Source: an uncultured Bacilli bacterium (GTDB lineage: Bacteria; Bacillota_I; Bacilli_A; RFN20; CAG-631). From it: DNA of 44,813 nucleotides. Below the pieces are notes generated by a model. The model worked only from the letters and a program-made list of their open reading frames with translations, was not told where the DNA came from and did not search any database. The position numbers were made by a program, and so were the translations under genes. Numbering within the stretch: the stretch's first letter is position 1; each line of letters opens with the position of its first letter. The stretch covers positions 1 to 44,813 of the forward strand of contig CANQTM010000010.1 of assembly GCA_947626825.1 (NCBI GenBank), written 5' to 3'. Of the stretch, positions 1 through 44,813 are shown in pieces.

Positions 1-32
1 ATTAGCATGGCTTTAAAAGGCTAAGAAAGGAT

Positions 33-70
33 TAATGAATTAGTGGTTATTTTCATAACCAAATTCATTA
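33..70 (+). promoter_or_regulatory. Long hairpin just upstream of ATPase gene
   Basis: Arms TAATGAATT (33-41) and AATTCATTA (62-70) enclose TGGTTAT (44-50) and ATAACCA (55-61). Only a two-base AG bulge and a TTTC loop break the pairing, giving 16 base pairs. No T-run follows, so it is not a standard terminator. It ends 15 bases before the ATPase start codon and could be a leader RNA structure or a repressor site. No clear -35/-10 pair is visible in the 85 bases available upstream of the gene. Confidence 0.6.
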
Positions 71-85
71 TACGGGACTAAAATT

Positions 86-1378
86 ATGAAAACAAACTAT
101 TATCCTAGAATTGTAGACGATATATTAAAATTGAAATTGGAAATTTTTGGTGCAATTCATGTTGTTGGTCCAAAATGGTGTGGTAAAACAACTACTGCAG
201 AACATAACGCTAAGAGTTCCTTAAAACTACAAGCTTTTGCTGATAAAGAATCACTCATTCAAACTGCTAAAATCATGCCACAAGTATTACTTGAGGGCCC
301 TAAACCTCGCTTAATTGATGAGTGGCAAGATGCGCCTGAACTTTGGGACGCTATTAGAGTTTATTGTGATGATACAAACAAAAAAGGTTTGTTTATTTTA
401 ACAGGTTCAACTTCAAAAAAAGTTTTGACATCTCATACTGGTACAGGCAGAATTTCTAAATTAAAAATGTATCCTATGAGTTTATATGAATCTAAAGAAT
501 CAAATGGTTTGGTTTCATTAAAAGATTTGTTTGATAACAATTGTTTATTAGACAAAGGCGTGATTAGCGATTTATCAATGGATGATTTGATTTTTGCTTC
601 TTGTCGTGGTGGTTGGCCTGGCTGCCTTTCTATAAAAAATAAACTTGCTCAATTAGAAGTTGCTAAAGATTATTTTAACCAAATATATGAAAGTGATATG
701 TTTAGTATTGATAATGTTAAAAGAAATTCAAATACTATGAGAGCTGTTTTACACTCTTATGCTCGTAATATATCAACATTAGCTAATAGACATAGTTTAC
801 TTGAAGACATTATGGCTACTAATAATATTACTTTACCAACTTTAGATGATTATATTGATATATTAGAACGTTTATATATTGTTGAAGATTTATATGGATG
901 GTGTCCAAACATTCGTTCTGCTAGCGCGATAAGAAGCGGTCGAAAAAGAGAATTTGTTGATCCTTCTTTAGTTGTAGCATCATTAGGTGCTTCCCCATCT
1001 TTATTACGTAAAGATTTAAAAACTTTTGGTTTTATTTTTGAAAATTTGGTTATTAGAGATTTAAAAATATATTCAACCAAATTAAATGGACATCTTTCAT
1101 ATTATCATGATAAATATGATTTAGAATGTGATGCAGTTTTACATTTAGATGATGGTCGTTATGCTTTAATTGAAATAAAACTTGGTGCTAATGGAATTGA
1201 TTTAGGCGCCAAAAACTTAAATAAAATTGAAGAACTAATTATCAAAAAAAATCAGGATAGCAAAACAAAAATAAAGTTAAGACTTCCTGATTTAAAAATC
1301 ATTATCACTGGCGAAAAATATGGTTATAAAAGAGATGATGGCATTTATGTTATTCCAATTGGTTGCTTAAAAGATTAA
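86..1378 (+). CDS. AAA ATPase, DUF4143 family (GPKWCGKTTTA type)
   Basis: A 430-residue cytoplasmic P-loop ATPase of the broad ATP-binding/DUF4143 family. The Walker A motif GPKWCGKTT lies at residues 28-36. A RLIDEWQ segment follows where Walker B is expected, then FILTGSTS as the sensor-like strand. The C-terminal half ends in a nuclease-like block with ALIEIKLG, as is usual for DUF4143 C-termini. It is a close paralogue of the minus-strand gene at 37744-39042: both share GRI(S/A)KL(K/Q)MYPMSLYESKES and a C-terminus ending IPIGCLKD. The start is chosen as the first ATG after the hairpin; upstream GGGAC is a weak ribosome site. Substrate and partner are unknown. Such genes are common accessory or mobile cargo in gut bacteria. 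It is convergent with the AlbA_2 gene and shares a terminator with it. Confidence 0.85.
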   Translation: MKTNYYPRIVDDILKLKLEIFGAIHVVGPKWCGKTTTAEHNAKSSLKLQAFADKESLIQTAKIMPQVLLEGPKPRLIDEWQDAPELWDAIRVYCDDTNKKGLFILTGSTSKKVLTSHTGTGRISKLKMYPMSLYESKESNGLVSLKDLFDNNCLLDKGVISDLSMDDLIFASCRGGWPGCLSIKNKLAQLEVAKDYFNQIYESDMFSIDNVKRNSNTMRAVLHSYARNISTLANRHSLLEDIMATNNITLPTLDDYIDILERLYIVEDLYGWCPNIRSASAIRSGRKREFVDPSLVVASLGASPSLLRKDLKTFGFIFENLVIRDLKIYSTKLNGHLSYYHDKYDLECDAVLHLDDGRYALIEIKLGANGIDLGAKNLNKIEELIIKKNQDSKTKIKLRLPDLKIIITGEKYGYKRDDGIYVIPIGCLKD

Positions 1379-1410
1379 AAAAATACATCTAATTTTTTTA
1401 AAACATTTTG

Positions 1411-1450
1411 AAAGTTATGTTATATTTTTATTTCCTAACATAACTTTTTT
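1411..1450. terminator. Bidirectional intrinsic terminator
   Basis: Perfect 12-bp arms AAAGTTATGTTA (1411-1422) and TAACATAACTTT (1436-1447), followed by a T-run on the plus strand. An A/T-rich flank on the other side would serve the convergent AlbA_2 gene. Confidence 0.85.
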
Positions 1451-1471
1451 AATATTACAAATATATGATAA

Positions 1472-2917
1472 TTAATTCTTTTTGATAGTATAAATTTTTT
1501 GTTTTTTACTTTTTGTTTTAATTGGTAAACTATAAGCTAATATTTCTTTTTCTATTAATGGCTTAATATAAGTTTTAATAAAATATGTTGGATGGCTTTC
1601 ATCATAACCAAAATGTTTAGCTATTTCTTCTTTACTACGTGGTGTTAAACAAAAATCAGTGATTTCATCAATAAAACTATCGCCTTTTGTTTGATCAATC
1701 GATTTATTATACAATGTAACTTTAAAAGTTCCTCGTTCACTTTCAAATTTTGGTTCTGGCAAACCTGCTTTTTTCATTTCTACATAAATTGTTGGAATTC
1801 CTGTATATCTATTTTCTACAATTTCTAATGTTTCCAAAATAGAGGCCATAAAAGGATTCCTAACATCAGAACGTTCTTGTCCTAATTTTTCTAATGATAA
1901 TCTTCCATATAATCCACCAGGATTTGTAATTTCCATACGATTATCATAAATTATAATTCTGATTGGTTCATTTTCTGTATAGATACTATAATCTCGATGG
2001 AGAAGCGAATTTAAAATAATTTCTCGAACTGCTTTTAAAGGATATTCTTCAATATCATCACGTTTCCCTTCTGGCGTGATTTTAGTGGCAATTTTAGTAT
2101 TATTAATAATAAAATTCATTGCTAAATTAAGCATTTCAGTAATTGTACCATCTATTCTTTTACTATCCATAAATCTAACACCTTCTGTGTTTTCAATTCC
2201 ATATTTATTTCCAATACATTTTACTGCTACAATATCTAAATTTGGTGAAATCATTTGTGGATATTTGCCAAAAATCATCATACCACAAATCGTAGGATTA
2301 CCTTTGTTATCAATGATGCCATTAGCTTTTAAGATTGTTTCTTTGTCAAGGTTAGTTAAATTTGGTTTTGTAGCTGATAATTTCGCTAAAAAACCATTGA
2401 TAGCCATTTGGTTTAAATCATCTACAGTTGTTCTTTCTGAATTACGTAATTCATCTTCTTTTTTATATTTAAAAGCATCTAAACTATAAATTTCATAGTC
2501 TGTCATTGGTAAATCAGTATCACCAACACGAATATATGAACCTTTTATTTTGCCTTTTCCTAAATAATAGCAAGGTTTACTATAAGCATCTAATTCTGGG
2601 ATCTCAACAGATAAAATAATTTTGCCTTGATATTTGCACATTGATATAACAGGTCTAATTTTAGGTTCCATCATTAAAGCTTGTTCTGTTATCTTCTTTT
2701 GAAACAAATCAACATTTTGAACCCCACAAATCTCATAATTATTTTTTTCATCTATTCCAAAAATAATAACACCACCAGCAGTATTAGAAAAACTAGAAAA
2801 AGTATCATATAATCTTTCTGGAACACCACCTGATGCTTTTTTAATTTCAATATTTTTAGTTTCATTTTTTGAAGATAAAATTGTTTCAATTATAGTAATT
2901 AATTCTGTTTCTTGCAT
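1472..2917 (-). CDS. Schlafen AlbA_2 domain transcriptional regulator / RecG-like ATP-binding protein
   Basis: A 481-residue protein with the usual three-part layout of the AlbA_2 family. The N-terminal Schlafen AlbA_2 domain (about residues 15-140) shows the IEIKKASGG start and GGVIIFGIDE. A central HATPase_c_4/RecG C-terminal-like block has AVREIILNSLLHRDY and NRMEITNPGGLYGR (about 300-350). A C-terminal winged-helix region (about 420-481) begins near TDFCLTPRSKEEIAKHFGY. Such proteins are predicted DNA-binding regulators, but the target is not known. The ATG follows GCGAGGTTAAATT. A strong sigma-A promoter and three phased repeats lie directly upstream, consistent with autoregulation (inference). 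The next gene on the same strand upstream is a broken ATPase, so it probably forms its own transcript. Confidence 0.85.
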   Translation of the reverse strand: MQETELITIIETILSSKNETKNIEIKKASGGVPERLYDTFSSFSNTAGGVIIFGIDEKNNYEICGVQNVDLFQKKITEQALMMEPKIRPVISMCKYQGKIILSVEIPELDAYSKPCYYLGKGKIKGSYIRVGDTDLPMTDYEIYSLDAFKYKKEDELRNSERTTVDDLNQMAINGFLAKLSATKPNLTNLDKETILKANGIIDNKGNPTICGMMIFGKYPQMISPNLDIVAVKCIGNKYGIENTEGVRFMDSKRIDGTITEMLNLAMNFIINNTKIATKITPEGKRDDIEEYPLKAVREIILNSLLHRDYSIYTENEPIRIIIYDNRMEITNPGGLYGRLSLEKLGQERSDVRNPFMASILETLEIVENRYTGIPTIYVEMKKAGLPEPKFESERGTFKVTLYNKSIDQTKGDSFIDEITDFCLTPRSKEEIAKHFGYDESHPTYFIKTYIKPLIEKEILAYSLPIKTKSKKQKIYTIKKN

Positions 2918-2941
2918 TAATTTAACCTCGCTTCTAATAAT

Positions 2942-2970
2942 ATTATATTCTTTTTTTTACATTTTTTCAA
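2942..2970 (-). promoter_or_regulatory. Sigma-A promoter of the AlbA_2 gene
   Basis: On the minus strand TTGAAA (2970-2965), a 17-base spacer and TATAAT (2947-2942) give a near-perfect promoter 25 bases before the start codon. The first of three direct repeats abuts the -35. Confidence 0.8.
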
Positions 2971-3080
2971 TAAATTACGAAAATAAATTAAAATATTTAT
3001 GTTTTTTTTAATAGATTTCGAAAATAAATTAAAAAATATTAAAATTTTTATTAATTTTACGAAAATATATTAAAATTTAC
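2971..3080 (-). repeat. Three direct repeats phased at exactly 41 bp
   Basis: A core of about 20 bases (consensus TTWCGAAAATAWATTAAAA as read on the plus strand) occurs three times. Its CG dinucleotides sit at 2978, 3019 and 3060, exactly 41 bases apart, in a region otherwise almost free of CG. The array starts 8 bases upstream of the -35 of the AlbA_2 promoter. The spacing is close to four helical turns, so proteins bound there would lie on one face of the helix. It looks like an operator or activator array, and the binder is unknown. Confidence 0.75.
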
Positions 3081-3121
3081 AAAAAAGTATTTTTTATATT
3101 TTAAATTTTTAATATAAAAAA

Positions 3122-3652
3122 TTAGAAATTGAAGCTATCTTCTTTTAATAAGAAATCAAATAAGCTTAATAAATACCTTTTTCATTATAATGAGAACGAT
3201 TTAAATCTTTAACGATAATAATTTTTTTAAACGAATCATTGATAGTTAATAAAGATTTTTCTTCTTGTTCTATTTTTTCTTTTGTTGGCATTGCTACCAG
3301 TTACATATGTATCAACATTTTCAATATGTAAAAAACTATTTAAAACATCTTCAAATTCACTAACGAATTGTACCTCATCTAATAAAATATAATACATTTG
3401 TTGGTCTTGAATTTGACTATGAATATATTCACAAAGAACGTCGGGATCACGATATTTTTTATTAATTCTATCATCTAATGCTATTTTAATAATATGATTT
3501 TTATCAACACCGATACTAATTAAATATTCATAGAAAATTTTAAATAAAAAATATGATTTTCCGCATCTTCTAATACCAGTAATAACTTTAATCATTCCAT
3601 TATTCATATGGCAAATTAACATATTTAAATAGTAATTTCTTTTTATTTCCAT
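3122..3652 (-). pseudogene. DUF4143 ATPase pseudogene with internal deletion and frameshift
   Basis: The intact N-terminus starts at ATG 3652 behind a GGAGG site. It encodes the Walker A motif GIRRCGKS and the Walker B-like YYILLDEVQ, and ends at VTGSNA. The frame then changes and reads MPTKEKIEQE followed by INDSFKKIIIVKD. This matches the C-terminal part of the intact homologue at 11797-13089 (MPTAEKLQQE, INDSFKKIIVVKD). About 250 codons are therefore missing, removed at the junction AGCAATGCCAAC. A stop after GIY and one more frame change precede a last matching stretch, FDFLLKEDSF. The annotated reading frame alone (3236-3694) hides this structure. It is a dead paralogue that lost the whole DUF4143 middle. 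Confidence 0.85.
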
Positions 3653-3751
3653 ATTATCCTCCACTGAATATAAATCTAAATTCAAAAAAAACAAGAATTT
3701 CCAAAAATTTATAGTATACTATTAATGTCAATATAAGAAAGGCCACTAATT

Positions 3752-4354
3752 ATGCTAAAATTTATAACTATTAAAGAACTATTAGATAAATATCAAATTG
3801 ATTCAAATAATCCTAAAGATAATTTTGTTTGGATTATTGATGATGAAAAAAACATTCCATATCCTTATCAAATATTTCAAGATGGAACTAAGAAAAAAAT
3901 TGAATATATGGATTTTGGCTCTGAACAAATTGATATTGTGAAATTTTTAATACCAACAGCTCCATGGTTTTTATTATTATCAACTAAAGACGCTTTTTCC
4001 AATCTTGATAGTGCTATTATAAACGAAGAAACGAAATTATTTTCTTATGAATGGACAGCTATGTTTGACCAATTAAAATATCTAGTTGAAAATCTAAAAA
4101 AGAATGGCGGCATGGCTGCTATGCCTAATATTGAATATTTAAAAATAAGACTTAATGATTATAATAATAAAATAGGTCCTGATTTACCATTTATTAGAAA
4201 AGAATTTTCACAAATTATAAGAAATTGTATTTCTTTAAATTATAAAGAAACTATAAGAATAAATAAAAATTTAAGTGAAGAAAATCAATTAAAATTAACA
4301 GAACGTTCAAAAAATTTTATGCAAAGGGTTGCTTTAGAAGAAGGTTATATTTAA
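3752..4354 (+). CDS. Hypothetical protein, 200 aa
   Basis: I do not recognise this family. The 200-residue protein has no signal peptide or membrane segment and a mix of acidic and basic residues typical of a soluble cytoplasmic protein. Aromatic-rich N-terminal strands (FVWIIDDEKNIPYPYQIF) could form a small beta domain. The middle (EWTAMFDQLKYLVENLKKNG) and C-terminus (KNLSEENQLKLTERSKNFMQRVALEEGY) look helical. The start follows AGAAAGG at a good distance. A 12-bp palindrome ATAGTATACTAT (3711-3722) lies in its promoter region. It has its own terminator and stands alone between a pseudogene and the epimerase gene, so context says little. Confidence 0.6.
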   Translation: MLKFITIKELLDKYQIDSNNPKDNFVWIIDDEKNIPYPYQIFQDGTKKKIEYMDFGSEQIDIVKFLIPTAPWFLLLSTKDAFSNLDSAIINEETKLFSYEWTAMFDQLKYLVENLKKNGGMAAMPNIEYLKIRLNDYNNKIGPDLPFIRKEFSQIIRNCISLNYKETIRINKNLSEENQLKLTERSKNFMQRVALEEGYI

Positions 4355-4390
4355 AAAAACATCCATTTTTAAACTTTTGGATGTTTTTTG
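4355..4390. terminator. Bidirectional intrinsic terminator
   Basis: Arms AAAAACATCCA (4355-4365) and TGGATGTTTTT (4378-4388) with T-runs on both strands. It serves the hypothetical gene on the plus strand and the epimerase on the minus strand. Confidence 0.85.
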
Positions 4391-4397
4391 TTTTATT

Positions 4398-5585
4398 TTA
4401 TTTAATTTTTTCTAAGATTTCTTGAATTTGTAAAACATTTTCTAATTCACAACGAGGAATATGGAAAGGTCCTTTAAAGATATTACCTTTTAAATCAGTA
4501 GCAACTGAACCATCTCTATGAAGATATCCATACCATTCACCATATTTTTCATCTTTAAAATGAGAAAATGTATAATCATGTACTAATTTATATTTGTCTA
4601 AATATTTTTCTTTTCCAGTTAATTTATAAGCTTTTAGAAAAGCAATTAACATTTCATTATGAGGCCACCATAATTTCATATCCCATTCTAATGCTTGAAC
4701 TGGTTTATTATCAACATCAACAAAATATCTTAAACCTAAAACATCTTTATCCCAACCTAAATCAAATGACCAATTTAAGATATTTAAAGCCATCTCTAAC
4801 ATTTCTTTATCATTGCCTTCATAAACTGATTCATCCATTAAAAACCAACTAGCTTCAATTGAATGACCAGGATTTACTAAACGACCTCTTGAACCACTAG
4901 GTGCTGAACCATCTGTATTGACATTTTCAAAAACAGCTTTACGTTCAGGATGATAATGTAATTTGATTTCAGCAATTGAATCTTTAATTATTTGATTATA
5001 ATATTCAGTCTTTTCAGTATCAATATCTCTTAATATTTGACAAGTGATAAGTAAAATCATCGGACTTGCTAAAGCAATGCAATTAACTACATCAGGATTA
5101 AATTTAGGTTCAGTTTTAATAACACCATTTTTAACCTTTAACATAGTATCAAAAGTTTTTCTAGCACTATTTAAATATTTGACATCTTTAGTTGCTCTAT
5201 AAAGTTCAGCTGATCCTACTACCATGAATGATTCTGAAAACCAATACCTTCTTTTTTGAATGCCAATTCCGTCTTCAGTAACAGTAAAGAACATTCTGCC
5301 ATCTTTATCAAAGCAATGCTTATTTTCAAATTCATAAGCATCCATAGCACATTTTAAATATCTTGGATCTTTTTCAATAAAATTATATGCTTTTGCAAAA
5401 ACCCACATACCTCTTCCTTGAGCCCAAACAGATTTATCAGTATCATAAACTGTTCCATCTCTTTCAAGACAAGTATAAAAGCCACCATGTTTTTTGTCAT
5501 AGCCATATTCATACCAAAATTCTAATGTGTTTCTTAATTCTTTTTTATAAAAAGTTAATAAATCATTAAAATATTTTTTATCCAT
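4398..5585 (-). CDS. N-acylglucosamine 2-epimerase family protein
   Basis: A 395-residue cytoplasmic sugar 2-epimerase/isomerase of the AGE family, an (alpha/alpha)6 barrel; usual length is about 390-420. Seen in the sequence: the GYDKKHGGFYTCLERDG start, KSVWAQGRGMWVFAKAY, the histidine-containing VNPGHSIEASWFLMDE block, and WDMKLWWPHNEML near the C-terminus. These match the active-site histidines and aromatic residues of AGE and cellobiose 2-epimerase enzymes. Substrate could be N-acylglucosamine, N-acylmannosamine or a disaccharide, and sequence alone does not settle it. The ribosome site is AAAGGAAAATTTAA, at some distance from the ATG. The gene appears monocistronic, reading toward the shared terminator. 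Confidence 0.85.
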   Translation of the reverse strand: MDKKYFNDLLTFYKKELRNTLEFWYEYGYDKKHGGFYTCLERDGTVYDTDKSVWAQGRGMWVFAKAYNFIEKDPRYLKCAMDAYEFENKHCFDKDGRMFFTVTEDGIGIQKRRYWFSESFMVVGSAELYRATKDVKYLNSARKTFDTMLKVKNGVIKTEPKFNPDVVNCIALASPMILLITCQILRDIDTEKTEYYNQIIKDSIAEIKLHYHPERKAVFENVNTDGSAPSGSRGRLVNPGHSIEASWFLMDESVYEGNDKEMLEMALNILNWSFDLGWDKDVLGLRYFVDVDNKPVQALEWDMKLWWPHNEMLIAFLKAYKLTGKEKYLDKYKLVHDYTFSHFKDEKYGEWYGYLHRDGSVATDLKGNIFKGPFHIPRCELENVLQIQEILEKIK

Positions 5586-5649
5586 TTTTTTATTAAATTT
5601 TCCTTTCGCTTTATATTTTATACCTAAAATTATTTAATAACAATTAATT

Positions 5650-5691
5650 ATATAAAAATAAAACACTTATAGATTTAAATTCCATAAGTGT
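5650..5691 (-). terminator. Terminator after dnaN
   Basis: On the minus strand ACACTTAT (5691-5684) pairs with ATAAGTGT (5670-5663), followed by TTTATTTTTAT. It ends the dnaA-dnaN unit. Confidence 0.85.
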
Positions 5692-5709
5692 CTTTAATTT
5701 TCCTTTAAA

Positions 5710-6837
5710 TTAACTATAAGATCTTACTGGTAAAATAACTTCTATTAATTCAGGATTTGTTTTAGATGTGATGACAATTGGTCTCATATCACCTGTAAAA
5801 CGTAAAGATATTTCTTCACTAGATAATGCTTTTATTGCTTCAAGTAAATATTTAGCACTGAAAGAAATTGTTAATTTTTCTCCTTCATAAGCATAATCAT
5901 TTAATTTTTCCATTGAATAACCATATTCAGATGATTTTGAAGAAATATATACTTCTTCTGTATCCATATTTAATTTAACTACATTATTTTTTTCAGTTAA
6001 TAAAATTGAAGCACGTTCTACAGCACCAATTAATTCTTTTGTTGAAATTTTTAATTCTTCTACAAAAGTAGCATTTAAAAGTCTTGAAGTATCAGGAAAT
6101 GTTCCATTTATAACTCTACTATTAATTGTGCAATCACCTAAATCAAATGAAACTTTCTTATCTGATACAGTTATTTTAACAAGTTGACCAACTTCTACAA
6201 TTTTATTTACATTATCTAAAGTATTTTTAGGAATTGTAACATTAAATTCTAAAGAATCATTTAAAGTTATATTTTTTCTTGATAATCTAAATGTATCTGT
6301 TGCAACTACTTCTAAATTATTTCCTTCACATTTAAAATTTAAACCTGTTAAAACTTGACGAGATTCTTTATCTGTTGTTGCAAATAATGTTTGATCAAAT
6401 AAATTTTTCAATTCAAGAGCATCTATATCAAAAGATTGACCATTAGAAATATCTTCAAATACTACAGGAGGATAATCAATAGCAGGAATACAATTAACTG
6501 TAAAAATAGATTTGTCAGATTTGATTTTAGCTACATTATCAATAATAGTTATTTCAACCATTTCTGAATCTACTTTTCTTACTATTTCACAAATTAATCT
6601 TTCATTAATTACACTTGAACCTATTTCTTCAATTTCTATAATAGTTTTATCTTGTTTTGTTTTTCCTATAATACATCTAATTGATAAATCACTATCACTT
6701 CCAACAAGTTCTAGATAATGTTCTGTTAATGTAAATTTTATACCAGTTAAAGCAAGTAAAGGAGATTTGCTATTAACAGCTTTAGATACTTTGTTTAATC
6801 CATTTAATAATTCGATTCGGTCAATTTTTAATTTCAT
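5710..6837 (-). CDS. dnaN: DNA polymerase III beta subunit (sliding clamp)
   Basis: The ring-shaped processivity clamp of the replicative polymerase, 375 residues as expected. The start is the ATG giving MKLKIDRIELLNGLNKV, which follows AGAGGA. An upstream in-frame ATG would add 19 lysine-rich residues not found in the family. Recognisable blocks are NSKSPLLALTGIKF at the N-terminus, FATTDKESRQVLTGLNF in domain 2, and the C-terminal PIVITSKTNPELIEVILPVRSYS, which ends in the conserved PVR motif. It lies downstream of dnaA in the usual order with a 176-bp A/T-rich gap between them. Confidence 0.98.
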   Translation of the reverse strand: MKLKIDRIELLNGLNKVSKAVNSKSPLLALTGIKFTLTEHYLELVGSDSDLSIRCIIGKTKQDKTIIEIEEIGSSVINERLICEIVRKVDSEMVEITIIDNVAKIKSDKSIFTVNCIPAIDYPPVVFEDISNGQSFDIDALELKNLFDQTLFATTDKESRQVLTGLNFKCEGNNLEVVATDTFRLSRKNITLNDSLEFNVTIPKNTLDNVNKIVEVGQLVKITVSDKKVSFDLGDCTINSRVINGTFPDTSRLLNATFVEELKISTKELIGAVERASILLTEKNNVVKLNMDTEEVYISSKSSEYGYSMEKLNDYAYEGEKLTISFSAKYLLEAIKALSSEEISLRFTGDMRPIVITSKTNPELIEVILPVRSYS

Positions 6838-6915
6838 TGATTTGTTCCTCTTTTTTTTATTCTTTCTTTTTTCTTTTTTAATATTTAATAACAATAATAA
6901 TAAGAAGTGTGAATT

Positions 6916-6972
6916 TGTTGATAATAAAAATTTCTAACTTCTATATATATATATTATAACATATATATATAA
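6916..6972. other. A/T-rich segment with DnaA-box-like site between dnaA and dnaN (candidate unwinding element)
   Basis: TGTTGATAA (6916-6924) is a one-mismatch DnaA box, and the same nonamer occurs at 7040-7048 inside the 3' end of dnaA. Between 6942 and 6972 the sequence is almost pure alternating TA. In the two-part origin of Bacillus subtilis the unwound element lies on the dnaN side of dnaA, so this is a reasonable candidate for the melting site (inference). Confidence 0.5.
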
Positions 6973-7013
6973 TTTTTCAATTTTTAAGTAAAATTAAGTG
7001 AATATCTTGTTAA

Positions 7014-8369
7014 TTATTTTGTTAATAGTTGTTGAAGCTTGTTGATAACTAATTTATATGCTTGATCTTCATTTAGCAATTTTTCAACTTTCAAACAAGC
7101 ATTCATAATTGTTGAATGATCACGATTTCCAAATTCTTCTCCTATTTCATCAAAAGTCATATTTAATAAACTTCTACATAAATAAATAGCTATAAAACGT
7201 GGAGTTGTTAAAGACGAAACTCTTGATGAACCAACTAGTTGTTGTAAATTGATATTATAATATTCACAAACAACTTTTTTAATTTCAGCAACATCTAAAG
7301 CTTCATTTAATTTCTTTGGAGGAGTGATGTTTTTTAAAGCTTCCATTGCTATAGATAAAGTTATTCTTTCACATCTTGAAACAGTAGTTACATAGAAAAA
7401 CAATCTAGTTAAAGCACCTTCAAGTTGGCGAACATCTGTGGAATAATTTTGTGCAATAAATGTTAAAACATCGTCATCTATATTATTTATATCAAAATTT
7501 TTAGCATCAATTTTTCTTTTTAAGATAGCTTTTGCAGTTTCATATTCTGGGGCATTCATACCAACAATCAGGCCACTAGCAAAGCGTGATACCAAACGGA
7601 CTTCCAAACCTCTTAAGTCATTAGGATTACGATCAGAAGTTAAAACAATTTGTTTCTTTTCATTAAATAAGTTATTAAAAATATGAAAGAATACTTCACC
7701 TGTTTTATCTTTTCCAGCCAAAAATTGAACATCATCTAAAAGTAACATATCAATACTTCTAAATTTGGCTTTCATTGATTCAATATCTTTATTTTGATTT
7801 GATCTCATAAACTCATCAATAAAATCACTTGCAGTTGTATAATATATATTCATAGTACGATTTTGATTGGCTTTGCAATAATTACCTATGGCATGTAATA
7901 AATGAGTCTTTCCTATGCCAGCACGACCATAAATAAATAAAGGATTATAAAATTTTCCAGGATTTATGGCAACAGCTAAAGATGCTTCATAACATTCCCG
8001 ATTACATGTTCCAACAACAAAATTATCAAATGAAAAGGAATTATTTAAATTTGAGACTAATTTTATAGAATTATTATCACTTGCATTGTATGAATTTTCA
8101 ATTTCTGATTTTTCTTTTACTTCAACTTGAAAATTAGTGTTTGTTAATTCTTTTAAAATATCATTTATTTTTAAAGAAAATGTTTCTGATGATATTACTT
8201 CTTTAACAAAACGTGATGGAGCTTCGACAATTAATTTACTATTTCTTATTTCTTTAGCAACTAAAGGTAGAAAAAAGGTATTGTAAGCATTAACATCAAT
8301 TTCTAATTTGATTTTATTTAATATTTCATCCCAAATTTTTTGTAAAGTATTTGTTTCAACTTGATACAT
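7014..8369 (-). CDS. dnaA: Chromosomal replication initiator protein DnaA
   Basis: Binds DnaA boxes and melts the origin. It is 451 residues, normal length, starting at the ATG that reads MYQVETNTLQKIWDEIL behind GAGAGGAA; an upstream in-frame start adds five residues without support. Domain I (about 1-90) is followed by a short linker with asparagine/serine. Domain III AAA+ contains the Walker A GRAGIGKTH and Walker B LLLDDVQF plus sensor ILTSDRNP. Domain IV carries the DnaA signature FGNRDHSTIMNAC (residues near 410-425). It is transcribed away from the box cluster at 8412-8518, and the box TTGTCCACA (8420-8412) lies in its own promoter region, so autoregulation is likely. Confidence 0.98.
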   Translation of the reverse strand: MYQVETNTLQKIWDEILNKIKLEIDVNAYNTFFLPLVAKEIRNSKLIVEAPSRFVKEVISSETFSLKINDILKELTNTNFQVEVKEKSEIENSYNASDNNSIKLVSNLNNSFSFDNFVVGTCNRECYEASLAVAINPGKFYNPLFIYGRAGIGKTHLLHAIGNYCKANQNRTMNIYYTTASDFIDEFMRSNQNKDIESMKAKFRSIDMLLLDDVQFLAGKDKTGEVFFHIFNNLFNEKKQIVLTSDRNPNDLRGLEVRLVSRFASGLIVGMNAPEYETAKAILKRKIDAKNFDINNIDDDVLTFIAQNYSTDVRQLEGALTRLFFYVTTVSRCERITLSIAMEALKNITPPKKLNEALDVAEIKKVVCEYYNINLQQLVGSSRVSSLTTPRFIAIYLCRSLLNMTFDEIGEEFGNRDHSTIMNACLKVEKLLNEDQAYKLVINKLQQLLTK

Positions 8370-8389
8370 AAAAATTCCTCTCAATCAAT

Positions 8390-8420
8390 ATAATAGTATT
8401 TTAAACATTGTTGTGGACAA
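8390..8420 (-). promoter_or_regulatory. Putative dnaA promoter overlapped by a DnaA box
   Basis: The minus strand has TATTAT (8395-8390) as -10. TTGTCC, part of the box TTGTCCACA at 8420-8412, sits at -35 distance with a rather long 19-base spacer. The overlap would allow DnaA to repress its own gene. Confidence 0.45.
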
Positions 8421-8518
8421 ATAGCAAGTAAAAAATAAAAAAACTTTTTAGCATATATAGTTATCCACAAAATGTGGGCAAATGTGGGAAGTTTTCCACA
8501 AAAAGTATTTGTGGATAA
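8412..8518. other. Replication origin core: DnaA-box cluster (oriC)
   Basis: Perfect boxes TTATCCACA at 8461-8469 and, on the other strand, TGTGGATAA at 8510-8518. Near-matches are TGTGGACAA (8412-8420), TGTGGGCAA (8473-8481), TGTGGGAA (8483-8490) and TTTTCCACA (8492-8500). Six sites in about 110 bp between divergent dnaA and rpmH mark the origin. Confidence 0.9.
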
Positions 8519-8546
8519 GTCTCCAAATGAAAAGTGTTTTGCTTTT

Positions 8547-8562
8547 AATATCTTAAGATATT
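8547..8562. promoter_or_regulatory. 16-bp perfect palindrome AATATCTTAAGATATT
   Basis: A perfect inverted repeat between the DnaA-box cluster and the rpmH -35, which starts three bases after it. It could be an operator for the rpmH operon or an origin-binding site. It has no loop, so a DNA-level role is more likely than an RNA hairpin. Confidence 0.6.
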
Positions 8563-8564
8563 GT

Positions 8565-8593
8565 TTGACTTGAAATGCAAAAAGTTATATAAT
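8565..8593 (+). promoter_or_regulatory. rpmH promoter
   Basis: TTGACT (8565-8570), 17-base spacer, TATAAT (8588-8593): a strong sigma-A promoter 33 bases before the rpmH start. Confidence 0.9.
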
Positions 8594-8625
8594 CATAAAT
8601 GCATAATGTTTATGGAGGTTATAAA

Positions 8626-8760
8626 ATGAAAAGAACATATCAACCAAGTAAAAGAAAACATAAAAATGTTAGTGGTTTCCGTGCAAGAATGGCAACTCCT
8701 AATGGAAGAAAGGTACTTGCTAGAAGAAGAAGCAAGGGTAGAAAAGTTTTATCAGCTTAA
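8626..8760 (+). CDS. rpmH: 50S ribosomal protein L34
   Basis: 44 residues, exactly the family length, beginning [22 protein letters not shown] and ending [12 protein letters not shown], matching L34 throughout. The ATG follows TGGAGGTTATAAA, a strong ribosome site. It is the first gene of the rpmH-rnpA-yidC-jag group and is separated from rnpA by a hairpin with a T-run. Confidence 0.98.
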
Positions 8761-8767
8761 TTGGTTA

Positions 8768-8798
8768 GCCACTAGACTTAGTGTTTAGTGGCTTTTTT
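8768..8798 (+). terminator. Intrinsic terminator/attenuator between rpmH and rnpA
   Basis: GCCACTA (8768-8774) pairs with TAGTGGC (8786-8792), followed by six T. Only 12 bases separate the T-run from the rnpA start, so rnpA is transcribed by read-through or by processing near this hairpin. This would let L34 be made in excess over RnpA. Confidence 0.8.
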
Positions 8799-8810
8799 CA
8801 ATGTGATAAT

Positions 8811-9164
8811 ATGAAAAAAAAATATAGTTTAAAAAGAAATGAAGAAATAGCTTTATTAATACAACAAAAACAATTTGTTAAAAATAATTGCTATGTTTTA
8901 TATTATAAAGAAAATTTAGAAAATGAAAATTTTCGAATTTGTATTTCAGTTAGTAAAAAAAATGGTATAGCTGTTGTAAGAAATAAAATCAAAAGACAAA
9001 TTAGAAGCATGATTGATGATATTTTTGAAATTAATAAAAAATTTGATTATGTTTTAATTGTAAGAAACGATTTCTTACTTAATGATTATAGTTTTAATAA
9101 GGTTAAGTTAAAAGAACTATATCAAAAAATCGGAGGTTACAAAAATGAAAAAAAAGACAATTAA
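8811..9164 (+). CDS. rnpA: Ribonuclease P protein component
   Basis: The protein subunit of RNase P, which with the rnpB RNA removes tRNA 5' leaders. 117 residues starting MKKKYSLKRNEEIALLI. The RnpA signature region is visible as ISVSKKNGIAVVRNKIKRQIRSM. An ATG 30 bases upstream is in frame but lies inside the terminator hairpin, so I chose the later one. No good Shine-Dalgarno precedes this start (the upstream sequence is T-rich from the hairpin), which is unusual here. The 3' end overlaps yidC by 20 bases. Confidence 0.95.
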   Translation: MKKKYSLKRNEEIALLIQQKQFVKNNCYVLYYKENLENENFRICISVSKKNGIAVVRNKIKRQIRSMIDDIFEINKKFDYVLIVRNDFLLNDYSFNKVKLKELYQKIGGYKNEKKDN

Positions 9165-10713
9165 ATATATTCTTTCATTTTTTGCATTGTTTGTTTTTCT
9201 TTTTTCAATGTCATCTTGTGGTAAAAATGATTATTTAAAAGGTGGCACATGCGGTGATGCTACTGTTGATGGCACTAATACTTATTCAAAAATTAGAATT
9301 GCTTATTGTGAACAATTTGTTTATGACTACGAAAAGGGCTTTTTAGATGTTCCTTTTACATATACAAATGATGATTCAACATATTATGATTTTAAAGAAT
9401 ATATAGATGAAATAGATAAAAAATATACATTAAATGAAAATAACAATCTAGTAGAAGTAAAAAAAGATGATGTTGATTCATATAAAGCAGCTCATTATTT
9501 ATTTTATTTTATGGATTCTACTAATCAAGATAATTCATTAGTTGAAAATTATGTTAAAAATAATGTATCTAATGATCCTCAAAAATATTTAATTTTATTA
9601 GATGTTGCTGCATATGGTCAAACAGATGAAATAAAAGCAAGTTTCATTGATAAAAAAAGAGGATATTTTAATAAAATAAATGATTTAAATAATGATAGTG
9701 ACGATGGCGCTTATAGTTATAAAAGCTATAATGACATGGAAAAAGATAAAACTAGTGACAACGCAAATAACATAACAAATGCTATTACAGTATCACCAGT
9801 TTCAAATAGAATGAGTTCTCATTCAAAGGCATGTATTGTTTTTACTGACAATTTTGTTGATCCTGATACAGGAGTTATCATTGATAAAATGTCTTATAAA
9901 GAAGCATGGGGCGTTGGATTTTTTAATGGTTTATTAATTTATCCAATGGCTTGGTTTATTAATTTATTTGTTGTATGGTTTGGTCAATCTGGTTGGGCAT
10001 GTGTTGGTGCTATTTTAATAGTCACAATTATTTTAAAACTTTTAGTACTTTTAATTACATTTAAATCACAAGCAAGTACACAAAAAATGCAAGATATTCA
10101 ACCAGAAGTTCAAGCAATACAAGCAAAATATGGACCAACTCCAAGTCCAGATGATAAACAAAGAATGGCTTATGAAATGATGGCTGTTTATAAAAAATAT
10201 GGTGTTAAACCATTTGCTCCTTTTGTTTCATTAATTATTACATTCCCAATATTTATTGGTATGTGGCGTGCTGTAAGTGGTCTTGGTATTTTACGTAAAG
10301 GATCAATTAATGGAATGATTTTAGGTAATAACTTAAGTACATACATTATTGGAAACTTTAATTATGTAGCATTAATTGTCTTTATTTTAATGGCCATTTC
10401 ACAAATATTATCTATGAAATTACCTCAAATAATTAGTAGAAGAAGAATGAGCAAAGAACAAAGAGACCAACAAAAACAAGCAGGTAAACAAATGGGAATG
10501 GTTTCTAATGTTATGATGATTATGATTTTAGTAATGGGCTTTACTATGCCTGTTATGATGTCTATTTATTGGATTGCTTCTGCTTTAGTTGGATTGTTCC
10601 AATCACTTATTATGCATTATTTCAATAATGCAAATAGAGGCAAAAGTGGTCGATATAAAGTAAAAACAGTTAAAGAAGAACACGCACAAATTCCTAAAGG
10701 CAGAAAAGTTTAA
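9145..10713 (+). CDS. yidC: Membrane protein insertase YidC/Oxa1 (lipoprotein type)
   Basis: Inserts proteins into the cytoplasmic membrane alone or with SecYEG. 522 residues. The signal peptide ends in a lipobox (FLFSMSSC, Cys at about residue 25), typical of Gram-positive YidC. An insert of roughly 220 residues between the lipid anchor and the first conserved transmembrane segment is large for a Firmicute YidC and is rich in Asp, Asn and Tyr. The conserved core starts near YPMAWFINLFVVWFG and includes FKSQASTQKMQDIQPEVQAIQAKYG and FPIFIGMWRAVSGL. The start follows GGAGGTTACAAAA and overlaps rnpA, so translation is coupled. Confidence 0.95.
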   Translation: MKKKTIKYILSFFALFVFLFSMSSCGKNDYLKGGTCGDATVDGTNTYSKIRIAYCEQFVYDYEKGFLDVPFTYTNDDSTYYDFKEYIDEIDKKYTLNENNNLVEVKKDDVDSYKAAHYLFYFMDSTNQDNSLVENYVKNNVSNDPQKYLILLDVAAYGQTDEIKASFIDKKRGYFNKINDLNNDSDDGAYSYKSYNDMEKDKTSDNANNITNAITVSPVSNRMSSHSKACIVFTDNFVDPDTGVIIDKMSYKEAWGVGFFNGLLIYPMAWFINLFVVWFGQSGWACVGAILIVTIILKLLVLLITFKSQASTQKMQDIQPEVQAIQAKYGPTPSPDDKQRMAYEMMAVYKKYGVKPFAPFVSLIITFPIFIGMWRAVSGLGILRKGSINGMILGNNLSTYIIGNFNYVALIVFILMAISQILSMKLPQIISRRRMSKEQRDQQKQAGKQMGMVSNVMMIMILVMGFTMPVMMSIYWIASALVGLFQSLIMHYFNNANRGKSGRYKVKTVKEEHAQIPKGRKV

Positions 10714-10717
10714 AACA

Positions 10718-10738
10718 AATTTGAGCATGGCTCAAATT
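10718..10738 (+). other. Perfect hairpin between yidC and jag
   Basis: AATTTGAGC (10718-10726) and GCTCAAATT (10730-10738) are perfect 9-bp arms with an ATG loop and no T-run. It may stabilise or process the mRNA between the two genes. Confidence 0.6.
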
Positions 10739-10761
10739 ATTAATAAAGGGAGACAATAAAA

Positions 10762-11367
10762 ATGAAAAAATTTACTGGAAAAAACAAAGAAGAAGCTTTA
10801 AATATTGCTTCGGCAGAGTTAAATGTACCTGTCGAGAATATCTATGTTGATGATGTTGTTGAAAATAAAGGCTTATTTGGCCGAATTAAAAGTGTTGAAA
10901 TTACATGCTTTACTGATGCAATGATTATTGAATTTGTTCAAGATTATCTAAAGAAAATCATTACCTTAATGGGACTTGATGTTTCATTGACAACAAATTA
11001 TAGTGATGGAATTATTAAGATAAAAATAGTAACAAATAACAATTCAATTATCATTGGCAAAAATGGTGAAACGCTACAAGCATTAAATGAAGTTTGCCGT
11101 TGTGCAGCTAATTCAACATTTAAAAGAAGAATTCGTATTTTGCTAGATGTTAATGATTACAAAGATGAAAAATATGCTAAACTTGTTTCTATTGCAAAAA
11201 GAGAAGCAATTCGTGTAGCTAAAACAAAAATTACAGCTGAACTTGCACCAATGAGCTCAGATGAAAGAAGAGTAATTCATAATTCATTAGTTCATTTTAG
11301 ACATGTAAGAACTGTTTCAATAGGAGAAGGAAAAGAACGTCATATTACTATTGAATATGTAGAATAA
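10762..11367 (+). CDS. jag: RNA-binding protein Jag/KhpB
   Basis: An RNA-binding regulator of 201 residues with three domains: Jag_N (1-50, KKFTGKNKEEALNIASAELN), a KH domain (about 65-140, IIIGKNGETLQALNEV) and a C-terminal R3H domain (ERRVIHNSLVHF). Known homologues influence cell envelope and division and pair with KhpA. It lies downstream of yidC as in most Firmicutes, behind AAAGGGAG. Confidence 0.95.
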   Translation: MKKFTGKNKEEALNIASAELNVPVENIYVDDVVENKGLFGRIKSVEITCFTDAMIIEFVQDYLKKIITLMGLDVSLTTNYSDGIIKIKIVTNNNSIIIGKNGETLQALNEVCRCAANSTFKRRIRILLDVNDYKDEKYAKLVSIAKREAIRVAKTKITAELAPMSSDERRVIHNSLVHFRHVRTVSIGEGKERHITIEYVE

Positions 11368-11378
11368 AATATTAATTA

Positions 11379-11408
11379 AAAGGCTCTCGGTTATTTTTGA
11401 GAGCCTTT
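11379..11408. terminator. Terminator after jag
   Basis: AAAGGCTCTC (11379-11388) pairs with GAGAGCCTTT (11399-11408). Only three T close the plus-strand side; the minus-strand side has a somewhat better T-rich tail. Confidence 0.7.
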
Positions 11409-11410
11409 AA

Positions 11411-11796
11411 GTTAATGTGTATCTGACATTATATTAATCTAATTGAAATCTAAAAGATAAAAATAAAATCAAACGAGTAAATCAAGATACAATGAAGATT
11501 TAACAATTAATATCTTGCTTATAAAATTTCAAACACATAGAAATGTGCATGATAAAAACATGTTTTGGCAAAAAAAGTCGTAAACAAGATCTTTATTTTG
11601 GTTGACTTATGTTGGAACATTTGCATCCATAATTATATTGAAAACGAATAAAAATACACTGATTATTATGTGCTAATTCTTTATTGAAAGGGGATAGTTC
11701 TACTATCGATATACAAAAATTGCATGCATTTCGTTATTGCAAGGGAGACTCTTCTAGCAATTCAACCAATATATAAACAAAAAAATACACCATAAA
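11411..11796. other. Gene-free stretch with two small hairpins
   Basis: No convincing reading frame with a ribosome site is visible on either strand. GATAGT TCT ACTATC, just after AAAGGG near 11695, forms a 6-bp hairpin. ATTGC...GCAAT near 11737-11761 encloses AAGGGAGACTCTTCTA. Both begin after an AAGGG-like motif. This could be a small structured RNA or decayed DNA, and I cannot choose. Confidence 0.35.
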
Positions 11797-13089
11797 TTAA
11801 TAAATATCTAAACTATTTTCATCTAGTAAAAAGTTAATCAATCCAATTGTAACAATACCTTTTTCATCAATTTGGGCACGGATATTATCTTTAACAACAA
11901 TTATTTTTTTAAATGAATCATTAATTTTTGTTAAAGATCTTTTTTCTTGTTGTAATTTTTCTGCAGTTGGCATTTCATAGGCTGATTGAATATAATATTT
12001 TTTATTTCCTTTGTTAGCTATAAAATTAACTTCAAGTTGTTTTTTTATTGTTTCACCATTTATTGTTTTATGAATTTCAACAACACCAACATCAACTAAA
12101 TAACCTCGAATTTTTAATTCGTTGAAAATGACATTTTCCATGATATGATTTTCTTCTATTTGTCTAAAATTCAATCTTGCATTTCTTAAACCAATATCTG
12201 TAGCATAATATTTTAATGGCGTTCCAAAATATTTTTTTCCTTTAACATCATATCTTTTAGCTTCAACAAATAAGAAAGAATCAATTAAATAAGAAAGATA
12301 TTTTTTTGCAGTTACATCACTAATAGATTGACCTTTAATACTTTTTAATGTATTTGATATCTTCTTTGGATTAGTAAGAGATCCAACAATTGAGCATAAA
12401 AAATCAACAATTGAATCTAATTCATCCTTATATAAAACTTTATTTCTATCAATAATGTCAGTCAAATACACTTTATTAATTAATGATTGTAAATATTCTA
12501 TTTTTTGTTCGTCATTTTTACGTTCAAATAAAGCAGGCAAACCTCCATATAGATGATAATCTTCCCATGCTTCATATTTATCACCACCGCGAGCCTCATA
12601 AAACTCTTTAAAAGAAAGTGGATAAACCCTTACTTCATCACCACGGCCACGAAATTCAGTTATTACATCTGAAGAGAGAAATTTAGAATTACTTCCTGTA
12701 ACATAGACATCTAAATTCTTTTTATATTGAAACCCATTTAGAACAGTTTCGAAAGCTCCAAGTTGTTGTACTTCATCTAAAAGGATATAATAGTTTCCAT
12801 CATCAACTATTTTACTATTAATATAATTTGAAAATTTATGAGGATCAACTTTCTTTTTGTTTTCACTTAAATCAATGATATTTTCACCAAGTAATTGTAA
12901 ATAATCATTAGAATCAAAAGCAAATTTAATTATATGTTCTTCATCTATGCCTGATTTTATTAAATAATTTGCAAACAAATCAAAAAGCAAAACAGACTTT
13001 CCACAGCGACGAATACCTGTAATAACTTTTATTGAGCCGTTATTCATGCGATCAATTAATCTTTGTAAATAAAGTGGTCTTTCTATCAT
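11797..13089 (-). CDS. AAA ATPase, DUF4143 family (GIRRCGKS type)
   Basis: A 430-residue P-loop ATPase with an N-terminal AAA_14-like domain and C-terminal DUF4143. Walker A GIRRCGKS is at residues 25-32. Walker B-like YYILLDEVQ and sensor-like VTGSNSKFLSS follow. A RGRGDEVRVYPLSFKEFYEA segment and the YGGLPALF motif precede the DUF4143 part, which ends in a nuclease-like fold with LEVNFIANKG and YYIQSAYEM. The start follows AAAGAGG at a good distance. It is the intact homologue of the pseudogene at 3122-3652. A GGCAAATTTGCC palindrome precedes it. No partner gene is visible and the function in the cell is unknown. Confidence 0.9.
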   Translation of the reverse strand: MIERPLYLQRLIDRMNNGSIKVITGIRRCGKSVLLFDLFANYLIKSGIDEEHIIKFAFDSNDYLQLLGENIIDLSENKKKVDPHKFSNYINSKIVDDGNYYILLDEVQQLGAFETVLNGFQYKKNLDVYVTGSNSKFLSSDVITEFRGRGDEVRVYPLSFKEFYEARGGDKYEAWEDYHLYGGLPALFERKNDEQKIEYLQSLINKVYLTDIIDRNKVLYKDELDSIVDFLCSIVGSLTNPKKISNTLKSIKGQSISDVTAKKYLSYLIDSFLFVEAKRYDVKGKKYFGTPLKYYATDIGLRNARLNFRQIEENHIMENVIFNELKIRGYLVDVGVVEIHKTINGETIKKQLEVNFIANKGNKKYYIQSAYEMPTAEKLQQEKRSLTKINDSFKKIIVVKDNIRAQIDEKGIVTIGLINFLLDENSLDIY

Positions 13090-13110
13090 AATATACCTCT
13101 TTGAATTTAT

Positions 13111-13122
13111 GGCAAATTTGCC
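13111..13122. promoter_or_regulatory. 12-bp palindrome GGCAAATTTGCC upstream of ATPase gene
   Basis: A perfect inverted repeat 22 bases before the ATPase start codon, unusually G/C-rich for its surroundings. It is followed by A-runs on the minus-strand 5' side. It is a candidate operator with no known owner. Confidence 0.45.
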
Positions 13123-13195
13123 CTTTTTTCTTAATGTACTACTAGTTTAATATTAAAATCAAGATTAATTTAAAGACTATAGATAATCAAAAAGA

Positions 13196-14386
13196 TTAAA
13201 TTTCTAATAACCATTTGATAATGTTTTTATGAATAATGCCATTTTGTGATAAATCAAATTTATCTGTAGATATAACATATTTTGGAAAATCATCAAAAAT
13301 CTTCTTATAAATGCCAAATTCTCTTTCATAAATTTTTTCATCATCACCAATTTGATAACAAACTTGATAATATTCTTTGTTACCGTCTTTAAGTGCAATA
13401 AAGTCAATCTCGCCATTATCTAATGAACCAATTTTAACATCATAACCGCGTCTTATTAATTCATTATAAACAACATTTTCTAAATAAGCACCTAGTTGTT
13501 CTTTCTTTGAGATATTCATAATTCTACCAAATCCCAAATCAGTTAAATAATATTTATATTTGCCATTTAAGATTCTTTTACCTCTAACATCATAACGATC
13601 AACTTTAGAAATTAATAATCCTTTGCACATGTATTCAATATAATTATAGATTGTTTCTTTAGAAACCATTCGATTATCATTGTTTTTAAAATAAGATACT
13701 AAATTATCAGCAGAAAAAACTTGTGTTGGAGTAGTCATAATATATTCAACTATTCTATTAAATAAATCAATATTATTAATTTTAAATCTTTTAATGATAT
13801 CTTTCATAACAATAGAATCAAAAACATCAGATAAATAAGTCCTTATTTCTTTTTCATTTTCAAACCTAAACCTTTGTGGCATGCCACCCCATTTTAGATA
13901 ATCAATAAACAAATCTTCTAAGTTTTCTTGACCTTTTAAGACACAAACTTCGGCAAATGAAAATGGCTGCATTTTGAAACTGATATATCTTCCTGATAAA
14001 AGAGTCGCTAAATCACTTGACAATAAATTACTATTAGAACCAGTAATAAAAATAGAAACATTTTTAGTGGCTTTTAAAGAAATGATTGTTTTTTCCCATT
14101 CACTAACATTTTGAATTTCATCAAAAAAAAGATAATATTTTTTTTGATCTTTTATTAAATTTAAAATATATGTATTTAAATCTTTAAAATTTTTAATATC
14201 CACATAAGTAACATCTTCAAAATTGATATATATTATATGATTTTTATTTGTTTTTTTGTTTATTTCATTAGCTATTTGGCCTAACAATACTGATTTGCCA
14301 CAACGTCTAATACCTGTGATGACTTTAATCAAATCTTCATCATAAAATGGTCTGATATTTTGCAAATATTTTTCTCTTATAATCAT
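13196..14386 (-). CDS. AAA ATPase, DUF4143 family (GIRRCGKS type)
   Basis: A 396-residue paralogue of the preceding ATPase. Walker A GIRRCGKS is at residues 25-32, Walker B-like YYLFFDEIQNVSEWE near 105, and sensor-like FITGSNSNLLSS near 125. The DUF4143 part begins after LSGRYISFKMQPFSFAEV and WGGMPQRF. The C-terminal nuclease-like fold has GEIDFIALKDGNKEYYQV, as in predicted restriction-fold domains. The ATG sits behind AGAGGCGAAA; a second ATG four bases upstream is out of frame. A fully consensus promoter and a pair of 25-bp direct repeats lie upstream. The two adjacent ATPases run the same way with 106 bases between them but have separate upstream signals. Confidence 0.9.
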   Translation of the reverse strand: MIIREKYLQNIRPFYDEDLIKVITGIRRCGKSVLLGQIANEINKKTNKNHIIYINFEDVTYVDIKNFKDLNTYILNLIKDQKKYYLFFDEIQNVSEWEKTIISLKATKNVSIFITGSNSNLLSSDLATLLSGRYISFKMQPFSFAEVCVLKGQENLEDLFIDYLKWGGMPQRFRFENEKEIRTYLSDVFDSIVMKDIIKRFKINNIDLFNRIVEYIMTTPTQVFSADNLVSYFKNNDNRMVSKETIYNYIEYMCKGLLISKVDRYDVRGKRILNGKYKYYLTDLGFGRIMNISKKEQLGAYLENVVYNELIRRGYDVKIGSLDNGEIDFIALKDGNKEYYQVCYQIGDDEKIYEREFGIYKKIFDDFPKYVISTDKFDLSQNGIIHKNIIKWLLEI

Positions 14387-14410
14387 TCATTTTCGCCTCT
14401 TTACAAAACA

Positions 14411-14439
14411 ATTATAATATTAACATTTTCATTTGTCAA
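14411..14439 (-). promoter_or_regulatory. Consensus sigma-A promoter of ATPase gene
   Basis: Minus strand TTGACA (14439-14434), 17-base spacer, TATAAT (14416-14411): a perfect match to consensus, 25 bases before the start codon. A direct repeat begins two bases upstream of the -35. Confidence 0.9.
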
Positions 14440-14440
14440 C

Positions 14441-14505
14441 TTTGTACTATGTAGCGAACTTTTTAACTATTTTAAGATATTTTGTACTATGTAGCGAACT
14501 TTTTA
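14441..14505. repeat. Two identical 25-bp direct repeats phased at 40 bp
   Basis: The unit, core GTACTATGTAGCGAACTTTT, occurs at 14441-14465 and 14481-14505 without a mismatch; starts are 40 bases apart. It contains GC-rich islands (GTAGCGAAC) that stand out from the A/T background. It abuts the -35 of the ATPase promoter, like the arrays at 2971-3080 and 39111-39156. Confidence 0.85.
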
Positions 14506-14526
14506 GATATATCTTATTTAAAAACA

Positions 14527-14558
14527 AAAAGAAGCAATTTAATATTTTTGCTTCTTTT
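14527..14558 (-). terminator. Terminator after the oxidoreductase gene
   Basis: Arms AAAAGAAGCAA (14527-14537) and TTGCTTCTTTT (14548-14558), followed on the minus strand by TTTTTG and more T. It isolates the ATPase promoter from upstream transcription. Confidence 0.8.
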
Positions 14559-14589
14559 ATAAATTTAATGATTTTAAAAAACTTTTTAA

Positions 14590-15663
14590 TTATTGAATTT
14601 TTACTTCATGTCCTGTTTGAGCAGATTCATAAATAGCATCTAAAATCTTCATTAAAACAACGCCATCTTCTGCTGGAGCTAAACATTTTACATGTTTTTT
14701 ACAACAATCATAGAAATGATTAATTTCGTTAGCAAACATATCGGCAAAAACATCTGAAGCATATTCAATTACAGGAGTGATATTTGTTAAATAATTATCA
14801 ATATCTTTATAAATTTCTAAAGTTGGTTCAAGTGTTGCACCACCCTTATCTCCAAATAATTGTAAAGTTGTAATTCCTTCTTTAATATTTAATGTAAATG
14901 ATGCTTCAACATGTAATACAGCACCATTATCAAATCTAATTAATGCAATAACACTATCTTCAACATCACAAATATTTGTTTTAGCATCAAAATCAGCTGG
15001 ATGATAATGGCCAATACCTTTGATATTTAATTTATCGCCTAATTTATTAAAAGTTGCACCATAAACAGATACTGGTTTATGCATTCCCATCAAATATCTT
15101 GATAAGTCAATAACATGAACACCAAGATCAATTAATGGACCACCACCTGATTTGCTTTTATCTGAAAACCAGCCACCAGGATTACCAACACGACGAGTAT
15201 AAATAGCTTTTGTTAAATAAATATCTCCAAAAGTTCCGCTTTTTTGGAAATCTTGAAAAATCTTTGTTGTTTTAGCAAATCTTTTAACAAAGCCGACTTG
15301 TAATACAACACCTTGTTTTTCTGCTTCTTTTTGCATTTCTACAGCTTGTTTTGCATTTAATGCCATTGGTTTTTCAACCAAAACATTTTTGTGTGCTTTC
15401 ATAGCTTTCATAGCACATTCATAATGTCCATTATTCCATGTACAAACACTTACTGAATCTAAATCTTTTTCATTAGCTAACATTTCATCAACTGAACCAT
15501 AAAAAGATTTAATACCATAAGATTTAGCGTAAGCTTCAGCTCTTGGAAGGTTAATATCACAACATGCTACAACTTCAACATTTGGATTTTTTCTATAAGC
15601 TTGCATATGACAATGTGAGATATTACCACAACCAATAATGCCAACTTTCATAATTTTGCTCAT
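14590..15663 (-). CDS. Gfo/Idh/MocA family oxidoreductase
   Basis: A predicted NAD(P)-dependent sugar or inositol dehydrogenase of 357 residues in the cytoplasm. The N-terminal Rossmann fold has GIIGCGNISHCHMQAY. The family EKP motif is in NVLVEKPMALNAKQAVEM, and the catalytic-region GGPLIDLGVHVIDLSRYLMG is present. I start at ATG 15663 (MSKIMKVGIIG); ATG 15651 is also possible, and the upstream AAAGGAAA is somewhat far from both. The substrate cannot be told from sequence. It has its own extended -10 promoter downstream of the transporter gene, so it may be both read through and independently expressed. Confidence 0.88.
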   Translation of the reverse strand: MSKIMKVGIIGCGNISHCHMQAYRKNPNVEVVACCDINLPRAEAYAKSYGIKSFYGSVDEMLANEKDLDSVSVCTWNNGHYECAMKAMKAHKNVLVEKPMALNAKQAVEMQKEAEKQGVVLQVGFVKRFAKTTKIFQDFQKSGTFGDIYLTKAIYTRRVGNPGGWFSDKSKSGGGPLIDLGVHVIDLSRYLMGMHKPVSVYGATFNKLGDKLNIKGIGHYHPADFDAKTNICDVEDSVIALIRFDNGAVLHVEASFTLNIKEGITTLQLFGDKGGATLEPTLEIYKDIDNYLTNITPVIEYASDVFADMFANEINHFYDCCKKHVKCLAPAEDGVVLMKILDAIYESAQTGHEVKIQ

Positions 15664-15701
15664 AATTTTGTTTAAATTTCCTTTCGTTTTTTTCTTAACA
15701 A

Positions 15702-15735
15702 ATAATAGCACAATTATTTATTACAATAAATAATT
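15702..15735 (-). promoter_or_regulatory. Extended -10 promoter with adjoining 24-bp palindrome
   Basis: Minus strand TGCTATTAT (15710-15702) is an extended -10. Directly upstream, AATTATTTATT (15712-15722) and AATAAATAATT (15725-15735) form a perfect inverted repeat at the -35 position. There is no good -35 hexamer. The palindrome may be an operator or the 3' hairpin of the transporter mRNA. A nearly identical promoter stands before the permease at 25300. Confidence 0.6.
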
Positions 15736-15747
15736 TTTTAAAAAAAA

Positions 15748-16935
15748 TTAATCAACAAATTGATTAATAACATTTACTTGTAAATCATAATTTGGATCAA
15801 TATTATTTTTAAGTATAGATATTATTTTATTTTTTTCATCATCTTTTATTTCAAAAGATAAAATAAGATCAACTAAAATTTGTTTTTGATTATTTTTGTT
15901 TACAATTCTTAAATCATGAAAAGTTACATGCTTGAAAGGTTTAAGATAATAATCTATTTGCATTTTTATTTTTTGATATTCATTGGAATTGATATCAATA
16001 GGATCAACATGGATAGTTAAATATATTTTAGTTAATTCATAACATTTCTTTTCAATTTTATCAATAATTTCGTGTGCTTCTAAAATATTCATATTGCTAT
16101 CTATTTCAACATGAACTGAAGCAAATTTATTATCAATACCATATTCATGCACCAATAAATCATGATATCCTAAAATATTTTTATCATTTAAAATAATATT
16201 TTTTATTTTTTCTTTATCTTCTTGGTTAATAGATTTACCAATTAAAATATTTGCAGTATTTTTAATAATTTTTATACCATTATAAAAAATAAAGATAGCC
16301 ACAAAACAACTTAAAATGGCATCAATATAAACATATTTGTTTGGAAACCATAATAAACCACAAACTAATGATAAAATCAAAACAAAAGTAATTAAAGCAT
16401 CAATAATACTATCTATTGATGTTGCTTTAATAAGTGTTGAATTAATTTTTTTGGCAATATAGCGATTATATGAAAACATCCATATTTTAATTAACAACGA
16501 AATAGTTAAAATGATAATCATTATCCAAGTAGAATTATTTATTATTAATGAAGAATTATTCGGATTAATAATTTTTTCAATTGATGTGACAAGTAATTCA
16601 AAACCTAGCAAAATAATGACAAACGAAACAATTAAGGTTGCAATGTATTCAATTCTTCCATGACCAAATGGATGATTTTTATCTGGACTTTTGTTTGAAA
16701 GTTTTGCCGAAATAATACTAACTATTGATGAAAAAGAATCTGTTAAATTATTAATGGCATCACTAACAATAGAAAAAGCATTTATAAGTAGGCCTATAGT
16801 TAATTTGATACCAAATAAAATAATATTGCAAATAATACCTAAAACGCCACTTAAAATGCCATATTTTTCTTTAATTTTGGAATTGGTAGTTTCCTCATTG
16901 TTTTTTATAAATTTTTTAATTATTAATTTAATCAT
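15748..16935 (-). CDS. Cation diffusion facilitator family transporter
   Basis: A membrane metal-ion exporter (Zn, Mn, Fe or Co type) of 395 residues. Several hydrophobic helices follow the N-terminus (GVLGIICNIILFGIKLTIGLL; LIVSFVIILLGFELLV; IMIIILTISLLIKIWMF). The CDF motif HPFGHGR and the helix-2 DAINNLTDSFSS are present. The C-terminal cytoplasmic domain spans about 285-395. The start ATG at 16935 comes one base after the tag stop codon; an upstream TTG that overlaps tag is less likely. It is translationally coupled to tag. Confidence 0.92.
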   Translation of the reverse strand: MIKLIIKKFIKNNEETTNSKIKEKYGILSGVLGIICNIILFGIKLTIGLLINAFSIVSDAINNLTDSFSSIVSIISAKLSNKSPDKNHPFGHGRIEYIATLIVSFVIILLGFELLVTSIEKIINPNNSSLIINNSTWIMIIILTISLLIKIWMFSYNRYIAKKINSTLIKATSIDSIIDALITFVLILSLVCGLLWFPNKYVYIDAILSCFVAIFIFYNGIKIIKNTANILIGKSINQEDKEKIKNIILNDKNILGYHDLLVHEYGIDNKFASVHVEIDSNMNILEAHEIIDKIEKKCYELTKIYLTIHVDPIDINSNEYQKIKMQIDYYLKPFKHVTFHDLRIVNKNNQKQILVDLILSFEIKDDEKNKIISILKNNIDPNYDLQVNVINQFVD

Positions 16936-16936
16936 T

Positions 16937-17524
16937 TTAATCAACGACTTTCACATTTTTTTCATTTAATAGTATAGGATATTTATAACAACTTAATTCA
17001 TGGTCATTAATCATGCCACACGCTTGCATATAAGAATATAAAGTCACACTTCCTAAATATTTAAATGATCTTTTTTTCATATCGTAACTTAATTTATCTG
17101 ATATATCATTATGAGTTTCCCATAAACCTTTTTGATGATTTAAATAAACCATTACATGATTATTTGAAAATGACCAAAAATATTTATCAAAAGAACCAAA
17201 TTCTTGAATTATTTTTAAAAAGCATTGTGCATTATTGATTATGCCTTTAATTTTGCCAATTGATTTTATCATATTTGGTGTATTTAAAATTCTTTGAATA
17301 TCATTTTCATTAAACAAAGCTACTTTATTATAATCAAAATTTGCAAAACATTCTTGAATTACTTTTCTTTTTTTAATAACAATATTCCAACTCAATCCAC
17401 ATTGCATGGCTTCTAATGAAAGATATTCAAAATGTTTATAATCATCATGAACAACATTACCCCATTCTTCATCATGATATTTTTCCATTAGTCCACCATC
17501 TTGGCACCATAAACATTTATTCAT
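16937..17524 (-). CDS. tag: DNA-3-methyladenine glycosylase I
   Basis: Removes 3-methyladenine from alkylated DNA, the first step of base-excision repair. 195 residues. The zinc ligands of the family are visible: Cys4 and His17 near the N-terminus (CLWCQ, YHDEEWG), with matching His and Cys in the C-terminal MINDHELSCYKY. The substrate pocket region EYLSLEAMQCGLSWNIVIKKR is typical. The start is three bases after the GT2 stop codon; CGGAA gives a ribosome site inside that gene. It belongs to the GT2-tag-CDF operon. Confidence 0.95.
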   Translation of the reverse strand: MNKCLWCQDGGLMEKYHDEEWGNVVHDDYKHFEYLSLEAMQCGLSWNIVIKKRKVIQECFANFDYNKVALFNENDIQRILNTPNMIKSIGKIKGIINNAQCFLKIIQEFGSFDKYFWSFSNNHVMVYLNHQKGLWETHNDISDKLSYDMKKRSFKYLGSVTLYSYMQACGMINDHELSCYKYPILLNEKNVKVVD

Positions 17525-17527
17525 AAA

Positions 17528-18469
17528 TTATTCCGAGTCAACATTAGTTTCTTTTGTCATATATATTGGACGGTTTTTAATTTCACTATACATTTTTGCT
17601 TGATAAACAGACATAATTCCTAAACAAGTCAATAAAATAGAAGTTAATAAAACCATTACTAAAATAATAATGACATAATCTAAAAACAAATTTTTTGAAA
17701 TAGATAAAGAAACAATTAATAAAATCAAAGCCGCAAGAATATCTAATGTCCCTAAAGCCACTCCTAATTTGATGATGGCATATAAAGGTGCTAAAGTAAA
17801 TGAAACTATTCCTTCAATAGCATAAAGACATAATTTTTTAAAATTCCATTTAGTAGTTCCGGCACTTCTTTGAATGTTTTCATATTCTAACCATTTTGTT
17901 TTAAAACCAACAAAACTAAAAATTCCTTTTGAAAAACGATTGTATTCTTTCATTGATAAAATGGCATCCACCATAGGACGTGTCATTAAACGATAATCTC
18001 TAGCACCATCTACAATTTCAACTTGAGTCCAACGATTAATTATTTTATAAAATTTTCTTGCAAACCAAGAACGTATTTTTGGTTCTCCTTTGCGAGTAAC
18101 TCTTCTAGTTGCAACACAATCATAGCCTTCTACTTTAATTCCTTTTAACATTTCAATTAACATTTCTGGTGGATCTTGCAAATCAACATCCATTACAGCA
18201 ACATATTTTCCTTTAGCTTTAGAAAGGCCAGCATATAATGCTGCTTCTTTGCCAAAATTTCTTGAAAAAATGACATATTTAACTTGATTATCTTTTTTTG
18301 CAAAATCTTTAATAATATCTGGTGTATTATCAGTAGAACCATCATCAACAAAAATCAATTCATAGTTCATATCAATTGTTTTTAAAATAGGTATGGTAGC
18401 TTTATAATAAATAGGTAGGGCTTCTTGTTCATTAAGACAAGGAATAACGATTGAAAGTAAATCTTTCAT
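17528..18469 (-). CDS. Family 2 glycosyltransferase (CsbB/GtrB-like, lipid-linked sugar synthesis)
   Basis: 313 residues. A cytoplasmic GT-A domain has IVIPCLNEQEALP, FVDDGSTDNTPDII and the catalytic-site DVDLQDPP. The polyprenyl-phosphate glycosyltransferase block GARDYRLMTRPMVDAIL and the RSAGTTKWNF motif follow. Two transmembrane segments end the protein (LGTLDILAALILLIVSLSI; YVIIILVMVLLTSILLTCLGI). Such enzymes load a sugar onto undecaprenyl phosphate. The divergent neighbour is a YfhO-type GT-C protein. In B. subtilis CsbB and YfhO work together to glycosylate lipoteichoic acid, so the same job is likely here. The ribosome site is GGAGGTG. Confidence 0.93.
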   Translation of the reverse strand: MKDLLSIVIPCLNEQEALPIYYKATIPILKTIDMNYELIFVDDGSTDNTPDIIKDFAKKDNQVKYVIFSRNFGKEAALYAGLSKAKGKYVAVMDVDLQDPPEMLIEMLKGIKVEGYDCVATRRVTRKGEPKIRSWFARKFYKIINRWTQVEIVDGARDYRLMTRPMVDAILSMKEYNRFSKGIFSFVGFKTKWLEYENIQRSAGTTKWNFKKLCLYAIEGIVSFTLAPLYAIIKLGVALGTLDILAALILLIVSLSISKNLFLDYVIIILVMVLLTSILLTCLGIMSVYQAKMYSEIKNRPIYMTKETNVDSE

Positions 18470-18494
18470 AAAAACACCTCCGCTTATTAATGAT

Positions 18495-18523
18495 ATTATA
18501 TTGTATTTTCTTAGAACTTACAA
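18495..18523 (-). promoter_or_regulatory. Promoter of GT2-tag-CDF operon
   Basis: Minus strand TTGTAA (18523-18518), 17-base spacer, TATAAT (18500-18495), 25 bases before the GT2 start codon. Confidence 0.8.
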
Positions 18524-18620
18524 ATAAATAAAAAAATTATAGTGTATATTTAGGCATTTTATGCTTAAAAAAAATGCTTTCATTGTGTATAATAATAAAT
18601 ATATAAAAGGAAAATCCAAA

Positions 18621-21600
18621 ATGCAAAAAATAAAAGAAAAAATTATAAACATTTATCATAAAGCCAAAAAAAGTGAAAACTTAAAAGCTTTTTGCTTTAT
18701 TTTCTTTTTAGGTTTATTATGTTTTTCTTTTGAAGCAATTGGAAATCATTTTACTTTACCTTTAAGTGGCGATTATACATTACAAACTTATTCTTTTTAT
18801 TCTCAAGGTTATCATATATTTTGGAATTTTATAAAAACAGGAGAATATCCATTATTTGATTTTTCAAATTATTTAGGTGCTAATTATTTGGGCACTCAAA
18901 GTTTTTATTATGTTTTTTCACCATTATTTTATTTGTTGTGTTTATGGCCTGAAAAATTATTATATCAAGGTATTTTCTTTCATATGATTTTTAAATTTGC
19001 CTTAGGCGGATTTTTCATGTATTTGCTTTTAAGAAAATATTTTCATGTTTCTTTTAAATTTTCTTGGATTGGTGGTTTTATTTATGCCTTTTCAGGCTGG
19101 TCATTATTTTATTTGTGGTTTCATTTTGGTGATGTTATGGCTTTCTTTCCATTATTTATTATGGGAATTGAAAAATGTTTAAAAGAAAGAAAAGGATGGC
19201 TTTTAACAGTAGGTACATTTTTATGTGGTTTATCCAATTATTTCTTTATTGTTAATTTTTTAATTTTTGGAGTTATTTATGCTTTATATCGATGGATTTA
19301 TCTTTATGGAATCAATAAAAAAAGAGGATTTAGTATAAAAATTAGATATAGCGTTTTATTGCAAGGAATACTTTTTTGTGGTGCAGGTATTTTGATTTCA
19401 TGTGTTTGTTTGTTCCCATCTCTTCATGTTGTTATGGGAACTAGTAGAACGCAATCTAGCGCTAGTTATGTTTTATCATTGCTTAACTTTATATATAAAA
19501 ATCCAACACACACTATCGCTAAAGGTTATGTTTTAGGTGAAATAAAACCAATAACAGAAATATTATCATGGAATAATTTAAAACATTTATTTCATACTTT
19601 ATTTGTTTATGATGATAGAATGGTTGGTGATATGGCAATATCTGGAAAAGTAAGTGTTGGTTATATCATATCAAATTGGCTATTTATGAATACAAATTGT
19701 TGGGATAATATTTTATTTTCAAATGCTTCATTAGATAATTCTTTAGGTGGATTTTTTATTACAACACCTTTAACTATGTTATTAATTCCAACAATTTATC
19801 AAACGATTAGAGAAGATCACCGACCTTGGACTATTTTTGGTATCATAGCTTGTCTTGCTTTGCCATTTTTCCCAATTACAGCAAATGCGGCGTTTGCATT
19901 TACAAGTCTTTATGGTCGTTGGCAAATATGGTTAGTTCTTGTAGGGATTATCTTTATAATTCCATCTTTAGATAAATTTGAAAAAATTAATCGCCGTTTG
20001 GTAACAGTTAATTTAATATTCAATTATGTTTTAGCGATAATTGTCTTTAATATTTCTAAAAGTGCAGGCAAATTACCAACAAGTGATCCAGTTTCTATTT
20101 TTGGTAATGAGGTTTCAGCATTATTGATATTGGTTGTCATAGAACTAATTGGTATGCTTGCTGTCTGGGCTATTTATCGCTTTAAATTTTTTAAACCAGC
20201 TATGGTTAAAAGAATCATGTCATTTTTAATTATTTTAGAAATTGGTACATCAGTTATAGTAACTATTGAACATAAAGGATATGCAAATTGGGATACATTT
20301 TATTTATCGCAGCCTCAATACCAAGAATTAAATCAAGTAATTAAAGATATTAAAAAAGATGATAAAGATAGTTTTTATCGTATTATGAATACTGAAGCAA
20401 CAAGACTAATTATGAATATGCCATCTGAATTAAATTATGCTGGAGCATCATCATTTAATTCTACATATGATTTTGAATTAGATAAATTTAAAAATCGTTC
20501 AAGAATGGCATATGGTGGTACTTGGACAATGGGCAATCATGAAAAAAGATATTGGCTTGATCAATATTTGGGTACTAAATATTATATTATAGATAAACAA
20601 GATATAAATAATGATAATAATCTTTATGATCAAGACTTAACATTGCCTTTTGATGGTAAAGAAAATAAAGATGATGAAAAACAAAATTATCGCTTAAATT
20701 TAAGTTGGAATTATTCTTTATACAAAAGTTATCAATATTATGATGTTTATATTAATAATCAAAATATTGGTATTGGTTATAGTGTTGATAATTATGTTAC
20801 AGATAGTAATATAGGTACTGGTCAAAATGCTACTTATTATGAAGAATTATATGGTGATACAGTTATTATTGAAGATGAAGACGAAGAAAACATTATTCAA
20901 CAACTAAATAATCTAAATAAAATAACATCTTATAGAACCGATTATGAATCATTTGATCAAAATAATTGGGATTTATATTTTTCACCTAGAGAAGATGCTA
21001 CATACCATTTAACAAATACATATGATAGACAAGAATATCAAATAAATAATTATTGTTTTAGTGAAAATGAAATTAATAAATATTTAGCCGAAGGTAATCG
21101 TTTTTTACATAAAAGATGGGAAGAATATAATTATTTTGGTGATAAATTTATTTTAAAACTAAAAGATGGTTATAATCCTTTAGCTATGGATGCAACAGAT
21201 GACAATATTTGTTTTGTTAATGTTAATTTTAAATTAGGGCCAAAAGTTTTAATTAGTTTTTATAATGATGATGTTTTAGTTACTCAAGATGCCCATAGTA
21301 ATAGTAATAGTTCTTTAAATTCTGAAACTTATGAATGGAAACTACAAAGAGGTTTTTATTTAAACCAACCAGTCAATAAAGTTGTTATTGAATTTATTTC
21401 TGATACAACATATAGTCAACTTTTCTCTAATGGCATATTAAATAAAATTAACATGAATTATTCATATCAAAAAGATATTCAAGAAAAACAAGATCGTATT
21501 AATAATAATTTAATTTCTGATGTTACATATAAAAATAATAAATTTAGTTTTAAAACAAATTATGATCAAAAGAAAATGGTAGTAACAAACATTCCTTATG

Positions 21601-21953
21601 ATATTGGTTGGACTTTAAAAATTAATAATCAAAAGCAAAATATTTATAAAGTTAATGGTGGTTTTATAGGTTTTATTAGTGATGAAAATGAAACAACATA
21701 TACTTTATCTTATTTTACACCTAATTTAAAAGAAGGCTTGATTACGTGCCTTTCTGGCATATTATTATTTGTAATATTATGGTTTATTTATCGCCGAAGT
21801 AAAATCAATATATTATTATGTGAAGAACAAATATCTTTACCATATCAAACTAAGCAACAAGAAATAGAAAAAAAATATTTCAAGGAACATGAACAATATG
21901 TTAAAGATTTAATTGAAAAAATAAAAAATAAATTTACTAAAAGAAAGGACTAA
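18621..21953 (+). CDS. yfhO: YfhO family GT-C glycosyltransferase
   Basis: A 1110-residue multi-spanning membrane protein. It matches YfhO in the N-terminal block: SGDYTLQTYSFYSQGYHIFWN, a large family-typical loop LGANYLGTQSFYYVFSPL, then IGGFIYAFSGW. About ten or more hydrophobic helices fill residues 25-560. A long extracytoplasmic domain (about 570-1055, rich in Tyr, Asn and Asp) and a last helix (GLITCLSGILLFVILWFIY) precede a basic tail. The role is transfer of sugars from a lipid carrier to an envelope polymer outside the membrane. I start at ATG 18621 behind AAAGGAAAA; an earlier in-frame start adds 20 residues without a ribosome site. It ends five bases before the ligase gene. Confidence 0.9.
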   Translation: MQKIKEKIINIYHKAKKSENLKAFCFIFFLGLLCFSFEAIGNHFTLPLSGDYTLQTYSFYSQGYHIFWNFIKTGEYPLFDFSNYLGANYLGTQSFYYVFSPLFYLLCLWPEKLLYQGIFFHMIFKFALGGFFMYLLLRKYFHVSFKFSWIGGFIYAFSGWSLFYLWFHFGDVMAFFPLFIMGIEKCLKERKGWLLTVGTFLCGLSNYFFIVNFLIFGVIYALYRWIYLYGINKKRGFSIKIRYSVLLQGILFCGAGILISCVCLFPSLHVVMGTSRTQSSASYVLSLLNFIYKNPTHTIAKGYVLGEIKPITEILSWNNLKHLFHTLFVYDDRMVGDMAISGKVSVGYIISNWLFMNTNCWDNILFSNASLDNSLGGFFITTPLTMLLIPTIYQTIREDHRPWTIFGIIACLALPFFPITANAAFAFTSLYGRWQIWLVLVGIIFIIPSLDKFEKINRRLVTVNLIFNYVLAIIVFNISKSAGKLPTSDPVSIFGNEVSALLILVVIELIGMLAVWAIYRFKFFKPAMVKRIMSFLIILEIGTSVIVTIEHKGYANWDTFYLSQPQYQELNQVIKDIKKDDKDSFYRIMNTEATRLIMNMPSELNYAGASSFNSTYDFELDKFKNRSRMAYGGTWTMGNHEKRYWLDQYLGTKYYIIDKQDINNDNNLYDQDLTLPFDGKENKDDEKQNYRLNLSWNYSLYKSYQYYDVYINNQNIGIGYSVDNYVTDSNIGTGQNATYYEELYGDTVIIEDEDEENIIQQLNNLNKITSYRTDYESFDQNNWDLYFSPREDATYHLTNTYDRQEYQINNYCFSENEINKYLAEGNRFLHKRWEEYNYFGDKFILKLKDGYNPLAMDATDDNICFVNVNFKLGPKVLISFYNDDVLVTQDAHSNSNSSLNSETYEWKLQRGFYLNQPVNKVVIEFISDTTYSQLFSNGILNKINMNYSYQKDIQEKQDRINNNLISDVTYKNNKFSFKTNYDQKKMVVTNIPYDIGWTLKINNQKQNIYKVNGGFIGFISDENETTYTLSYFTPNLKEGLITCLSGILLFVILWFIYRRSKINILLCEEQISLPYQTKQQEIEKKYFKEHEQYVKDLIEKIKNKFTKRKD

Positions 21954-21958
21954 TTAAA

Positions 21959-23629
21959 ATGAATTATAAAAGTGATATTGAAATTGCTAATGAAGCAAAA
22001 ATGGAAAATATAAATAATATAGCAAAAAAATTAAATCTTACTGAAAATGAATATGATTGCTATGGAAAATATAAGGCCAAAGTTAATTTCAACATTTTTG
22101 ATAAACCATCAAAAAATGGTAAAGTTATTTTAGTTAGTGCTATTACGCCAACAGCAGCAGGTGAAGGCAAAACAACAACAAGCATTGGTTTATCTGAAGC
22201 ATTATATAAATTAAATAAAAATGTCTTATGTGTTTTAAGAGAGCCATCATTAGGACCAGTAATGGGCATTAAAGGTGGTGCGGCAGGCGGTGGTTATGCA
22301 CAAGTAATGCCAATGGATGAAATAAATTTACATTTTACAGGAGACATGCATGCCATTACAACAGCAAATAATGCAATATCAGCCTTTATTGACAATCACA
22401 TTTATCAAGGTAATGAATTAAATATTGATAAAGATAATATTACTTGGAAAAGATGTTTAGATTTAAATGATCGTTCATTAAGATTTGTTGAAGTAGGAAA
22501 AGGCGGAAAATTTGATGGCATTCCTAGAAAAGATGGATTTAATATCACAGTTGCAAGTGAAATAATGGCAATATTATGTTTAGCAACAGATTATAAAGAT
22601 TTAAGACGTAGAATTGATAATATTGTTATTGGTTATAATTATGATGGTTTACCAGTGACTGTAAAAGATTTAGGCATAGGTGGTTGTATTACTTTATTAC
22701 TAAAAGACGCCTTTAGACCAAATTTAGTGCAAACATTAGAAAATGGGCCAGTATTAATTCATGGTGGACCATTTGCTAATATTGCTCATGGATGTAATTC
22801 GATTGTTGCAACAAAAATGGCTATTCATTTGGCTGATTATGTTGTCACAGAAGCTGGTTTTGGAGCAGATTTAGGCGCTGAAAAATTTTTAGATATCAAA
22901 TGTCGAGTTGGAAACATTAAACCTAGTATGGTAGTATTGGTAGCCACAATAAGAGCTTTAAAAGTTCATGGCGGTCAAGATATAAAAGAAATAAAACAAG
23001 AAAATGTTGATGCTTTACTAAAGGGTACATGCAATTTGCAAAAACATATTGAAACTATTCAATCATTTGGTTTACCTTTTGTTATTGCTATTAATCAATT
23101 TCCAACTGATAGTGATAATGAAATTAAGGCTTTAGAAAACTGGTGCCAAGAACATAATTATAACATGGCCTTATCAACAGTTTGGGCTAATGGTGGTAGT
23201 GGGGGAATAGATTTAGCAAATAAAGTTTTGGAAACATTAAATACATCTACAAACAATTATAAGCCTTTATATGATTTAGAGGATTCTATTGAAAACAAAA
23301 TTAGAAAAATAAGTCAAATTGTTTATGGTGCCAAAGATGTTGAATTTTCTGATGATGCTTTAAAACAAATACAAACTTATAAAAAATTGGGTTGGGATAA
23401 AATGGCTGTGTGCATTGCAAAAACGCCATCTTCATTATCAGATGATCCTACATTACTTGGCCGACCTAAAGATTTTGTTATTCATGTACGAGAAATAAGA
23501 GCTTCTGTTGGAGCAGAATTTTTAGTTGCCATAACAGGAAAAATAATGACAATGCCAGGTCTTCCTAAAAATCCAGCTGCTTTAAAAATAGATTTAGATG
23601 AAAATGGCAATGCAGTAGGTATTTTTTAA
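21959..23629 (+). CDS. fhs: Formate-tetrahydrofolate ligase
   Basis: Makes 10-formyl-THF from formate, THF and ATP; one-carbon supply for purines and initiator tRNA. 556 residues, normal length. The P-loop-like TPTAAGEGKTTTSIGL is near residue 65. The family signatures LREPSLGPVMGIKGGAAGGGYAQV and HFTGDMHAI are clear. The C-terminal block has GEIRASVGAEFLVAITGKIMTMPGLP-like sequence, seen here as VREIRASVGAEF. The ribosome site AAAGGAC lies in the end of yfhO, and the two genes are probably cotranscribed. Confidence 0.98.
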   Translation: MNYKSDIEIANEAKMENINNIAKKLNLTENEYDCYGKYKAKVNFNIFDKPSKNGKVILVSAITPTAAGEGKTTTSIGLSEALYKLNKNVLCVLREPSLGPVMGIKGGAAGGGYAQVMPMDEINLHFTGDMHAITTANNAISAFIDNHIYQGNELNIDKDNITWKRCLDLNDRSLRFVEVGKGGKFDGIPRKDGFNITVASEIMAILCLATDYKDLRRRIDNIVIGYNYDGLPVTVKDLGIGGCITLLLKDAFRPNLVQTLENGPVLIHGGPFANIAHGCNSIVATKMAIHLADYVVTEAGFGADLGAEKFLDIKCRVGNIKPSMVVLVATIRALKVHGGQDIKEIKQENVDALLKGTCNLQKHIETIQSFGLPFVIAINQFPTDSDNEIKALENWCQEHNYNMALSTVWANGGSGGIDLANKVLETLNTSTNNYKPLYDLEDSIENKIRKISQIVYGAKDVEFSDDALKQIQTYKKLGWDKMAVCIAKTPSSLSDDPTLLGRPKDFVIHVREIRASVGAEFLVAITGKIMTMPGLPKNPAALKIDLDENGNAVGIF

Positions 23630-23675
23630 GTATAAAAAAATTATAATTTATTCATACTATTTTTAGGAGGTTAGT

Positions 23676-23966
23676 ATGAGTAAATTAAAATGTAATGAAA
23701 GAAGCTGCAAACACAATTGTTATTTAGCATGTAGTAAGCAATCAATTGTTTTAGATGATGATGCGATTTGTTGTTCATTTCAAAGAAAAGTTTTAGAATC
23801 AATCAATGAAGAATTTGCTAATGAACGTTATCCTGATTATAGTGATGTTGAAACTGCTATAAATTGTAATGAGGAAACTTGCTTGTTTAATAAAGAAAAT
23901 TATTGTAAGGCTAGTGAAGTTAAAATTGATTCTGATGCATGGTGTACAACTTATAGAAAAAAATAA
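23676..23966 (+). CDS. DUF1540 domain protein (two cysteine-rich repeats)
   Basis: 96 residues with two copies of the DUF1540 pattern. The first reads KCNERSCKHNCYLACSKQ with a later CCSF; the second reads NCNEETCLFNKENYCKAS with a later WCTTY. Eight or more cysteines suggest metal or iron-sulphur binding, but no function is established for the family. Strong ribosome site TAGGAGG. It ends just before a bidirectional terminator. Confidence 0.9.
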   Translation: MSKLKCNERSCKHNCYLACSKQSIVLDDDAICCSFQRKVLESINEEFANERYPDYSDVETAINCNEETCLFNKENYCKASEVKIDSDAWCTTYRKK

Positions 23967-23982
23967 AATTGTTAATATTTTA

Positions 23983-24004
23983 AAAAGAGGCAAAAGCCTC
24001 TTTT
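23983..24004. terminator. Bidirectional terminator
   Basis: AAAAGAGGC (23983-23991) and GCCTCTTTT (23996-24004) with an AAAA loop, between convergent genes. Confidence 0.9.
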
Positions 24005-24007
24005 AAA

Positions 24008-25300
24008 TTATAAAATTAAATTTAATATTACTAAGGCACTTATTAATGTTGGAATAGCAACTAAGCTGCCATATTTTATGAATTTTTTAAAACCAAATAT
24101 TAAATGTTCTTTTGAAAGTAAATTAGTAAACATTATGCCAGCAAGAGCACCAATTGGTGTTAAAAAGGCACCAATATTTGAACCAATTATAGTCGCATAT
24201 GTAGCTAACATAGAATTATTAGTTCCAATGACTGTTGACATGAAAACACTCATAGGAATATTATTCATTAAATTAGCAATTAAAAAAGAAAATATACCAT
24301 AACTATATGTTACATTAACTTTATTTAAAAGATTAGTTATTATTTCAGATACACCATTTTTTTGTAAACTTATAACAATAACAAACATTGATAATACAAA
24401 AGGAATTAATTGATATGGTAAACGTTTTAAAGTTTTAGTTATTTCGTGGTTATGTTTTTTATTAATTATTTTTTTAATAAATAAACAAATTAATAAACTA
24501 ATAGCACAAATAAATGAAACGAGCCACATTTCTACATGAATATATGAAGAAATAATTAACATAAGTAAGCAAGAGCCTAAATGAATTAAGCCAATGATAA
24601 CTCCTGCTTTATCTGAAATATTTGCTTTTTCATCGCACTTTGTTAATGGCATTTTTAAAGATTTATGAAAAATTAAATATAATAATAAAAATTCTAAAAT
24701 TCCTGATATTAATGTTGGTAGCCACATAATTTTAAAATAATTTATAAAATCAATATTAGCAGATATTCCTAAATAAATATTAGTAGGATTACCTATAATT
24801 AACATCATACTCCAAGTGTTTGCTGCAGCAAATTCAGATACAAGATAAGGAAAAGGATTAATATTAGCATGTTTACAAAAATAACATATAAATGGAGTAA
24901 ATGTTAATATGACAATATCATTAGAAGTAAAAATGGTTAATATAGCTACTAAAATATAAAGCATTGTAAATAACATAATTTGATTTTTTGAAGATATTTT
25001 AGTCATTTCAATTGCTAAATATTTAAAAAAGCCAACTTCATCTAAATAAATAGATAAAAAAGTCATTGAAAAAAATAATATTAATATTTTTATTGGATTA
25101 ATATTATTATTTGCAATTAATAGATCTTTAATTTCTTTAAAAGATATTCTTAAAAATAAAAACATTAAAAAAGCCCCTATTAGGCCTATAATCCAATATG
25201 TATCTATAGAAAATTGTTTAATTTTTATTTTTGGGAAAAATAAAATAGATAAAATTAAAAATAAACATGTTAGAATTGCTATTATAAGAGTAACTACCAA
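24008..25300 (-). CDS. ArsB/NhaD-type ion permease (IT superfamily)
   Basis: 430 residues with about eleven hydrophobic helices and no soluble domain. The motif FTSNDIVILTFTPFICYF and the later ANTWSMMLIIGNPTNIYLG are typical of the ArsB/SLC13-like ion transporter superfamily. The C-terminal half repeats the pattern with ANLMNNIPMSVFMS and IGSNIGAFLTPIGALAGIM. The substrate could be arsenite, Na+/H+ or an organic anion; no ArsR, ArsC or ArsA gene is nearby, so arsenite is unproven. The start is TTG at 25300, well placed after GGGAGGATTTTATT; no ATG fits that site. Confidence 0.85.
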   Translation of the reverse strand: MVVTLIIAILTCLFLILSILFFPKIKIKQFSIDTYWIIGLIGAFLMFLFLRISFKEIKDLLIANNNINPIKILILFFSMTFLSIYLDEVGFFKYLAIEMTKISSKNQIMLFTMLYILVAILTIFTSNDIVILTFTPFICYFCKHANINPFPYLVSEFAAANTWSMMLIIGNPTNIYLGISANIDFINYFKIMWLPTLISGILEFLLLYLIFHKSLKMPLTKCDEKANISDKAGVIIGLIHLGSCLLMLIISSYIHVEMWLVSFICAISLLICLFIKKIINKKHNHEITKTLKRLPYQLIPFVLSMFVIVISLQKNGVSEIITNLLNKVNVTYSYGIFSFLIANLMNNIPMSVFMSTVIGTNNSMLATYATIIGSNIGAFLTPIGALAGIMFTNLLSKEHLIFGFKKFIKYGSLVAIPTLISALVILNLIL

Positions 25301-25329
25301 AATAAAATCCTCCCTTTATAAGCCAACAA

Positions 25330-25338
25330 ATAATAGCA
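25330..25338 (-). promoter_or_regulatory. Extended -10 promoter of the permease gene
   Basis: Minus strand TGCTATTAT (25338-25330) inside a 16-18 base context (ATTGTGCTATTATTTGTT) that is identical to that before the oxidoreductase gene at 15663. No clear -35. Confidence 0.6.
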
Positions 25339-25430
25339 CAATCATAAATAAATGATATCAAATATTTTTTTGTATAAGCATTAATATTAAAATTTGTCTT
25401 TAAAAAAGCAACAAAATTTTAAAACAAATA

Positions 25431-25460
25431 TTTACATTTATCTTTTTATTGAGTTATTAT
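25431..25460 (+). promoter_or_regulatory. Promoter of the DUF2188 gene
   Basis: TTTACA (25431-25436), 18-base spacer, TATTAT (25455-25460), 39 bases before the start. Confidence 0.55.
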
Positions 25461-25499
25461 TAAATAAAGAGAAAAATTATATAGGAAAGGGAGAAATTT

Positions 25500-25715
25500 A
25501 TGGCAAGCGAAAAAACAGTTTATCATGTTTCTAAAAGAGAAGACAAAGAAGGAAGCAGAGAATGGAAAGTTTTCATTCAAGGCTCTTCTAAAGTAATTAA
25601 AATTTTTGAAACACAAAAAGAAGCTTTAGATTATGCTAAATCACTATGTAAAAACAAAGATGACGGCAGTTATGTAATGCTTCATGGTCTTGATGGTAAA
25701 TTAAGAAAAATGTAA
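25500..25715 (+). CDS. DUF2188 domain protein
   Basis: 71 residues, the family length. It opens with TVYHVSKREDKEGSREWKV and carries the TQKEALDYAKSL helix and a C-terminal GSYVMLHGLDGKLRKM, the normal DUF2188 layout (a small alpha/beta fold with an HGxDG-like turn). Function unknown; small cytoplasmic proteins of this type are widespread in gut bacteria. Ribosome site AAAGGGAG. Single gene with its own promoter and terminator. Confidence 0.88.
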   Translation: MASEKTVYHVSKREDKEGSREWKVFIQGSSKVIKIFETQKEALDYAKSLCKNKDDGSYVMLHGLDGKLRKM

Positions 25716-25725
25716 TTACAATAAT

Positions 25726-25757
25726 AAGGTTAGCTTATAATTAAAGTTAACCTTTTA
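25726..25757 (+). terminator. Terminator after the DUF2188 gene
   Basis: AAGGTTA plus inner CTT (25726-25736) pairs with AAG and TAACCTT (25744-25754), then TTTTATTT. Confidence 0.8.
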
Positions 25758-25764
25758 TTTATAA

Positions 25765-25794
25765 TTTACTAAATGATATTGTATGTTATATAAT
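25765..25794 (+). promoter_or_regulatory. Promoter of the lipoprotein gene
   Basis: TTTACT (25765-25770), 18-base spacer, TATAAT (25789-25794). Confidence 0.6.
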
Positions 25795-25829
25795 ATAAAA
25801 AACAAATATAAACGAAAGGGTAAAAGTCT

Positions 25830-27596
25830 ATGAATAAAAAAATAATACCATTATTGATTGCAATATTATCATTAACTGGTTGTGATAATATAGCACAAAG
25901 CGATTCTTTTAAATTGGAAAAAGATGAAAAAATCATGAATGAAATAGCAATATATGCTGGGCATATTAATGATGATTCATTTGATGGTGTTACCAATCGA
26001 ATTTATAAAATAAAAGCACATGTAACAGATACATATAATATTTCTTGTGCTGAAGCAGAAAAACTAATAGCATATGATAATGAGAAAAATATAATAAATG
26101 AAAATTGTTTAAATAGTACTCTTAATTTAAAGAAAAATGAAGAATATTATCTAAAAATAGTTCTTCCTGAAGATAAACATTTCCAAATTAATTTAGTACC
26201 TAAAAACAATAAAGTTGTTACTCCTTATGAAATAAATTGTACAACAGATTTTAGTTTATATAATACTGATTCTGTCGATGTAGATCCATTAAAAAGAGCT
26301 AAAATTGAATATGTTAAAAGACCAGGTGGCACATATTTATATTCAAATACACCTGAAGCAATGCCAGATGAAGTTGTCAATACTATCATAATGCAAAACA
26401 AAGATTTAACAGGGGAATGTTTTTTGACTTTTGAACATCAAAATAGGACATATTTTTCACCAAATTTATATTTAGGATATAGGTTAAGAAACACAGAAGA
26501 TCATGACATTTATGTAACTGTATCTAATGTTGGTTATCAAGTAAATGGCTCTTGGGTTGGTGAAAAATCATGGATGGACTATTATGGTGTAAAATTTGAT
26601 TTTGGCGAAGATAAATTTAAAAAAGACAAATTTTATTATGATGGAAATTTATATAGTGCTTTAGAATGGTCAAGAGCATATTTAAATTTTGATACAAGTT
26701 ATATTCCAAAACCAATTGAACCAATTACTTATAAAATACCAGCTGATGAATATTTTTATGTTATTGGTGGGACTAGTGAAGATGCTTATAAACATATTAA
26801 TATTAACAATACAGCCAATCAATTTTTAACTAAAGGAAATTGTGCTAATGGCAATGTTAGGTTTTCTATTACAAATGGTAAAGCAATAGGAGAATTATGT
26901 GTTTATGATAATCTTGATGATATTAATTCCCAAAATGTTAAGGTTCAAAATTTAAGAAGATATGGTGAAAATGATGATTATGGTGGTAGAATTGGTTATT
27001 CACCAATAAATGGGGTCATCGATAATAATCCAGTATGGGAATTTAATGATTTAACTTCAGCACAACTTTTACCAATATCTTATGAAAATTATTATGCTGA
27101 CACTTTAAAACAAACTTATGAACCTTTTGAGCCAATCGAAAATTGCTATTATCATCAACAGATGGATGATAAATGGAGAACAAATTTATCTGCTCAATTA
27201 TCCCATAATTTTTGTGGATCCGATATGGTTGAACATCATACTATTTGTGATGGAAAAGAAGTGGTTTTATCAAATTATATTGCAAATCCTGCTGGCAAAA
27301 TATGGGATTTTGGTAATTGGATGATTGAGTATCAAGATAATTGTACATTTGTTAATAAAGGCGATAAAGATAGAACAGTAAAATTTTATATTAACAATGG
27401 TAGTTCTATATTTTATATTATCAAAGAATTAGATAATACTATAATTAAAGCTGGAACACTTTCAACAATTTGTAGTGATAAAATTGCTGTTGCAGAAGTT
27501 GTTATACCAGCTCATTCAATAAAAACTATTTCAGCTCAATTTGTTTTACCTGCTAATACTATGGGTGGTGTAGAACATTATATTCAATTAGTTTAA
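25830..27596 (+). CDS. Large putative lipoprotein, family not recognised
   Basis: 588 residues. The N-terminus is a lipoprotein signal: basic start, hydrophobic LLIAILSL and lipobox LTGC with Cys at residue 18, so the protein is anchored outside the membrane. The body is rich in beta-forming and aromatic residues, with many Asn, Asp and Tyr. It contains FLTFEHQNRTYFSPNLYLGYRLRN followed by YVTVSNVGYQ, which look like a repeated beta-sandwich. Similar phrases recur near the end (FVNKGDKDRTVKFYINNGS), consistent with two related domains. I cannot assign a fold or substrate. Ribosome site AAAGGG. It is a single gene with its own promoter and terminator. Confidence 0.8.
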   Translation: MNKKIIPLLIAILSLTGCDNIAQSDSFKLEKDEKIMNEIAIYAGHINDDSFDGVTNRIYKIKAHVTDTYNISCAEAEKLIAYDNEKNIINENCLNSTLNLKKNEEYYLKIVLPEDKHFQINLVPKNNKVVTPYEINCTTDFSLYNTDSVDVDPLKRAKIEYVKRPGGTYLYSNTPEAMPDEVVNTIIMQNKDLTGECFLTFEHQNRTYFSPNLYLGYRLRNTEDHDIYVTVSNVGYQVNGSWVGEKSWMDYYGVKFDFGEDKFKKDKFYYDGNLYSALEWSRAYLNFDTSYIPKPIEPITYKIPADEYFYVIGGTSEDAYKHININNTANQFLTKGNCANGNVRFSITNGKAIGELCVYDNLDDINSQNVKVQNLRRYGENDDYGGRIGYSPINGVIDNNPVWEFNDLTSAQLLPISYENYYADTLKQTYEPFEPIENCYYHQQMDDKWRTNLSAQLSHNFCGSDMVEHHTICDGKEVVLSNYIANPAGKIWDFGNWMIEYQDNCTFVNKGDKDRTVKFYINNGSSIFYIIKELDNTIIKAGTLSTICSDKIAVAEVVIPAHSIKTISAQFVLPANTMGGVEHYIQLV

Positions 27597-27625
27597 AAAA
27601 ACTGCATTCAATTGCAGTCTTTTTA
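27596..27625. terminator. Terminator after the lipoprotein gene
   Basis: ACTGCA (27601-27606) and TGCAGT (27613-27618), flanked by A-run and T-run, so it also serves the convergent hydrolase gene. Confidence 0.85.
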
Positions 27626-28594
27626 ATTTTGTATATTAAAATTTTGGTTTTCAATTAATTTATAACTAATTAATTTGTTAGAATTTAGATTTTCTTTGTT
27701 TAAATCTATAGCATTAATTTGACTATTATTATATGTTTTATAATAATAGATTCCTTTTGAAGTATTACAACATGATGAATAAATTGTATATTCGAATTTG
27801 TCATGGACTCTACAACAACCCATTTGTTGTTCAACAGAAGTTAAGATATGGAAAAATTGATTAACACTACTAATTTCATCATCTTTACAAACTGAATTTA
27901 ATTTGGTAAATGTTGCTTTTATAAAACGTGAAGCAGAAGATAAATCACCTGGCAAACCTATACTTCCCATACCTCTACTATAAGACTTTATTTCTAAATT
28001 AGAAGCAAAATTATTTTTCACTTCTTCTCTTGTGACATTTTGATAGTTAGCAATATTAAGCAAATGATAATCAAAAGGTGGATTGTTTGTTAATACGCCC
28101 ATAGGATTATCAAATATTTTTAAACCATTAATAGTTTGTTCTACACAAATTGAACTTTCTTCATCTGCAATTATCCAGTGTAATGGAGATGCTTTTAATT
28201 GTTCACTAAAATCAATATTAACAATATTAATTTTTTTTAAAAGTGCTTTTACATCTTTTATTGTTGCGCATTGGCATAAAATATAAGGAATAAATTCAAA
28301 TGGTGCAACATTGTTTTTATTATTTTTCTTTTTAAAATAGTAAGCATTGTTTGGAAAATTTAATCCAGCCATACTTAGGCCTTTTTCATTAGTAGCATCG
28401 TAATATAAAGGATAATCATTACAAACAAAAGCCATGCCTATGATAGCATAATGTGAAATAATATTATTTACCAATTTAAAATTAAATGGATAATTTCTTG
28501 GTGTAATAGTAACAGTTTCTAAATAAGAAAATTCTAAATCTAGATTTCTTCCAAAATAATGATTTTTTGTTTTAAAAGTAATTGCAGTGCACAT
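27623..28594 (-). CDS. Choloylglycine hydrolase / bile-salt hydrolase (Ntn-type)
   Basis: Hydrolyses the amide bond of conjugated bile salts or penicillin V; 323 residues, family length about 320-330. The start ATG at 28594 places Cys at position 2, the nucleophile exposed after Met removal. A GTG three codons upstream would bury it. Active-site neighbours follow: Arg16 and Asp19 in YFGRNLDLEFSY, the NNPPFDYHL segment with the conserved Asn, and the downstream GLPGDLSSASRF with the conserved Arg. The ITPRNYPF motif is typical of gut bile-salt hydrolases. Substrate choice between bile salts and penicillin V cannot be settled by eye. No signal peptide, so it acts in the cytoplasm. Confidence 0.92.
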   Translation of the reverse strand: MCTAITFKTKNHYFGRNLDLEFSYLETVTITPRNYPFNFKLVNNIISHYAIIGMAFVCNDYPLYYDATNEKGLSMAGLNFPNNAYYFKKKNNKNNVAPFEFIPYILCQCATIKDVKALLKKINIVNIDFSEQLKASPLHWIIADEESSICVEQTINGLKIFDNPMGVLTNNPPFDYHLLNIANYQNVTREEVKNNFASNLEIKSYSRGMGSIGLPGDLSSASRFIKATFTKLNSVCKDDEISSVNQFFHILTSVEQQMGCCRVHDKFEYTIYSSCCNTSKGIYYYKTYNNSQINAIDLNKENLNSNKLISYKLIENQNFNIQN

Positions 28595-28703
28595 ATAAAC
28601 CACTTCTTAATTTATTTTAGTATAACATATTTTAAAATAAATAAACTTAAAGTTTGAACTAATTTATAAAAAGATTATAATTAAAAAGAGGTTAGGAAAA
28701 GAT

Positions 28704-30077
28704 ATGTGTAAAATACGAATTATTCATACTAACGACATTCATTCATCGTTTGATAAATTTATTAAAATGGCTAAAGTTATAAAAGAATTAAAAAATAAAA
28801 ATTCTTTATTATTAGATGCTGGTGATTTTAATGATTTTTCGTCTTTAGTTACTTTTGGTAGTCAAGGACATGCAGGACTTGAATTATTAAATTATTTAGG
28901 GTTTAGTGCCTTAACTATTGGTAACAATGAAGGATTTCAAAATATTTCGATTATTGAAGATAATTCTTCTTTAGGATTAATTAATTTTCTTTCTTGCAAT
29001 ATTTTTAAAAAAAATATGCAGCCATTAAAAAATGTTTTACCATCTATTATAAAAAAAGTTAATGGAATAAAATTTTTAATCATAGGTGTTTCACCATTTC
29101 ATCAATCATACAACGACTATTATAATAAATATGATTTAATTGCTATACAACCATATAAATTAATTGAAGAAGAAATAAGAAAACACCAAAATCAATATGA
29201 TATCGTAATTTTACTTTCACATCTTGGTTTAAAAAGTGATGTACTCTTAACTCAAACTTTGCATAATATAGATTTGATTATTTCAGGCCATTCACATCAA
29301 GTAACTAATTGTGTTAAGGTGAATGGTACTTATATTCATCAATCTGGTGTTAGAGGTTCTCATGTTGGATATTTAGATTTAATTTTCCATGATAAAAAAC
29401 TAGTGCAAATTACTGGAGACAATATTCCAATAGTTGATAACATAGAAGATGATATAGAAACAAAAAATTTATTTAAAAAACTAAAAAATCAAGCCTTAAA
29501 TAATTTATCAAAGCCAATAACGAATATTCCATGTGATTTATTTTATCAAGTTGATAAAGAATCTAATTTAACAAATGTTTTAGCTGACTATTTAAAAAAA
29601 CATTATAATGGCGATTTTACTTTAATTAATTCTGGTTTAACAGAAAGCAATTTAAAAAAAGGTTCTATTACAATGCTTGATATCTTAAATGTTTGTAATA
29701 GCCCTTTATATATTGCCACAATGGAAGTTAAAGGTGAAGTTTTATTAAATGCTATTAATTTATCGAAAGATCCAATTAAATGTGCAGAAAATTATCGTCG
29801 CCCTGGCTTTCGAGGAAAATTTTTAGGTAAATTACATTTTTCTTATAATTGTAAAGTTGAAGATGATAATTTCTATATAGACAATGAAAAAATAATCTTA
29901 AATAAATATTATAAAGTTATAACTACTGATTATTTTGTTAGAGGAATGGGATACGAATTATTAATTGATAATAGAAATAGTTTTGTCTTTAATCAATCAT
30001 TAATAGATGCTTTAATAGAAGCATTAAAAGATGAAGATTCATATAAATATGTAAATAAATTAAGATGGAAGTGTTAA
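28704..30077 (+). CDS. 5'-nucleotidase/2',3'-cyclic phosphodiesterase-type metallophosphatase
   Basis: 457 residues. The N-terminal metallophosphatase has the metal-binding motifs IIHTNDIHSSF, LLDAGDFND, IGNNE (where family members usually have GNHE), LLSHLG and ISGHSHQ. The C-terminal 5'-nucleotidase domain (about 270-457) shows TLINSGLTESNLKKG and a C-terminal YKVITTDYFVRGMGY. No signal peptide or anchor is visible, unlike secreted UshA, so this one probably acts inside the cell. The His to Asn change in GNHE is a second-shell catalytic histidine and may alter activity. Ribosome site AAAGAGGTTAGGAAA. Cotranscribed with the HAD gene two bases downstream. Confidence 0.87.
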   Translation: MCKIRIIHTNDIHSSFDKFIKMAKVIKELKNKNSLLLDAGDFNDFSSLVTFGSQGHAGLELLNYLGFSALTIGNNEGFQNISIIEDNSSLGLINFLSCNIFKKNMQPLKNVLPSIIKKVNGIKFLIIGVSPFHQSYNDYYNKYDLIAIQPYKLIEEEIRKHQNQYDIVILLSHLGLKSDVLLTQTLHNIDLIISGHSHQVTNCVKVNGTYIHQSGVRGSHVGYLDLIFHDKKLVQITGDNIPIVDNIEDDIETKNLFKKLKNQALNNLSKPITNIPCDLFYQVDKESNLTNVLADYLKKHYNGDFTLINSGLTESNLKKGSITMLDILNVCNSPLYIATMEVKGEVLLNAINLSKDPIKCAENYRRPGFRGKFLGKLHFSYNCKVEDDNFYIDNEKIILNKYYKVITTDYFVRGMGYELLIDNRNSFVFNQSLIDALIEALKDEDSYKYVNKLRWKC

Positions 30078-30079
30078 AT

Positions 30080-30688
30080 ATGTTTGAAAATATGATTTTT
30101 GATATGGATGGTACATTGGTAGATTTTGTTGATCAAATTACAAAATCTTGGAATTTATCATTAAAAGAACATTTGTGGGATCAAAAAATAACTAAAACAC
30201 AAATAAAAAATATTATGGGTTTAACATGTAAAGAAATTGGGCTTTATTTGTTCCCTAATGTTGATAGTTTTGTAAGTACAAAAATGGTTGAAATGTTATG
30301 TGAAGAAGAAGTGAAATATTTAGAAAAAAATATGGGGAAAACATATATTCCTAATGAGCAATTTTTAATTGATTTAACAAAAAAACATCAACTATTTATT
30401 GTATCTAATTGTAAACAAGGATATATTGAAGTTTTTCTAAAACATTTTCATTATGAAAAATATTTTATTGAAACATTAAATTCTAGCAATAATCATTCAA
30501 AAGATCAAAATATTAAATATTTAGTTGAAAAATATAATTTAAAAAATGTCGTTTATATTGGAGATACTATTAAAGATCAATTAGCAGCACAACTTGCTAA
30601 TGTAGATTTCATTCATGCTTCTTATGGCTTTGGCAAAGTAGAATGCGATAAAAAAATTAATAATATAACAGAATTGTTAAAATATTAA
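30080..30688 (+). CDS. HAD family hydrolase
   Basis: A phosphatase-like protein of about 202 residues. Motif I is FDMDGTLVDF near the N-terminus, motif II is FIVSNCKQG, a lysine lies in NNHSKDQNIK and motif IV is YIGDTIKDQ. The cap domain lies between motifs I and II. The start is ATG 30080, two bases after the nucleotidase stop, with GGAAGTG as ribosome site; an in-frame ATG upstream overlaps the neighbour. Likely a phosphoglycolate- or nucleotide-phosphatase partner of the nucleotidase. Confidence 0.88.
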   Translation: MFENMIFDMDGTLVDFVDQITKSWNLSLKEHLWDQKITKTQIKNIMGLTCKEIGLYLFPNVDSFVSTKMVEMLCEEEVKYLEKNMGKTYIPNEQFLIDLTKKHQLFIVSNCKQGYIEVFLKHFHYEKYFIETLNSSNNHSKDQNIKYLVEKYNLKNVVYIGDTIKDQLAAQLANVDFIHASYGFGKVECDKKINNITELLKY

Positions 30689-30703
30689 AGGAGAACTATA
30701 AAC

Positions 30704-30723
30704 TTATTCAAAACTTTGAATAA
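30704..30723. promoter_or_regulatory. 20-bp palindrome before MATE gene
   Basis: TTATTCAAA (30704-30712) and TTTGAATAA (30715-30723) are perfect 9-bp arms separated by AC. It follows an orphan ribosome-like AAAGGAGAAC and ends 17 bases before the MATE start. It could be a repressor site for the transporter. Confidence 0.5.
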
Positions 30724-30740
30724 TTATAACGAAGTGTATT

Positions 30741-32093
30741 ATGCAAAAGAAAATAGATTTAAAGTTATTATTAAAATTAACAATACCGATATTTTTGGAA
30801 TTAATTTTTCAAATGCTTTTAGGTAGCGTTGATAAAGTAATGGTTCGTAATGACTTTTCGGCCAATGCCATTAATCAAGCAAGCACTATTTTAGATATGT
30901 TGACTATTTCGATGTCAGTTTTAGCCTCTGGAAGCTTAATATTGATAAGTCAATATAAAGGAGCCAAAGATAAAGAAAGTGAAAATAAAATATATTCTAT
31001 TGCTTTTTTCTTTAATGTAACTTTAGGATTGATTTTAGGAATAATTTTAGTTATTTTTGCACCTAATATTTTTAAAATGTTAAGTGTTAGTGAAGATTAT
31101 TTTGAAGAATCGGTTTTATATCTTAGAATTAATGGTGGCTTTTTAATTTTACAAGCAGCAATTTTATCATTAACATCTTTTTTAAGAAGTAATGGGCATG
31201 TTGTATATAGTCTTGTGACATCTATTATTTTTAATATAATAAATGTTGCACTAAACGCTTTGTTTTTATATGGCTTTAAAATTAGCGGTGCCCAAGGAGT
31301 TGCTATTGGTTCTGTTATTGCAAGATTTATAGGTGTTATTATATTATTTGTTTTGGTTAAAAAATTGATAAAAATTAAATTTGGATTTAAAGGCAATTTT
31401 GTTTCTTCATTAAAAGAATTAAAAAAATTATTAAGAATATCATTGCCTTCTGTTGGTGAATCATTGTCTTATTCGGTTTCTCAAGTAGTTATTTTGTCTT
31501 TTATTAATATTATTGGATTAAAGTTATGTTTTGCAGCACCAACAGCTAGAACATATACAACCATTATGATTCAATTTTCTTATGTTTTTGCAAATAGTGT
31601 TGCACAAGGAATGCAAATTTTATTAGGACAATATTTAGGAGCAAATGAAAAAGAAAAAGCTAATGAAATAGTCAAAAAAACATTATTGTTATCTATTGTT
31701 GTTTCTCTAGCAATATCATCATTACAAGCCATTTTTGCAAAATATATATTTAGTTTTTTTACTAAAGATGAACAAGTAATATCATTATGTCAACAAATAA
31801 TGTGTATTGAAATATTTTTGGAATTTGGTAGAGCAATCAATGGAGCAATGGTCAGAGCATTACAAACAAGTGGTGATGTTTTATTTCCAACTATATTAGC
31901 TATAATTTTTTGTTGGATTGTAGCTGTTGGCGGTGGATATTTGTTTGGTATAGTTTTTAAATTTGGTATTGCTGGCATTTGGATTGCAATGGCTATTGAT
32001 GAAATTTGTCGAGGTGTTATTTTTATAATAAGATGGAAAAAGGGCAAGTGGAAAACTTATAATTTGACATATAGCAATAAAAATAATATTTAG
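30741..32093 (+). CDS. MATE family efflux transporter
   Basis: 450 residues with twelve hydrophobic helices in two bundles, standard for MATE (about 450). N-terminal TIPIFLELIFQMLLGSVDKVMV and the internal GFKISGAQGVAIGSVIARFIG are family blocks; the second half repeats the pattern with LRISLPSVGESLSYSVSQVV. It exports drugs or metabolites by Na+ or H+ exchange. The upstream GAAGTG is a weak ribosome site, while a better AAAGGAG further upstream has no start codon. Confidence 0.92.
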   Translation: MQKKIDLKLLLKLTIPIFLELIFQMLLGSVDKVMVRNDFSANAINQASTILDMLTISMSVLASGSLILISQYKGAKDKESENKIYSIAFFFNVTLGLILGIILVIFAPNIFKMLSVSEDYFEESVLYLRINGGFLILQAAILSLTSFLRSNGHVVYSLVTSIIFNIINVALNALFLYGFKISGAQGVAIGSVIARFIGVIILFVLVKKLIKIKFGFKGNFVSSLKELKKLLRISLPSVGESLSYSVSQVVILSFINIIGLKLCFAAPTARTYTTIMIQFSYVFANSVAQGMQILLGQYLGANEKEKANEIVKKTLLLSIVVSLAISSLQAIFAKYIFSFFTKDEQVISLCQQIMCIEIFLEFGRAINGAMVRALQTSGDVLFPTILAIIFCWIVAVGGGYLFGIVFKFGIAGIWIAMAIDEICRGVIFIIRWKKGKWKTYNLTYSNKNNI

Positions 32094-32168
32094 ATAAAAG
32101 TTATTGCTAAATTCGTTTTAAAAAATTATACATAAAAGATTTCAAAACTTATCGACAACTTTTAAACT

Positions 32169-32203
32169 CTTAAGTCATCAAATTTGATTAAGGGCTTATT
32201 TTT
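32169..32203 (+). terminator. Possible terminator after MATE gene
   Basis: CTTAA(G)TCA (32169-32177) pairs with TGATTAAG (32185-32192), then a T-rich tail TTATTTTTATT. The rest of the 317-bp gap before ppdK holds only A/T-rich DNA, the ppdK promoter and its palindrome. Confidence 0.5.
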
Positions 32204-32328
32204 ATTGTTAAAAAAAACAATTAAATATTTATTAATAAAAAGTTACAAAAATCCTTTTTTATATTAAAAAACCATTTCATGAAAAAACAAAAAATTTTCA
32301 TTCTAATTCATTATATTTTTAATAATAC

Positions 32329-32357
32329 TAGTTATTTTTACATCTTTAGTGTATAAT
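32329..32357 (+). promoter_or_regulatory. ppdK promoter
   Basis: TAGTTA (32329-32334, weak), 17-base spacer, TATAAT (32352-32357) preceded by GTG. A palindrome lies 12 bases after the -10, in the early transcribed region. Confidence 0.6.
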
Positions 32358-32369
32358 TATTAACAGACG

Positions 32370-32386
32370 TTTAACATAATGTTAAA
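32370..32386. promoter_or_regulatory. 17-bp palindrome TTTAACATAATGTTAAA over the ppdK transcript start
   Basis: Perfect 8-bp arms around a central A, placed at about +6 to +22 of the inferred transcript. This is the classic place for a repressor operator. I do not recognise the motif as a known regulator site. Confidence 0.6.
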
Positions 32387-32410
32387 GTTTATTTACAAGG
32401 AGGAAAATTT

Positions 32411-35044
32411 ATGTCAAAACAATATGTCTTCCACTTTGAAGATGCTTATGGTAAAGGTAAGGAACTTCTTGGTGGAAAAGGTGCTGGTCTTGCCGAGATG
32501 ACTCATATTGGTGTACCAATTCCACAAGGTTTTACTATTACAACTGAGGCATGTACTTTATATTATGATTCTAATAAAACATTGCCTGAATATTTAGTTA
32601 AAGAAATCAATGATGCCATCAAAGCAGTTGAAAAGAAAACTGGTAAAAATTTTGGCGGAGATCATAATCCATTGTTAGTTTCAGTTCGTTCTGGAGCTCG
32701 TGTATCAATGCCAGGAATGATGGATACAATTTTAAATTTAGGTTTAAATGATAAAACAGTAGAAGTTTTAGCAAAAGAAACTAATAATGAAAGATTTGCA
32801 TATGATAGCTATCGTCGTTTTATTTTAATGTTTACTAATATTGCTAAAGGCCATCCAAGAACTGCAATGGATAAAATGCTTGAGGATTTAAAAGAAAACA
32901 AAGGATATAAGCTTGATACAGAAGTTACTGCTGAAGAACTAAAAGAATTAGTTAAGAAATATAAAGCTTATTATAAAGAAACATTTAATGAAGATTTTCC
33001 AAGTGATCCATTTAAACAATTAATGGAGGCAGTTACTGCTGTATTTAGATCTTGGGACAACCCACGTGCTAATGTTTATCGTATGATGAATAATATTCCT
33101 TATTCTTGGGGAACAGCTGTTAATGTACAATCAATGGCTTTCGGTAATAAGGGTGAAACATCAGGAACTGGTGTTGCTTTCTCACGTGACCCAGCTACTG
33201 GTGAAAATGTTGTATCAGCTGAATATCTTCCAAATGCTCAAGGTGAAGATGTTGTTGCTGGTATTCGTACTCCTTTACATATTGATGAATTGAAAAGACG
33301 TATGCCTGATGTTTATAATCAATTCATGGATACAATTAAGAAAATGGAACATCATTATAAAGATATGCAAGATATGGAATTTACAGTTGAAGAAGGTAAA
33401 TTGTATTTCTTACAAACACGTAATGGTAAAAGAACACCTGCTGCTGCTTTAAAAATAGCTTGTGATTTAGTTGATGAAGGCTTAATTGATGAAAAAGAAG
33501 CAGTTTTAAGAATTGATGCAATGTCATTTGATAAATTATTATTACCAGGTTTTGATAAAAAAGAACTAGACAAAGCACAACCAATTGCTAAAGGTTTAGC
33601 AGCTGGTCCTGGCGCTGGTACTGGTAAACTTGCTTTCACAGCAGAAGAAGCTCAAGAAAGACATGAAAAAGGTGAAAAAGTAATTTTAGTTCGTGCTGAA
33701 ACTTCACCTGAAGATATTGTTGGTATGGTTGCAGCAGAAGCAATTCTTACAATGAGAGGTGGCATGACATCACATGCTGCAGTTGTTGCTCGTGGTATGG
33801 GTAAATGTTGTGTATGTGGTTGTACATCTGCATTAATTGATGAAGATGCTAGAACTGTTACAATTGATGGAAAAGTTTATACAGATAAAGATACATTTTC
33901 AATTGATGGTTCAACAGGAAATGTTTATGTTGGAACAATAAAGACAGTCAAACCTGATTTAACTACTGGATATTTTGGAAGATTAATGAAATGGGTTGAC
34001 GAAAATAGAACATTGAGAATTCGTACAAATGCCGATACTCCACGTGATGCTAAACAAGCAAGAGATTTTGGTGCAGAAGGAATTGGCCTTTGCCGTACAG
34101 AACACATGTTCTTTGATAAAGATAGAATTTTCTCTATGAGAAAAATGATTCTAGCTGATACAGTTAAACAAAGAGAAGAAGCTTTAGCTGAACTAGAACC
34201 AATGCAACAAAAAGATTTTGAAGATTTATATGAAATCATGGATGGATTAAATGTAAATGTTCGTTTATTAGACCCACCTCTACATGAATTTTTACCTCAA
34301 GATGATACTTTAATTGAAGAACTTGCTAATGCTATTAATAAAACAGTTGATCAAGTTAAAGATAGAATTGCAGAATTACATGAAGCAAATCCAATGATGG
34401 GTCATCGTGGATGCCGTCTTGCTGTTACTTATCCAGAAATTTGCAAAATGCAAACAACTGCTATTATTAAAGCTGCAATTAATGTTTCAAAGAAAACTGG
34501 CAAAATGGTTTCTCCAGAAATCATGGTACCATTAGTTCTTGAAGTTAAAGAATTAAAATATGTTAAGAATATTATTTGTGAGACAGCTGACAAATTAATC
34601 AAGGATGCAGGCATTGATATGAAATATCATGTTGGCACAATGATTGAAATTCCACGTGCTGCATTACTTGCTGATGAAATCGCAGAAGAAGCAGAATTTT
34701 TCTCATTTGGAACAAATGACTTAACTCAAATGACATTTGGTTTTTCTCGTGATGATGCTGGTAAATTTTTACCTTCATATTATGATAATAAGATTTTTGA
34801 AGAAGATCCATTTAAGACACTTGATCAAAAAGGTGTTGGTAAATTAGTTGAAATGGCTGTTAAACTTGGCCGTTCAACAAGAAAAAATCTACATGTTGGT
34901 GTTTGTGGAGAAACAGGTGGAGATCCTAAATCAATTGAATTTTATCATAATGCTGGTCTTGATTATGTTTCATGTTCACCATTTAGAGTTCCAGTTGCTC
35001 GTCTAGCAGCCGCACAAGCAGCTATTAAATCAAGAAAAAATTAG
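32411..35044 (+). CDS. ppdK: Pyruvate, phosphate dikinase
   Basis: Interconverts pyruvate, ATP and phosphate with PEP, AMP and PPi; 877 residues, full length. The N-terminal nucleotide-binding part begins LLGGKGAGLAEMTHIGVPIPQGF and has VSVRSGARVSMPGMMDTILNLG. The phospho-carrier histidine lies in GGMTSHAAVVARGMGKCCVCGC near residue 456. The C-terminal PEP/pyruvate barrel includes GIGLCRTEHMFF, MMGHRGCRL and CGETGGDP. No regulatory protein (PDRP) gene is nearby. Codon use looks more biased than its neighbours, as expected for a highly expressed gene. Strong ribosome site AAGGAGG, own promoter and terminator. It is a central enzyme of PPi-dependent glycolysis in anaerobes. Confidence 0.98.
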   Translation: MSKQYVFHFEDAYGKGKELLGGKGAGLAEMTHIGVPIPQGFTITTEACTLYYDSNKTLPEYLVKEINDAIKAVEKKTGKNFGGDHNPLLVSVRSGARVSMPGMMDTILNLGLNDKTVEVLAKETNNERFAYDSYRRFILMFTNIAKGHPRTAMDKMLEDLKENKGYKLDTEVTAEELKELVKKYKAYYKETFNEDFPSDPFKQLMEAVTAVFRSWDNPRANVYRMMNNIPYSWGTAVNVQSMAFGNKGETSGTGVAFSRDPATGENVVSAEYLPNAQGEDVVAGIRTPLHIDELKRRMPDVYNQFMDTIKKMEHHYKDMQDMEFTVEEGKLYFLQTRNGKRTPAAALKIACDLVDEGLIDEKEAVLRIDAMSFDKLLLPGFDKKELDKAQPIAKGLAAGPGAGTGKLAFTAEEAQERHEKGEKVILVRAETSPEDIVGMVAAEAILTMRGGMTSHAAVVARGMGKCCVCGCTSALIDEDARTVTIDGKVYTDKDTFSIDGSTGNVYVGTIKTVKPDLTTGYFGRLMKWVDENRTLRIRTNADTPRDAKQARDFGAEGIGLCRTEHMFFDKDRIFSMRKMILADTVKQREEALAELEPMQQKDFEDLYEIMDGLNVNVRLLDPPLHEFLPQDDTLIEELANAINKTVDQVKDRIAELHEANPMMGHRGCRLAVTYPEICKMQTTAIIKAAINVSKKTGKMVSPEIMVPLVLEVKELKYVKNIICETADKLIKDAGIDMKYHVGTMIEIPRAALLADEIAEEAEFFSFGTNDLTQMTFGFSRDDAGKFLPSYYDNKIFEEDPFKTLDQKGVGKLVEMAVKLGRSTRKNLHVGVCGETGGDPKSIEFYHNAGLDYVSCSPFRVPVARLAAAQAAIKSRKN

Positions 35045-35073
35045 TACGCATAAGCGTGAAAATATAAAAAAAG

Positions 35074-35097
35074 AAGACTAGAAATAGTCTTTTTTTT
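35074..35097 (+). terminator. ppdK terminator
   Basis: AAGACTA (35074-35080) and TAGTCTT (35085-35091), GAAA loop, eight T. Confidence 0.95.
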
Positions 35098-35154
35098 GTA
35101 ATTAAAAGTGCTGATGTTAAAATTAAAAACTCTGAATTAATTGAAAAAGAAATG

Positions 35155-35448
35155 TTAAAATAAAATTTTAAAAATATCTTGGAATTGTGATATACTAATT
35201 GATGGATATTGATTTTTAAAGTTCCTAATATAATTCAACTCTTTTTGGCTTGGTGAATTATTAGATGGCTTATTTTCTAAACCATGAGACAGAACAGAAT
35301 CAATATCTTTTTTAGTTAATTCTTTAGCATATCTTATAATTTGCATTTTAGTATAATTAGTTAATAAAGCAATTGCAGAATAAGAAAGAGTATTGTTACC
35401 ATTTATTTTATCTTGAACAAGTTTTAATGCATATTCTTTGTTATGCAT
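35155..35448 (-). pseudogene. IS1202-like (ISNCY) transposase, N-terminal fragment, copy 1
   Basis: 97 residues covering only the N-terminal helix-turn-helix region. A segment SAIALLTNYTKMQIIRYA is followed by LSHGLENKPSNNSPSQKE and NFKNQYPSISISQFQDIF. That order (HTH, xHGxxxKxP, then YPxxSxxxF) is what I know from IS1202-type transposases, which are over 400 residues and have a DDE domain that is absent here. It stops soon after, next to the ppdK terminator. A stretch in the plus frame at about 35108-35163 reads like the C-terminal remnant of another gene (ending EKEMLK). Family call by eye only. Confidence 0.55.
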
Positions 35449-35556
35449 TGTGGATATTTATCCTCCTTTCAAATAGTTATTATACTCCTTTATAATTTTT
35501 TAATCGGTAACATTTTAACTAATGAATGGCGGTAACATTTCTAAAAAAGATTAACA
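35255..35556. repeat. 302-bp direct duplication, copy 1 (IS left end)
   Basis: Identical to 35694-35995 except for three single-base differences that I can see, offset 439 bases. It carries the transposase N-terminus, its promoter region and an end reading TGTTAATCTTTTTTAGAAAT on the minus strand. Two copies of GGTAACATTT, 24 bases apart, lie inside the end. Confidence 0.9.
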
Positions 35557-35573
35557 CAGATTAACAAATATAG

Positions 35574-35602
35574 TTGACAAGAAGATTAATATCTAATATA
35601 TT
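35574..35602 (+). promoter_or_regulatory. Orphan consensus sigma-A promoter
   Basis: TTGACA (35574-35579), 17-base spacer, TATATT (35597-35602). It sits between the two IS copies and now drives only an interrupted frame. Confidence 0.8.
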
Positions 35603-35610
35603 AATGTCGA

Positions 35611-35650
35611 TTGGTACTCAGGAAACTTATGAAGCCCTGAGTCAATTTTT
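35611..35650 (+). other. Leader hairpin with T-run downstream of orphan promoter
   Basis: TTG plus ACTCAGG (35611-35622) pairs with CCTGAGT plus CAA (35636-35645), with a two-base bulge, a 13-base loop and five T. The order promoter, hairpin with T-run, ribosome site and ATG resembles an attenuator. I do not match it to a known riboswitch. Confidence 0.55.
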
Positions 35651-35665
35651 ATTTATGGGGAAATA

Positions 35666-35887
35666 TTATATGAAAGAATATAAACATAATGAAGAATTAT
35701 TAGATGGCTTATTTTCTAAACCATGAGACAGAACAGAATCAATATCTTTTTTAGTTAATTCTTTTGCAAATCTTATAATTTGCATTTTAGTATAATTAGT
35801 TAGTAAAGCAATTGCAGAATAAGAAAGAGTATTGTTACCATTTATTTTATCTTGAACAAGTTTTAATGCATATTCTTTGTTATGCAT
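35666..35887 (-). pseudogene. IS1202-like transposase, N-terminal fragment, copy 2
   Basis: Same N-terminal region as copy 1, with only Tyr to Phe changed after IIR, then truncated after KPSNNS where the duplication ends at 35694. The last residues read into unrelated DNA. Confidence 0.55.
35670..35693 (+). pseudogene. Start of a gene cut off by IS copy 2
   Basis: ATG at 35670 behind GGGGAAA starts MKEYKHNE, then runs into the IS copy and stops after 18 codons. It is the first eight codons of a lost gene that belonged to the promoter and leader just upstream. Confidence 0.5.
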
Positions 35888-35995
35888 TGTGGATATTTAT
35901 CCTCCTTTCAAATAGTTATTATACTCCTTTATAATTTTTTAATCGGTAACATTTTAACTAATGAATGGCGGTAACATTTCTAAAAAAGATTAACA
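35694..35995. repeat. 302-bp direct duplication, copy 2 (IS left end)
   Basis: 99% identical to 35255-35556. Its outer end (35995) lies inside an ATPase gene and its inner end cuts a separate plus-strand gene. This suggests insertion followed by deletion or recombination between copies. Confidence 0.9.
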
Positions 35996-36179
35996 AAATA
36001 GAACGCAACTCTTGATTTTTTCTAAAATCAAGATAGATTACATTTTTATAATTTTCTTTTGCAAACTTTTTGACAATGTATGTTTTCCCAATTTGTCTTA
36101 ATCCTTTGATGACAAGTGGCTTTTTATTTTTACTATTTTTCCATTCAAGTAATTCCTTATACATTTTCCTTTTAAGCAT
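35996..36179 (-). pseudogene. DUF4143 ATPase N-terminal fragment cut by IS copy 2
   Basis: Starts at ATG 36179 (MLKRKMYKELLEW) behind GGAGAATG. The Walker A is GLRQIGKTYIVKKFAKENYK, followed by VIYLDFRKNQELRSI, where the IS end begins (minus-strand TGTTAATC). About 60 of some 400 codons remain. The GLRQIGKT motif marks a third ATPase subtype, different from both intact types in the window. Confidence 0.85.
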
Positions 36180-36304
36180 AATTTCATTCTCCAGCGCAGC
36201 CATCGTACTAGAAAAAAGAAAAAAATCAAGCGAATACTAGTACGATTTTGGAAATTTTTCAAGCGAATAATATGTTAAATTGGTAAAAAAAACAATGGAA
36301 TAGT

Positions 36305-36916
36305 TTAAAGAATCAAATCTTCTATTGAACAATTTAAAACTTTTGAAAGAGCATATAAAGTTTCTGCTTGTGCCTTACTTATGTCTATTTTACCTTGTTC
36401 ATATGCTCTAATATTTCGCAATGGAACTTCACTAAGGATAGCAAGTTGCGATTGTGATAAATGATTTGCCATTCTCAAACATTTCAATGATGATTTTATT
36501 TTAAGTCTTGAGGCAAACAAATCAATTGATTGTCGTATATCCATTTCATGATATGGAAAGTAGTGTTGTAATAGTTCTTGACACGGAAATGCTGCGATTA
36601 ACGTGGCGTAAGATTTGTTGAAATACCATTGCATATAAGCAAGCGTGTAGCCGAGCCAATATTCTGGCGATGCAAAGTCATTTATTTCAACAGATAATGG
36701 TTGCTCATTTAAGACAAGGGCCATAAGTTCATTTGCAGATTTACCAAGTACAAAGACAGGATCAGCAGTTTCTAAAGCGTGGCAAATCGGCGATGCGATA
36801 AGTTTATCTGCAAAATCATCTATTGAAATTTTTCGGACCAATACAGCAAGTTCAAACATTAAAGCAAGTTTGTTTTGAATTATTGAAAGATTATTGCTAT
36901 TGTATGCGTGGATCAT
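36305..36916 (-). CDS. XRE-type antitoxin with N-terminal partner domain
   Basis: 203 residues. The C-terminal 60 form an XRE helix-turn-helix: LRMANHLSQSQLAILSEVP then LRNIRAYEQGKIDISKA. The N-terminal 130 residues (VLVRKISIDDFADKLIASP, ASPEYWLGYTLAYMQWYFNKSY) resemble small partner proteins found next to DUF3990 toxins. It starts inside the toxin gene (20-base overlap), so the two are translated together. It probably neutralises the neighbour and represses the operon through the repeats at 37598-37644. G+C content is visibly higher than in the chromosome core, suggesting transfer. Confidence 0.8.
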   Translation of the reverse strand: MIHAYNSNNLSIIQNKLALMFELAVLVRKISIDDFADKLIASPICHALETADPVFVLGKSANELMALVLNEQPLSVEINDFASPEYWLGYTLAYMQWYFNKSYATLIAAFPCQELLQHYFPYHEMDIRQSIDLFASRLKIKSSLKCLRMANHLSQSQLAILSEVPLRNIRAYEQGKIDISKAQAETLYALSKVLNCSIEDLIL

Positions 36917-37574
36917 TTGGCTTTACTCCTCGTATAATGTCATTAAGGTATAAGTCATCAATGCTTGACTTACCTTTTCTATTAAGTAAAAATTCCATAC
37001 GAGCTTTGTCGTTTCTTGCTTTGCGAAGAGGATAGTAGATATTGCTGTTAGATATCTCGTAACCTAGGAAATTTATTTGTAAAAAGGCTTGTTTTGATAT
37101 AAGAACAATTTGTTCACCAAGATTACCAAGTCGTAATGCTTCAGAAAGTCTTTGGACTGAAATTGTGTTGTTTAAAAAACTTTCGGCATAAGCAAAATAT
37201 GCATCATCTGCACGATAGCCTTTAATGACATCATAATCTTTAATGGGCAATGCAAAGTGAGCGATAAGATATTCTTTACCTATTTTGGCAATATCAGACT
37301 TCAAAGTAAAAACTCGATTTTGAAGTAGGATAGTAATCCAATGCAAAACATTAAATTTCTTTTGTGATAAATCGAGTAGTTTTAAATTTGTCATGTCAAG
37401 TGAGTATTTATTAGCATAACCATTGCGGTTTTCTTCTACTGCCCACTCTTTGGCAAGATCAAGTGATTCGGTACAATAAAATCCAAGTCCATAGTCATTA
37501 TATGCCTTTCCTTTGCCATAAATTGGACATTTGATGATAGAAACTGATCCATGATAGATAATTTTTTTGTTCAT
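36897..37574 (-). CDS. DUF3990 protein, ADP-ribosyltransferase-like toxin
   Basis: 225 residues. DUF3990 belongs, to my knowledge, to the ADP-ribosyltransferase superfamily. Seen in the sequence: YHGS with His8, the DYGLGFYCTES strand-turn with Tyr33, a GYRADDAYF motif near 120 and NLGEQIVLI with Glu154. Together these fit an H-Y-E type NAD-binding site. A second gene with an XRE domain overlaps its 3' end, the normal layout of a type II toxin-antitoxin pair, here with the toxin first. The target (protein, RNA, DNA or nucleotide) is unknown. Ribosome site AGAGG. Confidence 0.83.
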   Translation of the reverse strand: MNKKIIYHGSVSIIKCPIYGKGKAYNDYGLGFYCTESLDLAKEWAVEENRNGYANKYSLDMTNLKLLDLSQKKFNVLHWITILLQNRVFTLKSDIAKIGKEYLIAHFALPIKDYDVIKGYRADDAYFAYAESFLNNTISVQRLSEALRLGNLGEQIVLISKQAFLQINFLGYEISNSNIYYPLRKARNDKARMEFLLNRKGKSSIDDLYLNDIIRGVKPNDPRIQ

Positions 37575-37597
37575 ATTAAAACCTCTTTTATAAATTA

Positions 37598-37644
37598 TAA
37601 CATTGTAATGTTACATTGTAAAGAATAATACTGACATTGTAATG
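37598..37644. promoter_or_regulatory. Operator repeats upstream of toxin-antitoxin pair
   Basis: TAACATTGTAATGTTA (37598-37613) has perfect 7-bp arms around GT. ACATTGTAA occurs three times, at 37600, 37613 and 37634, starting 13 and 21 bases apart. Position just before the toxin start fits autorepression by the XRE protein. Confidence 0.75.
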
Positions 37645-37743
37645 CTATTAAATATTGAAAGGAAATAAACTTAAATTTTTAGATTAAAATATTAAAATTG
37701 CAATTCATTATCGATAAACCAATAGTTAGTTAGTTGAGGAAGA

Positions 37744-39042
37744 TTAGTCTTTCAAACACCCAATAGGGATGACATATACACCATCATCACGTTTATATGC
37801 AATTTCTCCTCCTGTTATTACTAATAGCAAATTTGGCTCTTGCAAATGATGTTTAGGATTTTCAACATTATGATTATATATCAAATTGCTTAGTTGACAC
37901 AAATGTTGTGCACCTTCTTCAATTTGTTTATTACCAAGTTTAAATTCAATCAACGCATACTTGCCATTGTCAAGATGTAATACACAATCGGCTTCCAATC
38001 CAAAGCGATCGCGATAATATGATATTCTTCCACCAAGCAAAGATGAATAAATTTTTAAATCTCTTATACATAATGTTTCAAATATGAAACCAAATGTATT
38101 TAGGTCAAGCAACAATTTTTCAGGAGTAAGTGCTAGTGCTGCGACAGCTATGGATGGATCAGTAAATTCTCTTTTATTGCAACTTCGAATAGATGTAGCA
38201 GAACGAATAGATGGAGTCCATGCTGGGACATCTTCTATCACGAATAAACGCTTTAACACATTTAAATAAGCATAAAGAGTTGTCTCGCTAAAATTTAAAA
38301 AGTTTGCTTGCATGTCTGATAAGATTGAAGTATTGGAGGCAAGCGTAGAAATGTTTCTTGCGTAAGAACGTAATAAAGTTCTCATTCGTTGTGGGTCACG
38401 CTTAACACCATCAACACTTGAACAGTCCTCATCACAAATACTTTGTAGGTATGCTTTTGCAACAAACAATGCCCCATTTTCTGTTTTGACATTTAAACTT
38501 GCAGGCCAACCACCACGGCATGCAGCAAACACAAGACGTTCAAGAGAAAGAGGAGAAGTTATACCATCAACATCAAGATTTGTGTTATCAAACAATTCTT
38601 TCAAAGAAATAGCACCACTTGATTCTTTTGACTCGTAAAGACTCATTGGGTACATCTGTAATTTTGCAATTCTGCCAGTTCCTGAGTGCATGATTTGTTT
38701 GTCATCAACAGAATTAGATCCTGTCAATATGAATAATCCAGTTTCTTGCCTATTATCTACAGCTGTGCGTACTGCATCCCAAAGAACAGGTGCAATCTGC
38801 CATTCATCAATAAGTCTAGGATTTTCACCAACGAGAAGTAAGGAAGGCTTAGTTTCGGCAGTTGCAAGATATCCTTTTACTTGATCAGGATCTTGCATTT
38901 TTAACACGCTTTTTGCTTGCATTTCGGCTGTAGTTGTTTTACCACACCATTTTGGCCCAACGATAAGAACTGCACCAATATAAGAAAGCGTTTCTTGCAA
39001 TTGTATATCCATAAGTCTTGGATTATAAATATATTTGTTCAT
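37744..39042 (-). CDS. AAA ATPase, DUF4143 family (GPKWCGKTTTA type)
   Basis: A 432-residue paralogue of the gene at 86-1378. Walker A GPKWCGKTT is at residues 29-37, RLIDEWQ follows, then FILTGSNS. The C-terminal nuclease-like block has ALIEFKLG, and the protein ends VIPIGCLKD. I start at ATG 39042 behind GTGAGGTTTACT; an upstream ATG adds ten residues but lacks a ribosome site. G+C is visibly higher than in its paralogue, so the two copies have different recent histories despite similar protein sequence. A strong promoter and tandem repeats lie upstream. Confidence 0.9.
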   Translation of the reverse strand: MNKYIYNPRLMDIQLQETLSYIGAVLIVGPKWCGKTTTAEMQAKSVLKMQDPDQVKGYLATAETKPSLLLVGENPRLIDEWQIAPVLWDAVRTAVDNRQETGLFILTGSNSVDDKQIMHSGTGRIAKLQMYPMSLYESKESSGAISLKELFDNTNLDVDGITSPLSLERLVFAACRGGWPASLNVKTENGALFVAKAYLQSICDEDCSSVDGVKRDPQRMRTLLRSYARNISTLASNTSILSDMQANFLNFSETTLYAYLNVLKRLFVIEDVPAWTPSIRSATSIRSCNKREFTDPSIAVAALALTPEKLLLDLNTFGFIFETLCIRDLKIYSSLLGGRISYYRDRFGLEADCVLHLDNGKYALIEFKLGNKQIEEGAQHLCQLSNLIYNHNVENPKHHLQEPNLLLVITGGEIAYKRDDGVYVIPIGCLKD

Positions 39043-39067
39043 AGTAAACCTCACTGATTTTTTTAAT

Positions 39068-39097
39068 ATCATACATTAATAAGTTGTAAAATGTCAA
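39068..39097 (-). promoter_or_regulatory. Sigma-A promoter of ATPase gene
   Basis: Minus strand TTGACA (39097-39092), 18-base spacer, TATGAT (39073-39068), 26 bases before the start codon. Tandem repeats begin 13 bases upstream of the -35. Confidence 0.8.
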
Positions 39098-39110
39098 GTT
39101 ATTAAAGTAA

Positions 39111-39156
39111 TTTGGAGTATTTTGATAAAGAGATTTGGAGTATTTTGATAAAGAGA
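39111..39156. repeat. Two identical 23-bp tandem repeats upstream of ATPase promoter
   Basis: The unit, core TTTGGAGTATTTTGATAAAG, occurs back to back at 39111-39133 and 39134-39156 without a mismatch. It is the third array in this window placed just upstream of a strong promoter of an accessory ATP-binding gene. Confidence 0.9.
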
Positions 39157-39423
39157 TTTGCTGTAAATATTTTGGATAAATTAAAAGTGATATGTAAATG
39201 TCATATTGTAATATATAATCTAATAATACAATTTTTTCATATAGATTATGCTAAAAGATGATTTCATAAAAAATTATAAATTCAAAAGTAAAATTTTTTA
39301 TTAATTGAATAAAAATTTGAATCAAATCTTAACCTTTTAAGAATTTGATAATAAAAAGAAACAATCATTTTTTTAACAACAAAAAATAATTTATTGTGTT
39401 TTTCATTGAAAAATGGCAAATAA
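39157..39423. other. A/T-rich gene-free stretch with one hairpin
   Basis: No reading frame with a ribosome site. ATCAAAT and CTTAA (39321-39332) pair with TTAAG and ATTTGAT (39337-39349), with one bulged A and a CCTT loop, giving 12 base pairs. No T-run follows. It lies 75 bases upstream of the TIR gene promoter and may be a small RNA or a structural remnant. Confidence 0.45.
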
Positions 39424-39452
39424 TTGAAATTTAAGATAAATTTTGCTATTAT
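39424..39452 (+). promoter_or_regulatory. Promoter of the TIR-methyltransferase gene
   Basis: TTGAAA (39424-39429), 17-base spacer, TATTAT (39447-39452) with a TGC extension. The gene therefore has its own strong promoter. Confidence 0.75.
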
Positions 39453-39483
39453 TTTTTTAATGAAAAGGTAAGGGAAATTATAT

Positions 39484-40779
39484 ATGAAAAATATTGATTT
39501 TTTTATAAGTTATTCATCTAATGACAAAAACATAGTTGATTCTCTTGTCGAGTCACTTGAAAGTATGGGAGCAAAATGTTGGTATGCTCCAAGAGATGTT
39601 CAAGGCCGTTATGCTAAAGCTATTTGCGAGGCAATAGAAAATGCAAAAGTATTTTTATTATGCCTTTCTAAAAATTCAGCTAAATCTGAACATGTTTTAA
39701 ATGAAATAGAAATGGCTTATAGCCACAAAAAAATGACCAATGGAGCTATTAGTATTGAACCTGTTTGTATTGAAAATATAGATATTGATTGTAAAGAATT
39801 TGATGAAATAATGTATTATATTAGAAGAATAAATTTTATTATTCCTCAAGATATAGGTTCTTCATATTTAATTGCTAAAGAAGTAGTAAAAAATAACAGT
39901 TCTTTATTTGGCGCTTTTGAATCTAAAAAGAAAGAACGTACTGCTAGTTCATATTTTACTGATGATATAGAGAAAAAACGTTTGATTATTCAAAATGAAT
40001 TGATAAAGAAATTTGATCATGAAGTTTATGAAAAAGTTTATAATTCGTTTCATAATCCTATAGTTTTAGATGTTGGATGTGGTAATGGCGATATTCTTAT
40101 TAATCGTTTTGGTGTGGATAATTATACTTTAATAGGTGTAGATCACGATGAAAAAAGTATTTTAGAAGCCAAAAATAATCATAATTTTGCTAAGTTTTAT
40201 AATTTAGATGTTGAAGATGATAATTTTGCTGATAAACTTGATGATATAATGATACAAAATAATATTCAGTCCTTTGATATTATTCATATTTCTATGGTTT
40301 TATTACATTTAAAATCACAATGTAAATTATTAAGAATTTTACGCCGTGTTTTGGCTAATAATGGCATTTTAATAATTAAAGATATTGATGATGGTTTAAA
40401 TTTTGCATATCCTGATGATAATGATGATTTTGAAAAGATATACAAACTTTGTGCACACGATGAACTTGCTGGTGATCGTCATAATGGTCGACAAATATAT
40501 ACCAATTTAGTTAGAGCTGGATATAAAAAAATATCTTTAGAAAAACAAGGTTTTTCAAGTATTGGTTTAAATTATGATGAAAAAGAAAATCTTTTTAAAT
40601 TATATTTTAAATTTATTTTAGACGACATTAAATACATGCATGAAAAATATCCTAACAATATCCAAATTGAAGAAGAATACGAATGGTACAAACAAAACTA
40701 TGAACGTATTCATGATAATTTTATGATGGATGATTTTGTTTTTTCACTTGGCTTTCAAATTTATTTAGCTCAAAAATAG
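39484..40779 (+). CDS. TIR domain fused to class I SAM methyltransferase
   Basis: 431 residues with two domains. Residues 1-140 are a TIR domain: strand A FFISYSSNDK, BB-loop region CWYAPRDVQGR, and helix C SEHVLNEIEMAY, where Glu74 is in the place of the catalytic glutamate of NAD-cleaving TIR enzymes. Residues 160-431 are a class I methyltransferase. Motif I is LDVGCGNGD (195-203), acidic LIGVDHDE follows for motif II, and FDIIHISMVLLHL and NNGILIIKDIDDG fill motifs IV-V. A helical C-terminus with YKQNYERIHDNF ends it. No signal or membrane segment. TIR enzymes in defence usually cleave NAD or make cyclic ADP-ribose signals; here the usual STING, SIR2 or sensor partner is replaced by a methyltransferase. 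Ribosome site AAGGTAAGGG; own promoter and terminator; next to a toxin-antitoxin pair and IS remnants. Confidence 0.88.
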   Translation: MKNIDFFISYSSNDKNIVDSLVESLESMGAKCWYAPRDVQGRYAKAICEAIENAKVFLLCLSKNSAKSEHVLNEIEMAYSHKKMTNGAISIEPVCIENIDIDCKEFDEIMYYIRRINFIIPQDIGSSYLIAKEVVKNNSSLFGAFESKKKERTASSYFTDDIEKKRLIIQNELIKKFDHEVYEKVYNSFHNPIVLDVGCGNGDILINRFGVDNYTLIGVDHDEKSILEAKNNHNFAKFYNLDVEDDNFADKLDDIMIQNNIQSFDIIHISMVLLHLKSQCKLLRILRRVLANNGILIIKDIDDGLNFAYPDDNDDFEKIYKLCAHDELAGDRHNGRQIYTNLVRAGYKKISLEKQGFSSIGLNYDEKENLFKLYFKFILDDIKYMHEKYPNNIQIEEEYEWYKQNYERIHDNFMMDDFVFSLGFQIYLAQK

Positions 40780-40808
40780 TAAAGAAATCAATTTTTAAAT
40801 AAAAAAGA

Positions 40809-40846
40809 GATAATTGTATTTTATAATTTATACAATTATCTTTTTT
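40809..40846 (+). terminator. Terminator after the TIR-methyltransferase gene
   Basis: GATAATTGTAT (40809-40819) and ATACAATTATC (40830-40840), 11 perfect pairs, then six T. Confidence 0.9.
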
Positions 40847-40903
40847 AGTATTTGAATCTTAAATATAAAAAAGGAAGTGACTAATTAGTCAAATCCTTAA
40901 AAA

Positions 40904-42169
40904 CTATTTAAATAAATTTTCATCAATTGCATCAAGTATAATTTTATTATCATTAATTAATAAATCAAATTCATCTGTTGATGTTATTTCATAACCAAAT
41001 GTATTTAAATCTTTAATGTAATTTGAAATTTCATAATTATTATTTTCAGTTGATGAATCTTTAATATCAAGATCAATAAAATCAAATTTATTAGAAAAAA
41101 TATTTTTTACATCAAAACTTCCTGATATTGTAAATTCATTACTAACATTAGATATATATTTATTATTTGCTATTGTTAATGATGAATTCATGTCAATATT
41201 GGTTGGCAAAATAGCCATAGTTATATCTTTAAAAGTTTTTAAAATAACATTAGTTTTCAATTCATCAAATTCTGCATTTGAATTTTCGATTGCTTCATCA
41301 TATTTTTTAATAAATTCATTTTTCCATTTAATATAATTTAAATTTATATTTAATGTAGTAAATTTTTTATTATTTACTTTAGTATATTCAAAATAATTTA
41401 TTGGATTAACTTCTTGTAAAACATCAAGAATTGGTGTTAATGTTTTTAAACTATTTAAAGTAGATTCATCTAAAGCAAATATTTCACCAATTGAATCAAA
41501 ATATTCATTTGAAGTAACTTTGTTTGTAAAGAAACTTTTAGTAACTGATAATAGTTCTTTAGCTTTTTCTAAAGCTTGTGCTTGTTCATCTGTTAATTCA
41601 ATAGATTCATTATTAAATTTACCATTTTCTAAATTAGATAATAATTCAGTGATGTTTTCTTTTAGTTCTAAAGCAGTTGCTTCATCAATTTCTTCTTTGT
41701 TTTTAGTAATATTTTCTTGGCCATCAGTTATTGATTTTGTATAACTATATTGAATTTTATTCATTAAAGCAAAAATATTATTTTGATTAGTTGTAGAATC
41801 AATTTCTTCATCACCACTAATACTAAATGCGTAATTTGCTTCTGCTAAAAATTCACTATCTGCTAAAGTTGGTTTGTCAGAATGAATATCAGTTAAATTT
41901 AAATTGGCTTGCAATTTTGCATTTGAAGCTGATTCAAAAGAAATAGGAGTTTCATTAAAAAATAAAGATACACTAGATCCTTCACTGGCTTCTAAAGAAA
42001 AATTTAAATAATCTTGTTTAATGGCTTCTTGTAATTGATTACTAGTTTTTTCATATGCATCATTAACAAGTTCGTTTCCTTCTTGATTATTTATTTTTGT
42101 TTCAGTTCCACATCCTGAAAGGGAAATAACTGCTATACTTGCAAAACATAATAATAATTTTCTTTTCAT
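40904..42169 (-). CDS. Putative lipoprotein, family not recognised
   Basis: 421 residues. Signal peptide with lipobox LSGC (Cys at about residue 20), so it is anchored outside the membrane. The rest is acidic and rich in Asn, Ser and Thr, with repeated beta-like stretches such as NKYISNVSNEFTISGSFDVKN. A long Lys/Glu/Asn-rich helix lies in the middle. It resembles no family I can name; the overall plan (lipid anchor plus large mixed domain) recalls LppX/LolA-like or DUF-type lipoproteins, without proof. Strong ribosome site AGGAGG. Single gene, upstream of the TIR terminator on the opposite strand. Confidence 0.75.
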   Translation of the reverse strand: MKRKLLLCFASIAVISLSGCGTETKINNQEGNELVNDAYEKTSNQLQEAIKQDYLNFSLEASEGSSVSLFFNETPISFESASNAKLQANLNLTDIHSDKPTLADSEFLAEANYAFSISGDEEIDSTTNQNNIFALMNKIQYSYTKSITDGQENITKNKEEIDEATALELKENITELLSNLENGKFNNESIELTDEQAQALEKAKELLSVTKSFFTNKVTSNEYFDSIGEIFALDESTLNSLKTLTPILDVLQEVNPINYFEYTKVNNKKFTTLNINLNYIKWKNEFIKKYDEAIENSNAEFDELKTNVILKTFKDITMAILPTNIDMNSSLTIANNKYISNVSNEFTISGSFDVKNIFSNKFDFIDLDIKDSSTENNNYEISNYIKDLNTFGYEITSTDEFDLLINDNKIILDAIDENLFK

Positions 42170-42364
42170 TATAATTACGTCCTCCTACAAATATTCTATA
42201 ATATTTTATTAAAAAATGGTTTATTTTAATAAAAGAAAAACAAAAAACAAAGCAATAATGCCACACAAAAAAACAATATGTATATTAAAAAATAATATTA
42301 TTTTAATCCTTTAATGTAAAAATGTTTTCAAAAACATGAACAAATAGGGTAGTAAATTTAAAAA

Positions 42365-44011
42365 TTAAACATCTTTAAAACAACTACCACCAATAAATTC
42401 TCTTAATAATGAATTACAAGGAACCCATTTTTCATCCATATCTTTAAAGTGCTTTAAAAATTTAATTAATCGATTTGCTAAAATAAAATATGGACTATCT
42501 TGAGGTATTTCTTGTAAAGCAGGAAGGGCATGTTTTTTTAATACACATAATTCATAAGTTAATGCAGAATTATATATATAATTACAACCTTCTTGATATG
42601 GATAAATCCATTTAAATTCCCCACGTCTTACAGATTGCCACATTGATAGAGTTCCTTCAGCAGATGTTCCACGTGTTTCTTTATCACGGACAATTCTTCT
42701 TAACAAACGAATATCTGTATATGAAATAGGATTATGGTTATCGAGATTTATTTGAAATTGTGGAGCAATATAAATCTTAAATTTATTGTATTTTGGAATA
42801 GCATAAGATAATTTATCATTTAAAGCATGAATTCCCTCAATAATTATTGGTGTTTTTGGAGTTATTTTGACTTTTGGACCAAAAGTAATCTTTTGTGTTT
42901 CAAAATCAAATTTTGGTAAAGACACTTCATCACCATTAATTAAAGCTAACATATGTTCATTAAATAATTTTAAATCTAATGCATACAAACTTTCAAAATC
43001 AGGTTTGCCATTTTCATCGACAGGGCAAATATCTCTAGGTTTATAATACATATCTAAAGAAATGCGAAGTGGCATGATGCCTCTTGACATTAATTCGATT
43101 CTTAAACGATTTGAAAAAGTTGTTTTGCCTGAACTTGAAGGACCGGCAATACAAATTAATCTAATGGTTTCAATATCTTTTTGAATTATATTGCCAAGTT
43201 CTGCTAAAGAATCATTGTGTTGTGTTTCACACATATTGATAAAGTCAACATCAGTTTCTGCAGAAATATGATCATTTATTTTAGAAACTAATTCGCCATT
43301 GCATATTTTAGCCCATTTGTGTGCTTGTTTTAAAACACGACAAAAGCAAGGTTCATCTTTAAATTTAGGAATTTGTCCTTTAAATTCATAACGAGGATAT
43401 TGAACAATCATTTGATTGTCATAGCTTAATAAATTGAATTTATTAATATATCCTGTTGAAGGAACCATATATCCATACATGTAATTTTTATATGAACCAC
43501 AAGTATAAATGTGACAATTTTTTTCGGGACGATATTTTAAAATGGCTTCTTTATCAATATCATTATTTTCTATATAAATTTTTTTGGCTTCTTCTTTAGA
43601 TATAATTTCTTTTTGAAATGGTAAATCTAATGAAACTAAATGTCTCATTTGATTTCTAATTAGATTAATATGTTTTGAATTAACGATTTTATTATCTGGT
43701 TCTAAAATAGAAACTAATAAAGTTCTTGAAATACTATAACTGATGCGAATTTTATAATCTGGAAAAACATTATGGTAAGCCATAGCAATTAAATATCTAA
43801 GACTAGCCTCATAAACTTTAACAGCATCATAATCACAAGTATTTAATAATTCAACTTCACAATCATAACATAATTCATATGTTAATTCTCTTAAACGATT
43901 ATTAACCTTTGCAGCAATATATTTTTTATCATCTTCTGGCCTAATTAATTTTAAAATAGTTACCTTTTCATCAAAAGTGTATTCTTGATTATAAATTTTA
44001 ACTTTAAACAT
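42365..44011 (-). CDS. Nucleoside kinase with N-terminal TGS/ThrRS-like domains and uridine-kinase domain
   Basis: 548 residues. The N-terminus has a ubiquitin-like TGS fold (MFKVKIYNQEYTFDEKVTIL) followed by a threonyl-tRNA synthetase second-additional-domain-like region. The C-terminal half is a phosphoribulokinase/uridine kinase: Walker A GPSSSGKTTFSNRL near residue 288, SLDMYY with the catalytic Asp, PKFDFET, IIIEGIHALND and RRIVRDKETRG. Firmicute nucleoside kinases with this layout phosphorylate uridine or cytidine. Ribosome site GGGAGAG. It is probably monocistronic; the flotillin remnant upstream has its own terminator. Confidence 0.9.
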   Translation of the reverse strand: MFKVKIYNQEYTFDEKVTILKLIRPEDDKKYIAAKVNNRLRELTYELCYDCEVELLNTCDYDAVKVYEASLRYLIAMAYHNVFPDYKIRISYSISRTLLVSILEPDNKIVNSKHINLIRNQMRHLVSLDLPFQKEIISKEEAKKIYIENNDIDKEAILKYRPEKNCHIYTCGSYKNYMYGYMVPSTGYINKFNLLSYDNQMIVQYPRYEFKGQIPKFKDEPCFCRVLKQAHKWAKICNGELVSKINDHISAETDVDFINMCETQHNDSLAELGNIIQKDIETIRLICIAGPSSSGKTTFSNRLRIELMSRGIMPLRISLDMYYKPRDICPVDENGKPDFESLYALDLKLFNEHMLALINGDEVSLPKFDFETQKITFGPKVKITPKTPIIIEGIHALNDKLSYAIPKYNKFKIYIAPQFQINLDNHNPISYTDIRLLRRIVRDKETRGTSAEGTLSMWQSVRRGEFKWIYPYQEGCNYIYNSALTYELCVLKKHALPALQEIPQDSPYFILANRLIKFLKHFKDMDEKWVPCNSLLREFIGGSCFKDV

Positions 44012-44112
44012 AAAACATCTCTCCCTTAAACATTTAATTAATTAGATAAGTTCAGTACGATTATCTTATCATTTATTAATATTTTTAGCAAGAACAATTA
44101 TTTTAATAAAAA

Positions 44113-44137
44113 GAGTTCTAAATTATCTTTAGAACTC
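44113..44137 (-). terminator. Terminator after flotillin remnant
   Basis: GAGTTCTAAA (44113-44122) pairs with TTTAGAACTC (44128-44137); T-rich tail on the minus-strand side (TTTTTATT). Confidence 0.85.
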
Positions 44138-44143
44138 CAAAAA

Positions 44144-44437
44144 TTATTTTTTATCGTCTTTAATTGTATCTTCTTTTTCTTCACTTTTTTTAGGCCTTTC
44201 AATTTTAGGATCATCATCATCTTTTATAATTTCTTTGTTGTTTTTTCTAATTCCATCGACTAATTTTGTTCCTAAAACTCCAGCAAGTAATGACTTGATA
44301 TCGACACCTAGTGTTTTATTTAAACTATCAATAACTTGACTACCATTATTAGTGATTTCTTTTGCAAGATTAGCAGCATTTCCTTCACCATACATTGTAA
44401 TGTTACCAATTTTACCATAAGCTGCAGCTAATGCCCG
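44144..44437 (-). pseudogene. Flotillin (SPFH/floT) C-terminal remnant
   Basis: The frame reads ALAAAYGKIGNITMYGEGNAANLAKEI and then SLNKTLGVDIKSLLAGVLGTKL, the C-terminal oligomerisation end of flotillins, followed by an acidic/basic tail ending DDKK. Upstream of about 44437 the match ends abruptly at an in-frame stop, and the SPFH domain (some 400 codons) is missing. A downstream ATG (44395) would give an 83-residue protein but has no ribosome site. The junction lies beside a sequence rich in A/T with a possible small ORF. Confidence 0.8.
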
Positions 44438-44498
44438 TTTTTAGGATTTAACACCCCAAAATTTAGAATTTAGCAAAAAGATTTTTGAAGTTAAAATT

Positions 44499-44582
44499 TT
44501 AATTAAGTTCTGCTTCTATTTCATTAATTGTTTCATTATTTTTAAAAAATCTATTGAATAAAAACTTAAAATGCATTATCAT
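44499..44582 (-). CDS. Possible 27-aa small protein
   Basis: ATG at 44582 behind AAGGTGATTTA gives a basic/aromatic N-terminus (MIMHFKFLFNRFFKNN) and an acidic end (EIEAELN). The ribosome site and the hairpin just upstream make it worth listing, but it may be a remnant. Confidence 0.3.
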   Translation of the reverse strand: MIMHFKFLFNRFFKNNETINEIEAELN

Positions 44583-44598
44583 TAAATCACCTTATGGT

Positions 44599-44640
44599 AG
44601 ATAGAAGATTGGACTTGCTAGGTTATGGTCTTCTATCTTT
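44599..44640. terminator. Hairpin with T-run near window end
   Basis: AGATAGAAGA (44599-44608) and TCTTCTATCT (44629-44638), 10 perfect pairs, then T-run. It is a plus-strand terminator; on the minus strand it lies in the leader of the small ORF. Farther right, ATTACCAAAAT (44644-44654) and ATTTTGGTAAT (44698-44708) form an inverted repeat. Confidence 0.7.
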
Positions 44641-44663
44641 TTTATTACCAAAATCCTTTGTGA

Positions 44664-44813
44664 AGATATTACCACATTATTTACTATTTCTTCAATTATT
44701 TTGGTAATTTTTTCGGATTTTTTTGTGGAAATCTATATAAAACTAAGAAGAAGGCTGGAAGAAAGACTGGAACTAAAGATGCTAGCAAGTTTGATAAATC
44801 ATTAATAGAAACA
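44664..44813 (+). other. Open frame running off the window end
   Basis: No stop from 44664 to the end in one plus frame; the last 25 codons read KTKKKAGRKTGTKDASKFDK with visibly higher G+C than the A/T noise before them. No ATG and no ribosome site are seen. It might be the start of an IS-type protein continuing outside the window. Confidence 0.25.

Follow-up and report, generated by a model that had tools for sequence, protein, structure and literature searches.

S01 genes, members of the phage-defence candidate family PDC-S01, carry arrays of direct repeats at their own promoters in many members of clades A, B and C, with a sequence specific to the gene and a period set by the clade. On the comparison of sequences, each S01 protein of these clades probably binds its own array and thereby autoregulates its gene.

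The window, by which we mean the whole 44,813-nucleotide stretch of DNA that was analysed, holds the following features.

1472 to 2917, minus strand: gene with SLFN_AlbA_2 and HATPase_c_4 domains and repeats of its own (Pfam)
2957 to 3076, minus strand: three 41-bp-spaced copies upstream of the AlbA_2 gene
11797 to 13089, minus strand: PDC-S01 clade D gene, directly downstream of the gene at 13196-14386 (Pfam, PADLOC)
13196 to 14386, minus strand: PDC-S01 clade C gene, AAA_14 ATPase, winged helix and DUF4143, 396 aa (Pfam, PADLOC, AF2 model)
14411 to 14416, minus strand: -10 element TATAAT
14434 to 14439, minus strand: -35 element TTGACA, 17-bp spacer
14441 to 14465, minus strand: candidate operator copy 2, proximal, one base above the -35
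14444 to 14459, minus strand: 16-bp imperfect dyad GTTCGCTACATAGTAC of the proximal copy
14481 to 14505, minus strand: candidate operator copy 1, distal, identical to copy 2, with its dyad at 14484-14499
37744 to 39072, minus strand: PDC-S01 clade A gene (Pfam, PADLOC)
39092 to 39097, minus strand: -35 element TTGACA of the clade A gene, 18-bp spacer to TATGAT at 39068-39073
39103 to 39160, minus strand: 23-bp-period array (candidate operator) of the clade A gene, a period common to 11 of 12 clade A genes

The 25-mer TAAAAAGTTCGCTACATAGTACAAA is present twice on the minus strand, at 14505-14481 and 14465-14441, with an offset of 40 bp and a 15-bp linker between the two identical copies, exactly as the original prediction of two identical, 40-bp-phased 25-bp repeats upstream of an ATPase gene had it. 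Reading on from the proximal 25-mer, the promoter consists of a single G, TTGACA (14439-14434), 17 bp and TATAAT (14416-14411), followed by the ATG at 14386; the gap above the -35 is therefore one base and not the two bases claimed. This promoter had also been called the only fully consensus one in the window, and it is indeed the sole 12/12 match to TTGACA-17-TATAAT; since shuffled windows give 0.45 such matches on average, the perfect promoter is not decisive, and we set it aside as the key feature. A full-consensus -35/-10 is not general in the S01 family. The repeat is the stronger signal and is not due to chance: in the whole 44.8-kb window, exact words of at least 20 nucleotides repeated within 100 bp occur only as the pair at 14441-14505 and a pair at 39110-39158, both of which stand at DUF4143 genes. 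The two further sites said to share this plan proved real, at 2957-3076 (period 41 bp) and 39103-39160 (period 23 bp).

The 16-bp heart of the repeat, GTTCGCTACATAGTAC, has only its two promoter matches at 0-2 mismatches in the 1.84-Mb genome. Uniqueness was established for three repeats, each of which was found nowhere else in its genome; these three are each confined to their own promoter, so that the apparent regulon is one gene, and the idea of a genome-wide regulon was dropped. In close orthologues, 62-83% identical to the window gene, the layout of a 16-bp dyad followed by (A)AAATTGACA is retained, with the dyad itself altered to GTACGATACATCGTAC (locus L083), GTACACTTGAGTGTAC (L084), GTATTTTATGGAATAC (L085), GTCCTGTGCATAAGAC (L086) or TTACTACATACAGTAA (L087). 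Aligned dyads lie at the position of the proximal copy in L083, L084, L085, L086, L087 and L099.

The protein encoded at 13196-14386 matches the PADLOC PDC-S01 model PDLC04787 over its full length (E 6.4e-144, 477.8 bits, residues 1-395), and Pfam, above cut-off, finds AAA_14 with Walker motifs (E 4.6e-37) and a DUF4143 C terminus (E 1.4e-14); an NCBIfam scan gave no match. G25, G30, K31, D89 and E90 are invariant. Four proteins, one from each clade (those at 13196, 11797 and 37744 and the clade B protein of L006), were scanned against PADLOC, and all match PDC-S01. Pfam also finds AAA_14 plus DUF4143 proteins encoded at 86-1378 and 11797-13089, and the genome holds 22 DUF4143 genes. The gene at 13196-14386 is flanked by a GFO/IDH/MocA oxidoreductase gene and a further S01 gene. 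According to PMC12988326, S01 takes fourth place by frequency among the defences of prokaryotes, with 29,494 occurrences in bacteria and 9,986 in archaea; the same source calls phage-defence candidates (PDCs) unvalidated. Clade C-like S01 genes are present in 238 plasmid records (175 of them Acinetobacter) and 18 phage records of the plasmid and phage collections, and the family is therefore mobile. S01 genes are also clustered, at 11797-14386 and on contigs C4, C21 and C46 of the same genome.

For the clade A gene, the start of the longest open reading frame (39072) overlaps the -10 of its own promoter, so translation probably begins at the ATG at 39042, which follows a GAGG ribosome site. 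This gene is adjoined by an unusual fusion at 39484-40779, in which an N-terminal TIR domain is joined to a SAM methyltransferase domain.

We compared 130 S01 genes, drawn from the window's genome, from 20 relatives within the order and from six named relatives, with 139 intergenic promoters of the window's genome; two top-scoring genes of the control set were S01 genes and were removed. The tree supports clades A, B and D, while C consists of neighbouring branches beside D and is not a closed clade. Many of the genome's 22 DUF4143 genes have a different direct repeat in their upstream region. The best offset equalled the clade period of 23 bp in 11/12 clade A genes, 32-33 bp in 36/44 clade B genes and 39-42 bp in 18/37 clade C genes, against 3/139, 4/139 and 9/139 controls, respectively, at the same offsets. 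A direct-repeat score of at least 19 was reached by 10/12 genes in A, 35/44 in B and 15/37 in C, compared with 1/32 in D and 3/139 controls, so that neither the 32 clade D genes nor the 139 control promoters show a clade-type pattern by this score. The proposed check for an enrichment of promoter repeats at DUF4143 genes thus returned a strong one in clades A, B and C and none in clade D or the controls. About half of the clade C genes have no detectable 40-bp direct repeat (18/37 at the period), and inverted repeats scoring at least 14 are enriched in this clade (22/37 versus 23/139 controls, p=5e-10); the candidate operator of clade C is a dyad, often abutting the -35.

Arrays contain two to four copies, and their sequences are gene-specific and common mainly to close orthologues; part of clade B shares a loose theme ending in AAAAGTG in the orientation of the gene (21 versus 2 reversed). 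Core identity between copies is 97%, while linkers are 31% identical against the 32% expected from composition. Fixed spacing with random linkers points to spacing that has been maintained, as binding sites for an ordered assembly would leave, and not to recent duplication.

The clade D gene at 11797-13089 has no promoter repeats and serves as an internal negative in the window. In some cases a clade D gene that lacks repeats immediately follows, in the same orientation, a clade C or B gene that has them, and clade D genes may for this reason depend on their neighbour's promoter. Upstream of one clade D gene (L011/L052, upstream of 1848), a 28-bp unit with a GCGGGTACACGC dyad is present in two copies 136 bp apart, which differs from the close-spaced arrays of the other clades.

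The periods recur outside the order. Among new genes from other families of the class, 17/26 in clade B had z>3, 16 of them at 32/33 and one at 66, and 7/23 in clade C had z>3, all at 39/40. In a set of 136 clade B genes, 100 had a strong repeat, 88/100 of these at 32/33 and 8/100 at 64/66. Annotated plasmid records showed clade B genes at 32/33 in Segatella, Prevotella, Fusobacterium, Acinetobacter, Vibrio, Collinsella (50% GC) and Agathobacter, and clade C genes at 40 in Monoglobus and, weakly, in Ruminococcus albus, Streptococcus and Moraxella. Periods are thus kept in Bacteroidota, Fusobacteriota, Gammaproteobacteria, Actinomycetota and Clostridia, with different sequences. Of ten class B plasmid genes two lacked the expected period, as did several of class C: in these records the R. 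albus B gene had no repeat, the Vescimonas B gene had another offset, and C genes of Methanosphaera, Lactobacillus, Ilyobacter and Bacteroides lacked the expected period. Taken together, these results establish the arrays, their clade-fixed periods, their absence from clade D and control promoters and their recurrence across phyla.

AlphaFold models (AF2, pLDDT 92) predict an architecture of ATPase, winged helix (about residues 206-281 of the window protein and 240-318 in clade B) and a PD-(D/E)XK-like C-terminal domain, a putative nuclease by its motif and by general knowledge of DUF4143. Clade B keeps EID...PIEVK, with K392 invariant. In clade C, including the protein at 13196-14386, EID is kept and the last element is QVxY, with Q341 invariant and no lysine (alignments A1 and A4); because the lysine of (D/E)xK is absent, unlike in clade B, the clade C domain may be altered or inactive. 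A sequence search against solved structures yielded no more than distant matches to ATPase or Fur-like pieces, and residues 202-269 in clade C gave weak Fur/PerR-like matches. The nearest solved structures are the archaeal AAA+ ATPases PABY2304 (2qen) and SSO1545 (2fna), which have the same ATPase plus winged-helix fold: the clade B model aligns with 2qen at Z 16.6 over 265 residues and with 2fna at Z 15.3, and 2fna is the top structural match of the window protein in Foldseek. The clade B model also has the NLR/CED-4-type arrangement of ATPase and winged helix that is characteristic of STAND proteins, aligning with NLR and CED-4 structures at Z 12-13.5 over 258-283 residues, a likeness of fold only, and with Avs5 at Z 11.8. 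S01 proteins are accordingly predicted to be STAND-like ATPases that also contain a winged helix and a PD-(D/E)XK-like domain; the aligned STAND core does not include their nuclease-like DUF4143 C terminus. In NLR-type STAND proteins the equivalent winged-helix domain is known for autoinhibition and not for the reading of an operator. Archaeal Orc1/Cdc6 initiators combine AAA+ and winged-helix domains bound to origin repeats, and the origin-DNA-bound structure 2qby was among the Foldseek matches; here, however, there is no origin, and the S01 repeats stand at a protein-coding promoter.

As to which part of the protein would read the array, we compared repeat similarity with protein similarity among clade B pairs of at least 45% identity, with overall identity removed, a cut chosen after the all-pairs analysis. 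Among contiguous blocks, the winged helix tracked best (rank 1-2 of 359 windows; p=5e-6 in the column test; CI 0.012-0.085 in the bootstrap over genes), which establishes winged-helix tracking in clade B. It exceeded the ATPase domain in 99.7% of gene bootstraps and the nuclease domain in 83%, the latter not a significant excess. The ATPase domain, which is nearest the promoter, tracked negatively with repeat similarity, and this argues against mere linkage, for which the opposite order is predicted. The clade B effect is small and holds at the level of the domain only, and in clade C (43 genes) no significant domain signal was detected (p=0.22). A recognition-helix code was also considered and rejected: residue 277 was top in a 35-gene set and lost its rank in 96 clade B genes, where the helix p was 0.03-0.05 in wide pair sets and 0.13-0.18 in restricted pairs, and seven close clade C orthologues that looked code-like were followed by the absence of a domain signal in the 43 genes.

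We hypothesize that each clade A-C gene has a private operator array at its own promoter, on which the encoded S01 protein would dock with its winged helix, thereby controlling how strongly it is expressed. The equal spacing (23, 32-33 or about 40 bp) would reflect the geometry of a bound oligomer, with neighbouring subunits or dimers on successive copies, so that spacing would be conserved while linkers drift. Divergence of the operators would prevent cross-talk between the many paralogues that share a cell, and with 22 S01 genes in this genome the need for diverging sequences would be understandable. Arrays in clades A and B often run through the -35 and -10 or end by the ribosome site (L065, L111, L138, L007), and because arrays overlap or abut the -35, the -10 or the 5' UTR, the outcome would most often be autorepression, so that an ATPase-nuclease that is costly or toxic would stay scarce until its nucleotide or oligomer state is altered by some trigger. 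Repression is a guess read from operator position, and the -35-abutting position in clade C could mean either repression or activation. Clade D, of the same fold family and with no array, shows that self-control is not universal.

The case for activation is that S01 bound upstream of the -35 would recruit RNA polymerase and form a bistable switch, as in some restriction-modification (R-M) C proteins. Of the scored clade C genes, about half have their proximal copy 0-1 bases from the -35, a place typical of activators, and C proteins of R-M systems combine activation with repression (PMC3115060, PMC3695507). The full-consensus promoter of the window gene, however, needs no activator, and clade A and B arrays often lie across the -35/-10 or by the ribosome site, where a bound protein would block; we regard auto-activation as unlikely. 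We give similarly little credence to the array being the operator of some other gene-specific regulator, unlinked or neighbouring. The arrays do resemble ordinary operators beside a -35, and S01 binding is itself something we infer, but each checked repeat stands only at its own promoter, which would demand many private regulators per genome, and moreover the period follows the S01 clade across phyla and repeat similarity tracks the S01 winged helix.

Readings without a cognate DNA binder fare far worse. That the repeats are a by-product of slippage or recombination, or a copy-number device for phase variation, would fit the variation from two to four copies, but it is strongly disfavoured by exact spacing with random linkers, by periods that are equal in unrelated genomes and differ by clade, and by the lack of repeats at clade D and control genes. 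The regular unit-spacer layout might recall an element acting in RNA or a CRISPR-like guide array; many copies precede the predicted -10 and would thus not be transcribed, there are only two to four of them, and their linkers show no conservation, making this scarcely credible.

Autoregulation by the encoded protein thus remains our preferred reading, in which the majority of clade A-C S01 proteins control their own transcription through the winged helix on a private array. The prediction of a shared control logic with matched, diverging binders is supported by sequences that differ from gene to gene, spacing fixed by clade and, in clade B, winged-helix tracking. Its likening to R-M controller or toxin-antitoxin switches stands for the shared logic and probably fails for a separate controller or antitoxin, the encoded ATPase itself being the most likely binder. 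A direct-repeat site at its own promoter is a design trait that the window gene shares with R-M C proteins, a matter of shared design and not of membership: the window locus has no small HTH controller and no adjacent restriction or methyltransferase gene, and its only candidate binder is the 396-aa ATPase. Nor does it fit a type II toxin-antitoxin system, as no small partner ORF (at least 80 aa) lies behind the promoter and the next gene is another S01. The HsdC promoter of Mycoplasma gallisepticum carries direct repeats, (GTGTTAN5)2, to which HsdC itself binds (PMC5282649). R-M C proteins are alike in such repeats, in operators that differ between systems and in their link to defence, but they are separate controllers of restriction and modification genes, whereas the putative binder here is the ATPase-nuclease itself, and the HsdC period is 11 against 23/33/40 for S01. 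The literature searched by title and abstract describes no promoter architecture or regulation for the DUF4143/COG1373/S01 family; the protein family is known as a candidate, and cognate, ruler-spaced operators across phyla appear to be new within that literature.

A bolder version, which we consider a long shot, is that S01 on its private array is at rest and under guard, as an NLR-like STAND ATPase with the nuclease held on the operator by its winged helix, so that loss, titration or modification of the DNA during infection would derepress the gene and free the nuclease. If this were true, sensing and gene control would be one event.

Repeats were likewise found by the companion check at AlbA_2/HATPase_c_4 promoters, where genes of the order (L028 and L286-L314 among the loci) have 10-12 bp tandem repeats upstream in 13/33 cases versus 4/139 controls (p=8e-6); the same plan is therefore present in an unrelated ATP-binding family. 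These repeats are gene-specific, about one helical turn long and placed before the start codon, and the window's AlbA_2 gene is atypical in its period of 41 bp.

S01 is among the commonest prokaryotic defence candidates, its defence function still putative, and a cognate site that can be read from sequence offers a direct biochemical handle, with the bound DNA and its spacing predictable for hundreds of S01 genes. If self-binding is confirmed, the family would provide a natural library of winged-helix/operator pairs for the evolution of DNA specificity, and an NLR-like ATPase would be seen to regulate itself through a domain that usually serves autoinhibition.

Follow-up and report, generated by a model that had tools for sequence, protein, structure and literature searches.

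The window, by which we mean the whole stretch of 44,813 nucleotides that was analysed, is an entire contig (G000:C10) of a 1.84 Mb genome and has a GC content of about 25%. At 39484–40779 on the forward strand it carries one intact gene, with an ATG start and free of frameshifts, that encodes a protein of 431 residues. Two Pfam models score above their curated cut-offs in this protein: TIR_2 (E 9e-19) over residues 6–100 (39499–39783, + strand), and Methyltransf_31 (E 8e-18) over residues 193–309 (40060–40410, + strand), the latter being a class I methyltransferase core. Conservation and an AlphaFold model define a further section of the methyltransferase half at its C-terminal end (residues 310–431; 40411–40776, + strand). 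The fusion of a TIR domain to a methyltransferase (TIR-MTase), which had been proposed from the letters of the DNA, was thus upheld by both domain models and by a confident structural model. One other TIR gene in the genome scores above the Pfam cut-off.

The motifs named in the original prediction were found in their places. The TIR glutamate, Glu74 (codon 39703–39705, + strand), looks intact, and a BB-loop-like stretch (CWYAPRDV) and methyltransferase motif I (LDVGCGNGD, residues 195–203) are both present; the acidic residue of motif II is also kept (GVDHD). The AlphaFold2 model, built from a 47-sequence alignment, has a mean pLDDT of 92.5 (about 87–97 in the TIR block) and the strand–helix order expected for both folds, so that the TIR fold is present in the predicted structure. 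How the two domains are placed relative to each other is less certain: the pTM is 0.68, and the linker is weak around residue 147.

The best match in the PDB for the TIR domain, by profile search, is Cat1, the CARF-TIR NADase of type III CRISPR, which is the closest TIR with a solved structure. Residues S68 and E74 align one to one between the two proteins, and among the alanine mutants of Cat1 that were tested, E74A was defective in causing growth arrest (PMC12162218). Unlike Cat1, which has a CARF sensor for cA4, the window protein has a methyltransferase as its second domain and no CARF. The closest solved structure to the C-terminal half, by both profile and fold (Foldseek E 1e-15), is 3mgg, a stand-alone class I methyltransferase from Methanosarcina mazei. 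The match includes a GRxIY stretch, but 3mgg has no TIR domain and reads DHG where TIR-MTase reads DDG. No DNA methyltransferase model was found among the class I methyltransferase matches of the window protein, which places it outside Type II restriction-modification and BREX-type systems. Matches in PADLOC were weak and confined to the TIR part, and neither a SAVED nor a STING domain was found, so the protein does not belong with the TIR effectors of CBASS (TIR-SAVED, TIR-STING). Matches in PHROGs were also weak, and only to the methyltransferase.

The TIR-MTase gene lies between an AAA_14/DUF4143 ATPase gene and a lipoprotein-like gene, with no RyR gene beside it. It is followed by an A/T-rich, T-tailed hairpin of 17 pairs (40803–40846, + strand; −16 kcal/mol, z −5.5), which bears out the terminator that had been assigned to it. 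The promoter assigned to it was borne out in part: 39424–39452 (+ strand) makes a good extended −10 promoter, reading TTGAAA-17-TATTAT with a TG ahead of the −10 element, but such sites are as frequent by chance, with 23 in the window against 19.5 ± 4.5 in shuffled sequence. As had been suggested, an ATPase lies 0.4 kb away (37744–39072, − strand; Pfam and PADLOC); it resembles the PADLOC candidate PDC-S01 and has a GC content of 0.356, compared with about 0.25 for much of the window. The toxin–antitoxin pair was also recovered, as genes for an HTH protein and a DUF3990 protein (36305–36916 and 36897–37574, − strand) that resemble the PADLOC candidate PDC-M42. We treat the ATPase and this pair as neighbours only. 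The whole of 36305–39072 has a GC content of 0.33–0.36, above that of most of the window, and the neighbourhood is supported as defence-like. The insertion-sequence scars of the original prediction were not borne out, since no IS was found in the window. What was found there is a direct duplication of 300 bp (35255–35554 and 35694–35993, 99% identical) that spans a small ORF, and beside it a truncated AAA_14 remnant (35958–36203). A genome of the same genus that lacks TIR-MTase (G001) was compared in search of an empty site: there a uridine-kinase-like gene and a lipoprotein-like gene are followed by a gene judged AraC-like by eye, but the left flank is on another contig, so that the site is not a clean one.

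A joint search for both domains showed that the fusion recurs. Searching genomes with the single protein as query gave no loci, its patterns being too specific; with an alignment as query, a scan in which each species was represented by one genome gave 48 loci, and a class-level search added further members. The resulting family set has 56 full-length proteins, with 52 loci carrying an anchor gene, and these 56 homologues rule out a chance fusion or frameshift artefact. Among 98 relatives, full-length copies were found in nine genomes including the window's own, the others sharing 32–70% identity with it, and there were three more distant paralogues besides. The hosts are mostly uncultured or gut Bacillota, together with Acholeplasma, Anaeroplasmataceae, Olsenella and one MAG labelled Bacteroidota. 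The gene may have been transferred in the past. A phage or plasmid origin was considered and rejected, as no full-length match was found in viral contigs, phages or plasmids. A full-text literature search, which reached few preprints, found neither a TIR-methyltransferase system nor a pairing of TIR with RyR channels, in agreement with the view that the architecture had no known description. TIR-MTase is a bacterial family so far unnamed.

Two loci of the family have distinctive surroundings. In L009:1501–4302 (the same locus as L053) the TIR-MTase gene is about 120 bp upstream of cas9, with a fragment of an AAA_21 ATPase on its other side. The cluster at L066:384–9704 holds two TIR-MTases, another TIR protein and a DUF4062-STAND NTPase, whose DUF4062 part belongs to a family of TIR-like NADases (PMC13174449).

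We noted that the two halves of the protein differ in how their active-site motifs are conserved. Eight residues are invariant in all 56 proteins (F7, S9, E74, R166, D302, D303, R332 and R336). Motif I (DxGxxxG) is kept in 44/56; in the other 12 it has been lost together with the acidic residue of motif II. Since E74 is invariant in 56/56, the TIR site is under stronger constraint than SAM binding, and a catalytic methyltransferase role cannot be general across the family. The original proposal that methylation restrains the TIR may still apply to members whose motif is intact, the window protein among them. Eleven of the 12 proteins without SAM motifs form a well-supported clade (L058:9692–11743, L067, L070, L071 and L073–L079) and the twelfth is from L033. 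In all 11 members of this clade a GNAT acetyltransferase gene lies directly upstream, within about 60 bp. Outside the clade, a GNAT within about 220 bp upstream was found only in L047, L054 and L064. In 6/11 of the genomes with a degenerate copy there is also an intact TIR-MTase. D302, D303, R332 and R336 are invariant with or without motif I. The C-terminal half thus retains some function when the SAM motifs are gone.

Clustering of the genes that neighbour TIR-MTases gave three recurrent groups besides common genes: GNATs, proteins that we call RCK-RyR, and a RyR-SLOG-like cassette. At seven loci (L052, L054, L061 of Acholeplasma granularum, L075 and L085–L087) the RCK-RyR gene abuts or overlaps the TIR-MTase gene, either of the two coming first, and in G343 (L122) the two genes are 1.5 kb apart. 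The RCK-RyR proteins are about 680–960 residues long, with two to four hydrophobic segments at the N-terminus and the Rossmann motif GFGK. Their assignment to RyR comes from a C-terminal stretch, EHxRW...H(G/A)(N/C)(L/I)TT..GL, in which the H..W and the H of the RyR pocket can be recognised, and the Pfam RyR model itself scores below significance on them. A structural model of one of the two such proteins from the window's own genome (L119:3796–6006) has a pLDDT of 90.8 and resembles the TrkA gating ring and the GsuK and MthK K+ channels, with Foldseek E values of only 2e-4 to 1e-2. On the model, the RCK-RyR proteins look like channel-type membrane proteins, their body built of tandem RCK-like units and their C-terminus carrying a RyR domain, and they may conduct ions.

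The cassette consists of genes for a RyR protein with a SLOG-like tail, a second TIR protein, a protein of ~700 residues, a ParA-like protein, a protein of ~780 residues and a GNAT. Here the RyR domain is significant by Pfam; the SLOG-like tail was judged by motif and an HD-like N-terminus by eye. A complete cassette is followed by TIR-MTase and RCK-RyR in L054 (= L126), and TIR-MTase is at one end of the cassette in L064 and L080. In L058 a RyR-SLOG-like gene (Pfam RyR E 5e-11) lies about 15 bp upstream of TIR-MTase. The genes of the L054 cassette gave weak matches only in PADLOC, and the six genes look like an undescribed TIR/RyR conflict system.

The association of TIR-MTase with RCK-RyR extends beyond adjacent genes. 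A profile search found RCK-RyR in 22/395 genomes of the class. It was present in 13/13 of those with a full-length or near-full-length TIR-MTase, two of these matches being weak (G075 and G085), compared with 9/382 of the others (Fisher P 7e-19, ignoring kinship). Counted per genus, the figures are 9/9 and 7/184. The profile had been partly seeded with proteins encoded beside TIR-MTases; for the four genera in which the RCK-RyR matches are strong and non-adjacent, the comparison is 4/4 against 7/184 (Fisher P 7e-6, ignoring kinship). A second set, which has a few genomes in common with the class set under different handles, gave RCK-RyR in 21/36 further genomes with TIR-MTase and 9/195 controls (Fisher P 1e-13, ignoring kinship).

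The window's own genome follows the same pattern. Contig C24 has two overlapping RCK-RyR-type genes, for proteins of 712 and 737 residues, with no TIR gene beside them (L119:1677–6009), and C12 has the six-gene cassette with its RyR-SLOG-like and second TIR proteins (L089:7659–17350). With TIR-MTase alone on C10, all the parts seen together in L054 are therefore present in this genome, on three contigs. Across the clade of the window gene the picture is divided: six genomes with clade members carry RCK-RyR (G000, G032, G005, G017, G026 and G442), and no RCK-RyR match was found in the genomes of L041, L043, L044, L047, L048 and L065. The close relatives in L042–L050 have no consistent neighbour gene. 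No more than four class genomes have the ~780-residue protein of the cassette; RCK-RyR is present in all four and TIR-MTase is missing from two, from which it follows that RCK-RyR partners TIR systems more widely and that the copies in the window's genome may serve its second TIR. The description of the window gene as a single-gene effector was therefore only partly sustained: an intact-looking TIR NADase is fused to a methyltransferase, but relatives are encoded with RyR-domain proteins and GNATs, and RyR proteins are encoded in its own genome.

The fusion itself, residue conservation, operon links, co-occurrence across genomes and predicted folds are what the analysis shows. On this basis we favour a reading to which we give a probability of about 0.45: TIR-MTase would be a signalling TIR akin to those of Thoeris, its product would be received by RyR-domain proteins, and its methyltransferase half would serve as sensor or regulator. 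Upon a trigger, probably phage infection, the TIR domain would cleave NAD+ through E74 and make an ADP-ribose-type signal. This signal would be read by RCK-RyR membrane proteins and by soluble RyR proteins with a SLOG-like tail; in relatives the genes of these proteins adjoin TIR-MTase, and in the window's genome, where the TIR-MTase would act with them in trans, they lie on other contigs. Opening of a pore, or some other disturbance of the membrane, would then halt the cell under infection. We see the methyltransferase half best as a module for sensing or marking, which would set the TIR by sensing or covalently marking a target; in one clade this half has lost its SAM-binding motifs and an acetyltransferase gene always accompanies it.

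Precedents for such receptors come from both sides of the conflict. Phage RyR-domain proteins bind 2′/3′cADPR, the signals of Thoeris TIRs, via H..W and H, and one of them degrades these signals, according to a recent preprint (PMC13232231); TM-macro ThsA is a membrane effector of Thoeris with an ADPR-binding domain (PMC11204291). Taken together, they make an ADPR-type signal for RyR-domain receptors the simplest model. The phage proteins (RyDEP; PMC13232231) belong to the same RyR (R12) domain family as the partners of TIR-MTase, in which the pocket residues H..W and H are conserved, but RyDEP is viral and small and acts as a hydrolase or sponge, whereas the partners are encoded by the host and carry a membrane/RCK body or a SLOG-like tail. 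As in Thoeris, TIR-MTase is a TIR enzyme with an intact catalytic glutamate, its relatives adjoin a membrane protein whose domain family binds ADPR-type nucleotides, and one class of partner has a SLOG-like tail. Unlike in Thoeris, the enzyme carries a methyltransferase, and RyR takes the place of the receptor domain, on a body that resembles an RCK channel; the window, where the gene stands alone, has no ThsA of either the SIR2-SLOG or the TM-macro type.

This solitary position is what would be expected if, in the window's clade, the protein were a stand-alone abortive-infection NADase, with a methyltransferase half that senses a phage molecule or the loss of SAM and a TIR domain that depletes NAD+, no second-messenger receptor being involved. 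The gene is a monocistronic unit closed by a terminator, its relatives in L042–L050 share no consistent neighbour, the genomes of six clade members are without an RCK-RyR match, and Cat1, the best match of the TIR domain in the PDB, depletes NAD+ (PMC12162218). We consider this explanation a serious rival for the window's copy, though less probable than the receptor model. Against it, six genomes with clade members do carry RCK-RyR proteins, and elsewhere in the family TIR-MTase and RCK-RyR genes are linked in operons. That the TIR is set by covalent marking is, in our estimate, quite improbable: here the C-terminal half would methylate a host or signal molecule, the GNAT of the sister clade would acetylate it instead, and the mark would license the TIR to make the ADPR-type signal that opens RCK-type channels via their RyR domain.

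The retention of motif I in 44/56 proteins, and the GNAT directly upstream in 11/11 members of the clade without it, as if one group transfer had replaced another, could also mean that the methyltransferase half takes part in biosynthesis of the signal. It would then methylate the TIR product, or the molecule that is joined to ADP-ribose, and in the other clade the GNAT would acetylate it instead, giving a dedicated signal for the RyR receptors. To our knowledge, no TIR signal is methylated or acetylated, and with 6/11 of the genomes that hold a degenerate copy also holding an intact one, any replacement is incomplete. The invariance of D302, D303, R332 and R336 regardless of motif I fits this explanation, as does the existence of conjugated TIR signals such as histidine-ADPR (as cited in PMC13232231), but phage RyR domains bind plain 2′/3′cADPR (PMC13232231), and we judge it less probable still. 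Very improbable, finally, is a protein that stands outside defence and mainly methylates RNA, a protein or a small molecule, its TIR domain serving for scaffolding or self-association. In favour of this, many TIR domains are scaffolds, and conservation of the methyltransferase fold is good. However, an invariant catalytic glutamate and a SAM motif lost in 12/56 are the reverse of what this explanation predicts. The sporadic spread (full-length copies in 9/98 relatives, the window's own included) and the defence-like neighbours, namely Cas9 in L009/L053, DUF4062-STAND in L066 and the PDC candidates in the window, also count against it.

Immune signalling by TIR enzymes occurs in bacteria, plants and animals, but few bacterial receptors of their products are known. 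If the recurrent pairing of a TIR with a channel-like RyR protein is true, it becomes testable whether a route from cADPR to RyR-type channels predates animals in bacteria; the covalent-mark reading, if true, would give a bacterial counterpart of the action of cADPR on ryanodine receptors. Control of a TIR by a group-transfer domain would, if true, be a new mode of TIR regulation, and from an invariant TIR glutamate beside a SAM motif that can be dispensed with, clear predictions follow for the behaviour of mutants.

RCK-RyR genes were also seen in other company. In L124:212–3381 (G212:C42) such a gene overlaps that of a different TIR protein, of 322 residues and without a methyltransferase; the RyR partner is thus not exclusive to TIR-MTases. 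In L121:270–14037 and L123:1157–9041, RCK-RyR-type genes lie beside a pair judged ClpP-like by eye and conserved genes for proteins of 306 and 619–632 residues, and these clusters are possibly a separate system.
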